Origin: Clostridia bacterium
GTDB taxonomy: Bacteria; Bacillota; Clostridia; Oscillospirales; CAG-272
Direction of reading: 5' to 3'
Assembly (NCBI GenBank): GCA_017504605.1
Contig: JAFVQW010000049.1
Location: 1-44,533, forward strand
DNA: 44,533 nt
Shown: positions 1-44,533 of the stretch, one piece after another
Numbering within the stretch: the stretch's first letter is position 1
Layout of the letters: every line of letters begins with the position of its first letter
Made by a program: the position numbers and the translations under genes
Notes under the pieces: generated by a model
What the model saw: only the letters and a program-made list of their open reading frames with translations
Database searches by the model: none
Told to the model about the DNA's origin: nothing

Positions 1-276
1 ATATACGTAATAGCCGCCCGTGCCGTCCTGAAGATATACGACAGCCTCGTCCTGCCACCAGGACTGCTTAGCCTGAACAAACGCCTCGATAGTAACCTCG
101 GCATCAGCCTCGGCAGCCATAAACTCGGCGTGAGTCATAACACCCTCGCTCTTGGCGTTGGGGTCAACCGTGGGGGGGGGCGGAGGATTGTTGTCGGGAT
201 CTTCCGGAGCCTTACAGCCAACAAAGCCAACCACAAGCATAGCGGCGAGCAAAAGCAAAGCCAAAAATTTTTTCAT
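1..276 (-). CDS. OB-fold-type lipoprotein, N-terminal part (cut by window edge)
   Basis: Partial gene; 92 codons are inside the window and the rest lies to the left. The ATG at 276 follows an AGGAG ribosome site about 9 bases upstream. The product starts with a lysine pair, a hydrophobic stretch and a lipobox ending at Cys21 (GFVGC), so it should be an exported, lipid-anchored protein. A proline-rich linker (about residues 30-36) follows. The segment THAEFMAAEADAEVTIEAFV and then VVYLQDGTGGYYVY resembles the start of DUF5689/YdeI-like OB-fold domains, as in the large lipoprotein at 39040-41160. The run of nine G at 172-180 encodes part of the proline linker and is a plausible slippage site. 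Substrate and role unknown. Confidence 0.75.
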   Translation of the reverse strand, partial: MKKFLALLLLAAMLVVGFVGCKAPEDPDNNPPPPPTVDPNAKSEGVMTHAEFMAAEADAEVTIEAFVQAKQSWWQDEAVVYLQDGTGGYYVY

Positions 277-317
277 TTTGTTTCTCCTTTGGTTTACATC
301 AAAAAATGTTTAATTTA

Positions 318-345
318 ATTATACTCATTTTCTTTAGTATGTCAA
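318..345 (-). promoter_or_regulatory. Sigma-A promoter for the lipoprotein at 1-276
   Basis: On the minus strand, TTGACA (345-340) and TATAAT (323-318) are separated by 16 bases, about 40 bases upstream of the ATG at 276. Confidence 0.7.
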
Positions 346-371
346 GTGAATAACAGAAAAATGAGCGTTTT

Positions 372-1997
372 TCACTTTTTTTCACGAGTGTTTTTGAAAA
401 TCCTTCTCTTCACCGTTAAGAAATAAATCGATATTCCCACCCAGACAAGAGCAAGACCGACAAGAAGCCCTATCGACAGGGCAGGAAGCTCTCCAAGCTG
501 CCGCTCCGAGCCGCTCGCCGAAAACTGATCCAATTTATAAAGAGAGGTAACTTTGTCGTACAGATTACTTATATACTCGCCGTCAATTTCCTCACCGCGC
601 CTTGCCGAGAGCACGACGTCCTCTATCATCTGCCCCGCCGCGTTCCTGAGCGAGGTAGAGCCGTTAAATACAGGGGTCGTAAAGGTGTTCTCGATATTAT
701 CGAGCAAAAGCCTCGTCGCGGCATGCTTCGTGCCGTGGTAAATCCAGGCATCCTCGGCGCTCGACTCCTGCCCCGCGCTCGCGAGGTATTCAAGGTATTC
801 GGAGCTCTCTTGCGCCTCGGTGGTGACGGGGATATAGCCCTCGGTCTTCGAATAAGCTATCTGCACCCCGTCGGTCAGAAGATACTGTGCAAAGAGCCAG
901 GAGGCAAGGACGCGCCCCGGGTCCTCCTTATTGAAAATACAAACCGAGGGGCCCTGAGATATCATTTTCGGATTTTCGGTATCAAACTGCGGAACAGGTG
1001 TAACCACGGTTTCAAAGCCGACAATTTCATCAGCCGAAACGTCGAGGTTAGGAGCGTCACTGCCCATCCAGGTAGCGCCCGCGGTGGAGTCTATCGCGAA
1101 AATACACTGTCCGCGATTGAGATAGTTTCCGGGGTAGCTTACACGCTTAAACGTATTGAACGCTCGGTCAGCGGAAATATCGCCAACCATACAAAGAATC
1201 TGCTCTGTATCCTCGTTAAACACCTTAATCTCTCCGTAGTCGGTAGAGTAATCGGCACCCTTCTGACGGAGCATCTGTATCATCATATTATCGGTAGACT
1301 TATATATAAAGGGTATCATAGTCGTCTGCCCGTTTATATATTTGCCGTTTTCGTCCTTCACCATAGCGGCACGGGAAACCTCGAAGACGAAGTCCCAGGT
1401 AAGAAGCCCGTCCTCGGGAAGCGTATACCCGAGAGCCTCAACGAGATCGCGGTTGATGTAGCAGGCCTCGGTCGAGCGCATAAAGGGGAGCGCGTACTGC
1501 ACGCCGCCTATCTTACCCTCGTCGAGAAATTTTCCGACAATTCCCCCCGCAGACACGCCGTCGAAGCGAAGGTCACTGCCGCCGAGGCCGTACCTCTCAT
1601 CGGCGATAAGCGTATCAAGCGGCACGACTATATTCGGGCCCGTAATATAGGTCGCGATATGGTCGGGGTAGGTGATGCATACGTCGGGCGTTGTCGCCGT
1701 CTGTATATTCGTGATTACGTCGCTGTATATTCTGCCGTAATCGGTGTACATCTTACAGTTAACCTTGATATTCGGGTAGAGCGCCTCGAACTCTTCGATT
1801 GCCGAGAGATAAACGGCTCTCTGATGCTCGTTGGACTCGTTCTTCGCCCAAAAGGTAATCTCGTACTGCGTATCACTGTCAAGTGATTCGGGAACCGAGA
1901 ACGGCTTTAATTTGTCTCTCCCGACGTGACAGGACGAGAGGACGAGCGACTGAAGCAAAATTGCCAAAAGAAGAAAAATTACCTTTAATTTTCTCAT
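372..1997 (-). CDS. ABC sugar transporter, extracellular substrate-binding lipoprotein
   Basis: Family 1 extracellular solute-binding protein that would capture a sugar or oligosaccharide and pass it to the two permeases encoded just upstream. The 541-aa product has a signal peptide with lipobox LVLSSC (Cys23) and the usual binding-protein pattern (YEITFWAKNES early, then a long two-lobe domain). The start overlaps the stop of the preceding permease by four bases (ATGA), and GGAGG sits 9 bases upstream, so translation is probably coupled. Odd point: after the binding domain there is a second membrane segment near residues 508-528 followed by KRRIFKNTREKK. The protein may therefore be anchored at both ends. 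No ATPase is encoded here; such importers often share an MsmX-type ATPase encoded elsewhere (family knowledge). Confidence 0.88.
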   Translation of the reverse strand: MRKLKVIFLLLAILLQSLVLSSCHVGRDKLKPFSVPESLDSDTQYEITFWAKNESNEHQRAVYLSAIEEFEALYPNIKVNCKMYTDYGRIYSDVITNIQTATTPDVCITYPDHIATYITGPNIVVPLDTLIADERYGLGGSDLRFDGVSAGGIVGKFLDEGKIGGVQYALPFMRSTEACYINRDLVEALGYTLPEDGLLTWDFVFEVSRAAMVKDENGKYINGQTTMIPFIYKSTDNMMIQMLRQKGADYSTDYGEIKVFNEDTEQILCMVGDISADRAFNTFKRVSYPGNYLNRGQCIFAIDSTAGATWMGSDAPNLDVSADEIVGFETVVTPVPQFDTENPKMISQGPSVCIFNKEDPGRVLASWLFAQYLLTDGVQIAYSKTEGYIPVTTEAQESSEYLEYLASAGQESSAEDAWIYHGTKHAATRLLLDNIENTFTTPVFNGSTSLRNAAGQMIEDVVLSARRGEEIDGEYISNLYDKVTSLYKLDQFSASGSERQLGELPALSIGLLVGLALVWVGISIYFLTVKRRIFKNTREKK

Positions 1998-2866
1998 CCC
2001 TTCGTGCCTCCTCTCGCCACGCCCTCCATAATCCTGTTACGGAAGACGAGGAAAAGTATGATAAGAGGCAGTGATACGACGACCACCGCCGCCATCATAG
2101 CGGGAATATTCTCACGGCCGAAGCCGCTCTCGCGTATCTGCTGTATACCCACCGAGACGAGATAATACTTCTTCGTATCGGTGACGAGGCTCGGCCAGAT
2201 ATAAGAGTTCCAGCACTCGATAACCTTGAGTATCGCGACGGTGATAATAGTCGGGCGGGAAATGGGAAGAACGACACGCATAAGATATTTGAAGTCGCTC
2301 GTGCCGTCAACCCTCGCCGCATAGTAAAGCTGGTCGGGTATCTGTGCGAAGTTTTCCTTAAGAAGATAAATATAGAATACCGACATAACCGAGGGCAAGA
2401 TAAGACCCGCGAAGCTGTTCCTCATTCCGAGCTCGGTAACGGTGACGTAGTTCGTTATGATAACAAGCTCGTTCGGTATCATCATAAGCGCGAGGAAGAG
2501 GGTGAAAAGTATATCCTTACCCCGAAAATTCATTCTCGCAAAGGCAAACGCCGCGGGAATGGATATAAAAAGCATCAGCGCCGTCGTTATCACGGTAAAT
2601 ATAACCGTGTTCGTAAGATAGCTGCCGAGGGGGACGGCCGAGAATGCCTCGAGGTAGTTCTCAATCGTGGGGGCGAGCGTATAAAGCTTCGGTATCATCT
2701 CGGAGTTATACGCGCCGTAGCTCTTAAGCGAGGTCAAGAGCATCCAATAAAACGGGAAAAGAACGATAAGCGCCCATATACCGAGGAAGGTGTAAAGGCC
2801 TATCTTGATAAGGATAGCCTTCGTCTTCTCCTTATCCTTCAGCCTCACGGCTTCATTTTTTTTCAT
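1994..2866 (-). CDS. Carbohydrate ABC transporter permease, MalG/UgpE type
   Basis: Inner-membrane permease of the sugar importer, 290 aa with about six membrane segments. The cytoplasmic EAA loop that contacts the ATPase is visible as YYAARVDGTSDFKYLMRVVL, about 90 residues from the end. The N-terminus starts with a basic, lysine-rich tail before the first helix (IGLYTFLGIWALIVLFPFYW), typical of the MalG side of such pairs. A GAGGAGGGG ribosome site precedes the ATG. The gene starts 11 bases after the other permease and overlaps the binding-protein start by 4 bases, so the three form one operon. Confidence 0.9.
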   Translation of the reverse strand: MKKNEAVRLKDKEKTKAILIKIGLYTFLGIWALIVLFPFYWMLLTSLKSYGAYNSEMIPKLYTLAPTIENYLEAFSAVPLGSYLTNTVIFTVITTALMLFISIPAAFAFARMNFRGKDILFTLFLALMMIPNELVIITNYVTVTELGMRNSFAGLILPSVMSVFYIYLLKENFAQIPDQLYYAARVDGTSDFKYLMRVVLPISRPTIITVAILKVIECWNSYIWPSLVTDTKKYYLVSVGIQQIRESGFGRENIPAMMAAVVVVSLPLIILFLVFRNRIMEGVARGGTKG

Positions 2867-2877
2867 AGCCCCTCCTC

Positions 2878-3768
2878 TCAGTAATGTACCTTCTTCTTGC
2901 TTACAAGAAGGTTAATGACCGTGACGGTAAGAACTATCACGAAAAGAATTATCGCCGCAGCAGAGGCGTAGGACGGGAATCCGCCGCCGTCGCCGTAGAG
3001 CATATCGTAAATATATCCGACGATTGTATTCATCTCGGCGGCGTTAAGGTTGGTGCCGAAGAGCGCAACGGCATCGCTATACGCCTTAAACGCTCCGATA
3101 AAGCCCGTGATTACAAGATAAAACAGGCTCGGAGAAATCATAGGAAGCGTAATACGGAAGAATATCCTCGTGCGCGAGGTGCCGTCGATATGCGCCGCAT
3201 CGTAGTAATCGTCCTTCACCGAGGCGAGAGCCGAGGTGAGAATTAAAATCTTGAACGGCATTACTATCCATATTGTATAGAGGCTGAGCACGAGCATCTT
3301 CGCGGCATATGGACCGTCGATAAAGTCAATCGGTGCGATGCCGAAGATACCGAGGAGCGTATTCACGAAGCCGTCGCTGTACGGTGTCTGCTTGAAAAGA
3401 AGCATAAAGACAAGTCCGACGGCAAGGGTGTTCGTTACGTAGGGGAGAAAGTACACCGTCTGAAAGAGCTTTCGCAGCGGCTTAATCGAGGCGAGAGCCG
3501 TCGAAATGAGAAGCGCTATGACCGTCGAGAGCGGCACGGTGATAATTACGAGTATAAAGGTGTTCTTCAGTGCCTGAAGAAAATAGGGGTCGCGCAGCAC
3601 GTAGCCGTAATTATAGAGGCCTATGCCAAAGTGCGTGCCCGAGGCAAAGTTGTAGCCCTCCTCAAGTGAATAAATAAAAACGTCGATAAGGGGGTACACC
3701 AAAAATACACCGAGAAAGAGCATAGCGGGCAAAAGATACAGCCACGCCCGAAGATTTCTGTTTTCCAT
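2878..3768 (-). CDS. Carbohydrate ABC transporter permease, MalF/UgpA type
   Basis: First gene of the importer operon; 296 aa with six predicted membrane segments. It has the N-terminal LRAWLYLLPAMLFLGVFLVYP typical of UgpA/MalF-like sugar permeases and an EAA loop (YYDAAHIDGTSRTRIFFRIT). It should form the membrane channel with the permease at 1994-2866. The ATG follows GGGGGAAATA. A consensus promoter lies about 75 bases upstream. The leader also holds a small CGAGCC/GGCTCG hairpin at about 3798-3812. The transported sugar cannot be told from sequence. Confidence 0.9.
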   Translation of the reverse strand: MENRNLRAWLYLLPAMLFLGVFLVYPLIDVFIYSLEEGYNFASGTHFGIGLYNYGYVLRDPYFLQALKNTFILVIITVPLSTVIALLISTALASIKPLRKLFQTVYFLPYVTNTLAVGLVFMLLFKQTPYSDGFVNTLLGIFGIAPIDFIDGPYAAKMLVLSLYTIWIVMPFKILILTSALASVKDDYYDAAHIDGTSRTRIFFRITLPMISPSLFYLVITGFIGAFKAYSDAVALFGTNLNAAEMNTIVGYIYDMLYGDGGGFPSYASAAAIILFVIVLTVTVINLLVSKKKVHY

Positions 3769-3843
3769 TATTTCCCCCTTTATATATGCTTTCTGTAGCG
3801 AGCCTTCGGCTCGTCCTTATTTTGCGTGCGCATTATTGAGACT

Positions 3844-3872
3844 ATTATATTACACGGGCGGTGAAATGTCAA
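3844..3872 (-). promoter_or_regulatory. Sigma-A promoter of the sugar ABC importer operon
   Basis: Minus-strand TTGACA (3872-3867) and TATAAT (3849-3844) with a 17-base spacer; start of transcription expected near 3837. The 308-base gap 3769-4076 otherwise holds only the leader hairpin near 3798-3812 and the plus-strand promoter at 3985-4013. Confidence 0.8.
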
Positions 3873-3984
3873 GGTTTTCTTTTTTTAGTCCTGACGTAAC
3901 GGCTCGGCGATGCGGTTTCGCGCTCGGGGCGCGTAAAACGGCTAAAAAAATTTATATCAGAGGCAAAATATTTTTTGTTTTTTC

Positions 3985-4013
3985 TTTACAAACCGTACTT
4001 TTTGTGATATACT
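3985..4013 (+). promoter_or_regulatory. Sigma-A promoter of the F420-ligase-like gene
   Basis: TTTACA (3985-3990) and TATACT (4008-4013) with a 17-base spacer and a TG one base before the -10 box (extended -10). Confidence 0.8.
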
Positions 4014-4037
4014 AAAGTGTATTTAATTTTTCCGCCT

Positions 4038-4055
4038 TGCCGATAAGTATCGGCA
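4038..4055 (+). promoter_or_regulatory. Palindromic hairpin in the leader of the F420-ligase-like gene
   Basis: TGCCGATAAGTATCGGCA is an 18-base near-perfect palindrome lying between the promoter and the AAGGAG ribosome site (4061-4066). It could be an operator or an mRNA hairpin that affects access to the ribosome site. Seen directly; role inferred. Confidence 0.5.
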
Positions 4056-4076
4056 GACAAAAGGAGTGTTTTAATT

Positions 4077-5270
4077 ATGAGTCGTATGATCGGTACAGTT
4101 TCAAGGGGTGTCCGTGCTCCCATCATTCGCCGCGGCGATAACATCGTCGATATCGTCACCGATTCGGTGCTTACTGCGGCGCGCGAGGAGGGATATGAAA
4201 TCCGTGACCGTGACATCGTTGCAATGACCGAGGCCGTGGTCGCACGCGCACAGGGCAACTACGCATCGGTTGATAATATAGCTAAGGACGTTAGAGCTAA
4301 GCTCGGCGGCGGCACCGTCGGCGTTATACACCCGATTTTGAGCCGTAACCGCTTCGCAATATGCCTTCGCGGAATTGCCGCGGGCGTTAAAAAAATAGTT
4401 CTTATGCTCTCCTATCCCTCCGACGAGGTAGGAAATCATCTCGTGAGCCTCGATATGCTCGACGAGAAGGGTGTTAACCCCTTCCGCGACGTTCTCGATA
4501 TAAATAAATACCGCGAGCTCTTCGGCTACGGTAAGCACCGCTTCACCGGCATCGATTACGTTGAGTATTACGAAAGCATCATTCGCGAGGCGGGTGCCGA
4601 GGCGGAAATCATATTCGCCAACGACCCGAGAGCCATTCTCGACTACACGAAGAACGTGCTCACCTGCGATATTCATACCAGAGCCAGAACTAAGAGGCTT
4701 CTTCTTGCGGCGGGTGCCGAGCGTGTCTTCGGCCTTGACGAGATTATGACCTCCTCCGTCGACGGCAGCGGCTACAATGAGGCCTACGGCCTTCTCGGCT
4801 CGAACAAGGCTACCGAGGACGAGGTTAAGCTCTTCCCCCGCGACTGCCAGCCCGTTGTTGACGCCATTCAGGCAAAGATTTTCGAGGCTACCGGCAAGAG
4901 GGTCGAGGTTATGGTCTACGGCGACGGCGCGTTCAAGGACCCCGTAGGTAAGATTTGGGAGCTCGCCGACCCCGTTGTTTCCCCCGCTTATACCAAGGGG
5001 CTTGAGGGAACGCCGAACGAGCTTAAGCTCAAGTACCTTGCCGACAACGACTTCGCCGACCTCTCGGGCGATGCTCTTAAAGAGGCAATCAAGGAAAAAA
5101 TCCAGGAGAAGGACGGCAGCCTCGTAGGTCAGATGGCATCCGAGGGCACGACGCCCCGCCGCCTCACCGACCTTATCGGCTCGCTCTGCGACCTCACGAC
5201 GGGCTCGGGCGATAAGGGTACTCCGATAGTTCACATTCAGGGCTATTTTGATAACTACACGGCAGAATAA
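4077..5270 (+). CDS. Coenzyme F420-0:gamma-glutamyl ligase (CofE)-like protein
   Basis: The 397-aa product resembles the F420 ligase fold (PF01996). Indicators are GDNIVDIVTDSVLTAAREEG near the start, the RDIVAMTEAVVARAQG motif, and later KDPVGKIWELADPVVSP. In methanogens and actinobacteria CofE adds glutamates to F420-0, but clostridia generally lack the rest of the F420 pathway and nothing else in the window makes F420. The true substrate is therefore probably another acid to be amidated or glutamylated (inference). It is longer than the roughly 250 aa of archaeal CofE. The ATG follows AAGGAG at a good distance. It stands alone, with its own promoter and a strong terminator shared with convergent gdhA. 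Confidence 0.75.
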   Translation: MSRMIGTVSRGVRAPIIRRGDNIVDIVTDSVLTAAREEGYEIRDRDIVAMTEAVVARAQGNYASVDNIAKDVRAKLGGGTVGVIHPILSRNRFAICLRGIAAGVKKIVLMLSYPSDEVGNHLVSLDMLDEKGVNPFRDVLDINKYRELFGYGKHRFTGIDYVEYYESIIREAGAEAEIIFANDPRAILDYTKNVLTCDIHTRARTKRLLLAAGAERVFGLDEIMTSSVDGSGYNEAYGLLGSNKATEDEVKLFPRDCQPVVDAIQAKIFEATGKRVEVMVYGDGAFKDPVGKIWELADPVVSPAYTKGLEGTPNELKLKYLADNDFADLSGDALKEAIKEKIQEKDGSLVGQMASEGTTPRRLTDLIGSLCDLTTGSGDKGTPIVHIQGYFDNYTAE

Positions 5271-5306
5271 TACCTCTGTATTTTTCACCGCAATTCTACA
5301 AATAAT

Positions 5307-5339
5307 AAAGACTGCATACCGCGCGGTATGCAGTCTTTT
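5307..5339. terminator. Bidirectional terminator between the F420-ligase-like gene and gdhA
   Basis: A perfect 32-base palindrome (AAAGACTGCATACCGC and its complement) with T-rich flanks on both strands, between two convergent genes. Confidence 0.9.
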
Positions 5340-5349
5340 GTTTTATCTT

Positions 5350-6699
5350 TTATACAACGCCCTGTGCCTTCATTGCATCGGCAACCTTGATGAAGCCCGC
5401 AATGTTCGCACCCGCGACGAGGTCGTCGCCGAGTCCGTACTTGTTCGCTGCGGCAACCGAGTTGTTGAAGATATTCTTCATTATCATATGAAGCTTCTCG
5501 TCAACCTCCTCAGCGCTCCAGGAATAACGCATCGAGTTCTGCGACATCTCAAGGCCCGAGGTGGCAACGCCGCCCGCGTTAACTGCCTTCGAGGGAGCAA
5601 CTATAACGCCGTTTGCCTTAAGATATGCAACCGCCTCGTTGGTGGTGGGCATATTGGCAACCTCGACGTAGTACTTTACTCCGTTCTTAACGATAAGCTC
5701 CGCCTCCTTCATGCCAACCTCGTTCTGAGTTGCGCAGGGCATGAGAATATCGGCCTTAACGCCCCAGGGCTTCTCGCCCGGGAAGAACTGTACACCGAAC
5801 TTATCGGCGTAGTCCTGTACTCTGTTGCGGCAGGATGCACGCATCTCGAGCATATAATTTACCTTCTCCTCGGTAGCAACTCCGTCGGGGTCGTAGATAT
5901 AGCCGTCGGGGCCGGATATGGTAACTACCTTACCGCCGAGGTCGTTAACCTTCTTAACGGTGCCCCAGGCAACGTTGCCGAAGCCTGAGATAGCGAAGGT
6001 CTTACCCTTGATATCGTCGCCGAAGTAGTTAAGCATCTCGCAGGTGTAATAAACCGCTCCGTAGCCCGTCGCCTCGGGACGAATGAGAGAGCCACCGTAG
6101 GAAATACCCTTACCCGTAAGAACGCCGGTAAACTCATTCTGTATTCTCTTATACTGGCCGAAGAGGTAGCCTACCTCGCGTGCGCCAACGCCGATGTCTC
6201 CCGCGGGAACGTCGGTGTCGGGGCCGATATACTTGCAAAGCTCGGTCATAAAGCTCTGGCAGAACGCCATAACCTCGCGGTCGGACTTGCCCTGCGGGTC
6301 GAAGTCGGAGCCGCCCTTACCGCCGCCCATAGGGAGCGAGGTAAGAGAATTCTTAAAGGTCTGCTCGAAGCCGAGGAACTTAATAATGCTCTCGTTGACA
6401 GAGGGGTGGAAGCGAAGACCTCCCTTGTAAGGACCGATAGCGCTGTTGAACTGAATTCTGAAGCCGCGGTTAACCTGAACCTTACCGTTGTCGTCAACCC
6501 ACGGAACTCGGAACTTGATAATTCTCTCAGGCTCGACCATTCTCTCAATTACACCGCTCTCGATGTACTCGGGGCTCTGCTCGAGCACGGGCTCGATAGA
6601 GGTAAGAACCTCCTCGACGGTCTGGTGGAACTCGGTTTCGCCGGGATTACGCTTTACAACTCTTTCGTAAAGCTCGGACAAATACTGGGACTTGAACAT
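5350..6699 (-). CDS. gdhA: Glutamate dehydrogenase (hexameric type)
   Basis: Converts 2-oxoglutarate and ammonia to glutamate in the cytoplasm, using a nicotinamide cofactor (NADP is usual for this family; not proven here). About 449 aa, matching the 445-450 aa of hexameric GdhA. The substrate lysine block PYKGGLRFHP, the catalytic region LTSLPMGGGKGGSDFDP and the Rossmann motif SGFGNVAWG are all visible. I place the start at the ATG at 6699, because the AGGTG ribosome site lies 7 bases before it. An in-frame GTG at 6708 would add three residues but almost touches that site. Single gene with its own promoter; it ends at a bidirectional terminator. Confidence 0.95.
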   Translation of the reverse strand: MFKSQYLSELYERVVKRNPGETEFHQTVEEVLTSIEPVLEQSPEYIESGVIERMVEPERIIKFRVPWVDDNGKVQVNRGFRIQFNSAIGPYKGGLRFHPSVNESIIKFLGFEQTFKNSLTSLPMGGGKGGSDFDPQGKSDREVMAFCQSFMTELCKYIGPDTDVPAGDIGVGAREVGYLFGQYKRIQNEFTGVLTGKGISYGGSLIRPEATGYGAVYYTCEMLNYFGDDIKGKTFAISGFGNVAWGTVKKVNDLGGKVVTISGPDGYIYDPDGVATEEKVNYMLEMRASCRNRVQDYADKFGVQFFPGEKPWGVKADILMPCATQNEVGMKEAELIVKNGVKYYVEVANMPTTNEAVAYLKANGVIVAPSKAVNAGGVATSGLEMSQNSMRYSWSAEEVDEKLHMIMKNIFNNSVAAANKYGLGDDLVAGANIAGFIKVADAMKAQGVV

Positions 6700-6732
6700 T
6701 TCATTCACCTCACTGAAAAAATATATTTATAT

Positions 6733-6760
6733 TTTATACTACCGAGGACCAAAAAATCAA
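6733..6760 (-). promoter_or_regulatory. Sigma-A promoter of gdhA
   Basis: Minus-strand TTGATT (6760-6755) and TATAAA (6738-6733), 16-base spacer, followed by an AT-rich leader. Confidence 0.6.
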
Positions 6761-6874
6761 GAGGAATACGAAAAAATATATAAACTGAAGTAAAACTTGT
6801 TAAATTTATTCACTTTCACACCCAAAAAAACGAGGATTTTCGTGAATTATAACGCATAATTTACGCCAAAAGAT

Positions 6875-8296
6875 ATGAACACGGTTAAAAAAATAACTAT
6901 TCCGCGCCCCGAGGCCTTCCGTCTGCCCGCTAAGGCCGGAGCGTGGTATATAGTGTCGGGGGTCCTGTCACGCGGCATCGGCGTTTTCGGCACGCCGATT
7001 TTTACAAGACTTCTGACACCCGACGAATACGGTCTTTTTCCCTTATATAATACCTGGCTCTCGCTCTTCGGCGTTTTTGCCACCCTCGAGCTCGCGGGGG
7101 GCGTAATACACCGCGGTATGCAGAAATACGTCGGACGTGAGAGCGATTTTATGAAGTCGGCGCTCGCGCTGATTTTCATTGTTTTCTCTTCATTTTGTAC
7201 ACTATACTTTACCTTTTCAGAAAGAATCAACACCCTGACGGGGCTCGGAACGAGGGTGACCGTGCTGCTTCTGTGGCAGGTATTTCTCGGCACGCTCGGC
7301 ACACTCTACACATCGAGGTGCAGATACCTCTATAAATACCGCACGGTTGCCGCCTTTAATATTCTCTCCTCGCTCGCCGCGCCGATAATCTCGGTTGCCG
7401 TGATAGCACTCACGCCTATTCGTGCCGAGGCACGAATAGTAGGCTCTGTGGCAACGGCGGCGCTCGGCGCGGCGGCCGCGCTCCTTCTCATGTCTCGCGA
7501 GGGCGGTCGGGTGCGAGGGGATATGTGCCGCTTTCTTTTGCGCTTTAATCTCCCCCTCTTGCCCCACTATCTCGCCTCCTCACTGATTTTGCGTATCGGC
7601 GAGATTTCAGTCGGCAGGGCTTACGGTCGGGCGGCACTCGGAAAATACTCGGTGGCGATGTCGGTAGGCCTCTCGCTCACGATGATAACTAACGGAATTT
7701 CCTCGGCTCTCGGACCGTGGTTGCTCCGCAAAATAAAGGCGGGGCGCTTTTCCGAGATTTCCTCGCTTTTGCTCATTATAACACGTGCGCTCGCGCTGTG
7801 TGCCGCTCTCGCGATGTGCGTAGCGCCCGAGGCGCTCGCGCTCATTACCACGGCCGAATATCGCGACACGCTCCCCGCCATTTATCCGCTTCTCTTGACG
7901 ACTATACCTATTTTCCTCTCGGGTGCCTTCACGAGCGGGGCTATGTACTACGAAAAAAACGCCGCCTCATCGCTCTATGGCGTGATGGCGGCGCTCATCG
8001 CAACTGCTCTGTCGCTTATACTGTTACCCTATTTTCACTACACGGCGGCGGGCATATTCGCCCTCGTCGCCTACCTCGCGCTTGCGGCACTCGGTGCCGT
8101 CGGGTTCCGTCGGCTCTCGGGCGTGTACCCTATCAGCCCCCCGCGGGCTCTGTCGGTGATTTCGCTCTCGTTACTCCTCGCGGCGCTCCTGTATGCGCTG
8201 AGGGGTATAGTAATATCCCGACTGCTCTTTGGCTTGGCCTTCCTCTTGCTTCTCGCTGGGACAGCGAAAAAAATATATGCAAGAATACGCGAATAA
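6875..8296 (+). CDS. Wzx-like polysaccharide flippase (MATE/MVF superfamily)
   Basis: Integral membrane protein of 473 aa with about 12-14 hydrophobic segments. The N-terminal pattern GVLSRGIGVFGTPIFTRLLTPDEYGLFPLYNTW is typical of oligosaccharide/lipopolysaccharide flippases, which move lipid-linked sugars across the membrane. It stands alone, with no glycosyltransferase neighbours, so its cargo is open. The ribosome site is poor (AAAAGAT) and I found no clear promoter. It converges with typA, whose stop lies only 4 bases from this gene's stop, with no terminator hairpin between them. Confidence 0.82.
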   Translation: MNTVKKITIPRPEAFRLPAKAGAWYIVSGVLSRGIGVFGTPIFTRLLTPDEYGLFPLYNTWLSLFGVFATLELAGGVIHRGMQKYVGRESDFMKSALALIFIVFSSFCTLYFTFSERINTLTGLGTRVTVLLLWQVFLGTLGTLYTSRCRYLYKYRTVAAFNILSSLAAPIISVAVIALTPIRAEARIVGSVATAALGAAAALLLMSREGGRVRGDMCRFLLRFNLPLLPHYLASSLILRIGEISVGRAYGRAALGKYSVAMSVGLSLTMITNGISSALGPWLLRKIKAGRFSEISSLLLIITRALALCAALAMCVAPEALALITTAEYRDTLPAIYPLLLTTIPIFLSGAFTSGAMYYEKNAASSLYGVMAALIATALSLILLPYFHYTAAGIFALVAYLALAALGAVGFRRLSGVYPISPPRALSVISLSLLLAALLYALRGIVISRLLFGLAFLLLLAGTAKKIYARIRE

Positions 8297-8300
8297 CGGC

Positions 8301-10148
8301 TTAATTCTTTGCCGCCTCCTTGAGTGCGGCACGCTTTTGCGCCTGCATTCTCTTTCTCGTCGGGGTGTCAAGAATTGCCTTACGAAGTCGGATGCTCTTC
8401 GGCGTTACCTCGATAAGCTCCTCGTCGGTGATGAACTCGATAGCCTCCTCGAGCGAGAGCTGTATCGGCGTGATGAGAGTAAGCTTCTCGTCGGCTCCCG
8501 AGGAGCGAATAGCGGTGAGATGCTTCTCCTTGCAGACGTTGACCTCGATATCGTCGGGCTTCGGGTTCTCGCCGACTATCATACCCTCGTAAACGGGGGT
8601 CGCGGGGCCGATGAAGAGCGGGCCCCTGTCCTGCGACTGGTAGAGGCCGTAGGTGGTGGCAATTCCCTTCTCGCTCGCAACGAGAGAGGAGGTGAAGCGG
8701 GTCTTGATTTCCCCGCGGAACGGCTCGTAGCCCGCGAAAATACTCGAAATAAGTCCCTCGCCGCGCGTGTCGGTGAGAAGCTCACTTCTGTAGCCGAAAA
8801 GGCAGCGGGTGGGAATGTTGTAGAAAAGCTTCTGACGGGAGCCGTGAAGCTGCATATCAACGAGCGTGCCGCGCCTTGCACCGAGCTTCTCCATTACCGC
8901 GCCGACGTACGCCTCGGGCACGTCTACGATAATATTCTCGATAGGCTCGTGACGAACGCCGTCAATATTCTTGTAAAGCACTCTCGGGTTCGAGCAGCAG
9001 AGCTCGTAGCCCTCGCGGCGCATATTCTCGATAAGAATGGAGAGATGCATCTCGCCTCTGCCCGCAACTCTGAAGCTGTCGGTGGTGTCGCCGTCCTCAA
9101 CGCGAAGCGATACGTCGCGAAGAAGCTCCTTATAGAGCCTTGCACGAAGGTGGCGCGAGGTAACGAACTTACCCTCCTTACCCGCGAAGGGAGAGTCGTT
9201 AACCGAAAAGGTCATCTCCATAGTAGGCTCGCCGACCTTAACGAACTCGAGGGGCTCAACGCAGGCAGGAGAGCAGACGGTGTCACCGATTGCAATATCC
9301 TCACAGCCCGAGAAGCAGACTATGTCTCCAACCTTAGCCTCGCTTACCTGAACTCTCTTAAGTCCGTCTATTTGGTATACCGAAACAATCTTTGCGGGAC
9401 GGGACTTGCCGTCTCCGTGATAGTTGCAGATTGCAACGCCCTGACCCTGCTTTATAACTCCGCGCTCAATTCTGCCGATGCCTATTCTTCCGACGAAGTC
9501 GTTATAGTCGATAGAGGAAACGAGAAGCTGAAGCGGCTCGTCCTCCTCTCCCTCGGGAGCGGGCATATACTCGATTATGGTATCAAGAAGCGGCACGAGG
9601 TCAGTGCCGGGTGTGTGAGGGTCGAAGGATGCGGTACCCGCTCTGCCCGAGCAGAAGAGCATCGGAGAGTCGAGCTGCTCGTTCGTCGCGTTGAGCTCGA
9701 GAAGAAGCTCGAGAACCTCGTCGCCTATCTCGTCAAGACGGGCATCGGGGCGGTCTATCTTGTTTACTACGACGATAACCCTGTGGTTAAGTGCAAGCGC
9801 GCGCTCGAGAACGAAGCGGGTCTGGGGCATCGGGCCCTCGGCCGCATCGACGAGGAGTATTACTCCGTTTACCATCTTAAGTATGCGCTCGACCTCACCG
9901 CCGAAATCGGCGTGGCCGGGGGTGTCTATTACGTTGATTTTTACGTCCTTATAGTGAATTGCGGTGTTCTTTGCAAGTATGGTAATACCGCGCTCACGCT
10001 CGAGGTCGCCCGAGTCCATAACTCTGTCAGCCATCTCCTGATTCTCGCGGTATATACCGCCCTGACGGAGCATCTCGTCAACGAGGGTGGTCTTACCGTG
10101 GTCAACGTGCGCGATAATCGCAATATTTCTTAAATCGGTTCTTTTCAT
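8301..10148 (-). CDS. typA: Translational GTPase TypA/BipA
   Basis: Ribosome-binding GTPase of the EF-G family involved in ribosome assembly and stress adaptation; 615 aa, full length. It starts MKRTDLRNIAIIAHVDHGKT (G1 loop AHVDHGKT), with G2 RERGITI, G3 DTPGHADFGGEVER and G4 NKIDRPDAR, followed by EF-G-like domains and the TypA C-terminal domain. A GAGGACAGAG ribosome site precedes the ATG at 10148. Its promoter lies between it and the upstream membrane-protein gene, so it is transcribed independently. Confidence 0.97.
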   Translation of the reverse strand: MKRTDLRNIAIIAHVDHGKTTLVDEMLRQGGIYRENQEMADRVMDSGDLERERGITILAKNTAIHYKDVKINVIDTPGHADFGGEVERILKMVNGVILLVDAAEGPMPQTRFVLERALALNHRVIVVVNKIDRPDARLDEIGDEVLELLLELNATNEQLDSPMLFCSGRAGTASFDPHTPGTDLVPLLDTIIEYMPAPEGEEDEPLQLLVSSIDYNDFVGRIGIGRIERGVIKQGQGVAICNYHGDGKSRPAKIVSVYQIDGLKRVQVSEAKVGDIVCFSGCEDIAIGDTVCSPACVEPLEFVKVGEPTMEMTFSVNDSPFAGKEGKFVTSRHLRARLYKELLRDVSLRVEDGDTTDSFRVAGRGEMHLSILIENMRREGYELCCSNPRVLYKNIDGVRHEPIENIIVDVPEAYVGAVMEKLGARRGTLVDMQLHGSRQKLFYNIPTRCLFGYRSELLTDTRGEGLISSIFAGYEPFRGEIKTRFTSSLVASEKGIATTYGLYQSQDRGPLFIGPATPVYEGMIVGENPKPDDIEVNVCKEKHLTAIRSSGADEKLTLITPIQLSLEEAIEFITDEELIEVTPKSIRLRKAILDTPTRKRMQAQKRAALKEAAKN

Positions 10149-10181
10149 ACTCTGTCCTCTTTTTTATTTTTCCAAAGTATT

Positions 10182-10210
10182 ATTTTAGCACACAAAGACT
10201 CAAAAATCAA
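10182..10210 (-). promoter_or_regulatory. Sigma-A promoter of typA
   Basis: Minus-strand TTGATT (10210-10205) and TAAAAT (10187-10182), 17-base spacer, with TGTGC just before the -10 box (extended -10). The rsuA promoter has the same layout. Confidence 0.7.
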
Positions 10211-10243
10211 TATTTTATCGAAAAAAGGTTAAAAACTGCGACA

Positions 10244-10271
10244 AGCGCCCGACGGTCTCCCGTCGGGCGCT
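10244..10271. terminator. GC-rich hairpin downstream of the 242-aa membrane protein gene
   Basis: A 12-bp perfect stem (AGCGCCCGACGG / CCGTCGGGCGCT) with loop TCTC. A T-run (GGTTTT) follows on the plus strand; on the minus strand the T-runs are about 10 bases further on. Probable terminator for the minus-strand gene ending at 10301. Confidence 0.7.
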
Positions 10272-10300
10272 CGGTTTTAAATTGTTGAATTTTAAAGCTT

Positions 10301-11029
10301 TTAGATTGTTCCGCTGCTTTCCATAAGTGCTAAAAATTCTTTGCGTAGCCGTCGATACTTTAGAATGGCAAAGCCGTCCCTTTGCTTGCCTATATAAACG
10401 TTTTTTCCACCAAATGAAATGCCAACCGGTAGTCTTCCGTTTTTTAGCCCCTGCTCCACATTTCCATTTATCATTCCGTTAAAACTTTGTGTGATACGGT
10501 CAACGCAAAATACAGATATCATATTGACAGTTTTAGTTATTCTTTTACCGTTGGAATCCCGAGTGAACATGTCGGTAAGAGCTCCATTTGCAGCTTCAAT
10601 TGCTTCTTCGGTAAGTTCGGCTATTCTAATAATTGAAAAGCAATCCAGAGTGTCCGCTCCGCCCAACTTAGAATACAGCATAACCGAACCGTCTTGCATA
10701 ACGGGGGAAACGCCTGTTTTGCTATACCCTGCATTGAGCAGAGTGGTTTCTAAATTAGAAGAAAACTCATCGTAAGCTCCAACTTTCAATGCAATTTTTT
10801 CCGGTTTCTCTGTCCTTGGATTTATTCCTCCAAAAATCAATTGTAGTATTATAAACAGAACTCCGGTAGCAATCATTGCGAACAAAGCAGTATATAAAAT
10901 GACGCCCAGTGTGTTTGGGTTAGGGACAAGGAATGCTAACAGGATACCCCCCGGGAAAAGTGTAAAGAGACAAAGCATACCAAAAACAATAAGCGCTTTT
11001 AAAACAATTTCCTTCACTCTATCCGACAT
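10301..11029 (-). CDS. Uncharacterised protein with two N-terminal membrane segments
   Basis: 242 aa. I do not recognise the family. Two hydrophobic helices near the N-terminus (ALIVFGMLCLFTLFPGGILL and VILYTALFAMIATGVLFIIL) are followed by a soluble domain of about 170 aa that would face the cytoplasm if the N-terminus is inside. The ATG follows a strong CGGAGGTAATTG ribosome site. It sits at the edge of the AT-rich accessory patch and may be cotranscribed with the minus-strand genes upstream; its upstream flank is fused directly to the gene remnant at 11088-11203. A membrane protein next to immunity-like genes could itself be an immunity protein, but that is only a guess. Confidence 0.7.
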   Translation of the reverse strand: MSDRVKEIVLKALIVFGMLCLFTLFPGGILLAFLVPNPNTLGVILYTALFAMIATGVLFIILQLIFGGINPRTEKPEKIALKVGAYDEFSSNLETTLLNAGYSKTGVSPVMQDGSVMLYSKLGGADTLDCFSIIRIAELTEEAIEAANGALTDMFTRDSNGKRITKTVNMISVFCVDRITQSFNGMINGNVEQGLKNGRLPVGISFGGKNVYIGKQRDGFAILKYRRLRKEFLALMESSGTI

Positions 11030-11087
11030 ATCAATTACCTCCGCGTTCCCCTACCGCAGGAAAGAAAACAAAACTTGCTTGCTGGAT

Positions 11088-11203
11088 GTTTTCATTAGCG
11101 TAGTTTTTAGCACATTAATCAAAACGAAATTTAATATCTTTTTTATTTAAATATAATAGTTCCAAGATCCCATATTTAACCTCGTTCTAAAATTATGGCA
11201 CAA
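11088..11203 (-). pseudogene. Internally deleted remnant of a second copy of the 257-aa gene
   Basis: The two halves of this stretch match two separated parts of the gene at 11852-12625. Bases 11088 to about 11140 match 12054-12110, and about 11140-11203 match about 12588-12656, with only a few mismatches. The missing ~485 bases are flanked in the intact gene by the direct repeat TATCTGTTTT (12101-12110 and 12586-12595), and the remnant joins exactly there (TATCTTTTTTATTT). It keeps the ribosome site and the start MGSWNYYI, then hits a stop. The later part also has a stop where the intact gene has Glu (codon GAA changed to TAA). So a paralogue once stood here and was lost. Confidence 0.85.
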
Positions 11204-11635
11204 AACGGTGCTTTTTAATATAGCATATTTATAATTAGGGTTCACTTTTATGTTTCCGCAGTAGCAAAAACAAATTACTTTCCCAAACCTCGTCCCCACA
11301 ATCCTTTGCTTTTTAATACAATCATTTATTGCACTGTGGATGGAATTGTTATCTGAGTATTTTTGCAACCTATTTAAGATGCAAAAAGCCCCCGGCCAAT
11401 TCAAATCTTGCAACCATTCTAATAATTGAACTAAATAAGGATTAAGAATCTCATCGCTTTTTTCCGCTATGATTACAGCACAATTTTCCCATACATTTTT
11501 ACTATGTCTTGGCGTTAATGGTTGTATAAATGGAACTATTGTTTCCGTATTCCTCGCTAAGGATATTCCTTTGGCTTGAATTTCGGGGGGCATTTGCCAA
11601 TCAAGCATATCCATTATATCTGTAATATCTGCCAT
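11147..11635 (-). CDS. DUF5071 domain protein (immunity-like)
   Basis: 162 aa. The central motif LLEWLQDLNWPGA, with KSDEILNPYL before it, is characteristic of DUF5071. That domain is often found as a small stand-alone protein in toxin/immunity neighbourhoods (family knowledge; function unproven). I start it at the ATG at 11635 because GGAGG lies 8 bases upstream; the open frame extends 24 codons further without a good ribosome site. The ATG is one base after the stop of a short upstream frame (11637-11756), suggesting translational coupling. The last residues (RTRLNMGSWNYYI) are not native-looking: the frame runs into the ribosome site and start codons of the deleted remnant, so the original C-terminus has been replaced. 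Confidence 0.75.
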   Translation of the reverse strand: MADITDIMDMLDWQMPPEIQAKGISLARNTETIVPFIQPLTPRHSKNVWENCAVIIAEKSDEILNPYLVQLLEWLQDLNWPGAFCILNRLQKYSDNNSIHSAINDCIKKQRIVGTRFGKVICFCYCGNIKVNPNYKYAILKSTVLCHNFRTRLNMGSWNYYI

Positions 11636-11636
11636 A

Positions 11637-11756
11637 TTAGCGCCCTCCATCCAATTTAATGATAACCGATTTAACCGCTTGTGTCCAAATCGAACCGGAA
11701 GCTGCATTTATACAGTCTTCCATTGTTGCACCTATATGTCTTACACTTATTTGATT
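11637..11756 (-). pseudogene. Possible toxin C-terminal remnant or short leader ORF before the DUF5071 gene
   Basis: A 39-codon open frame bounded upstream by a stop, ending in TAA one base before the DUF5071 ATG. From the ATG at 11723 it encodes 28 residues including NAASGSIWTQAVKSVIIKLD, and AGGTG lies 5 bases before that ATG. A stop/start junction this tight is what a toxin gene followed by its immunity gene would leave. It could also be a small coupled leader peptide. No family recognised. Confidence 0.4.
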
Positions 11757-11851
11757 TTAAAATTCAAATTGGTTATTTTGAAAAAATTAACATAGAAAGT
11801 CAACAAAAGACCAGCGGAGAACGGACCTGCGCTAAACCTGTATAATATGAC

Positions 11852-12625
11852 TCATGATAAATCATAACTAGTGTACCCATACATATTAATTGCGTTCTGC
11901 AATTCCAAAAACTTACTGGCTGCAGATTTTCCTGAAACCAAATCTTTGAAGAAATGTTTCTTAAAAACCACTTTAATCTTTGGATGAGTATAAAAGATAA
12001 AAGTTAGCTTTGTGATGTCTCTTGTTGCGACACAACAACTATTTTCAAGAGAGTTTTCGTTAGCGTAGTTTTTAGCACATTCATCAAAACGAAATTTAAT
12101 ATCTGTTTTCCCGTTTCTTACTGTTATTCCCGAACTGTTGATATTAACTATTTCAGAGCAAATAATATCATATTCACTGTCGTTCTCACTTTTTGTACAC
12201 TTGGGAATTTTTATATAGTATTTCTTGTACAATTTACTTCTTATCTTATGGTATCGCTTATGGTTAATCACGATCACACCTAATTGATCATATACAGAAT
12301 CGATTTTGCTTTCCCATACATCATACATAAATTTTATGAAATCTGATTTTTGGGTAAAGTCATATGGGCGTTCAATGCCATTTGTTCTTATGTATAAATT
12401 GCAAGAAATATATTTCGAAAGAAAATTATAAATCAAGTGATTAGCAGGCAAAAAAATATCTATAATAGATACAATTCCTGCATTATAACCATCATTAAAA
12501 CCGTCTTCGCGTTTCCCAAAGTAAAACATCTCTTGGTATGTCTGATTCTTTTCGTATTCAGAAATCATACGATCCAATGTTATTCTATCTGTTTTTATTT
12601 CAATATAACAGTTCCAAGATCCCAT
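11852..12625 (-). CDS. Uncharacterised 257-aa protein, likely orphan immunity protein
   Basis: Soluble protein of 257 aa with no signal peptide or membrane segments; family not recognised. It starts MGSWNCYIEIKTDRITLDRM after a GAGGTGA ribosome site. Base composition and codon use are much more AT-rich than the housekeeping neighbours, suggesting transfer. Just upstream is a broken Rhs-repeat fragment, and a deleted paralogue with the same ribosome site and start lies at 11088-11203. Immunity genes stand directly after Rhs toxin tips and often duplicate into orphan arrays, so I infer an immunity role. There is no direct proof. Confidence 0.65.
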   Translation of the reverse strand: MGSWNCYIEIKTDRITLDRMISEYEKNQTYQEMFYFGKREDGFNDGYNAGIVSIIDIFLPANHLIYNFLSKYISCNLYIRTNGIERPYDFTQKSDFIKFMYDVWESKIDSVYDQLGVIVINHKRYHKIRSKLYKKYYIKIPKCTKSENDSEYDIICSEIVNINSSGITVRNGKTDIKFRFDECAKNYANENSLENSCCVATRDITKLTFIFYTHPKIKVVFKKHFFKDLVSGKSAASKFLELQNAINMYGYTSYDLS

Positions 12626-12644
12626 ATTTCACCTCGTTCTAAAA

Positions 12645-12767
12645 TTATGGCACAAGGACTACTATGTCGCCATACAGGTTCTTCTCAAGCCAATAGGTTT
12701 CAGGGCCCGAATAGTAATAATGCTCGCGCGGGTTTCAAAACGCATCGTAGGTTATACCGCTTCCCAT
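12645..12767 (-). pseudogene. Degraded Rhs/YD-repeat toxin fragment
   Basis: Reading the minus strand, codons for MGSGITYDAF, an in-frame TGA at 12735-12737, then NPREHYYYSGPETYWLEKNL followed by YGDIVVLVP and a stop at 12645. The segment TYWLEKNLYGDIV closely resembles the conserved Rhs core motif (typically YWFEKNLxGDIVAVY) and GITYDAF resembles the preceding YD repeat (ITYDAxG). Only about 40 codons remain of a protein normally over 1000 aa. The fragment ends exactly where the sequence shared with the deleted paralogue begins (TTGTGCCATAA). Confidence 0.72.
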
Positions 12768-12771
12768 TCTT

Positions 12772-12801
12772 ATTTTACCACAAGCGGGGGGCGGGGGTCA
12801 A
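12772..12801 (-). promoter_or_regulatory. Probable promoter driving the Rhs remnant and 257-aa gene
   Basis: Minus-strand TTGACC (12801-12796) and TAAAAT (12777-12772), 18-base spacer. It would start transcription near 12765, at the beginning of the Rhs fragment, so the orphan gene at 12625 may still be expressed. Confidence 0.5.
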
Positions 12802-12823
12802 GAGCCTTTCCGGAGCTAAAAAG

Positions 12824-12853
12824 AAAAAAGGCGGTGAAATCACCGCCTTTTTT
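12824..12853. terminator. Terminator after serA
   Basis: Stem GGCGGTGA / TCACCGCC with a 2-base loop, flanked by six A and six T, so it can work on both strands; 6 bases past the serA stop. Confidence 0.9.
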
Positions 12854-12858
12854 ACCTG

Positions 12859-14016
12859 TTATATGGTTCTTACTCGGATTATACCGTCAATTGCCGCTAT
12901 CTCGTCGGCAACGCCGTCGGGGATTGCCGTCGTGAGCTCGACTATCGTATAGGCGTATTCGCCTCTCGAGCCGTTAGACATATTCTCAATGTTTATGCCC
13001 TTCGAGGAGAAGGCCGAGGCAATCTGCGCGAGCATATTCGCGATATTCTTGTGGCATATGCAGACACGCGAGGCGCCGGTGTGAGGAATGGAGACCGCGG
13101 GATAGTTAACCGAATTTCTGATGTTACCCGTCGTGAGGAACTCGATAAGCTCGTCAGCGGCCATAACCGCGCAGTTGTCCTCGCTCTCCTCGGTGGATGC
13201 GCCGAGGTGGGGAATGTTAACCACTTTATCCACCCCGAGAGTAGCCTCGGTGGGGAAGTCGGTCACGTAGGACGCCACTTTTCCCGAGGCAAGTGCCTCC
13301 TTGATATCATCGGCGTTAACGAGGTCGGCACGTGCGAGGTTGATAATACGCACGCCGTCCTTCATCTTCGCTATCGTTTCCTTATTAATCATTCCCTTGG
13401 TATCCTTAGTCGAGGGAACGTGGAGAGTTATATAGTCTGCCTTAGCGTAAATCTCGTCGTAGGTCGCCGCCTGCTCAATCGAGCGAGAGAGGCTCCAGGC
13501 CGCGTGAACGGTAATAAAGGGGTCGCAGCCGACGACGTTCATACCGAGCGAGCGAGCGGCGTTGGCAACGAGGCCGCCTATCGCACCGAGGCCGATAACG
13601 CCGAGGGTCTTGCCGAGGATTTCTCTGCCCGCAAACTTAGACTTGCCCGCCTCAACAGCCTTCGCAACGTCGGGCTCGCTCCCGAGGGTCTTCGCCCACT
13701 CGATGCCGCCGATGACGTTACGCGAGGCGAGAATAAGCGCGAGAATACAGAGCTCCTTTACTCCGTTGGCGTTGGCGCCCGGGGTATTGAATACTACGAT
13801 GCCGTCCTTCGCACATCTCTCAAGAGGAATGTTGTTGACACCCGCACCCGCACGCGCAATCGCAACGAGCTCGGGGCCGAACTCCATATCGTGCATTGCG
13901 GCAGAGCGCACCATTATCGCATCGGGATTTTCAACCTCGGTGCCGACGTTGTAATCCGCGCCGAAGCGGTCGGTGCCTATCTTTGCAATCTTGTTTAAAA
14001 GCTTGATATTTTTCAT
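12859..14016 (-). CDS. serA: D-3-phosphoglycerate dehydrogenase
   Basis: Oxidises 3-phosphoglycerate to 3-phosphohydroxypyruvate, the first step of serine synthesis. 385 aa: a D-2-hydroxyacid dehydrogenase with Rossmann motif GVIGLGAIGG, the substrate Arg region INLARADLVN (usually NLARGG; here RA replaces RG), the catalytic His in NIPHLGAST, and a C-terminal ACT domain from about residue 310 that could sense serine. It is the short form without the long intervening domain. A GGAGAAG ribosome site precedes the ATG. It starts 19 bases after serC and is cotranscribed with it. Confidence 0.93.
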   Translation of the reverse strand: MKNIKLLNKIAKIGTDRFGADYNVGTEVENPDAIMVRSAAMHDMEFGPELVAIARAGAGVNNIPLERCAKDGIVVFNTPGANANGVKELCILALILASRNVIGGIEWAKTLGSEPDVAKAVEAGKSKFAGREILGKTLGVIGLGAIGGLVANAARSLGMNVVGCDPFITVHAAWSLSRSIEQAATYDEIYAKADYITLHVPSTKDTKGMINKETIAKMKDGVRIINLARADLVNADDIKEALASGKVASYVTDFPTEATLGVDKVVNIPHLGASTEESEDNCAVMAADELIEFLTTGNIRNSVNYPAVSIPHTGASRVCICHKNIANMLAQIASAFSSKGINIENMSNGSRGEYAYTIVELTTAIPDGVADEIAAIDGIIRVRTI

Positions 14017-14035
14017 TTTCTTCTCCGTATCGCTA

Positions 14036-15139
14036 TTAAAGCTGTGTCATCTTGGGATTATCGAGCGCGAACTGCTTCATAAACTTGACGAGCGCCTCTA
14101 CACCCTCGTAGGGCATAGCGTTGTATATCGAGGCTCTCATACCGCCGACCGAGCGATGTCCCTTAAGGTTCTTAAGTCCTGCGGCAGCGGCCTCCTTGGC
14201 AAACTTCTTGTCAAGCTCGGCATCGCCCGTAACGAATACCACGTTCATCATCGAGCGGCACTTCTTATCCGCGGGGGCGGTGTAGTAGCTCTGATTGTCG
14301 AGGTAGTCGTAGAGAAGGCTCGCCTTCCTCTCGTTGCGGCGCTTCATCTCGTCAAGGCCGCCGATAGAGAGTATCCACTCGAACACGAGCTTCGCCATAT
14401 AGATGCACCAGCAGGGGGGCGTGTTGTACATAGAGTCGTTCTCCGCCATAACCTTATAGTCAAGCATAGCGGGTGTGTCGGGGCGAGCGTTACCGATAAG
14501 GTCCTCGCGCACGATGACGATAGTAAGTCCCGCGGGTGCGACGTTCTTCTGCGCGCCGGCATAGATGAGCGCGAACTTCGAGACGTCTACGGGCTCGGAG
14601 ATAATGCAGGACGACATATCCGCAACGAGCGGAATGTGACCCGTGTCGGGAATATAGTTGAACTTCGTTCCGTAAATGGTGTTGTTAAAGCAGATGTGAA
14701 CGTAGTCGGCATCGGGGCGGAAATCACTGCGCTTGGTCTCGGGAATAGTCGAGAAAACGGGGTTGGCACCGCCGCTCGATGCGGCAATCGCGATGTCACC
14801 GTACTTCTTTGCCTCGCTCGCGGCCTTCTTCGAGAACTGTCCCGATACTATATAGTCGGCGCACTTGTGCTCGGAGAGCAGGTTAAGCGGCACCGCCGCA
14901 AACTGCGTGGAGGCTCCTCCCTGAAGAAAAAGAACCTTATAGTTTTCGGGAATATTCATAAGACGGCGAAGCGCATCCTCAGCTCCCTTTATAATAGCCT
15001 CGAACTCGGGGGTTCTGTGGCTCATCTCCATAACCGACATTCCCGACTCGCCATAGCAAAGAAGCTCGGCCTGTGCCCTCTCAAGCACCTCCATAGGAAG
15101 CATAGACGGTCCTGCTGAAAAGTTATAAACTCTGTTCAT
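14036..15139 (-). CDS. serC: Phosphoserine aminotransferase
   Basis: Converts 3-phosphohydroxypyruvate and glutamate to phosphoserine with pyridoxal phosphate; 367 aa, the usual length. It starts NRVYNFSAGPSMLPMEVLER, a hallmark of SerC, and the PLP lysine lies in IYAGAQKNVAPAGL. A GAAAGGAAAG ribosome site is present. First gene of the serC-serA operon under a consensus promoter; no phosphoserine phosphatase gene is in the window. Confidence 0.96.
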   Translation of the reverse strand: MNRVYNFSAGPSMLPMEVLERAQAELLCYGESGMSVMEMSHRTPEFEAIIKGAEDALRRLMNIPENYKVLFLQGGASTQFAAVPLNLLSEHKCADYIVSGQFSKKAASEAKKYGDIAIAASSGGANPVFSTIPETKRSDFRPDADYVHICFNNTIYGTKFNYIPDTGHIPLVADMSSCIISEPVDVSKFALIYAGAQKNVAPAGLTIVIVREDLIGNARPDTPAMLDYKVMAENDSMYNTPPCWCIYMAKLVFEWILSIGGLDEMKRRNERKASLLYDYLDNQSYYTAPADKKCRSMMNVVFVTGDAELDKKFAKEAAAAGLKNLKGHRSVGGMRASIYNAMPYEGVEALVKFMKQFALDNPKMTQL

Positions 15140-15195
15140 TTTTCTTTCCTTTCTGCCTATCGCGGCAAGCGCCGCTTTTTTAAAACTATGCGGTA

Positions 15196-15224
15196 ATTAT
15201 ACTACTTCGGTAGAGTTTTGTCAA
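15196..15224 (-). promoter_or_regulatory. Sigma-A promoter of serC-serA
   Basis: Minus-strand TTGACA (15224-15219) and TATAAT (15201-15196), 17-base spacer. The short leader contains a GCGGC/GCCGC hairpin. Confidence 0.85.
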
Positions 15225-15325
15225 GGCGGTTTTATTAAAAATCACTTGTATTTTTCAAATACAGTGCAGAACTCGGAAATACGGGAATATTTTTCCGTTT
15301 TTTCGGGAAAAATCGGCAAAAGGCG

Positions 15326-15354
15326 TAGACTTTCCCTTCCATTTATGATATAAT
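15326..15354 (+). promoter_or_regulatory. Promoter of trmO
   Basis: TAGACT (15326-15331) and TATAAT (15349-15354), 17-base spacer, with TGA before the -10 box. The start codon is 24 bases downstream. Confidence 0.6.
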
Positions 15355-15377
15355 ATATTTTTGGGGGAAGCTGAAAT

Positions 15378-16052
15378 ATGAAAATTATCGCAAGAATTAA
15401 GAACGATTTTAAGGAAAAATTCGGAATTCCTCGTCAGAGCGGTATAGTTGAAAACACCGTCGGACGAATAGTCTTCGAGCCTGAGTACAGAAATCCCGAT
15501 GCACTGCGCGGCATTGAGGGCTACTCGCACCTTTGGCTTATCTGGCAGTTTTCCGAGGCCGTGCGTGAGGAGTGGTCACCGACCGTGAGACCGCCAAGGC
15601 TCGGCGGTAACACTCGGGTCGGCGTTTTCGCGACACGCTCGCCCTTCAGACCCAACCCCATAGGGCTCTCCTCGGTAAGGCTCGTTGGTATCGAAAGAGA
15701 CGAAAAATGCGGCACGGTCCTCGTCGTCTCGGGCGCCGACCTCGCCGACGGAACGCCGATATACGATATTAAGCCCTATCTTCCCTTCACCGACTCGCAC
15801 CCGAACGCCACGGCGGGCTTTGCCGACGGGACGGCGGAATACGAGGCCGAGGTCTCCTTCCCTCCCGAGCTCCTTTCAAAAATCGAGCCCGAGCGGCGCG
15901 AGGTGATTTTGGCACTCCTACGCCACGACCCGCACCCCTCGTATAAGAACGACCCTGAGCGCGTGTACGGTATGGTGTACGCCGACTATGAGATTTTTTT
16001 CACTGCCTCGGACGGTAGGATAGAAGTAAAGGACATAAAAAAACAGAGATGA
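15378..16052 (+). CDS. trmO: tRNA (t6A37) N6-methyltransferase TrmO (TsaA/YaeB family)
   Basis: Methylates t6A at position 37 of threonine tRNA using SAM. 224 aa. The family signature GVFATRSPFRPNPIGLSSVR is complete, followed by GADLADGTPIYDIKPYLPF. A GGGGAAG ribosome site precedes the ATG. Odd point: the last codons (KKQR and the TGA) lie inside the left terminal inverted repeat of the hairpin element at 16037-16429, so the element may have supplied the present 3' end of the gene. Confidence 0.92.
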   Translation: MKIIARIKNDFKEKFGIPRQSGIVENTVGRIVFEPEYRNPDALRGIEGYSHLWLIWQFSEAVREEWSPTVRPPRLGGNTRVGVFATRSPFRPNPIGLSSVRLVGIERDEKCGTVLVVSGADLADGTPIYDIKPYLPFTDSHPNATAGFADGTAEYEAEVSFPPELLSKIEPERREVILALLRHDPHPSYKNDPERVYGMVYADYEIFFTASDGRIEVKDIKKQR

Positions 16053-16429
16053 GCGTATGGGTGAGGTTCTTAGCGGAAAATTTGTAGCTTTACAAAAGTG
16101 CAAGCATCGCATTTGACCGGTCAAATGCAAATATGAGCTAAGCCCAAACCCTTATAACGACAGAAAGAGATAACAAATCGGTTAGTAGCCGAAATGTTAT
16201 CTCTTTTTCTGTTAGTGAAGTTTTTGCTAACGCAAAAGTGAAGTTGCTATGCAGTGAAGTTTGTGCTACGCACAAGTGAAGTTAAGTTTGCCCTTAACTT
16301 CGCCGTTAGGCGAAACTTCACTCACGAAGTGAACTTCACTATCGAAGATAACTTCACTTGCCGGGAGGGCAAACTTAGTTATGCGTGTTCTCCGTTAAGG
16401 ATAACACGCATACTCATCTCTGTTTTTTT
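16037..16429. repeat. MITE-like multi-hairpin element with 17-bp terminal inverted repeats
   Basis: The ends 16037-16053 and 16413-16429 are perfect 17-bp inverted repeats (AAAAAAACAGAGATGAG and its complement). Inside are four arms. First, 16059-16155 holds a TTTGTA/TACAAA hairpin and the 20-bp palindrome at 16109-16128. Second, 16160-16214 is a long stem (ACAGAAAGAGATAACA with its near complement). Third, 16215-16357 is an array of four GTGAAGTT and three AACTTCAC. Fourth, 16380-16412 is a TATGCGTGTT/AACACGCATA hairpin. The spacers between the GTGAAGTT units are themselves tiny hairpins (TTTGCTAACGCAAA, TGTGCTACGCACA). No coding frame is evident. It fills the whole gap between convergent trmO and pgsA and could terminate both. 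Confidence 0.75.
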
Positions 16430-16430
16430 G

Positions 16431-17021
16431 TTACTTCGTCGTATCGATGTGCGGCATATACGCCTTCAGGTAGTCATATCCCGAGAAGAGCGTAGTAAAT
16501 ACCATAACCGCCATACATACATAGGAAAGAATGTGATTGTCCGAGAAGAAAGGAATGATAGGCTCGATGATGATTATAACCGTGCCGACCATCTGCGATA
16601 CGGTCTTCATTTTACCGAGCATGCTCGCCGCAACGACGATACCGCTCTTGCCCGCAACGACAAGGCGAATGCTCGTAACCGCAAGCTCACGGAAAAGGAT
16701 AACAAGCACGACCCAGACGAACACGAGTGCGAGGGTGCGCTCTCTGTCGAGGAGCATACGGACGAGTATGGCAATCATAGAGCCGATAACCATAAACTTG
16801 TCTGCGAGGGGGTCGATAAACTTACCGAAGTCGGTAACGAGGTTGTATTTTCTCGCAATCTTGCCGTCGAGCATATCGGTAAGACCCGTGATTATGTATA
16901 TAAGCGCGGGAATAATACAGCCCCATACTCCCGCGCCGCGCATAAAGAGTATCGAGAGAACGAAGGCGGGCACAAGTGCCACGCGGATAAGCGAGAGGGT
17001 GTTCGGAATATTAAGCTTCAT
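16431..17021 (-). CDS. pgsA: CDP-diacylglycerol-glycerol-3-phosphate 3-phosphatidyltransferase
   Basis: Makes phosphatidylglycerol phosphate at the membrane from CDP-diacylglycerol and glycerol-3-phosphate. 196 aa, several membrane helices. The CDP-alcohol phosphotransferase motif is complete (DMLDGKIARKYNLVTDFGKF followed by IDPLADK). AAAGGAA precedes the ATG by about 12 bases. Last gene of the DUF5685-dnaJ-membrane protein-rimO-pgsA run; rimO followed by pgsA is a common order in clostridia (family knowledge). It ends at the right arm of the hairpin element. Confidence 0.94.
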   Translation of the reverse strand: MKLNIPNTLSLIRVALVPAFVLSILFMRGAGVWGCIIPALIYIITGLTDMLDGKIARKYNLVTDFGKFIDPLADKFMVIGSMIAILVRMLLDRERTLALVFVWVVLVILFRELAVTSIRLVVAGKSGIVVAASMLGKMKTVSQMVGTVIIIIEPIIPFFSDNHILSYVCMAVMVFTTLFSGYDYLKAYMPHIDTTK

Positions 17022-17040
17022 TTTTTAAAAATTCCTTTCT

Positions 17041-18363
17041 TTATTGTGCTGTGCCGATAAGGTCAAAGTCGAGTGCCTCGTCAATACGGACGGTAACGAA
17101 CTCGCCAGGCGGGCAAGGCGTATCGCTGCGGAAGAAAATCTTGCCGTCGACGTCGGGTGCATCAGCGGCGCTTCTTCCGTAGTATATCTCCGCGACAGTG
17201 TCGAAGCCGTCGACAAGCACGGTAAGCTCAGAGCCTATTTTCTCGCGGCTCTTCTCCTCGGCTACGGTAAGCTGGGTCTGCATAAGTATATCGTATCTGT
17301 CCTGCTTCACCTGCCCGTCAATTTGGTCAGCCATATCGTACGCGGGGGTATCCTCCTCGGGCGAGAAGGTGAAGGCGCCGAAGCGGTCGAAGCGCGCCTC
17401 CTTGATAAACTCGCAAAGCTCGGCGAAGTCCTCCTCGGTCTCACCGGGGAAGCCGACCATAGCCGTCGTGCGAAGAGTTATTCCCTGCACCTCGCGCCGA
17501 AGCTTATTCACCGTCTCGCGTATCAGGGCGCCGTCGCCGTGACGGTTCATACGCGAAAGAACGCTGTCGGAAATGTGCTGAATCGGAATATCCATATATT
17601 TAACGAGGCGCGGATTGTCGCGAAGCTCGTCTATAAGCTCATTGGTTATCTTATCGGGATAGCAGTAAAGAAGGCGTATCCAGGGAATATCGGTCGCCGC
17701 GCATATTTCTCTGACGAGCTCGGCAAGAGCATATTTTCCGTATATATCAAGGCCGTAGCGTGTCGTATCCTGCGCTATAAGATTGATTTCACGAACGCCC
17801 TCGCGCTCGAGCTCTCTTGCCTCGTTTACTATATCCTCGATTTTCCTCGAGCGGAATTTACCGCGGATTAGGGGGATTGCACAGTAGCTGCATCTGTTGT
17901 CACAGCCCTCGGCAATCTTAAGATAGGCGGTGTGGGGGGCGGTCGTGAGCACTCTGCCGCCGCCGAGGGGCGAGGTGTTCTTATCACGGAAGGAGGAATA
18001 CCTCTCACCGGCCATAACAGCACGGCAGGCGTCGGCTATATCCGCGAGGCTACCCACGCCGAGCACGCCGTCGAGCTCGGGAAGCTCATCTAAGATTTCT
18101 TCGCGGTAGCGCTCGGCAAGACAGCCCGTCGCGATTATGTGACGGCACTTACCGCATTTTTTAAGCTCGGCCGCATCGAGTATATTTTCGATAGCCTCAC
18201 CCTTGGCACTCTCGATAAAGCCGCAGGTGTTGATTACTATAATCTCGGCCTCCTCGGGCTCGGGCGTGATTTCAAAGCCCTCTCGGACGAGGTTGTAAAG
18301 CATTACCTCGGTGTCAACCAGGTTCTTAGAGCAGCCGAGGGAGATAAAGGAAACCTTTGTCAT
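17041..18363 (-). CDS. rimO: Ribosomal protein uS12 methylthiotransferase RimO
   Basis: Radical-SAM enzyme that adds a methylthio group to an aspartate of ribosomal protein S12. 440 aa. It has the N-terminal MTTase domain with its cluster cysteines (SLGCSKNLVDTE, NTCGFIESAK, ATGCLAERY), the radical-SAM motif CDNRCSYCAIPLIRGKFRSR and a C-terminal TRAM domain. The IPLIRGKFRSR extension points to RimO rather than MiaB. GGAGG lies 5 bases before the ATG. It is 21 bases from the preceding membrane-protein gene and 19 bases from pgsA, so it is cotranscribed. Confidence 0.96.
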   Translation of the reverse strand: MTKVSFISLGCSKNLVDTEVMLYNLVREGFEITPEPEEAEIIVINTCGFIESAKGEAIENILDAAELKKCGKCRHIIATGCLAERYREEILDELPELDGVLGVGSLADIADACRAVMAGERYSSFRDKNTSPLGGGRVLTTAPHTAYLKIAEGCDNRCSYCAIPLIRGKFRSRKIEDIVNEARELEREGVREINLIAQDTTRYGLDIYGKYALAELVREICAATDIPWIRLLYCYPDKITNELIDELRDNPRLVKYMDIPIQHISDSVLSRMNRHGDGALIRETVNKLRREVQGITLRTTAMVGFPGETEEDFAELCEFIKEARFDRFGAFTFSPEEDTPAYDMADQIDGQVKQDRYDILMQTQLTVAEEKSREKIGSELTVLVDGFDTVAEIYYGRSAADAPDVDGKIFFRSDTPCPPGEFVTVRIDEALDFDLIGTAQ

Positions 18364-18384
18364 TAGTCCTCCAACATAGGTGGG

Positions 18385-18924
18385 TCATTTAAGTATATGC
18401 TTGATTTTTCCGCGCAATCTTTCAAGATAGAAGCGCACCATTACGTTTATAAACAGGTCGTAGAGTAAAAAGGCCAAAACCGCAAGGACGGCAAAGACGG
18501 CAATCACGGCCCCCATAGGTAAGCCGAAGAAATCCCCCTCGAAAAAGGGTATGCCGAGGATAAGCTCCGAGCCGAGCATAACGACACCAAAGGTAATTGC
18601 CGCATACACCGCCTTCAAAATAATCCAAAGCGGGCGCGGTGTCCTCTCAATATAGCCCTTGATTACGGGATAAATCCCGAAAATCACTAAATACTCAAGC
18701 CAAAGCAGGCTGCCGGGGTATATAAGCGCCGTGGCGAGCGAGGTCGCGAGCCACACGAGCCAGGTGTAAGGCGAGCCGAGCTCGATGTATATAAACACCA
18801 TAAGAAGCGAGGCAAAGGCCACGGCGGAGAGGTCAAGCACCTCGAGCGCCGCACCGATAAGCATAAAAACCGTGCCGAGCGCGACTGTAAGCGCACTCAC
18901 GGTCAGCCGTTTCGTAGCCTTCAT
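18385..18924 (-). CDS. Small polytopic membrane protein, function unknown
   Basis: 179 aa with about five or six hydrophobic helices and a basic C-terminal tail (RFYLERLRGKIKHILK). The start MKATKRLTVSALTVALGTVF and overall pattern resemble the S components of ECF vitamin transporters and related small membrane proteins, but no specific family is certain. The ATG is 3 bases after the dnaJ-like stop, with no strong ribosome site, so translation is probably coupled. Same operon as rimO and pgsA. Confidence 0.75.
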   Translation of the reverse strand: MKATKRLTVSALTVALGTVFMLIGAALEVLDLSAVAFASLLMVFIYIELGSPYTWLVWLATSLATALIYPGSLLWLEYLVIFGIYPVIKGYIERTPRPLWIILKAVYAAITFGVVMLGSELILGIPFFEGDFFGLPMGAVIAVFAVLAVLAFLLYDLFINVMVRFYLERLRGKIKHILK

Positions 18925-18927
18925 ATT

Positions 18928-19548
18928 TTATATACAGCGGATAAGGTCGCCGCCGAGGCACTCGCAAAGACAGTCAAGACAGATGAGATTGGTGCAGCAG
19001 TCGCAGGCATCGTCGGCCGAGGAGCGGCGGTGTGCGTGGCTCTCGCCGTAGTACGCACTGCCGTACATACCGCCCTGAGTATTGAACATCTCCTTCGCAC
19101 GCTGATACTCCATATTCGAGGGGTCCATGCTACAGGCGAGCTCGAGCTCGCGCATAGCGTCGTTTACCCTGCCCCTCTGCATAAGGCACATAGCGGTAAG
19201 GAAATGCCAATCGGCAGTCCTGTCGTACTCCGAGACCGAGGCGAGAAGCGCCTCTGCCTCACGGTACCTGCGGGCATTGATTTTCTGTCTTATTTCAACG
19301 TAAATTCCGCTCGCCGAGCCCGAGTAGGAGCCCGAGGAGCCCTTCGAGGATGCCGAGGCGCGCATACGCTGAATTTCATCGTATGCGGCGTTAATCTCCT
19401 GCATCTTTTCCTTGGCAAGCTCCTTCAGGGGATTATCGTCGTCGTAATTATCGGGGTGGTACTTGCGCGCCATATTTCTGTAGGCCGCCTTAACCTCCTC
19501 GTCGGTAGCATCGGAATATATACCGAGTATAGAATACGGGTCGTTCAT
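18928..19548 (-). CDS. DnaJ-domain protein with cysteine-rich tail
   Basis: 206 aa. The N-terminal J domain (about residues 3-70) has the HPD triad in ARKYHPDNYDDD, so it should stimulate an Hsp70 ATPase. A serine/glycine linker and a TPR-like helical part (about 85-155) follow. The tail is cysteine-rich (DACDCCTNLICLDCLCECL), which suggests metal binding or membrane association. It lacks the zinc and C-terminal domains of true DnaJ and is therefore a specialised co-chaperone. Its ATG overlaps the stop of the DUF5685 gene by one base (TAATG); the two are commonly paired (family knowledge). Confidence 0.88.
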   Translation of the reverse strand: MNDPYSILGIYSDATDEEVKAAYRNMARKYHPDNYDDDNPLKELAKEKMQEINAAYDEIQRMRASASSKGSSGSYSGSASGIYVEIRQKINARRYREAEALLASVSEYDRTADWHFLTAMCLMQRGRVNDAMRELELACSMDPSNMEYQRAKEMFNTQGGMYGSAYYGESHAHRRSSADDACDCCTNLICLDCLCECLGGDLIRCI

Positions 19549-20417
19549 TATTTGCCCTCCTCTGCCGATGTCGGCTCGTTTAAAAACTCTATTCTTTTCG
19601 TAAGTCCGAGATAAATAATATTTTCCACAATTCTTCTCGCGGTATGCTTATTCCCGAAGGAAATAAGGTTTACCGCACCCTCGAGCCTCTTACACTCGAG
19701 TAGGAGCGCCGTCCTGATGCTCTCGCGGTTCTCGCGGGTGAGCGGCGCTCGGGAATACATAACGGCGTAGGGGTTGTACCTTCCTGCCTTAATATCCTCG
19801 TCGTAGTCCTCCGCGGCATCGGCCGCGTAAATAAACTTACCGAGGTGATAGCCGACACGGTGACACACGAGGCGCGCCTCGCCCTCGAGCCCTCCCGCAA
19901 AAACCTCGCCGAGAAGCTCGCCGAAAAGCTCGGCCGGCTCGTCAACGCTCGCACAGCCCTCCCTCTCAAGACGGGAAATCTCGGAAAGCCTATCTCTGAC
20001 GACCGCATCAAGCGCCGTAAAATCGGCGAGCCGCCTCGCACGGCGGGCGACGGGGCGCGACAGGCGGACGAGAATTCGTCTCGAGAGCCCCTCGTCGTCA
20101 AGGTCGTCAACGGTCTTATAATATGCCAAAATGGCAAAGGCGCGGGCGGTATACTCTATCGCGGAGTTGTCAGAGAGCATACACCTCTTCTTCGCGGGGT
20201 GCGCCATACATCTTCTCATTTTTGACGAGAGCTCGCCGTCGTCTATATACGCCATACGGACAAGCGCCAAAAAAACGCTGTCGTAGGTCAGGTATGCGTT
20301 TGAGAAAAAGCCTGTATGCTTCTTCATAGAGCGGCAGATGCCGCAATAGGTCGCCCGATAAAACTCGTTCTCCTTAACGAGAAGCTCGGGGACCACGGGC
20401 TTTACGTATCCAAACAT
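19548..20417 (-). CDS. DUF5685 family protein
   Basis: 289 aa from the ATG at 20417, chosen because GGAG lies 5 bases upstream; an in-frame GTG at 20423 overlaps that site. It starts MFGYVKPVVPELLVKENEFY, then RATYCGICRSMKKHTG, the conserved cysteine motif of DUF5685, with a further pair of cysteines (RCMAHPAKKRCML). Mostly helical and soluble; function unknown. The cysteines and the acidic YAADAAEDYDEDI stretch could bind metal (inference). First gene of the five-gene operon ending in pgsA. A TATACT -10-like box lies at 20449-20454 on the minus strand without a clear -35. Confidence 0.88.
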   Translation of the reverse strand: MFGYVKPVVPELLVKENEFYRATYCGICRSMKKHTGFFSNAYLTYDSVFLALVRMAYIDDGELSSKMRRCMAHPAKKRCMLSDNSAIEYTARAFAILAYYKTVDDLDDEGLSRRILVRLSRPVARRARRLADFTALDAVVRDRLSEISRLEREGCASVDEPAELFGELLGEVFAGGLEGEARLVCHRVGYHLGKFIYAADAAEDYDEDIKAGRYNPYAVMYSRAPLTRENRESIRTALLLECKRLEGAVNLISFGNKHTARRIVENIIYLGLTKRIEFLNEPTSAEEGK

Positions 20418-20518
20418 ATACACTCCGGGAAAAATATTTTATACATTAAGTATACCATACTTTCCACGTCTTTTGTTAACAATCAAAAAATTTTTTATTA
20501 TTTTTTTAAAAATGGCAA

Positions 20519-20545
20519 TCCGCCGATGCGCGAGGCATCGGCGGA
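20519..20545. terminator. Hairpin after tex
   Basis: An 11-bp perfect stem (TCCGCCGATGC / GCATCGGCGGA) with a 5-base loop, 6 bases past the tex stop; a T-run follows after a few bases on the minus strand. Confidence 0.75.
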
Positions 20546-20550
20546 ATTTT

Positions 20551-22743
20551 TTACTTATTGGAAAGCCCCTTACGGGTAAGAGAAATTCTGTGCTTCTCTA
20601 CGTTTACGTCCTTGATAATAACCTCGATTACGTCGCCCGTGGCGAAGAGGTCGGACGGGCGCTTAACAAACCTATCCGACATCTCGGAGATGTGGAGAAG
20701 TCCGTCGTGGTGCACGCCGATATCGACGAAGCAGCCGAAGTCAACGACGTTTCTTACGGTGCCCTTAAGCTGCATACCCGGCTTAAGGTCGGATATGTCG
20801 AGAACGTCGGTGGAGAGAATGGGGGCGGGTGCATCGTCGCGAATATCTCTGCCGGGCTTCATAAGCTCGTTTATAATATCCTCAAGGGTGGGCTCGCCGC
20901 AGCCGAGCTCCCCTGCAAGCTTCGCAATACCGTACTGCTCCGCTTTAAAGCGAAGGAGCGGCAGAGAGCCCGCGCGCACGTCCTCGGTAGAATAGCCGAA
21001 GCGGCGAAGCAGGTCCTCGGCAATAGCGTAGGACTCGGGGTGCACGCCCGTGGTATCAAGGACGTCGGCAGAGCCGGGTATACGAAGGAAGCCCGCGCAC
21101 TGAGTAAACGCCTTCTCACCGATTTTCGGCACCTTGAGAAGCTGACGGCGCGACTTGAACTCGCCGTTCTCCTCTCTGTACTTGACTATATTCTTTGCGG
21201 CGGTGGCATTGATGCCCGACACGTAGGAAAGAAGCGAGTAGGACGCGGTGTTAACGTCAACGCCGACACCGTTTACGCAGTCCTCGACAACACCGCCGAG
21301 AGCCTCGGTAAGCCTGTTCTGCTTCATATCGTGCTGATACTGACCTACGCCGATTGCCTTAGGCTCGATTTTTACAAGCTCGGCAAGGGGGTCCTGAAGT
21401 CGTCTTGCAATAGATACGGCACTCCTCTGCATTACGTCGAAGTCGGGGAACTCCTCGGCCGCGAGCTTGGACGCCGAGTAAACCGAGGCACCGGCCTCGG
21501 ATACTATCGTGTACTTAACGCCCTTCGGGCAAAGCGGGTCGCGAAGAACCCTCTCTGCAATAAACTTCTCGCTCTCGCGAGAGGCGGTGCCGTTTCCGAT
21601 AGAAACGACGTCAACCGCGTGGCGCTTGATAAGGCGGAGAACGACGTCGCGGGACTTGTCGAGGTCTGCCTCGTTATCCCTTCCCTTGGTTCTGAAGGGG
21701 TATATAACCGCGGTGTCGAGCACCTTACCCGTCTTGTCAACGACGGCAAGCTTACAGCCGTGACCGTAGCCGGGGTCGTAGCCGAGCACCGTCTTACCCT
21801 TAAGCGGGGAGACGAGAAGAAGATTGCGTAAATTCTCGGCAAAAACCTTAAGCGCGCCCTCGCAGGCATCGTCAAGGAGCGCCGTTCTTACCTCGCGCTC
21901 GATTGCGGGGAAAAGAAGTCTGTCGTATGCATCGGTAAGGGTAGCCATAATATAAGGAAGTGCGGGAGAATTCTTGTTCGTCACAACGCGAGAGACGAGC
22001 TGTGCAATTCCGTCCTCCTCGGGGAGCGTAACCGCAACCTTGAGGAAGTCCTCCTTCTCGCCCCTGTTCACGGCGAGAACTCTGTGCCCCTTGAGCTTCT
22101 TGATAGGCTCGGAGAAGTCGTAATAGGTCTCGTAAACCGAGGGCTCCTCCTTCGCCGCCTTAGCGGTAAGCGAGCCGTTCGCAACGGTGAACTCACGAAG
22201 AAGCTTCCTTATCTCGGCATCGTTCGAGACGTCCTCGGCGATGATGTCGGATGCTCCCGCAAGAGCCGCCTTGGCATCGGGCACCTCCTTGCCCTCCTCC
22301 TCGGAGATAAACTCGAGCGCCTTATCGTCAATAGACACCTCGTATACGTCGCGCTGCTCCATTATATACTGTGCAAGAGGCTCGAGCCCCTTTGCTCTCG
22401 CGATAGAGGCGCGGGTGGTGCGCTTCGGCTTATAGGGACGGTAGATGTCCTCGAGCTCAACGAGCGTCTTAGCATTGTTAAGAGCGAAGGTAATCTCGGG
22501 AGTAAGCTTTCCCTGCTCCTCGATTATACCCGAAATCTGAATACGGCGCTCCTCAAAATTGCGAAGATACTGAAGGCGGTCGTTAAGGTCACGCAGGGTG
22601 GTGTCGTCAAGACTGCCCGTAACCTCCTTACGGTATCTCGAGATGAAGGGTATCGTATTGCCCTCGTCGATAAGTGCGACGGTAGCCTCTACCTGCTCCT
22701 CCTTAATTCCGAATTCCTGTGCTAATGTCTTTAAGATGTCCAT
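20551..22743 (-). CDS. tex: Tex-like RNA-binding protein (transcription accessory protein)
   Basis: 730 aa, full length. It has the N-terminal helical Tex domain (TIPFISRYRKEVTGSLDD is a hallmark), the YqgF/RNase H-like domain (LGYDPGYGHGCKLAVVDKTG), helix-hairpin-helix motifs (ALGGVVEDCVNGVGVDVNTA and the KVPKIGEKAFTQCAGFLRI region) and a C-terminal S1 domain (LKGTVRNVVDFGCFVDIGV). It binds nucleic acids and affects transcription and ribosome rescue in other bacteria. The ATG follows AAGGAGAAATAA. It starts 28 bases after rsuA and is probably cotranscribed with it. Confidence 0.96.
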   Translation of the reverse strand: MDILKTLAQEFGIKEEQVEATVALIDEGNTIPFISRYRKEVTGSLDDTTLRDLNDRLQYLRNFEERRIQISGIIEEQGKLTPEITFALNNAKTLVELEDIYRPYKPKRTTRASIARAKGLEPLAQYIMEQRDVYEVSIDDKALEFISEEEGKEVPDAKAALAGASDIIAEDVSNDAEIRKLLREFTVANGSLTAKAAKEEPSVYETYYDFSEPIKKLKGHRVLAVNRGEKEDFLKVAVTLPEEDGIAQLVSRVVTNKNSPALPYIMATLTDAYDRLLFPAIEREVRTALLDDACEGALKVFAENLRNLLLVSPLKGKTVLGYDPGYGHGCKLAVVDKTGKVLDTAVIYPFRTKGRDNEADLDKSRDVVLRLIKRHAVDVVSIGNGTASRESEKFIAERVLRDPLCPKGVKYTIVSEAGASVYSASKLAAEEFPDFDVMQRSAVSIARRLQDPLAELVKIEPKAIGVGQYQHDMKQNRLTEALGGVVEDCVNGVGVDVNTASYSLLSYVSGINATAAKNIVKYREENGEFKSRRQLLKVPKIGEKAFTQCAGFLRIPGSADVLDTTGVHPESYAIAEDLLRRFGYSTEDVRAGSLPLLRFKAEQYGIAKLAGELGCGEPTLEDIINELMKPGRDIRDDAPAPILSTDVLDISDLKPGMQLKGTVRNVVDFGCFVDIGVHHDGLLHISEMSDRFVKRPSDLFATGDVIEVIIKDVNVEKHRISLTRKGLSNK

Positions 22744-22771
22744 TTATTTCTCCTTACTGCTATGCAGTTGT

Positions 22772-23500
22772 TTACTTGTCAGTTGCTTTTGGCGGGACGA
22801 GGCGTGTCAGGCTCTCGCGCTCGGCATCGGTCAGATAGCGCCACTCTCCGCGCCCGAGTGCCCCGTCGAGCGAAATGCCCGCAAAGGTAATTCTCTCAAG
22901 ACGCGTAACGCGGTTGCCCGTGGCGGCGACCATTCTCTTTATCTGGTGATATTTACCCTCGGTAAGAGCGATTACGCCCCCGAGCCTGTCGGGGTCGGCA
23001 GAAAGCTCGGCACTCTTACACTCATAGCCGTCGGCAAGGGTAATGCCTTTTAAGAAAAGCTCCTCGACCCCGTCTCTCAGCGGCTCGGCCGCCTCGAAGC
23101 GGTATTCCTTCCTCACGTGCCGCTTAGGTGACAGAAGCGAGTGAGCAAGCCAGCCGTCGTTGGTGAGTATCATAAGCCCGACGGTGTCCTTGTCAAGCCT
23201 TCCGACGGGGAAAAGCTCGCGCCGACGGAGCTGCTCGGGAAGAAGCTCTGTTACGACGGGAAGACTGCCGTCCTCGGTCGCGCTGATATATCCCTCGGGC
23301 TTATTCAGCATAATATAGACGAATTTCTCGTATTCGACCGCGGCACCGCGAAAGACCACGCTGCTTTTCTTCGGGTCTATATGCACCGACGCGTCGCGCA
23401 CCGCCACGCCGTCAACGAGGAGCTGTCCCCGCTTCGCCGCCTCGGCACACTCGCGCCTCGAGGCAAGGCCCAAATCCGATATGAATTTATCAATTCTCAT
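22772..23500 (-). CDS. rsuA: 16S rRNA pseudouridine synthase, RsuA/RluB family
   Basis: 242 aa. It has the N-terminal S4 RNA-binding domain (MRIDKFISDLGLASRRECAE) followed by the catalytic domain with the active-site aspartate in GRLDKDTVGLMILTNDG and the EGKYHQIKRM motif. The RsuA versus RluB choice rests on overall length and the LNKPEGYISATED segment, so the symbol is the best guess. GGGAGGGCC precedes the ATG. First gene of an rsuA-tex pair with its own promoter. Confidence 0.9.
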   Translation of the reverse strand: MRIDKFISDLGLASRRECAEAAKRGQLLVDGVAVRDASVHIDPKKSSVVFRGAAVEYEKFVYIMLNKPEGYISATEDGSLPVVTELLPEQLRRRELFPVGRLDKDTVGLMILTNDGWLAHSLLSPKRHVRKEYRFEAAEPLRDGVEELFLKGITLADGYECKSAELSADPDRLGGVIALTEGKYHQIKRMVAATGNRVTRLERITFAGISLDGALGRGEWRYLTDAERESLTRLVPPKATDK

Positions 23501-23528
23501 AAGGCCCTCCCTTTTTTCACGCCTTTAT

Positions 23529-23557
23529 ATTTTAGCACATCGAGCGGCTTTTGTAAA
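23529..23557 (-). promoter_or_regulatory. Sigma-A promoter of rsuA-tex
   Basis: Minus-strand TTTACA (23557-23552) and TAAAAT (23534-23529), 17-base spacer, with TGTGC before the -10 box, like the typA promoter. Confidence 0.7.
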
Positions 23558-23589
23558 GGCATTTCTAAATATTTTTAATAAAAATAGTA

Positions 23590-23617
23590 GCACCGCCGAG
23601 AAGAGCCTCGGCGGTGC
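23590..23617. terminator. Terminator after the ABC exporter pair
   Basis: An 11-bp perfect stem (GCACCGCCGAG / CTCGGCGGTGC) with a 6-base loop, 7 bases past the stop at 23625, followed on the minus strand by TACTATTTTTATT. Confidence 0.85.
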
Positions 23618-23624
23618 CTCTATC

Positions 23625-25517
23625 CTATTCGGATTTTGTGATTTTTTCCTTTTCCAAGCTAATCGAGTGAAGCTCGTAGTAGGCGCCTCTTTTGGCAAGC
23701 AGCTCCTCGTGAGTTCCCTCCTCGATTATCTCGCCGCCCGAGAGAACTATAATCTTGTTCGCCGTGCGGATTGTCGAGAGCCTGTGCGCAACGACGAGCA
23801 TCGTGCCGATGCTGCGCATTTTCTCAAGCGACTTCTGTATCAAAATCTCGGTCTCGGTATCGATATTCGCCGTAGCCTCGTCGAGTATCATAACCGAGGG
23901 CTTGTGCGCCACCGTTCTCGCAAAGGAGAGCAGCTGCCGCTGACCCGCCGAGAGATTGTTTCCGCGCTCCCTGATAGGCTCGTCGAGCCCCGCCGAGAGC
24001 CTCGATATAAACCTGTCGGCGTTGACGTATTTGCAGGCCTCCTCAACCGCGGCGTCGTCTATCGTCTCATCTCGGAGCACTATATTCGAGCGCACGCTGC
24101 CCGTAAAGAGGAATACGTCCTGGAGCATCTGTCCGAGGTGACGGCGCAGTGAGGAGCGCTTGATTTTCCGAATATCCACCCCGTCGAGTAAAATCTCGCC
24201 GCGCTGTATATCGTAGTTACGGCATAGGAGCGAGAGTATCGTCGTCTTACCCGAGCCCGTCGCTCCGACGAAGGCGGCAACGCTGCCCGCCTCCACCTTA
24301 AACGACACGCCGCGGAGTACCCATTCGTCCTCCTTATATGCAAACCAAACGTTACGAAATTCAATCTCTCCGCGTACCTCGTCAAGCTCTATCGCATCGG
24401 GAGCATCGTTAACGGCGGGGGGCGTGTCGAGAATTGCAAAAATCTTCTCCGCCGAGGCAAGAGATGCCTGAAGATAATTAAACTGCTCCGCGAGGTTCTG
24501 TATCGGGTTGAAGAACTTCGAGGTATACATATAAAAGGATATGATTATATCGGCACCGATAGTCTGGCCGAGGAAGCTGACGCCGCTTATAGCCCCGCGC
24601 GCTCCGAAGAATAGAATTGCGAGCACCGAGGAGATATAAAGCATATAAATCATCGGGCGGAAAACGCCGTTGACCATTATGCGCTCGCGCCGAGCACGGT
24701 AGAGGCGCATATTTCGCTCGTCAAACTCGCGCCCCTTCTTCTCCTCCTGTAGGAATACCTGAGTTATCTTCATTCCCGAGAGGTTCTCGGAGAGGAAGGC
24801 GTTGAGGTCGGAGGTTCCGTCACGCTCCTTACGGTAGGTTCGGCGCGAGAATTTTCTGAATATTACGGTAAAGAGAGCCACGAAGGGAACGAAGGCGAGC
24901 ACCACCAGCGTAAGCATATAGTTAAGGGAAAGCATCGCGGCGAAAACGCCGATGATAACGAAGATATTTTTCACGAGGTTTACGAGAAGGTTCGTAAACA
25001 TCATAGAAATAGCGTTCGCATCGTTCGAAACCCTGGTAACGAGCGTTCCGACGGGTATCTTATTAAGCTGTGCGTGGGATAGGCTCTCTATATGAACGAA
25101 GGTGTCCTCGCGTATCTTCGAGAGTATTTTCTGACCCACGCGCTGGAGCACCATAGCCTGAAAATAGCTCGATACAAGCGAGACCACGAGTATCGTCGCA
25201 TAGACCGCGACGAAGGAATAGAGGCGCGAGAGCTCGAAGCCCTCCGAGGAGAGAAGTCTCTCTATTCGGCCTATCATAAGCGGGGATATTACGTCGTAGA
25301 AAATTGCGAAGAGCATAAGCAGACCGACGAGAATAAAGCTCGCCGCGTGCGGCCGCGCGTAGGCCAGAAGGCGGCGTACTATCTCGCCGTCCTTCATATT
25401 TCGGTCGAAGCCGAGCGCCTCCTTTTTATTCTTCATAAGAGCGTAGGCGACTATGAAGACGGTCGCAAAGGTGCCTATAACGGCAGCGGCAATCAGAACG
25501 GGAAGAAACTCATTCAT
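23625..25517 (-). CDS. ABC exporter half-transporter, TM288/LmrD-like subunit
   Basis: 630 aa: an N-terminal extra helix, six-helix transmembrane domain (about 60-370) and ATPase domain (about 390-625). Walker A is GATGSGKTT, Walker B VMILDEATANID with the catalytic Glu, and H-loop VVAHRLSTIR. The signature is the variant LSAGQRQLLSF, as in the TM288 side of heterodimeric exporters. With the preceding gene it should form an exporter of drugs, lipids or peptides that has one good and one degenerate ATP site. The ATG is a base after the partner's stop (TGATATG), so they are coupled. Cargo unknown. Confidence 0.92.
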   Translation of the reverse strand: MNEFLPVLIAAAVIGTFATVFIVAYALMKNKKEALGFDRNMKDGEIVRRLLAYARPHAASFILVGLLMLFAIFYDVISPLMIGRIERLLSSEGFELSRLYSFVAVYATILVVSLVSSYFQAMVLQRVGQKILSKIREDTFVHIESLSHAQLNKIPVGTLVTRVSNDANAISMMFTNLLVNLVKNIFVIIGVFAAMLSLNYMLTLVVLAFVPFVALFTVIFRKFSRRTYRKERDGTSDLNAFLSENLSGMKITQVFLQEEKKGREFDERNMRLYRARRERIMVNGVFRPMIYMLYISSVLAILFFGARGAISGVSFLGQTIGADIIISFYMYTSKFFNPIQNLAEQFNYLQASLASAEKIFAILDTPPAVNDAPDAIELDEVRGEIEFRNVWFAYKEDEWVLRGVSFKVEAGSVAAFVGATGSGKTTILSLLCRNYDIQRGEILLDGVDIRKIKRSSLRRHLGQMLQDVFLFTGSVRSNIVLRDETIDDAAVEEACKYVNADRFISRLSAGLDEPIRERGNNLSAGQRQLLSFARTVAHKPSVMILDEATANIDTETEILIQKSLEKMRSIGTMLVVAHRLSTIRTANKIIVLSGGEIIEEGTHEELLAKRGAYYELHSISLEKEKITKSE

Positions 25518-25518
25518 A

Positions 25519-27291
25519 TCACTTACCCCGCTCTTCCTCGAGCCGCTGAAGCTCGACCGTTTTTCTGTATTTCGGACAGGAAAGGAGCAGCTCGTCGTGG
25601 CTGCCGACGGCCGCTACCCGCCCCTCGTCAAGGAAGATAATCTTATCCATTCCCGACACCGTTGAGACACGGTGGGCGATGAGAATAGTCGTTCTTCCCT
25701 TCCTCGTCCTTTCAAGATTTTCAATTATATTGCGCTCGGTGTCGAGGTCAACCGCGCTCACCGAGTCGTCGAGAATAAGTATCGGCGAGTCCTTCATCAG
25801 CGCGCGTGCTATCGATATGCGCTGCTTCTGTCCGCCCGAGGCGGTAACGCCGCGCTCGCCGAGCACGGTCGAGTAGCCGGCACCGAACTCCATAATATTG
25901 CCGTCGATATCGGCAAGGCGCGCCGCAGAGCGCACGCGCTCGAGGTCGGCCCCCTCCTCGGAGAAGGCTATGTTGTTCTCAATGGTATCGCTGAAAAGGA
26001 AGTTGTCCTGCGGGACGTAGGCTATCGCCTCTCTTACCGAGCGGATAGAGAGGTCGTTTACGTCTGTGCCGTCGATAAAGAGCGTTCCGCGCGGGACGTT
26101 GTATATACGGAGAATAAGGTCGACGAGCGTCGTCTTACCCGAGCCCGTAGCACCTATAATACCGACGTTCTCGCCCGCCTCGATTTTAAAGCTCGCCGAA
26201 AGAAGCGCATCGTAGTCGGCATCGGGATAGCGGAAGGTGAGGTCGCGCATCTCAATCTCGCCGCGGGGCGAGGTAAGCGCTTTTACCCCATCGCCGTCGG
26301 TAACGGCGGGGCGTGCATCGAGAAGCTCACTGACACGCCCGAGCGAGGCCACGCCGCGCGAGCGCAAATCCACGAGCTGGGATATTGCCATAACCGGCCA
26401 TACGATAGAGTTAAAGTAGCTTATAAATTCGATAAGCTCACCCGAGGTAAAGTCTCCTCGGTAAACGAGATAGCCGCCAAAGCCGAGGATAATGCATATT
26501 ACCGACTCTACGAAGAGGGTTACGAAGATATGAAGGAGCGTCGAGGCGCGGGTAAAGTCCACGTTTGCCTTTTCGTTATCCTTATTTATCTTACGGAAGG
26601 CCATAAGCTCGAGGAATTCCTTAACAAAGGCCTTGATAACCGCAATTCCCGAGAAGTTCTCCTGCGCAAACTCCGAGAGCGCCGAGAAGGCCTCCTGCCT
26701 CACGCGCCACTTAGACCTCATATACCGTCCGACGATAGTTCCGATAACGAGAAGGAAGGCCATAGGTATAAGAGAGAGGAGCGTAAGGTGCGCATCCATT
26801 CGAAGCATCTTCGTAATTGCAAGAGCGCCGAGAAGAAGCGCATCGAAGAACATAAGCACGCCCGAGCCGAAGCACTCCTGAACCGTCGAGAGGTCGTTCG
26901 TGAAGAGCGACATCAGGTTGCCTACCCTGTTCCTTTGGTAATATTCAACCGAGAGCTCTCTTGCACGGGCGAACATCTCGCGGCGCAAATCGGCCTCGGT
27001 GCGCATCGCCGCTCCGAATATGGTAACGCGCCAGAGAAATCTGCCGAAGACGAGCGCGAGTGCGACGAAGAGCAGCGGCATGCAAATCCGCTCGGTGATA
27101 TATACGAGGTCGAAGGGCATCTCCACTCCGTTCTCAACAACGTAGCCCGCGCGCACGCCGTCTATCACGGCACCGTAGAGCTCGGGCACCTTAAGCTGAA
27201 ATATATCAACCAAGAGTAAAGCCAGAACTCCGATAAGCAGCTGCGGCAAATATTTTAAGTAGTAACGGTTTATATGCTTGCCGAAAATCAT
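25519..27291 (-). CDS. ABC exporter half-transporter, TM287/LmrC-like subunit
   Basis: 590 aa: six-helix transmembrane domain (about 20-320) and ATPase domain. Walker A is GATGSGKTT, signature TASGGQKQRISIARAL and H-loop LIAHRVSTVS. Walker B ends LILDDSVSAVD, with Asp where the catalytic Glu is expected, the known mark of the degenerate-site subunit of heterodimeric exporters (TM287, LmrC, BmrC). Its partner at 23625-25517 has the Glu. AAAGGAAAAG precedes the ATG. No promoter seen; it may be read from the GH2 gene upstream or from a weak promoter in the 68-base gap. Confidence 0.92.
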   Translation of the reverse strand: MIFGKHINRYYLKYLPQLLIGVLALLLVDIFQLKVPELYGAVIDGVRAGYVVENGVEMPFDLVYITERICMPLLFVALALVFGRFLWRVTIFGAAMRTEADLRREMFARARELSVEYYQRNRVGNLMSLFTNDLSTVQECFGSGVLMFFDALLLGALAITKMLRMDAHLTLLSLIPMAFLLVIGTIVGRYMRSKWRVRQEAFSALSEFAQENFSGIAVIKAFVKEFLELMAFRKINKDNEKANVDFTRASTLLHIFVTLFVESVICIILGFGGYLVYRGDFTSGELIEFISYFNSIVWPVMAISQLVDLRSRGVASLGRVSELLDARPAVTDGDGVKALTSPRGEIEMRDLTFRYPDADYDALLSASFKIEAGENVGIIGATGSGKTTLVDLILRIYNVPRGTLFIDGTDVNDLSIRSVREAIAYVPQDNFLFSDTIENNIAFSEEGADLERVRSAARLADIDGNIMEFGAGYSTVLGERGVTASGGQKQRISIARALMKDSPILILDDSVSAVDLDTERNIIENLERTRKGRTTILIAHRVSTVSGMDKIIFLDEGRVAAVGSHDELLLSCPKYRKTVELQRLEEERGK

Positions 27292-27319
27292 TTGACTTTT
27301 CCTTTTTTACATACGACCC

Positions 27320-27350
27320 GCGGGGTCGGAGCTGTCAGCCCCGACCCCGC
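27320..27350. terminator. GC-rich hairpin between GH2 gene and ABC exporter
   Basis: A 10-bp stem (GCGGGGTCGG / CCGACCCCGC) around an 11-base loop. A strong T-run follows only on the plus strand; the minus strand continues GGGTCGTATG, so minus-strand termination may be partial. Confidence 0.5.
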
Positions 27351-27359
27351 CCTTTTTTC

Positions 27360-29606
27360 TTATTTTTTACGAGGCTTACGAATTCTGTTGAGCTGCTTAT
27401 TCATCTTAAGGAGCTCCTCCTTCGTAAAGCTGACGTCCATCATACCCATCATGGTCGTAAGACGGAGAACGGTGAAGCCGCCCATCATCTGCATAATGCC
27501 CTCGCCGAGCTCGAAGCCCATAGCGCTCGCCTTACCGTCCTTGCTCTTCGGCATCTTATCCTTAATCTTCATCATAGTCCTGATGAACCACATCTTGCCG
27601 AAGAAGCTGTCCATAATATCGCTGATTTTATCGTTGAGCGAGAAGCGCCCCTCGGGAGCCTCGACGTCAAACCAGTTAAGGATTGCGCCCTTCTCCTTGA
27701 GGACATAATCCTCGTTCATCGTATCTACCTTGCGGATTACTCCCTCGTCGGTGAGCTCTCCCGCCTTAGCCACGAGCTTCGTCTCTCCCTCGTTCTTCAC
27801 GTCGAAGTAGAAGAAGTGGTCCTCGGCAGTCTTCTTGCCAAGGCTTACACCGTTCGCAAAAAGCTCGACCTCGGGCTGATTAGAGTAAACCGTAACCCTC
27901 GTCACGTCCTCAACCCTGTCGATATATCTTTTGCCCGAAAGGTGAACGAAGGGCTCGTCGGAAAGCCAAGCCTTGTAAGCATAGAAGGAGTCCTTCTTAT
28001 ACTTTCTGTCCATAGTTACAAGGCCCTTATGGTTCTGTCCGTTCTCGCCGCCCTCGGACCTGGCATCGGCGCCGAAGTCGAACATATTCCATACGTGAGT
28101 TGCCCAGATATAAGGACGGGTGAAGAGCTGCTTGATAAGCTCCTCGTGGTAGTAAGCCTGATATTCCTCGGTGTAGTCGCCCTGAGTGGGATTCGAGGTG
28201 TGCCAGTTAAGAGCCTCACAGCCGTACTCGCTGACGCCTATCGGCTTATTCGGGAACTTCTCGTGGAACTTATCGAACCACGGGCCGTTCATCGAGGTGT
28301 CGCCGCCGTACCAGCCGAAGTAGTGGTTGTATGAGACGACGTCGGGAATCTGAACGTACTCGGCATCCATAGAGCACATCGATACGCACGCCATTGTTGT
28401 AAGACGGGTCTTATCCATCTCGTGAACGAGGTCGTTCAGCATACGGTGGTTATCGATAAGGTCGGGGTCGCCCTCGCCGTTCATCGTAATCTCGTTCGAA
28501 AGTCCCCAAACGAAAATCGAGGGGTGGTTGTAGTTCTGTACGATAAGCTCCTTCATCTGCGTAACGGTGTTCTCTCTGCCGTTCGGAAGGTGCTTCGAGA
28601 TATAGGGAATCTCGGCCCATACCACGAAGCCGCGCTCGTCGCAAAGGTCGTAGAAGTACTGATCGTGCTGATAGTGAGCAAGACGAATGGTGGTAGCGCC
28701 AACCTCGTAAATGAGGTCTATGTCCTCCTCGTGATGACAAGGAAGAAGCGCGTTACCGATGCCGAGGCGGTCCTGATGACGCGACACGCCGCGAAGGGGG
28801 TACTCCTCGCCGTTAAGGATAAATCCGCGCTCGGGGTCAATCTCGAAGTAGCGGCAGCCAAAGCGTGCCGAAACGCTGTCGATAACCTCGCCGTAGCGTA
28901 CTATATCGGCCTTAGCCGTGTAAAGATAGGGGTTCTTACGTCCATGCCAGAGAATTGCATTCTCAATGGTGACGACAGCCGTCTCGCCCTCAGCCTCGGC
29001 GACGACGTTACCGTCCTTATCGGTAACGGTGTATACGACCCTGTCGTCCTCACCGAGTGCCGTCACGTAGCTGTCAAGGGTAACGCTCGCATTCGCACCC
29101 GAAACGACGGGAGTTACGGCAAGTCCGCAGCCGCCGAAGTAGTCAAGGTCGAAGTGCGTGCCGTTAACACAGATAAGGTTTACGTTACGGTAAAGGCCGC
29201 CGTAGAAGGTGAAGTCGGCCATCTGGGGATAAACTCTGTCGTTCGGCGCATTGTCAACGAGAATAGCGAGCTCGTTATCCTCGCGAAGCCCGTCGGTAAG
29301 ATTTACGCGCCAGGTCGAGTAGCCGCCGTCGTGCTTAGCAAGCGAGGTGCCGTTAAGATATACCTCCGCCGAGGAGTTGGCGCCCTGAATTTCAAGATAA
29401 TACTGCTCCGCCGCGGGAAGCTCCGCCCGCTTAAAGCTCTTCTTATAGAGGCAGGTGCCGCGGAAGTAATCGTTGCCGCCGTCCTGTCCGTCGGTTGCAT
29501 TCCAAGTATGCGGAAGGTTAACGGCTTCGCCGCCCTCGGTAGCCGCTATATCGGATACGCCGCGATAGAAGCTCCAGCCGAGATTTAAGTTAAGAATTTC
29601 TCTCAT
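27360..29606 (-). CDS. Glycoside hydrolase family 2 (beta-galactosidase-like)
   Basis: 748 aa. Sugar-binding jelly roll (about 1-150), Ig-like domain (about 180-255) and TIM barrel (about 260-550). The acid/base Glu is in GLSNEI (Glu372) and the nucleophile Glu in GVSEYG (Glu460). There is no signal peptide, so it acts inside the cell, probably on a beta-galactoside or beta-glucuronide brought in by the divergent GPH symporter. Exact sugar specificity is not readable. The last ~110 residues form an unusual helical, methionine-rich domain (MQMMGGFTVLRLTTMMGMM) seen attached to several glycosidases of gut clostridia. GGAGGACGAAA precedes the ATG. Confidence 0.92.
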   Translation of the reverse strand: MREILNLNLGWSFYRGVSDIAATEGGEAVNLPHTWNATDGQDGGNDYFRGTCLYKKSFKRAELPAAEQYYLEIQGANSSAEVYLNGTSLAKHDGGYSTWRVNLTDGLREDNELAILVDNAPNDRVYPQMADFTFYGGLYRNVNLICVNGTHFDLDYFGGCGLAVTPVVSGANASVTLDSYVTALGEDDRVVYTVTDKDGNVVAEAEGETAVVTIENAILWHGRKNPYLYTAKADIVRYGEVIDSVSARFGCRYFEIDPERGFILNGEEYPLRGVSRHQDRLGIGNALLPCHHEEDIDLIYEVGATTIRLAHYQHDQYFYDLCDERGFVVWAEIPYISKHLPNGRENTVTQMKELIVQNYNHPSIFVWGLSNEITMNGEGDPDLIDNHRMLNDLVHEMDKTRLTTMACVSMCSMDAEYVQIPDVVSYNHYFGWYGGDTSMNGPWFDKFHEKFPNKPIGVSEYGCEALNWHTSNPTQGDYTEEYQAYYHEELIKQLFTRPYIWATHVWNMFDFGADARSEGGENGQNHKGLVTMDRKYKKDSFYAYKAWLSDEPFVHLSGKRYIDRVEDVTRVTVYSNQPEVELFANGVSLGKKTAEDHFFYFDVKNEGETKLVAKAGELTDEGVIRKVDTMNEDYVLKEKGAILNWFDVEAPEGRFSLNDKISDIMDSFFGKMWFIRTMMKIKDKMPKSKDGKASAMGFELGEGIMQMMGGFTVLRLTTMMGMMDVSFTKEELLKMNKQLNRIRKPRKK

Positions 29607-29648
29607 TTTCGTCCTCCGTTTAGTTAGTAGTGCATTTCCACTTTTTCT

Positions 29649-29677
29649 ATTATAATGTAATTTTTCGCCCGTGTCAA
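29649..29677 (-). promoter_or_regulatory. Sigma-A promoter of the GH2 gene
   Basis: Minus-strand TTGACA (29677-29672) and TATAAT (29654-29649), 17-base spacer. The 312-base divergent gap 29607-29918 holds this promoter, the GPH promoter and the leader hairpin; no obvious operator repeat was found. Confidence 0.85.
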
Positions 29678-29778
29678 TAAAGCCTCGGGATAATTTTGTG
29701 TATTTTCGGTAAATATTTTCACTTCTTCCAAAAATTCACAAATTGAACACAAAATTTATAAAAAATACTGAATTAGCA

Positions 29779-29807
29779 TTGACATATTTTCTTTTTCATT
29801 GTATAAT
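29779..29807 (+). promoter_or_regulatory. Sigma-A promoter of the GPH symporter operon
   Basis: TTGACA (29779-29784) and TATAAT (29802-29807), exactly 17 bases apart. The leader is about 105 bases long. Confidence 0.88.
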
Positions 29808-29831
29808 ATGTTCGGTTTTATACTCTCTTTG

Positions 29832-29880
29832 GCGTCGGCGAATGGATTTGCTGGTCGCTTTTCTTTTTCGCCTTCGACGC
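29832..29880 (+). promoter_or_regulatory. Leader hairpin before the GPH symporter
   Basis: GCGTCG-GCGAA (29832-29842) pairs with TTCGC (29867-29871) and CGACGC (29875-29880), with a 3-base bulge. It lies in the mRNA leader; role unknown. Confidence 0.5.
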
Positions 29881-29918
29881 TGAAAAAACAATAAAAAACG
29901 AAAGGACTATGCATAGAC

Positions 29919-31355
29919 ATGAAAAAACCAAGACAGCTTGACGCAAACGGGCACCGCAAGTTCGGTATACTTGACAGCGTGTCCTATGCGGCGGGTGACT
30001 TCGGCTGCAACATGAGCTTTGCGCTTAAGTCTACCCTCATCATTTTCTGGACACAGTTCATGAGAATGGACTCCGCCCTCTACGCTCTTCTGCTCATAGT
30101 GGTTCAGGTTTGGGACGCTATCAACGACCCCCTCATCGGCTCTATTATCGACGCGGATAAGCACAAATACAAGAGAAACAAATTCCTCACGTACATATGG
30201 TTCGGCTCTATCGGACTTATCGTGGGCGGCGCACTCTGCTTCTTGCCTATACAGGATGCGAAGATGTGGGCGAAGATTATCATCTTCATCGCGGGATACG
30301 TGGTATGGGATGCCTTCTACACCATCGCGAACGTTCCCTACGGCTCGCTCCTGTCGCTTATTTCGAAGGAGCCCGCTGACAGAGCATCGCTCTCGGCTTG
30401 GCGCTCGGTCGGCTCTATGGTAGGCAATATGGTTCCCATGGTTGTTCTTCCCATGATTATCTACGATGCGAACAACAACATTATCGGTACGCGCGTATTC
30501 CTTGCGGCTCTTATAATGGGTGTTCTCGGCTTCATTTCCTTCCAGTTTATGATAAGAAATACCGAGATACGCGTTGAGGATGACGTTAAGGTAAGCGAGG
30601 ATGCTCCCAAGATTAACATTCTCAAGGCCTTCGGAAACTTCATCAAGAACAGACCCGCCGTCGGCGCTACCGTTGCCGCTATGGGTATGTTTATCGGTAT
30701 GCAGGGCGGAACGGCGGCCGTTACGGTTCTCTTCCAGTCCTTCTTCAAGAACGTTCAGATTTCCGGTGTGGTTTCGCTCTTCCAGATGCTCCCCATCGTT
30801 ATCTTCACACCCCTTGCACGTAAGCTCGTTACCAAGTACGGTAAGAAGGAGCTCGCGGTTGTCGGCTCTCTTTGCTCTATCCTCGCGTGCGTGCTTATGC
30901 TCGTTATCCGTATCACTCCCGATACAAAGGGTATCATAGTTTACGTTATCTGCCAGCTCATCAACAGCCTTGGTATGGGTATCTACTCCACCGTATCCTG
31001 GTCGATGATGGGTGACGCTATCGACTACAACGAGTGGAAGACCGGTGCCCGCGAGGAGGGTACGGTTTACTCGCTCCACTCCTTCTTCAGAAAGCTCGCT
31101 CAGGGCCTCGGCCCCTCGCTCGTGCTTCTCATTATGGCGGCGCTTAACTACTCCGAGTACCACGCGGGCAACCAGCTCTTCACGGTTGCACTCAGCCTTC
31201 GTTATCTCGTTGCGGCGCTCTTCCTCTTCTCCGCACTTATGCAGTTTGTAGGACTTGCGCTCATTTACAACCTTGACAAGAAGACGCTTGAGAAGATGAA
31301 CGCAGAGCTCGACGAGCGCCACGCGGCAGCCGTCAGCGCTGACGTAACCGAGTAA
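29919..31355 (+). CDS. Glycoside-pentoside-hexuronide (GPH) cation symporter, MFS
   Basis: 478 aa with 12 membrane segments. Family marks are VWDAINDPLIGSIIDADKHK near helix 2 and DAIDYNEWKTGAREEGTVYS late in the protein (the conserved DxxDYxEWKTGxR motif of MelB-type carriers). It should bring a glycoside into the cell with a cation, matching the divergent intracellular GH2 enzyme. Start: the ATG at 29919 gives the typical LDANGHRKFGILDSVSYAAGD opening; the AAAGGA site is about 13 bases before it, and a nearer out-of-frame ATG at 29909 opens only a 10-codon frame. The binding-lipoprotein gene follows 15 bases later. Confidence 0.93.
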   Translation: MKKPRQLDANGHRKFGILDSVSYAAGDFGCNMSFALKSTLIIFWTQFMRMDSALYALLLIVVQVWDAINDPLIGSIIDADKHKYKRNKFLTYIWFGSIGLIVGGALCFLPIQDAKMWAKIIIFIAGYVVWDAFYTIANVPYGSLLSLISKEPADRASLSAWRSVGSMVGNMVPMVVLPMIIYDANNNIIGTRVFLAALIMGVLGFISFQFMIRNTEIRVEDDVKVSEDAPKINILKAFGNFIKNRPAVGATVAAMGMFIGMQGGTAAVTVLFQSFFKNVQISGVVSLFQMLPIVIFTPLARKLVTKYGKKELAVVGSLCSILACVLMLVIRITPDTKGIIVYVICQLINSLGMGIYSTVSWSMMGDAIDYNEWKTGAREEGTVYSLHSFFRKLAQGLGPSLVLLIMAALNYSEYHAGNQLFTVALSLRYLVAALFLFSALMQFVGLALIYNLDKKTLEKMNAELDERHAAAVSADVTE

Positions 31356-31370
31356 AAGGGGGTAAGAATA

Positions 31371-32432
31371 ATGAAAAAATTAATTGCTATAACTCTCGTT
31401 CTCGCCGCACTCGTGCTCACGCTTGCCTCCTGCGGCGCTATAAACAAGAATGAGGTTGCCGTTCTTTGGAGCGACCTCTCCGACGACTATCTCTTCACTA
31501 TCTCCGATGCTCTTGACCGTGCTATGTACATTGATAACATCAAGTATAAGCACTACGATGCAAAGAACGACAGTGCCGAGCAGTTAAATCAGGCTAAGGC
31601 CGCGATTGCAGCAGGTGCTCCCGCTCTTATCGTTAACCCGACCGACGTGCTTACCGCTACCGCTATTCTCGACGAGGCTAAGGGGGCGGGTATTCCGCTC
31701 GTATTCCTCTGCTCGAAATTTGCTGCCGAGGTTGCACAGCTTGCTGGCGGATACGACAAGTGCATCACCGTTAATACCGATGCATCCAACCTCTATAAGA
31801 CTCTCGGCGAAAAAATTGCCGAGGACCTTCTCGAGAAATACGACGACTACGACCGCAACAACGACGGTAAGATTACCTACACCGCATTCGGCCTCTCCTC
31901 CTCGGCAGTTCCCTTCATCAACGAGAAGCTTACTGCGGCAGGCAAGAAGGAGCTCGACGGCAGTGTATGGACCAGCGTTCTTCCCACCACGAACGTCGGC
32001 GCAACGATTAATCAGATATTCGGCGACTACGACGGAAGCGGTAACGAGGTTAACGCTACTCCCACCGAGCTTATTCTCACCGATGACGATGCATACGTTG
32101 AGGAGATCCTCGTAGCGCTCCGCGCATACGAGCTCAACTACAAGAAGCTCGTCACTCACTTCATTCCTCTTTACACCGTCGGTGTAGCGGCAAATGCTGC
32201 CGACCTCATCGACAGCACCAACGAGGATGAGCGTGCGGCATACAGCGTTATGAGCGCTATCGACGACGGCTTCCTCTCGGGCGCGGCTCTTGAGGACGAC
32301 GACGCTATCGCTCTCGCGGCGGCACACATCGTACGCAACTCGATTAAGGGCAAGCCCCTCTTCGACAAGATTAACGAGGCGTACATCAAGGACGGCGACA
32401 TCATCGTTCCGTATACCTTCTACGGTAACTAA
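31371..32432 (+). CDS. MglB-like galactose/glucose-binding lipoprotein (orphan)
   Basis: 353 aa. Signal peptide with lipobox LTLASC (Cys21), then a periplasmic-binding-protein type 1 fold. DSAEQLNQAKAAIAAGAPAL and NPTDVLTATAILDEAKGAGI match the first lobe of MglB, and DRNNDGKITY matches its EF-hand-like calcium loop. It would sit on the outer face of the membrane and bind a hexose. No ABC permease or ATPase gene accompanies it; instead it follows a GPH symporter 15 bases away in one operon, so it may work with a distant ABC system or as a sensor. GGGGG precedes the ATG. Confidence 0.88.
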   Translation: MKKLIAITLVLAALVLTLASCGAINKNEVAVLWSDLSDDYLFTISDALDRAMYIDNIKYKHYDAKNDSAEQLNQAKAAIAAGAPALIVNPTDVLTATAILDEAKGAGIPLVFLCSKFAAEVAQLAGGYDKCITVNTDASNLYKTLGEKIAEDLLEKYDDYDRNNDGKITYTAFGLSSSAVPFINEKLTAAGKKELDGSVWTSVLPTTNVGATINQIFGDYDGSGNEVNATPTELILTDDDAYVEEILVALRAYELNYKKLVTHFIPLYTVGVAANAADLIDSTNEDERAAYSVMSAIDDGFLSGAALEDDDAIALAAAHIVRNSIKGKPLFDKINEAYIKDGDIIVPYTFYGN

Positions 32433-32447
32433 TTAACGGGCTGCCAA

Positions 32448-32473
32448 GCGCGTTGCGCGACTGAGCAACGCGC
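32448..32473 (+). terminator. Hairpin downstream of the MglB-like gene
   Basis: A 9-bp stem GCGCGTTGC / GCAACGCGC with an 8-base loop, 15 bases past the stop. No T-run follows, so termination here is uncertain; the stronger palindrome is at 32619-32642. Confidence 0.45.
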
Positions 32474-32573
32474 AATGAAATAAATCCTCACGGATTTGTG
32501 AAATGCACTGCGTGCGTGAAATTTGCCTCACGGCAAGTGAAATGCGCCGTGATGCATTAGTATTTATTTCATT
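32474..32573. repeat. Second multi-hairpin element (GTGAAAT array) with terminal inverted repeats
   Basis: Perfect 12-bp ends AATGAAATAAAT (32474-32485) and ATTTATTTCATT (32562-32573). Inside are three GTGAAAT units (32498, 32516, 32537) separated by tiny hairpins: AATCCTCACGGATT, GCACTGCGTGC and TTGCCTCACGGCAA. Same design as the element at 16037-16429 but with a different unit. It too lies between convergent genes. No coding potential seen. Confidence 0.7.
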
Positions 32574-32618
32574 TCATGTTCGAAGCGCACTTCATTAAAA
32601 AGGAACAAAACCAAAGAG

Positions 32619-32642
32619 AAAGGGACAGAATTCTGTCCCTTT
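32619..32642. terminator. Bidirectional terminator between the MglB-like gene and XRE regulator
   Basis: A perfect 24-base palindrome (AAAGGGACAGAA and its complement) between convergent genes; it touches the stop codon of the XRE gene. Confidence 0.75.
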
Positions 32643-32884
32643 CATTTTATCTCCTGCTCGAGCATCCGAAAAATTTCCCTGTCGAAAAAGTCGATAATGG
32701 TTATATCAAGTCCGTCGCAGATTTTCTTTAACGTAGAAACCGTAACACTGTTATTCCGCCCGCTGACTATGTTATTAAGCGTTGACTGCGTAATTCCCGC
32801 CATAATAGCAAGCTTGTTTACGGTTATATTTCTCTCATTACATAGCTCCTGTATTCTTACCCTACACGCCTCGCCTATCGTCAT
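32642..32884 (-). CDS. XRE-family helix-turn-helix regulator
   Basis: 80 aa, almost entirely a Cro/C1-type HTH: TVNKLAIMAGITQSTLNNIV is the helix-turn-helix and TVSTLKKICDGLDITIIDFF the following conserved helix. DNA-binding repressor by family. I start it at the ATG at 32884, which has AAGGA about 10 bases upstream; the in-frame GTG at 32893 lies directly against that site. It is divergent from the AbrB-like gene, and an 11-bp inverted repeat in the gap is its likely operator. Confidence 0.87.
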   Translation of the reverse strand: MTIGEACRVRIQELCNERNITVNKLAIMAGITQSTLNNIVSGRNNSVTVSTLKKICDGLDITIIDFFDREIFRMLEQEIK

Positions 32885-32913
32885 AATAAACACATCCTTT
32901 CTATGTATATCTT

Positions 32914-32950
32914 AACTCTTTTGAATTAAAAAGATTAACTCAAAAGAGTT
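32914..32950. promoter_or_regulatory. Inverted-repeat operator between the XRE and AbrB-like genes
   Basis: AACTCTTTTGA (32914-32924) and TCAAAAGAGTT (32940-32950), perfect 11-bp inverted repeat with a 15-base spacer. The right half overlaps the -35 box of the AbrB-like promoter by two bases. Likely bound by the XRE protein (inference). Confidence 0.7.
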
Positions 32951-32977
32951 GACTTTGCGTTAAATCTGTGTTATTAT
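32949..32977 (+). promoter_or_regulatory. Promoter of the AbrB-like gene
   Basis: TTGACT (32949-32954) and TATTAT (32972-32977), 17-base spacer; overlaps the operator. Confidence 0.7.
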
Positions 32978-33004
32978 GTGGTAAAAAGCAAAATGGAGGT
33001 CAAA

Positions 33005-33238
33005 ATGAACGGTATAGAAAAGGATATAGACAGTCTCGGAAGGGTAGTAATTCCAATAGAATACAGAAGGCGCATCGGCGCGAAGCAAAATTCAAGGGTT
33101 CTGCTTTCATTAGAAAACGACACGGTCGTTATATCTCCCACAGACAGGCGTTGTGCCCTTTGCGATAAAAGAATAGAAAAGGAGCGGCGCTTTCGGCTCT
33201 GCGAGGATTGCATATTACAGATAAAAGCAGAGGATTGA
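33005..33238 (+). CDS. AbrB/SpoVT-type transcription factor with zinc knuckle
   Basis: 77 aa. N-terminal swapped-hairpin AbrB domain (DSLGRVVIPIEYRRRIGAKQ) and a C-terminal CxxC-x13-CxxC zinc knuckle (CALCDKRI ... LCEDC), a combination common in clostridial AbrB-like proteins. The start is the ATG at 33005 with GGAGG 5 bases upstream; an in-frame GTG and ATG further up (32978, 32993) overlap the promoter or ribosome site. It may be a transition-state-type regulator. Its promoter overlaps the operator shared with the XRE gene, so the two probably form a small switch. Confidence 0.88.
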   Translation: MNGIEKDIDSLGRVVIPIEYRRRIGAKQNSRVLLSLENDTVVISPTDRRCALCDKRIEKERRFRLCEDCILQIKAED

Positions 33239-33256
33239 AGCCCTCTTTTATGCGAT

Positions 33257-33292
33257 AATAGGCAGAGGTGCTAACCTCTGCCTATTTCTTTT
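33257..33292. terminator. Terminator after the AbrB-like gene, shared with the Rieske oxidoreductase
   Basis: A 13-bp perfect stem (AATAGGCAGAGGT / ACCTCTGCCTATT) with loop GCTA, then TCTTTTTT. The stop codon of the convergent minus-strand gene lies inside the hairpin. Confidence 0.9.
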
Positions 33293-34581
33293 TTATCGTC
33301 TGTCGCGGGATTGTCTATCAGCTCTCCCGTCTCCCTGAAGCGCGAGCCGTGGCAGGGGCAGTCCCAGGAGTGCTCCTCTCGGTTGTATTTCAGCTTGCAG
33401 CCGAGGTGAGGACAGCGCGGTCCGCCCGGAGTGAGAAGCCCCGTAAGCGATGCGGCGATATTCGCGGCGAGGGCGGGATAAAGTGGCGAGCGCGAGGGCG
33501 AGAAAAGCTCCTCGTACTTGTTCTTCTTGCCTCTTACAAGGTCAGTAAGAAGCATCGCCGCCGCCACCGAGGACGTCATACCCCATTTATTGAAGCCCGT
33601 GGCGACAAACAGACTCGGCGTACGCGGGGAGTATCTGCCTATATAAGGAACGCCGTCGAGGGTCATACAGTCCTGTGTCGCCCATTTCCCGACTACACTC
33701 GCCCGTGGATAGTAGCGCGAGGCAACGCCCAAGAGCTCGCCCCAGCCTCCGCCACCCTTCCCCGTTCGGTGCGCTCCGCCACCGAGGAGCAAAAGGTCGC
33801 GGTAGGGGCGAAATGACAGCCCCGTGTCACACTCGTCAACGTACATACCCGAAATTTTCTCGGCGCCCCGAAGCGCGATAACGTAGGAGCGATGCTGGTG
33901 CATCTTTAAAAAATAGGCGCCATGCTTGTTAAGAAAGGGGAAATGCGTTGCGACTACGGTTTTCTTGGAGCTTATTTTACCCCTATCTGTAAGCGCCCCC
34001 GAGGGCGAGAGCCCGAGAACCTTAGTGTTCTCGTATATGGGGAGCCCGTGTGATATGGCATAGAGAAATTTTAGAGGATTAAAACGAGCCTGATTTTTAA
34101 CACGGACAGCCCCCGCCACCTCAAACGGCAGCTCCCCGCCGCCCGACTCCTCAGCCGTGACACCGAGCTTATTCAGCGCGTGAATTTCTCTTTCTATTTT
34201 TTCTCTGTCACGAAGCGAGAATACGTAGGAGTCGCATCTCTCGAAATCGCAATCGATTTTCTCGCAAAGCTCACCGTAGAAGGAAAGCGCACGCTGTGCC
34301 GCATCGAGATAGAGTCTTGCATTATATACCCCGCGTGCCTTTATCAGTCTATCATATATCAAGCCGTGCTGAAGCGTAATCTTCGCCGTCGTGTTTTCCG
34401 TAATTCCGCCTGCAATTTGCCCGGCCTCTACCAAGATGCAGTCAACCCCCGCACCCGTCAGCATATACGCCGTAAGCAGCCCCGCAATACCGCCGCCGAT
34501 AATAAGAACGTCGGTAGAGGCATCACCGTCGAGCGCCTTAAATCGCGGCCGCTCCACCCCTTCACTCCAAACAGAGCTCAT
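33271..34581 (-). CDS. FAD-dependent oxidoreductase with C-terminal Rieske 2Fe-2S domain
   Basis: 436 aa. N-terminal dinucleotide-binding DAO-type domain (DVLIIGGGIAGLLTAYML) and a C-terminal Rieske domain with both cluster ligand pairs (CPHLGC and CPCHGSRF). This domain pair is found in glycine/D-amino-acid-oxidase-like proteins of Bacillota; substrate unknown. Cytoplasmic, no signal peptide. GGGGG precedes the ATG by a few bases. Single gene. A GTAAATA/TATTTAC inverted repeat at 34599-34622 sits just upstream and could be an operator. The stop codon is inside the shared terminator. Confidence 0.9.
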   Translation of the reverse strand: MSSVWSEGVERPRFKALDGDASTDVLIIGGGIAGLLTAYMLTGAGVDCILVEAGQIAGGITENTTAKITLQHGLIYDRLIKARGVYNARLYLDAAQRALSFYGELCEKIDCDFERCDSYVFSLRDREKIEREIHALNKLGVTAEESGGGELPFEVAGAVRVKNQARFNPLKFLYAISHGLPIYENTKVLGLSPSGALTDRGKISSKKTVVATHFPFLNKHGAYFLKMHQHRSYVIALRGAEKISGMYVDECDTGLSFRPYRDLLLLGGGAHRTGKGGGGWGELLGVASRYYPRASVVGKWATQDCMTLDGVPYIGRYSPRTPSLFVATGFNKWGMTSSVAAAMLLTDLVRGKKNKYEELFSPSRSPLYPALAANIAASLTGLLTPGGPRCPHLGCKLKYNREEHSWDCPCHGSRFRETGELIDNPATDDKKEIGRG

Positions 34582-34653
34582 ACAATACCCCCTTTTTTGT
34601 AAATAGTCTTCGCTTTATTTACGGTGGGTATTCGTGAATAAGGAAAAATAAAT

Positions 34654-34684
34654 AACAGGTAGAGACTATTTTTCTCTACCTGTT
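34654..34684. terminator. Terminator after the collagen-repeat lipoprotein
   Basis: An 11-bp stem AACAGGTAGAG / CTCTACCTGTT with a 9-base loop; T-rich flanks on both strands. Confidence 0.8.
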
Positions 34685-34724
34685 TTTGTTTTTGGTTATG
34701 CCTAAATGCGACAGCCCTTCATTT

Positions 34725-36584
34725 TTAGTGCTGATTAAACCACTCGACGTACCCCTCGGGGTCAAAGTGGTCAACGTGACCGTGTCCCTTGCCCGAGCCG
34801 GCCTCTCCGACACAAACCGCCTCGACGGTCTTGCCGCTCTCTTCAAGCAGCTCCTTTAAAGGTAGAGAGTTAGCAGATGCGGGTGTCGTCGTGTCACCGA
34901 GCGAATAATATATCTTAGTCGCGGGGAAATAGCCCACCTTAACGCCGTTCTCCACGTTCGCGTAAAGCGGATCAAACTCGTGACCTATGAGAGCGGCTAT
35001 ATCGTCAGCCGTCGCTCCCACGGGAACCGTTATACCGTACGCCGCCTCGATGCCCTCTCGGTGGTCGGGGTGCGCTACGTACTGATTTGAAAGGCAGGTA
35101 AGCGGGTACTGAATAATAATCGCCTTGACCTTTTCTTTAAGCAGATAGCTCGCATTAAGAGTAGTCATAGCGCCGTTTGATGCACCTATCATATAGCAGG
35201 CATCCTCGACGTTATAGCTCTCGACCATATGGTTAAAAAAGTCGACACAGGCATCACGGCAGTTATCGTTGCCGTAGAGACTGTCTCCGTAGTTCTGTGT
35301 GCCCGCAACGACGTAGCCCGCATCGAGGAGCGCCTCAATCGTCGGATTGCTGTACCAGAGGCTCTCGTCCTCGGTAAGGATATATCGGCTCGCCTTCGCG
35401 GCCTTGTAGCCCGGGGCGTTCGGAGACATATACATAGTTATATCGGTCCAGTTAGCCTCCCAGGGATTGCCGTTCATGCTCCAGCCGTTGCCGTGGTTGG
35501 CAATAACGAGACGGTAGGGCTCGGCACGGTCGTGGTCATAGTCCTCGGGAAGGTAGACGAAGCACCAATCGTTGCCCGCTCCGCCAAACTTATATACGTT
35601 ACGCTTTTCATAGGTTATCACAGTGTTATCCTCTCCAACCGTCACCTCGGCATCCCAATCGGCGGGGGTCAAATCCGAGCTATCGCTCTTACGTGCGATA
35701 ACGGTAAGATATCCGTCCTTATTCACCGTATATCTGCCCGAGCCCGAGATCCAGCCGCTCTTCTGCAAAAGCGAGGTCGCATCGGCACCCGTAACTACGC
35801 CAAAATAGAGCATGAGCGACCCCGTGTCGTATCTGACAACCGTGCCCGCAGTAATTGGAATAAGTCTGTTTACGCATATTCTGTCGTCTCTGTTACCGTA
35901 GGCTCCGTTGGTATATCCACCCTGAATTATGTCGGCAGAGGTAATAATCACGCCACCCTGCTCGGTACCCTCACCCGGGTTCTCGGGATTGGGGTTCTCG
36001 GGGTCCGGGTTCTCGGGGTCGGGGTTCTCGGGCGCGGTGCTGCCGCCCGTGGCGGAAACGCCCGTGTCGACACCGTCGATAAACCAATTGCCGTTCTCAC
36101 CTATCGTGATAGAGGGCGTGTGTCCATTCTCACCGGGGGCTCCGGGTGCGCCGGGCTCTCCGGGCTCACCCTGCTCTCCCTTTGCCGATACGCCGCTATC
36201 GACACCGTCGATAAACCAGTTACCGTTCTCACCTATCGTGATAGTCGGGGTGTGGCCGTCCTCACCGGGAGCTCCGGGTGCTCCGGGCGCGCCGGGCTCG
36301 CCCTCTTCTCCCTTTGCCGATACGCCGCTATCGACACCGTCGATAAACCAGTTACCGTTCTCACCTATCGTGATAGTCGGGGTGTGACCGTCGGCACCGT
36401 TTAAGCCGTTAGTAACCGTAAAGGAATATTCATCTCCGTTGCTATAATAAATGGTGTAGGTGTCTACGTTTCCGTTCGTTGCGGTCTTCTCAATAGACAC
36501 AACACTCACAGGCTTCTGACAAGCCGCAAGAAAAAGCATAAGAAGAACGCATACTATAACAAGGAAGGGTCTAAGTTTTCTCAT
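34725..36584 (-). CDS. Surface lipoprotein with collagen-like repeats and an esterase-like alpha/beta hydrolase domain
   Basis: 619 aa. Signal peptide and lipobox FLAAC (Cys22). Residues about 65-180 are three 44-aa repeats, each DGHTPxITIGENGNWFIDGV followed by collagen-type GAPGAPG/GEPG triplets. A PENPDPENPDPENPNPENPG linker follows (about 184-204), then a beta-rich domain (about 210-320) and a hydrolase domain. The nucleophile is in GASNG (Ser469) and the probable catalytic His in GKGHGHVDHF near the end. Likely an extracellular esterase held away from the cell by the repeats. No GGAGG close to the ATG: AAGGAG lies about 24 bases upstream, with a GAGCC/GGCTC hairpin between. Substrate unknown. 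Confidence 0.82.
   Translation of the reverse strand: MRKLRPFLVIVCVLLMLFLAACQKPVSVVSIEKTATNGNVDTYTIYYSNGDEYSFTVTNGLNGADGHTPTITIGENGNWFIDGVDSGVSAKGEEGEPGAPGAPGAPGEDGHTPTITIGENGNWFIDGVDSGVSAKGEQGEPGEPGAPGAPGENGHTPSITIGENGNWFIDGVDTGVSATGGSTAPENPDPENPDPENPNPENPGEGTEQGGVIITSADIIQGGYTNGAYGNRDDRICVNRLIPITAGTVVRYDTGSLMLYFGVVTGADATSLLQKSGWISGSGRYTVNKDGYLTVIARKSDSSDLTPADWDAEVTVGEDNTVITYEKRNVYKFGGAGNDWCFVYLPEDYDHDRAEPYRLVIANHGNGWSMNGNPWEANWTDITMYMSPNAPGYKAAKASRYILTEDESLWYSNPTIEALLDAGYVVAGTQNYGDSLYGNDNCRDACVDFFNHMVESYNVEDACYMIGASNGAMTTLNASYLLKEKVKAIIIQYPLTCLSNQYVAHPDHREGIEAAYGITVPVGATADDIAALIGHEFDPLYANVENGVKVGYFPATKIYYSLGDTTTPASANSLPLKELLEESGKTVEAVCVGEAGSGKGHGHVDHFDPEGYVEWFNQH
36045..36392 (-). repeat. 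Three 132-bp tandem repeats inside the collagen-like lipoprotein gene
   Basis: The three 44-aa units are very similar at DNA level (for example AACCAATTGCCGTTCTCACC and AACCAGTTACCGTTCTCACC on the plus strand), so copy number can change by recombination. The third unit lacks most of the collagen triplets. Confidence 0.85.
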
Positions 36585-36646
36585 ATAAAGCGCGAGCCGC
36601 AGGGCTCTCTCCTTCTGTAGTCGCGGGTAAGGCTTCCGCTAAAATA

Positions 36647-36676
36647 ATTATATCTTAGACCAATCCGCATTGTCAA
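36647..36676 (-). promoter_or_regulatory. Sigma-A promoter of the collagen-repeat lipoprotein
   Basis: Minus-strand TTGACA (36676-36671) and TATAAT (36652-36647), 18-base spacer. Confidence 0.8.
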
Positions 36677-36744
36677 TAAATATACCGCCAAGGCGAAGAA
36701 AGTGTGTCCTTATATTTATCACGCCCCCTGTCTTCTCGTCAAAG

Positions 36745-36780
36745 AAAAGTGGAGCACGCCGCAGGGCGTGCTCCGCTTTT
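36745..36780. terminator. Terminator after the PlsC-like gene
   Basis: A 10-bp perfect stem GGAGCACGCC / GGCGTGCTCC, loop GCAG, with A- and T-runs on both sides; 15 bases past the stop at 36796. Confidence 0.88.
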
Positions 36781-36795
36781 CACTTAATTTGCATA

Positions 36796-38013
36796 CTATT
36801 GTTTACATTCCGCGGCTTCTGCAAGTGCCTTTCTCTTTTTCTCCATAAGAGCGTCAAGGAAGCACACCCACTTAACCGTAGCCCGTCTGTCGGGCTCGGG
36901 GTAAACGTATATAAGCTGACCGTTGTGGTAAATATCAAAGTGGTCAGCGGGTGATATCGGGAAGGCAACAATCTTCTCGGGGTCTACCGAGAATTCTATT
37001 TTCTCACCGTGCATAACGCCCGAGAGCCTGAATACGTCGCGGTCGAGATAGGCCTCTCCCTCCCCCGCCTCGGGGTCCATAAAGCCGTCCGCCTTACAGC
37101 AGCCGAACTTTACACGCGAGGCGAGGCGCTCGGTATCGGTGTCTATCGACGCCTGCTGCCACTCGAACCACTCGTTTATGCGCTCGAAGGGCGCGCCCGT
37201 AAGCCTGTATTTGTTGTCAAGCGTAGCATCGAGCCCGCACTCGCAGCGAATATGACTGCCCTCGGTGCTGATAGTACCCTCTCTAAGACATTTCGGGCAC
37301 TTAAAGAGTATCTTATCGGCACCGCGCGCGATAGCCTCGCTCTTATATTCCACTCCCGCCATAGCGAGCTCGTCATCGTGGAATATCGCCCGCTCGGTAA
37401 TCTCGCGAATCTCGGAAACGTCGCGCTCGGCAACCTCCTCGGCGCTGAGAAGCTTCTTGACAAAGGAATTGATTTTTCCGGGTCTGTCGTCACCCTTGTC
37501 ACGCCACTTCGGGAAGGTGAGATAGGCACCCTCGGCGCGCCAGAGATAGAGGTCCACGCCAAGCTTCTTTATGAGCTCCGCCGTGCCCGCCGCCACGGGC
37601 AGCGTGTGACCGTAGCAGGACAGTCTGCCCTCGGGGAAAATGACGATAACCGCCCTCTCACTCTTCGCACGGATAATATTCATTATCGTCGAGACGTCGG
37701 GGGTAAACATCTTCTTCGTAATAACGTGCATCAGCTTTAACAGTCCCGCCGTCTGCGGATTGTGCATAAAATGCTCGCTGACTATGTAGGTCGGACGTAT
37801 GGGATAGAGGTTCAGCGCGGAAATTATATGGTCCTGGTCCGAGGTGTGCGTTGCAATTACAACCGCGGGGCCCTTTATATCCTTTACCGCACTTCTGTCA
37901 AAGCTTATTCCGTATTTTTTGGTGTACCTTCTTTTGAGAATCGCATGTACTATCGCATAGAGAAGGGCGTTAGCCTTGCCTATACGCTTTTTACATTTTC
38001 TTTTCTTTTTCAT
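36796..38013 (-). CDS. PlsC-like 1-acyl-glycerol-3-phosphate acyltransferase with zinc-ribbon
   Basis: 405 aa, longer than the ~240 aa of simple PlsC. The acyltransferase motifs are present: HX4D as HTSDQD and the FPEGRLS block. The extra C-terminal half holds a zinc-ribbon (CPKCLREG ... RCECG) and a beta-rich domain. Expected to transfer an acyl chain to lysophosphatidic acid at the membrane; the basic start MKKKRKCKKR and a single hydrophobic stretch fit membrane association. It follows a consensus promoter and has its own terminator. Confidence 0.85.
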   Translation of the reverse strand: MKKKRKCKKRIGKANALLYAIVHAILKRRYTKKYGISFDRSAVKDIKGPAVVIATHTSDQDHIISALNLYPIRPTYIVSEHFMHNPQTAGLLKLMHVITKKMFTPDVSTIMNIIRAKSERAVIVIFPEGRLSCYGHTLPVAAGTAELIKKLGVDLYLWRAEGAYLTFPKWRDKGDDRPGKINSFVKKLLSAEEVAERDVSEIREITERAIFHDDELAMAGVEYKSEAIARGADKILFKCPKCLREGTISTEGSHIRCECGLDATLDNKYRLTGAPFERINEWFEWQQASIDTDTERLASRVKFGCCKADGFMDPEAGEGEAYLDRDVFRLSGVMHGEKIEFSVDPEKIVAFPISPADHFDIYHNGQLIYVYPEPDRRATVKWVCFLDALMEKKRKALAEAAECKQ

Positions 38014-38056
38014 ACCGCACCCAAGTATTTTTTGTTTAATGTCCCGTGCCTTTTAT

Positions 38057-38086
38057 ATTATAACACTATTCGACCGCTCTTGTCAA
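38057..38086 (-). promoter_or_regulatory. Sigma-A promoter of the PlsC-like gene
   Basis: Minus-strand TTGACA (38086-38081) and TATAAT (38062-38057), 18-base spacer. Confidence 0.82.
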
Positions 38087-38128
38087 TCTATTTTAACCTT
38101 GCTTTACAGAAGGAGGAAATTCGAATGA

Positions 38129-38158
38129 AAAAACGGCAGTCGTTACGCTGCCGTTTTT
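38129..38158. terminator. Terminator overlapping the end of the YwaF-like gene
   Basis: Stem ACGGCAG / CTGCCGT extended by A-run and T-run; on the minus strand the hairpin starts within the last codons (Lys-Thr-Ala-Ala-stop) and ends with TTTTTT. Confidence 0.85.
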
Positions 38159-38847
38159 GCTTTTTTCCTGTAATACCTTACCGCCTCTATAACGGCGAAT
38201 ATTAAGCCGTGTGCAGATAAATACATAGGTGCCATAACCCACGCCGTCAGGCTCGTGCCGCTAAGGAGCGGCTCGACTATGTGAAAGGCGTCGCTAAGGT
38301 GGAATACCGACATCAGAAACGCCCCGACGGTGAGATAAGCGGTAAATCCGAAAATCACACAGTACCATTTTCTGTAGGTTATATCGATATACCCGAGTAA
38401 AAGCAGTGCGATTACCAAAATAGCCGCAAAGCTATGGTGCAGGAGCCCCGATATCGTTGGAATATAGAAGAAGGAGTGATGCTGGCTGACGAAGGTCGGA
38501 TATACCACCGTCGATATTCCCCCGAACAGGCCGAGCAGCCAGGAGAAATGAAGCACGGCGTTGTCGCGCTTACCGAAGAGCACCGCGAGCGCGAGAACGA
38601 GGCTCGTCATACCGCAGAAGCTGTCGGGAATGATGCAGTACCAGCGTGTTTCTTCATATCTGAATACCTGTGAAAATCTGTTGGCTAAAATCGAGACGAG
38701 AAGCAATAGGGCAATCGCCCTCAAAAATATAGCCCGCTCCCTCTCGCCTCTCGCATATTTCCTGATGAGCACGAGCGTTGCCGCGCCGACCGCGGTGGAT
38801 ATTATTAAGTAAAGTATATGCTCTATGCCGAAAACCTGTGGAACCAT
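38143..38847 (-). CDS. YwaF/TIGR02206 family integral membrane protein
   Basis: 234 aa with about seven membrane segments. FGIEHILYLIIST at the start and the HFSWLLGLFGGISTVVYP block resemble the YwaF family; function unknown. AAGGAGGCGG lies 2-3 bases from the ATG, and a TATAAT box without a clear -35 sits about 30 bases upstream. The gene's terminator overlaps its own last codons. Confidence 0.8.
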   Translation of the reverse strand: MVPQVFGIEHILYLIISTAVGAATLVLIRKYARGERERAIFLRAIALLLLVSILANRFSQVFRYEETRWYCIIPDSFCGMTSLVLALAVLFGKRDNAVLHFSWLLGLFGGISTVVYPTFVSQHHSFFYIPTISGLLHHSFAAILVIALLLLGYIDITYRKWYCVIFGFTAYLTVGAFLMSVFHLSDAFHIVEPLLSGTSLTAWVMAPMYLSAHGLIFAVIEAVRYYRKKAKTAA

Positions 38848-38982
38848 GGCCGCCTCCTTAAATGATTTAAACCATTATACCACCATTTCCCGACAAACGC
38901 ACACCCCGAAGGGTAAAAAAAGAATATTTAATAAATATTCTATACGAATACGAAGCAAGGCTCATGCTAAAGTTGTGAGCGC

Positions 38983-39011
38983 TTGACAATATATGTCGAA
39001 AGTAGTATAAT
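38983..39011 (+). promoter_or_regulatory. Sigma-A promoter of the OB-fold lipoprotein
   Basis: TTGACA (38983-38988) and TATAAT (39006-39011), 17-base spacer. It overlaps an upstream extension of the reading frame, which rules that extension out as coding. Confidence 0.88.
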
Positions 39012-39039
39012 TAAGAAAAAAAGGAAAGAGGTATCCCGT

Positions 39040-41160
39040 ATGAATAGGCAAAGAACTTTATTACTTACCCTCGTGCTTATCCTCGCTCTTGTGCTCTCGC
39101 TCGCAGCCTGCAAGAACGAGAAGCCCTGCACCAACCACACCGATGACGATATGAACGGTGTCTGCGACAACTGCGGCGGCGCAATGCCCCCCACCTGTGA
39201 GACCCACTACGACCCCGATATGGACGCGGTCTGCGACTTTTGCGATGGGGCTATCACGAACGTCATCACCGTTGCCGAGGCTCTCGAGCTCTGCGGCGAG
39301 GTGAGTAACGTAACCGACGAACGCTACTATATTCGCGCGACGGTTGACAATATAACCGACAGCAAGTACGGCGCAATGATTATCAGCGACGATACGGGCA
39401 GCATCTCGGTTTACGGCACATATAGCTTCGACGGCGCACTGAGCTTCGCCGCTCTGCCCGAGATGCCTAAGAAGGGTGATACCGTTCTTCTTCACTGCGT
39501 GCTCCAGAACTATAAAGGAGATAAAGAGGTTAAGAATGCGCGCCTCGTCGGCTTTGTCGACAACAGCTCTCTCTTCGATGCGTCTCAGTATACCGAGGCT
39601 ACCATTGCCGAGGCAAGAGATATGGCTAAGGGCTCTCTCGTTATCGTTGAGGGCGTAGTAGCCACCAAGACCTATTCTACGGGAATAAAGCCCGCCGGCG
39701 TAATTCTTGTCGATGATACCCAGTCGATATACGTCTACGATGCCGCACTCGCAGGCTCTGCCTCGGTCGGTAACAAGGTAAAAATCGCGGCGGAAAAGGA
39801 CTTCTGGATACTCGAGGACGAAGAGGCAAACGCCGCAAAATACGGCTACCGCGGCTGTAACCAGCTCACGAACGCCTACGTTCTCTCGAACGACGGCGGC
39901 AACAACAAATTAAATACCGCCTGGGTACCCGAGTCTACGGTTATGGATATACTCGAGACTCCCGTCACCGAGGATATTACCACCTCGCTTTATAAGGTTA
40001 CCGCCCTTGTTGTAAAATCAGAAGAGCCCGGCTTCGTGAATTATTACATCAATGACCTTGACGGCGAGACCGGCACCTACGTTTACACTCAGTGCAGCGG
40101 CGGCGATTTTGCATGGCTCGATCAGTACGACGGCAAGATCTGCACCGTCTACATCACGGCGCTTAACGCCAAATCCACCGCTACGGGCTGCGTATTCAGA
40201 TTCCTGCCCGTTGCAGTAGCGGCTATCAACGACTTCAGCTTCGCCGACGAGAGCGTACCCGCTCACGTTATGAAGTACTACGCTATGAAGCAGCTCTCGG
40301 CTAAGTATTCCGGCGACCCCGCGCTCGAGCTTATCACGAGTGTCTCGTCGGAGCTTCTCGGCTTCACGGGTGCCTCTGTCAGCTACTCCTCCTCGAATAA
40401 CGAGGTTGTCAGCTTCACCGCCTCCGGTGACACGGTCACTATGAACTGCCCCGGCTACGGCACCGCCACGGTAACCGTAACCGTAAGCTATAAGGGTATT
40501 ACCGCAACCGAGACCCTCGAGGTCACGGTAGAGGAGCCGCTCTCGATAGAGTTTATCACCGTTGCAGAGGCTGTTGCCGCCGACGTAGATAGCGACGTCA
40601 CCGTTAAGGGTATCGTCGGTGCATCACTCGTAAACCAGGTAGGCTTCTATCTCATTGACGAGAGCGGTGCTATCGCCGTTCAGATAAACGCCGATGCATT
40701 CGGCAGCATCAGCATCGGCGACGAGGTTATCCTGAGGGGCAAGAGAGCCCTGAAAAAGGACACCCAGATATATATTTCCGACGCTGAAATCCTCGCTAAC
40801 TTCTACGGTGACAACGCTCTTCCCACGAGCTCCTACACCGAGACCGATATAAATACCGCCTTCGCCTCCACCGATACGACAAAGGTTCTCGTCACAAGAG
40901 CTGTAATCACGAAGGTTGGCGGCGGCTACTCCATAAACTACTATATCACCGATCCCGCCGATGAGGATAACAAAATACAGATTTACTCCTCGGGCGAGAA
41001 GGGTCTCACCTGGCTCGACACCCTTTTGGGTCAGGAGCTAACCCTCGAGCTGATAAAGTGCAACTGGAACGGCAAGGGCTACAAGTTTGCGGTTATTTCC
41101 GTAATTACCGCCGACGGAAAGATCTATAGCAGCTATAATTTTGATAATTACGGTAACTAA
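39040..41160 (+). CDS. Large lipoprotein with Cys/His repeats, OB-fold domains and a Big-like domain
   Basis: 706 aa from the ATG at 39040 (AGAGG site; promoter just upstream). Lipobox LSLAAC (Cys24). Two copies of a CxxHxDxDxxxVCDxC motif (CTNHTDDDMNGVCDNC, CETHYDPDMDAVCDFC) follow and may bind metal. Then come several DUF5689/YdeI-like OB-fold domains, each opening with an ITVAEA/ATIAEA-type helix and containing a VIVEGVV or VTVKGIV strand. A Big-type beta domain lies around residues 430-515. Probably a surface protein; ligand unknown. The lipoprotein cut by the left window edge appears related. It ends FDNYGN, with the stop in a 13-bp tandem duplication. Confidence 0.85.
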   Translation: MNRQRTLLLTLVLILALVLSLAACKNEKPCTNHTDDDMNGVCDNCGGAMPPTCETHYDPDMDAVCDFCDGAITNVITVAEALELCGEVSNVTDERYYIRATVDNITDSKYGAMIISDDTGSISVYGTYSFDGALSFAALPEMPKKGDTVLLHCVLQNYKGDKEVKNARLVGFVDNSSLFDASQYTEATIAEARDMAKGSLVIVEGVVATKTYSTGIKPAGVILVDDTQSIYVYDAALAGSASVGNKVKIAAEKDFWILEDEEANAAKYGYRGCNQLTNAYVLSNDGGNNKLNTAWVPESTVMDILETPVTEDITTSLYKVTALVVKSEEPGFVNYYINDLDGETGTYVYTQCSGGDFAWLDQYDGKICTVYITALNAKSTATGCVFRFLPVAVAAINDFSFADESVPAHVMKYYAMKQLSAKYSGDPALELITSVSSELLGFTGASVSYSSSNNEVVSFTASGDTVTMNCPGYGTATVTVTVSYKGITATETLEVTVEEPLSIEFITVAEAVAADVDSDVTVKGIVGASLVNQVGFYLIDESGAIAVQINADAFGSISIGDEVILRGKRALKKDTQIYISDAEILANFYGDNALPTSSYTETDINTAFASTDTTKVLVTRAVITKVGGGYSINYYITDPADEDNKIQIYSSGEKGLTWLDTLLGQELTLELIKCNWNGKGYKFAVISVITADGKIYSSYNFDNYGN

Positions 41161-41174
41161 TTACGGTAACTAAT
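41149..41174 (+). repeat. 13-bp tandem duplication around the stop codon
   Basis: TACGGTAACTAAT occurs twice in a row; the first copy contains the stop codon of the lipoprotein gene. Confidence 0.8.
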
Positions 41175-41182
41175 CTTAAATC

Positions 41183-41219
41183 AAAAGAAGCACAGCCAAG
41201 ACGGCTGTGCTTCTTTTTT
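41183..41219. terminator. Bidirectional terminator between the OB-fold lipoprotein and FAD dehydrogenase genes
   Basis: A 12-bp stem AGAAGCACAGCC / GGCTGTGCTTCT with a 5-base loop, A-run before and T-run after; convergent genes on both sides. Confidence 0.92.
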
Positions 41220-41223
41220 CTGT

Positions 41224-42594
41224 TTATTTTTCGGCGGCTATTCTCCTTGCAACGTGCACGCCGCTTGCCGAGGCGTGCGAGAGCGAGTGAGTAATACCGC
41301 TGCCGTCGCCGATGATATAGAGCCCCTCGAGGCAGGACTCGAGGTCGGAGTTAACCTCTACCTCCATATTGTAGAACTTAACCTCTACCCCGTAAAGGAG
41401 AGTGTCGTCGTTCGCCGTTCCCGGCGCGATTTTATCAAGCGCGTATATCATCTCGATAATTCCGTCGAGTATCCTCTTCGGAAGCACGAGGCTGAGGTCG
41501 CCCGGCGTCGCCTTCAAGGTCGGGGTTATAAAGGCCTCGTCGATACGGTTCTGGTTCGAGCGGCGGCCTCGAATAAGGTCGCCGAAGCGCTGAACGATTA
41601 CACCGCCGCCGAGCATATTGCTGAGGCGGGCGATAGACTCGCCGTAGCCGTTCGAATCCTTGAACGGCTCGGAAAAGTGCTTCGCTACGAGAAGGGCAAA
41701 GTTGGTATTCGCCGTCTGGCGCGCGGGATCCTCGTAGCTATGTCCGTTTACGGTGATAATTCCGTTCGTATTCTCGTTTACAACGACACCGCGCGGGTTC
41801 ATACAGAAGGTGCGAACCTTGTCACCGTATTCCTTCGTGCAGTATACTATCTTGCTCTCGTAGAGCTCGTCGGTCAGGTGCGAGAACACCTCGGCGGGAA
41901 GCTCCACACGGACACCTATATCAACGCGGTTGGATTTCGTGGGAATATTCAGCTCGCGGCAGGTCCTCTCCATCCACTTGCTTCCGCTCCGTCCGACAGA
42001 AATTATACATTTTTCGCAAAAATAGGATTTATCACCCGTGACAATCTCGTAGCCCGAGGCGGCTCTTTTCACCGTATCCACCGGAGTGTCGAAGAAAAAG
42101 CTCACACGGTCCCGAAGACTGTTATAGAGATTTTCAAGCACGACGTAGTTTATGTCCGTGCCGAGATGTCGCACCGAGGCATCGAGAAGATGCAAATCGT
42201 GCTGCACGCAGGTCTTCTTTATCTTCGTTCCCGCGGTGGAATAGAGCCGAGTGCCCGCGCCGCCGTGCTCCATATTTATATCGTCGACGTATCGCATAAG
42301 CGAGAGCGCCTCGTCCTTGCCGATATATTCGTAAAGCGTGCCGCCGAAGTCGTTGGTGATATTGTACTTTCCGTCCGAGAAGGCGCCCGCGCCGCCAAAT
42401 CCGCTCATAATAGAGCAGCTCTTACAGCCGATGCAGCTCTTAATTTTCTCGCCGTCTATAGGGCAGCTCCTCTTATCCAGGGCGTGTCCCGCCTCGAAAA
42501 CGGCAATTTTAAGCTTCGGCATCAGGGCCGAGAGCTCGTAGGCCGAGAAAATTCCGCCGGGGCCCGCTCCGATTATAATAACGTCAAAATTCAT
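41224..42594 (-). CDS. NAD(P)/FAD-dependent dehydrogenase, uncharacterised
   Basis: 456 aa. N-terminal Rossmann motif DVIIIGAGPGGIFSAYEL, a cysteine-rich block (CPIDGEKIKSCIGCKSCSIM) followed by GFGGAGAFSDGKYN, and a C-terminal FAD-contact region (GLYIIGDGSGITHSLSHASA). This is the widespread family annotated as FAD-dependent dehydrogenase in anaerobes; substrate unknown. The cysteines could hold a cluster or form a redox pair. AAGGAAGG precedes the ATG. Transcribed alone from a promoter about 150 bases upstream, giving an unusually long leader. Confidence 0.87.
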   Translation of the reverse strand: MNFDVIIIGAGPGGIFSAYELSALMPKLKIAVFEAGHALDKRSCPIDGEKIKSCIGCKSCSIMSGFGGAGAFSDGKYNITNDFGGTLYEYIGKDEALSLMRYVDDINMEHGGAGTRLYSTAGTKIKKTCVQHDLHLLDASVRHLGTDINYVVLENLYNSLRDRVSFFFDTPVDTVKRAASGYEIVTGDKSYFCEKCIISVGRSGSKWMERTCRELNIPTKSNRVDIGVRVELPAEVFSHLTDELYESKIVYCTKEYGDKVRTFCMNPRGVVVNENTNGIITVNGHSYEDPARQTANTNFALLVAKHFSEPFKDSNGYGESIARLSNMLGGGVIVQRFGDLIRGRRSNQNRIDEAFITPTLKATPGDLSLVLPKRILDGIIEMIYALDKIAPGTANDDTLLYGVEVKFYNMEVEVNSDLESCLEGLYIIGDGSGITHSLSHASASGVHVARRIAAEK

Positions 42595-42745
42595 AGATGA
42601 GATCCTTCCTTTCGCCCGTGTGGCTCCGACCTGTAAGTGCCGCCATCACGAAATAAACAATTTACCGTTCGTAGTCAACCATTTACGGCGGTTGGTAGAA
42701 ACGCTCAACCGTATTTTGAGCATATACGCAAAGAACACACCCTTA

Positions 42746-42774
42746 ATTTTACCATATCATACCAAAAATGTCAA
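42746..42774 (-). promoter_or_regulatory. Promoter of the FAD dehydrogenase gene with long leader
   Basis: Minus-strand TTGACA (42774-42769) and TAAAAT (42751-42746), 17-base spacer. The leader (42595-42740) is about 145 bases and contains a GCTCAA/TTGAGC hairpin; no known riboswitch recognised. Confidence 0.75.
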
Positions 42775-42781
42775 GGGGGTG

Positions 42782-44194
42782 TCACGCCTCCGATTTAATC
42801 CATTCGATAAAGACGTCGCGTATTAAATCGTCGGTATCGACGCAGCTGCCGTTTCTGTAATCCGCGAAGGAATAGCCGAGGTAGACGTAGTCCACAATCG
42901 CCAGCTCGTATTCCTCGGTGTCGACTATGGAGCTTTTGTCTATACCCCAATAAAATATACCGCTTGTCCTGTCTAAATAGGACCTTAGGCTCTCGCCGTC
43001 AAGCGTAACTATGTACACCTCGTTTTCAAAGGGTAAAACCTTAAAAACGTCGGCGTAGGTTACCTCTCCCGCATCGATTGAGGTTCTGACACCGCCCGAG
43101 TTGATTACGGCGAAATCGGTGCCGTATTTCGAATACATTGAGCGTGCCACGCTTATACCGACCTCGTATCGGTCAACCTCGCTGTCTATGGTAAGCAGCA
43201 CCTCATCGCCGAGCGACATATGCTCCTCGTATTTCTCGAACACATCCGACAAAATCCCCTCGCCGACGTAGCCGTCGGTATCGTTAAGCCTGCCGTCGGT
43301 ATCGGTTAAGAGACCCGAATCGTTAAACTCCAGCGTGAGAGTGGCAAAGGACTCGCCGTATCCGCCGTTTTGCAAAACAGGCACACGGCTCCCGTCCTCC
43401 CTTTCTATTTCCTCGTCGGTCGGCGTATGCGAATGGCCCGTGAAAATGCCGTCGATTTTAGAGAATCCGTCGTAGGATGCCAATGTAGCGTTAAGTCTGT
43501 CATCGTCACCGTGCACCGCGACGATTACGGCATCGCACTCACGCTCCGCCCGCAATTCATATGCGAGGTCCTTAACGATGTCACTCGCATCAACGAAGTC
43601 GTAATCGGCAACGTGCGTAGCAATAATAGAGGACTCAATCTCTCCGATAATTCCGATTATGCCTACCCTGACCCCCGAGAGCTCCACGATTGTGTAGGGC
43701 TCGAGCCAATCAACCATTTTCCCCGTGCGCCTGTCGTAGATGTTTGCGCCGAGAAACGGAAACTCGGCCTCGCCGTTAGAGGTGTCGCCGTCCTTATATT
43801 TTCTTATCTCGTCAAATCCCCAGTCGAACTCGTGATTTCCTATCACGAAGGCATCAAAATCCAGCGCGTTAAGCGCATCGAGCATCGGCAGGCCCCTCAG
43901 CGTGCTGCTAAGGTACGTGCCCTGAAGCATATCGCCGTTGGCAATCTTAATCACGCCGCCGAGCGAGGCGTAGTAATCTATGCCCGAGGCGATTTTGTCG
44001 AGGCCTCCCTCGTCCTCGCCGAGCACGCCGTGATTGTCGTTTATCATAATGACGTGCACGGGTGACTCGACACCCGTGTCGCCGCCGGGCGCGGACGGGG
44101 CGCCAGTGTCGGGCGTATTACAGCCCGAAAGCGCAAGGACGAGAGCGCTAATCAAGGATATAATCAAGAGCACGGACAGAATTTTTTTCTTCAT
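42782..44194 (-). CDS. 5'-nucleotidase/metallophosphatase lipoprotein (UshA-like)
   Basis: 470 aa. Lipobox LALSGC (Cys25) and a Gly/Pro-rich linker, then a metallophosphatase domain with the metal ligands in INDNHG, ANGDMLQG, GNHEFDWG, VHGDDD and GHSHT. The C-terminal 5'-nucleotidase domain follows (INSGGVRTSIDAGEVTYADV and KVLPFENEVYIVTLDG). It should cleave nucleotides outside the cell and supply nucleosides and phosphate. GGAGGTCTTAGCT precedes the ATG. No terminator seen after the stop; the next promoter begins 7 bases later. Confidence 0.93.
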   Translation of the reverse strand: MKKKILSVLLIISLISALVLALSGCNTPDTGAPSAPGGDTGVESPVHVIMINDNHGVLGEDEGGLDKIASGIDYYASLGGVIKIANGDMLQGTYLSSTLRGLPMLDALNALDFDAFVIGNHEFDWGFDEIRKYKDGDTSNGEAEFPFLGANIYDRRTGKMVDWLEPYTIVELSGVRVGIIGIIGEIESSIIATHVADYDFVDASDIVKDLAYELRAERECDAVIVAVHGDDDRLNATLASYDGFSKIDGIFTGHSHTPTDEEIEREDGSRVPVLQNGGYGESFATLTLEFNDSGLLTDTDGRLNDTDGYVGEGILSDVFEKYEEHMSLGDEVLLTIDSEVDRYEVGISVARSMYSKYGTDFAVINSGGVRTSIDAGEVTYADVFKVLPFENEVYIVTLDGESLRSYLDRTSGIFYWGIDKSSIVDTEEYELAIVDYVYLGYSFADYRNGSCVDTDDLIRDVFIEWIKSEA

Positions 44195-44251
44195 AGCTAA
44201 GACCTCCGCAAACGGTACTGTTCTGTGTGAATTATAGACTCAGTTAAGAAA

Positions 44252-44280
44252 ATTTTACCATTTTACTCTATACAAGTCAA
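44252..44280 (-). promoter_or_regulatory. Sigma-A promoter of the nucleotidase gene
   Basis: Minus-strand TTGACT (44280-44275) and TAAAAT (44257-44252), 17-base spacer. The rest of the gap to 44447 shows nothing clear. Confidence 0.72.
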
Positions 44281-44447
44281 TGGAAAATCGGCAATTTTAC
44301 GCTTTTTATACGGTTTTAGGAGAAAATCCGCAATTAATGCCTATTTCTCGCGTGCCCCGAGCGATGCTCTTTTTGGGTGTGTATTACGCTTAGGGTTGCA
44401 CCCATTTTAGTTCGATAAATTGGAATTTGTAATGCTGTTAAGCGCAG

Positions 44448-44533
44448 TTATCTACCTAATAGTTGTTCGAGTGTGGGAGTTATCGTATTTGTAAGCACCT
44501 CGTATCCTGCGGATGTTAAGTGACCGCCATCGG
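44448..44533 (-). CDS. SGNH/GDSL-type hydrolase, C-terminal end (cut by window edge)
   Basis: Only the last 27 codons are inside the window: DGGHLTSAGYEVLTNTI and then TPTLEQLLGR. The DGGH plus TSAGY pattern matches block V of SGNH hydrolases, where the Asp and His of the catalytic triad sit (usually DGxHxxxxGY). Too short for more; most of the gene lies to the right. Confidence 0.6.
   Translation of the reverse strand, partial: DGGHLTSAGYEVLTNTITPTLEQLLGR

Follow-up and report, generated by a model that had tools for sequence, protein, structure and literature searches.

The window, meaning the whole 44,533-nucleotide stretch of DNA analyzed here (contig JAFVQW010000049.1 of a Clostridia bacterium), carries trmO and a convergent gene, and between their stop codons sits a 393-nt feature bounded by inverted repeats. 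The repeats consist of two 17-nt arms that are 100% complementary and lie 359 nt apart (Table 1). They had been described as perfect in the original prediction, which also saw four hairpin arms in the interior, and both were found again, the interior arms being a palindrome, a hairpin, an array, and a right-end hairpin. What could not be upheld is the view of the 17-bp repeats as the termini of the element, with borders at 16037 and 16429. When copies are set side by side, the outermost repeats are specific to each site and match the partner arm at that same site, mostly in the arrangement of A-run and stem on one side and stem and T-run on the other. The borders therefore move inside the 17-nt arms, to 16058 and 16410, and the ends of the element proper are GTGATGTYCTTARCGGAG.

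What, then, are the 17-bp repeats? They form both arms of a single terminator of the host and are not the ends of an element. The terminator has the layout A7-stem / stem-T7 with a predicted CGTA loop and is split by a 353-bp insertion that has TA at each junction. Leaving the insert out in silico restores a 17-bp stem, the CGTA loop, and T7 (-22.1 kcal/mol), with the characteristics of an intrinsic terminator. The feature is genuine, yet its repeats reveal the target rather than the element, and the same caution applies more widely, as inverted repeats flanking such insertions can be split terminators instead of terminal repeats.

This placement also bears on trmO, which was thought to receive its last codons and stop from the element and perhaps to have been remodeled by its insertion. 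The stop codon does lie within the left arm, but that arm is host DNA and not an element end, and the stop is 3 nt outside the core dinucleotide. In the element-free relatives L091 and L095, TrmO ends at about the same place (judged by eye). trmO was not remodeled.

The feature is predicted to fold strongly on both strands (-158.6 kcal/mol and z -12.0 on the plus strand, -157.1 kcal/mol and z -13.8 on the minus strand). Its array is built around the word GTGAAGTT, which occurs seven times in the window, always within the feature (four times forward and three times reversed), against 0.94 expected; seven or more were reached in none of 100 shuffles. The spacers separating the words fold as small hairpins, just as the first reading of the sequence had held. 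As for a group II intron, no intron family appears among the Rfam matches to an E value of 1 over positions 15400 to 17400, and the 353 bp contain no long open frame of their own.

Table 1. Features at the trmO-pgsA junction (window positions).
Feature	Position	Strand	Remarks
trmO CDS	15378..16052	+	stop codon TGA 16050-16052 in left terminator arm, outside element
Left arm of split host terminator (A7 + CAGAGATGAG)	16037..16053		predicted terminator
Host loop bases CG + left core dinucleotide TA (16056-16057)	16054..16057
Inserted element proper, 353 bp	16058..16410
Left end motif GGGTGAGGTTCTTAGCGGAA	16059..16078	+	putative recombinase half-site
Perfect palindrome GCATTTGACCGGTCAAATGC	16109..16128
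Internal terminator-like hairpin (ACAGAAAGAGA..TCTTTTTCTGT)	16160..16212		stems in other copies vary with compensation
Array of GTGAAGTT words	16215..16377		forward 16215, 16238, 16254, 16276; reversed 16314, 16332, 16350; hairpin spacers between words
Array: closing stem	16283-16294 / 16366-16377
Gut-1 RNA-like stretch	16310..16381	-	40 bits, below threshold of 50
Right end motif GCGTGTTATCCTTAACGGAG (minus-strand reading)	16390..16409	-	putative half-site within right-end hairpin 16380-16412
Right core dinucleotide TA	16411..16412
Right arm of split host terminator (CTCATCTCTG + T7)	16413..16429
Convergent gene, named pgsA in the original prediction	16431..17021	-	stop codon adjoins right arm

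Copies of the element and their target sites

The genome from which the window comes (G000; 1.74 Mb in 59 contigs, 83% complete) was searched with the 393-bp feature, a copy-number search that the original prediction had asked for. It returned 59 matching pieces at an E value of 10 or less, some of which are palindromic self-matches of one copy, and they include eight complete copies with both ends (L001 to L006, L008, and L014) plus fragments. All eight are flanked by complementary arms. Matches at an E value of 1e-5 or better were present in 21 of 40 genomes searched, the own genome included: 19 of 25 genus members (own genome again counted) and 2 of 15 genomes from other families of the order. 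An unusual, dispersed repeat-within-repeat element had been suspected and is what was found; it is neither a single copy nor an ordinary terminator conserved in all relatives.

For a wider view, a script collected 57 element pairs, duplicates removed, in 164 loci (L001 to L084 and L115 to L194) from many Clostridia genomes; L195 to L230 were left out of the pair finding, and one doubtful pair, L061, stays in all counts. Across the 57 copies, the two arms match each other at 10.56 of 12 positions, compared with 8.65 when partners are swapped, and the re-joined flanks fold at -19.33 versus -8.97 kcal/mol for swapped ones. For 45 of the 57, the re-joined fold lies below the 5th percentile of the control, and for 28 it lies below the 1st. 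The other 12 are poor terminators and include three of the six copies large enough to carry genes (L124, L148, and L158). Adenine peaks at positions -12 to -20 on both sides. One base outside the end motif sits a core dinucleotide. The two ends carry the same one, directly repeated, in 53 of the 57 copies (AA or TT, depending on orientation, in 36, TA in 9, AT in 7, and GT in 1), against about 15 expected by chance from the marginal counts. The four discordant cores are GT/AT (twice), TA/CA, and TA/TT. Equal dinucleotides would also result if some other enzyme duplicated 2 bp.

That last possibility is the heart of a very unlikely alternative, in which the element is a classical MITE with 17-bp terminal inverted repeats and a 2-bp target duplication, moved by a DDE transposase, and the resemblance to a terminator is accidental. 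The element is indeed small, noncoding, and dispersed, with inverted ends and equal border dinucleotides. A MITE should also have conserved terminal inverted repeats, however, and here the 17-bp repeats differ at each copy; the ends that are conserved lie inside them and also border serine recombinase genes (described below), and most of the 57 copies sit in a terminator.

Do uninterrupted versions of the target sites exist? Five re-joined sites were searched for in 69 genomes of the genus. The empty site predicted for copy L014 occurs unbroken in congeners, with a single TA, within a dispersed terminator-like hairpin; 29 to 35 nt match at 100% across the junction at 7 places in 5 genomes, besides less exact ones, and the center is unbroken in all nine stretches fetched for this site (L335 to L343). 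These empty sites are related rather than orthologous. The hairpin in question, CTCCCTTTACACAAGGGAG, recurs in many congeners and is the landing site of L014. For copy L003, an orthologous site in G013 (L334) lacks the element and has an ordinary terminator-like hairpin between the neighboring genes, which match at 73% over 141 bp on the left and at 86% over 125 bp on the right (a putative triose-phosphate isomerase). The trmO-pgsA gap itself, which the original prediction wished to see compared among relatives, was rejected as an aligned empty site. Aside from the own genome, trmO is present in 51 of 69 congeners at 55 to 71% identity; among the 30 loci read, only L095 keeps the order serC-trmO-pgsA, and it does have a plain terminator without the element, but the gap could not be aligned. 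Re-joined flanks, run by BLAST against 303 loci, gave one weak span, L182 on L200, which on reading by hand is a similar terminator beside an array and not a proven empty site. The borders, copy number, terminator context, common 2-bp core, and an exact unoccupied site are established.

The gene context is that of a small mobile element in a position that does the least harm to genes. Open frames of 80 codons or more end within 80 bp on both sides of the element at 26 of 51 sites, so that gene ends face it from both directions, on one side at 19, and on neither at 6. At 225 random points, the corresponding counts were 0, 26, and 199. Two loci show smaller structures. In L155 (1690-1760), the loop of a terminator holds just one short end hairpin, which may be a minimal or solo element, and in L015 (1790-1900), tandem GGGAAGACCCTC repeats adjoin a decayed element copy.

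Hairpin bodies, repeat words, and Gut-1 RNA

The 50 short copies have their ends and an internal hairpin in common but differ in the repeat word of the array, which is uniform within a copy. At least eight words, classed by eye, are in use: GTGAAGTT, GTGATGTT, ATGAAATC, TCGATATG, GCGATAT, ATGAATTG, GTTATGA, and AGTGATATT. The commonest 7-mer occurs three to seven times per copy, compared with at most three to five times in 30 mononucleotide shuffles; in L169 and L189 its count does not exceed that of the shuffles. In copies of the GTGAAGTT class, the word runs forward throughout the first half of the array and in reverse throughout the second, which allows each forward word to pair with each of the reversed ones. 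A structure alignment of 16 of the 20 copies of this class (L004, L006, L008, and L079 were left out) gave a common fold in which 9 of 101 pairs have changed on both sides, modest support for a common structure. Unit number varies between copies of the class, as in L058. Single copies (L058 and L157) have additional array units or stretches that are duplicated, which suggests that arrays expand and contract by whole units. Word-plus-hairpin arrays also lie by terminators without any end motifs in L016 (1430-1490; AATGATG) and L200 (1-420, minus strand; GTGAAAT), so such arrays may be able to spread, or to persist, by themselves.

One family in Rfam has the same build. "Gut-1 RNA" (RF01706) is an array of this kind with the word GUGAAAU, and its gathering threshold is passed inside L067 and L174 (2 of 18 sources), while the window's own array scores below it (Table 1). 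Weak Rfam matches to mir-4856 and RsaD were taken as chance. Gut-1 was reported, in the part of the source available, as a noncoding RNA known only from samples of the human gut (PMC2864571). The two are alike in repeat word and hairpin spacers; the difference is that a free noncoding RNA is described there (again from partial text, PMC2864571), whereas here it forms one module inside a larger mobile element. An orphan Rfam RNA thereby gains a genomic home.

Could the feature instead be a conserved host RNA, or an elaborate Gut-1-like terminator of trmO and pgsA, that does not move at all? The strong folding, the pairs changed on both sides, and the Gut-1 matches would all be in keeping with this, but it is made highly improbable by the occurrence of many copies per genome at different sites, by the empty sites, and by sharp borders with a common core. 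In L095, moreover, these two genes are found with a plain terminator.

End motifs beside serine recombinase genes

A scan of 84,980 species' genomes for the end motif found at least 116 stretches, against an estimated 30 or so chance matches (18-base pattern, two two-fold positions, 257 billion bases). Those listed, 80 in number, come mostly from MAGs titled Clostridia or Oscillospiraceae, many of them from ruminant guts. L178 encodes a 553-aa large serine recombinase, with the motif 54 bp past its stop codon. The protein has Resolvase, Recombinase, Zn_ribbon_recom, and DUF4368 domains, and its nearest solved structure is TnpX (E value 3.9e-38). Among 295 genomes of the order, 153 contain relatives of it at an E value of 1e-60. 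Altogether, 36 recombinase loci were examined, 30 reached by protein match and 6 through the motif itself. Thirteen of them are at least 60% identical to the L178 recombinase over the matched part, and in 11 of these the motif (with up to four mismatches) lies 51 to 54 bp past the stop; in the remaining two, L249 and L251, a diverged form of the motif occupies that position. Since 6 of the 13 had come via the motif itself, the figure for close loci found by protein alone is five of seven. The more distant loci number 23, and a single one of them shows the motif, with four mismatches and 67 bp past the stop. All but one (L257) of the 11 motif-bearing loci have a T-run after the end. Several distant serine recombinases (L279, L281, L290, L292, and L297) have other conserved sequences after their stops, some of them followed by T-runs.

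A complete element of this kind is present in G164 (L366, C4, 140-5110). It is about 4.9 kb long, has both ends, and lies inside a single terminator with arms AACAAAACACAGTCTGC and its complement (17 of 17 matching), so that recombinase gene, end motif, and terminator target co-occur. Its recombinase frame matches residues 81 to 535, without the N-terminal part of about the first 80 residues, and may be dead. A pyruvate kinase gene and a gene for a YitT-like membrane protein are also carried by this element. A second candidate for a complete recombinase element, L139, was rejected by hand, its two ends having no common core. It is likewise established that the ends are common to recombinase genes and that one element bearing a recombinase gene sits within a terminator.

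How well does the window element fit as a substrate of such an enzyme? Its ends match, and its core is identical on the two sides (TA, as in 53 of 57 copies), but the host recombinase is missing: no match to the L178 type was found in G000, an assembly that is 83% complete. Among 69 congeners, 13 have matches, none above 51% identity, and the distant recombinases of these 13 genomes have other sequences after their stops. In 310 plasmid records, all recombinases are below 60% identity, phage records gave no match, and a scan of IMG/VR gave six matches. The window element would then have been moved in trans by another element that is absent now or missing from the assembly; possibly the recombinase was lost after the spread. 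The same absence, from G000 and, for a close relative, from all 69 congeners, is what gives substance to another reading. In that reading, the small element is mobile and targets terminators but is moved by some other enzyme, and the serine recombinase elements have in common with it only the target and an end that is convergent or borrowed. It is judged unlikely, as the small elements and the recombinase elements have the 18-base motif at an equal position, and in equal register, with respect to core and arm. Some of the array words (GTGAAGTT, GTGATGTT, and GTGATATT) resemble GTGATGTT, with which the end motif begins, and might serve as extra recombinase contacts.

The same ends are also found around other genes. 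Six longer pairs of 848 to 1366 bp (L116, 1702-2625; L124, 5546-6807; L148, 6012-6859; L158, 720-2060; L161, 6003-7125; and L187, 5446-6811) have genes between their ends and resemble gene cassettes. Those read (L161 was left out) have a TATAAT-like box close to the left hairpin and, ahead of the other end, a hairpin that resembles a terminator. The frames named by profile are DUF559 and GNAT in L158 and DUF4299 in L187. The longer elements that were read hold genes other than a DDE transposase. L124 has a RAYT-like frame between its ends, at 66.5 bits against a cutoff of 80.

Hairpins in inverted pairs, together with that RAYT-like frame, are what one might expect of a REPIN-like element moved by a RAYT (Y1) enzyme. 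This is scarcely probable, though, as Y1_Tnp is absent from G000 and occurs in 14 of the 69 congeners, whereas the element is present in 19 of 25 genus members; a RAYT is disfavored as the driver in G000 on this count. The element borders are also formed by a 2-bp core in a terminator loop, and REP elements are not known to have such borders.

Proposed mechanism and related systems

The explanation considered probable, with good though not full confidence, is that a 353-bp nonautonomous element was integrated into the loop of the trmO-pgsA terminator in trans by a TnpX/TndX-like large serine recombinase of the DUF4368 type. That a TnpX-like enzyme moves the window element is inferred from the shared ends and core. 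The proposed steps are as follows. (i) The inverted end motifs would be the two half-sites of the recombinase site. (ii) The target would be a palindromic terminator (A-run, stem, loop, stem, and T-run). (iii) Crossover would take place at the 2-bp core, here TA, in the loop. (iv) The hairpin-packed body would let the split arms still meet, in RNA or in extruded DNA, and predicted folds do pair the arms 359 nt apart. (v) The element would also bring its own terminator-like hairpin. The last two properties would, it is proposed, make the insertion nearly harmless, and the terminator might go on functioning.

A broader proposition, for which the chances are put at even, is that a clade of TnpX-like large serine recombinases targets terminator hairpins by their symmetry and not their sequence, that a cassette economy of hairpin arrays and gene cassettes is moved in trans, that the published relaxed, A/T-flanked targets are partly terminators, and that Gut-1 is a passenger module. 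At least one branch of a multi-targeting clade that is under development for genome engineering, and has been described as loosely specific, would have a concrete insertion rule, namely, the loop of an intrinsic terminator with a 2-bp core.

How does this compare with known systems? MITEs, BOX elements, and REPINs are short, modular, hairpin-forming intergenic repeats; they have other ends and other mobilizing enzymes and no known terminator-loop target. IS1630 of Mycoplasma fermentans targets inverted repeats derived from terminators by means of an IS30-type transposase. It duplicates the whole inverted repeat, whereas here one arm stays on each side. In the literature searched, which included few subscription papers, no serine recombinase that inserts in terminator loops or targets terminators was found, and no serine-recombinase MITEs are described. 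Multi-targeting recombinases form a clade rich in DUF4368, according to the available portions of three papers, the main texts of which do not contain the word "terminator" (PMC5704250, PMC10083194, and PMC13137831). Tn4451 is described, in the text at hand, as having 2-bp cores and low specificity (PMC5704250). The likeness to Tn4451/TndX-like elements and DUF4368 recombinases consists of the recombinase architecture, TnpX as the nearest protein in the PDB, the 2-bp core, the many targets, and the A/T-enriched target ends reported, in the available text, for some multi-targeting recombinases (PMC5704250, PMC10083194, and PMC13137831). These elements, however, carry their recombinase, whereas the window element is 353 bp without genes, and the targets given in the same partial texts are of low or relaxed specificity (PMC5704250, PMC10083194, and PMC13137831), whereas here the target is a terminator hairpin. 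Group IIC introns resemble the present element in using terminators as landing sites; as far as the accessible text goes, intrinsic terminators are safe sites for them, which they enter via an RNA intermediate just after the terminator (PMC8919778), whereas here it is the loop that is invaded, at a 2-bp core.
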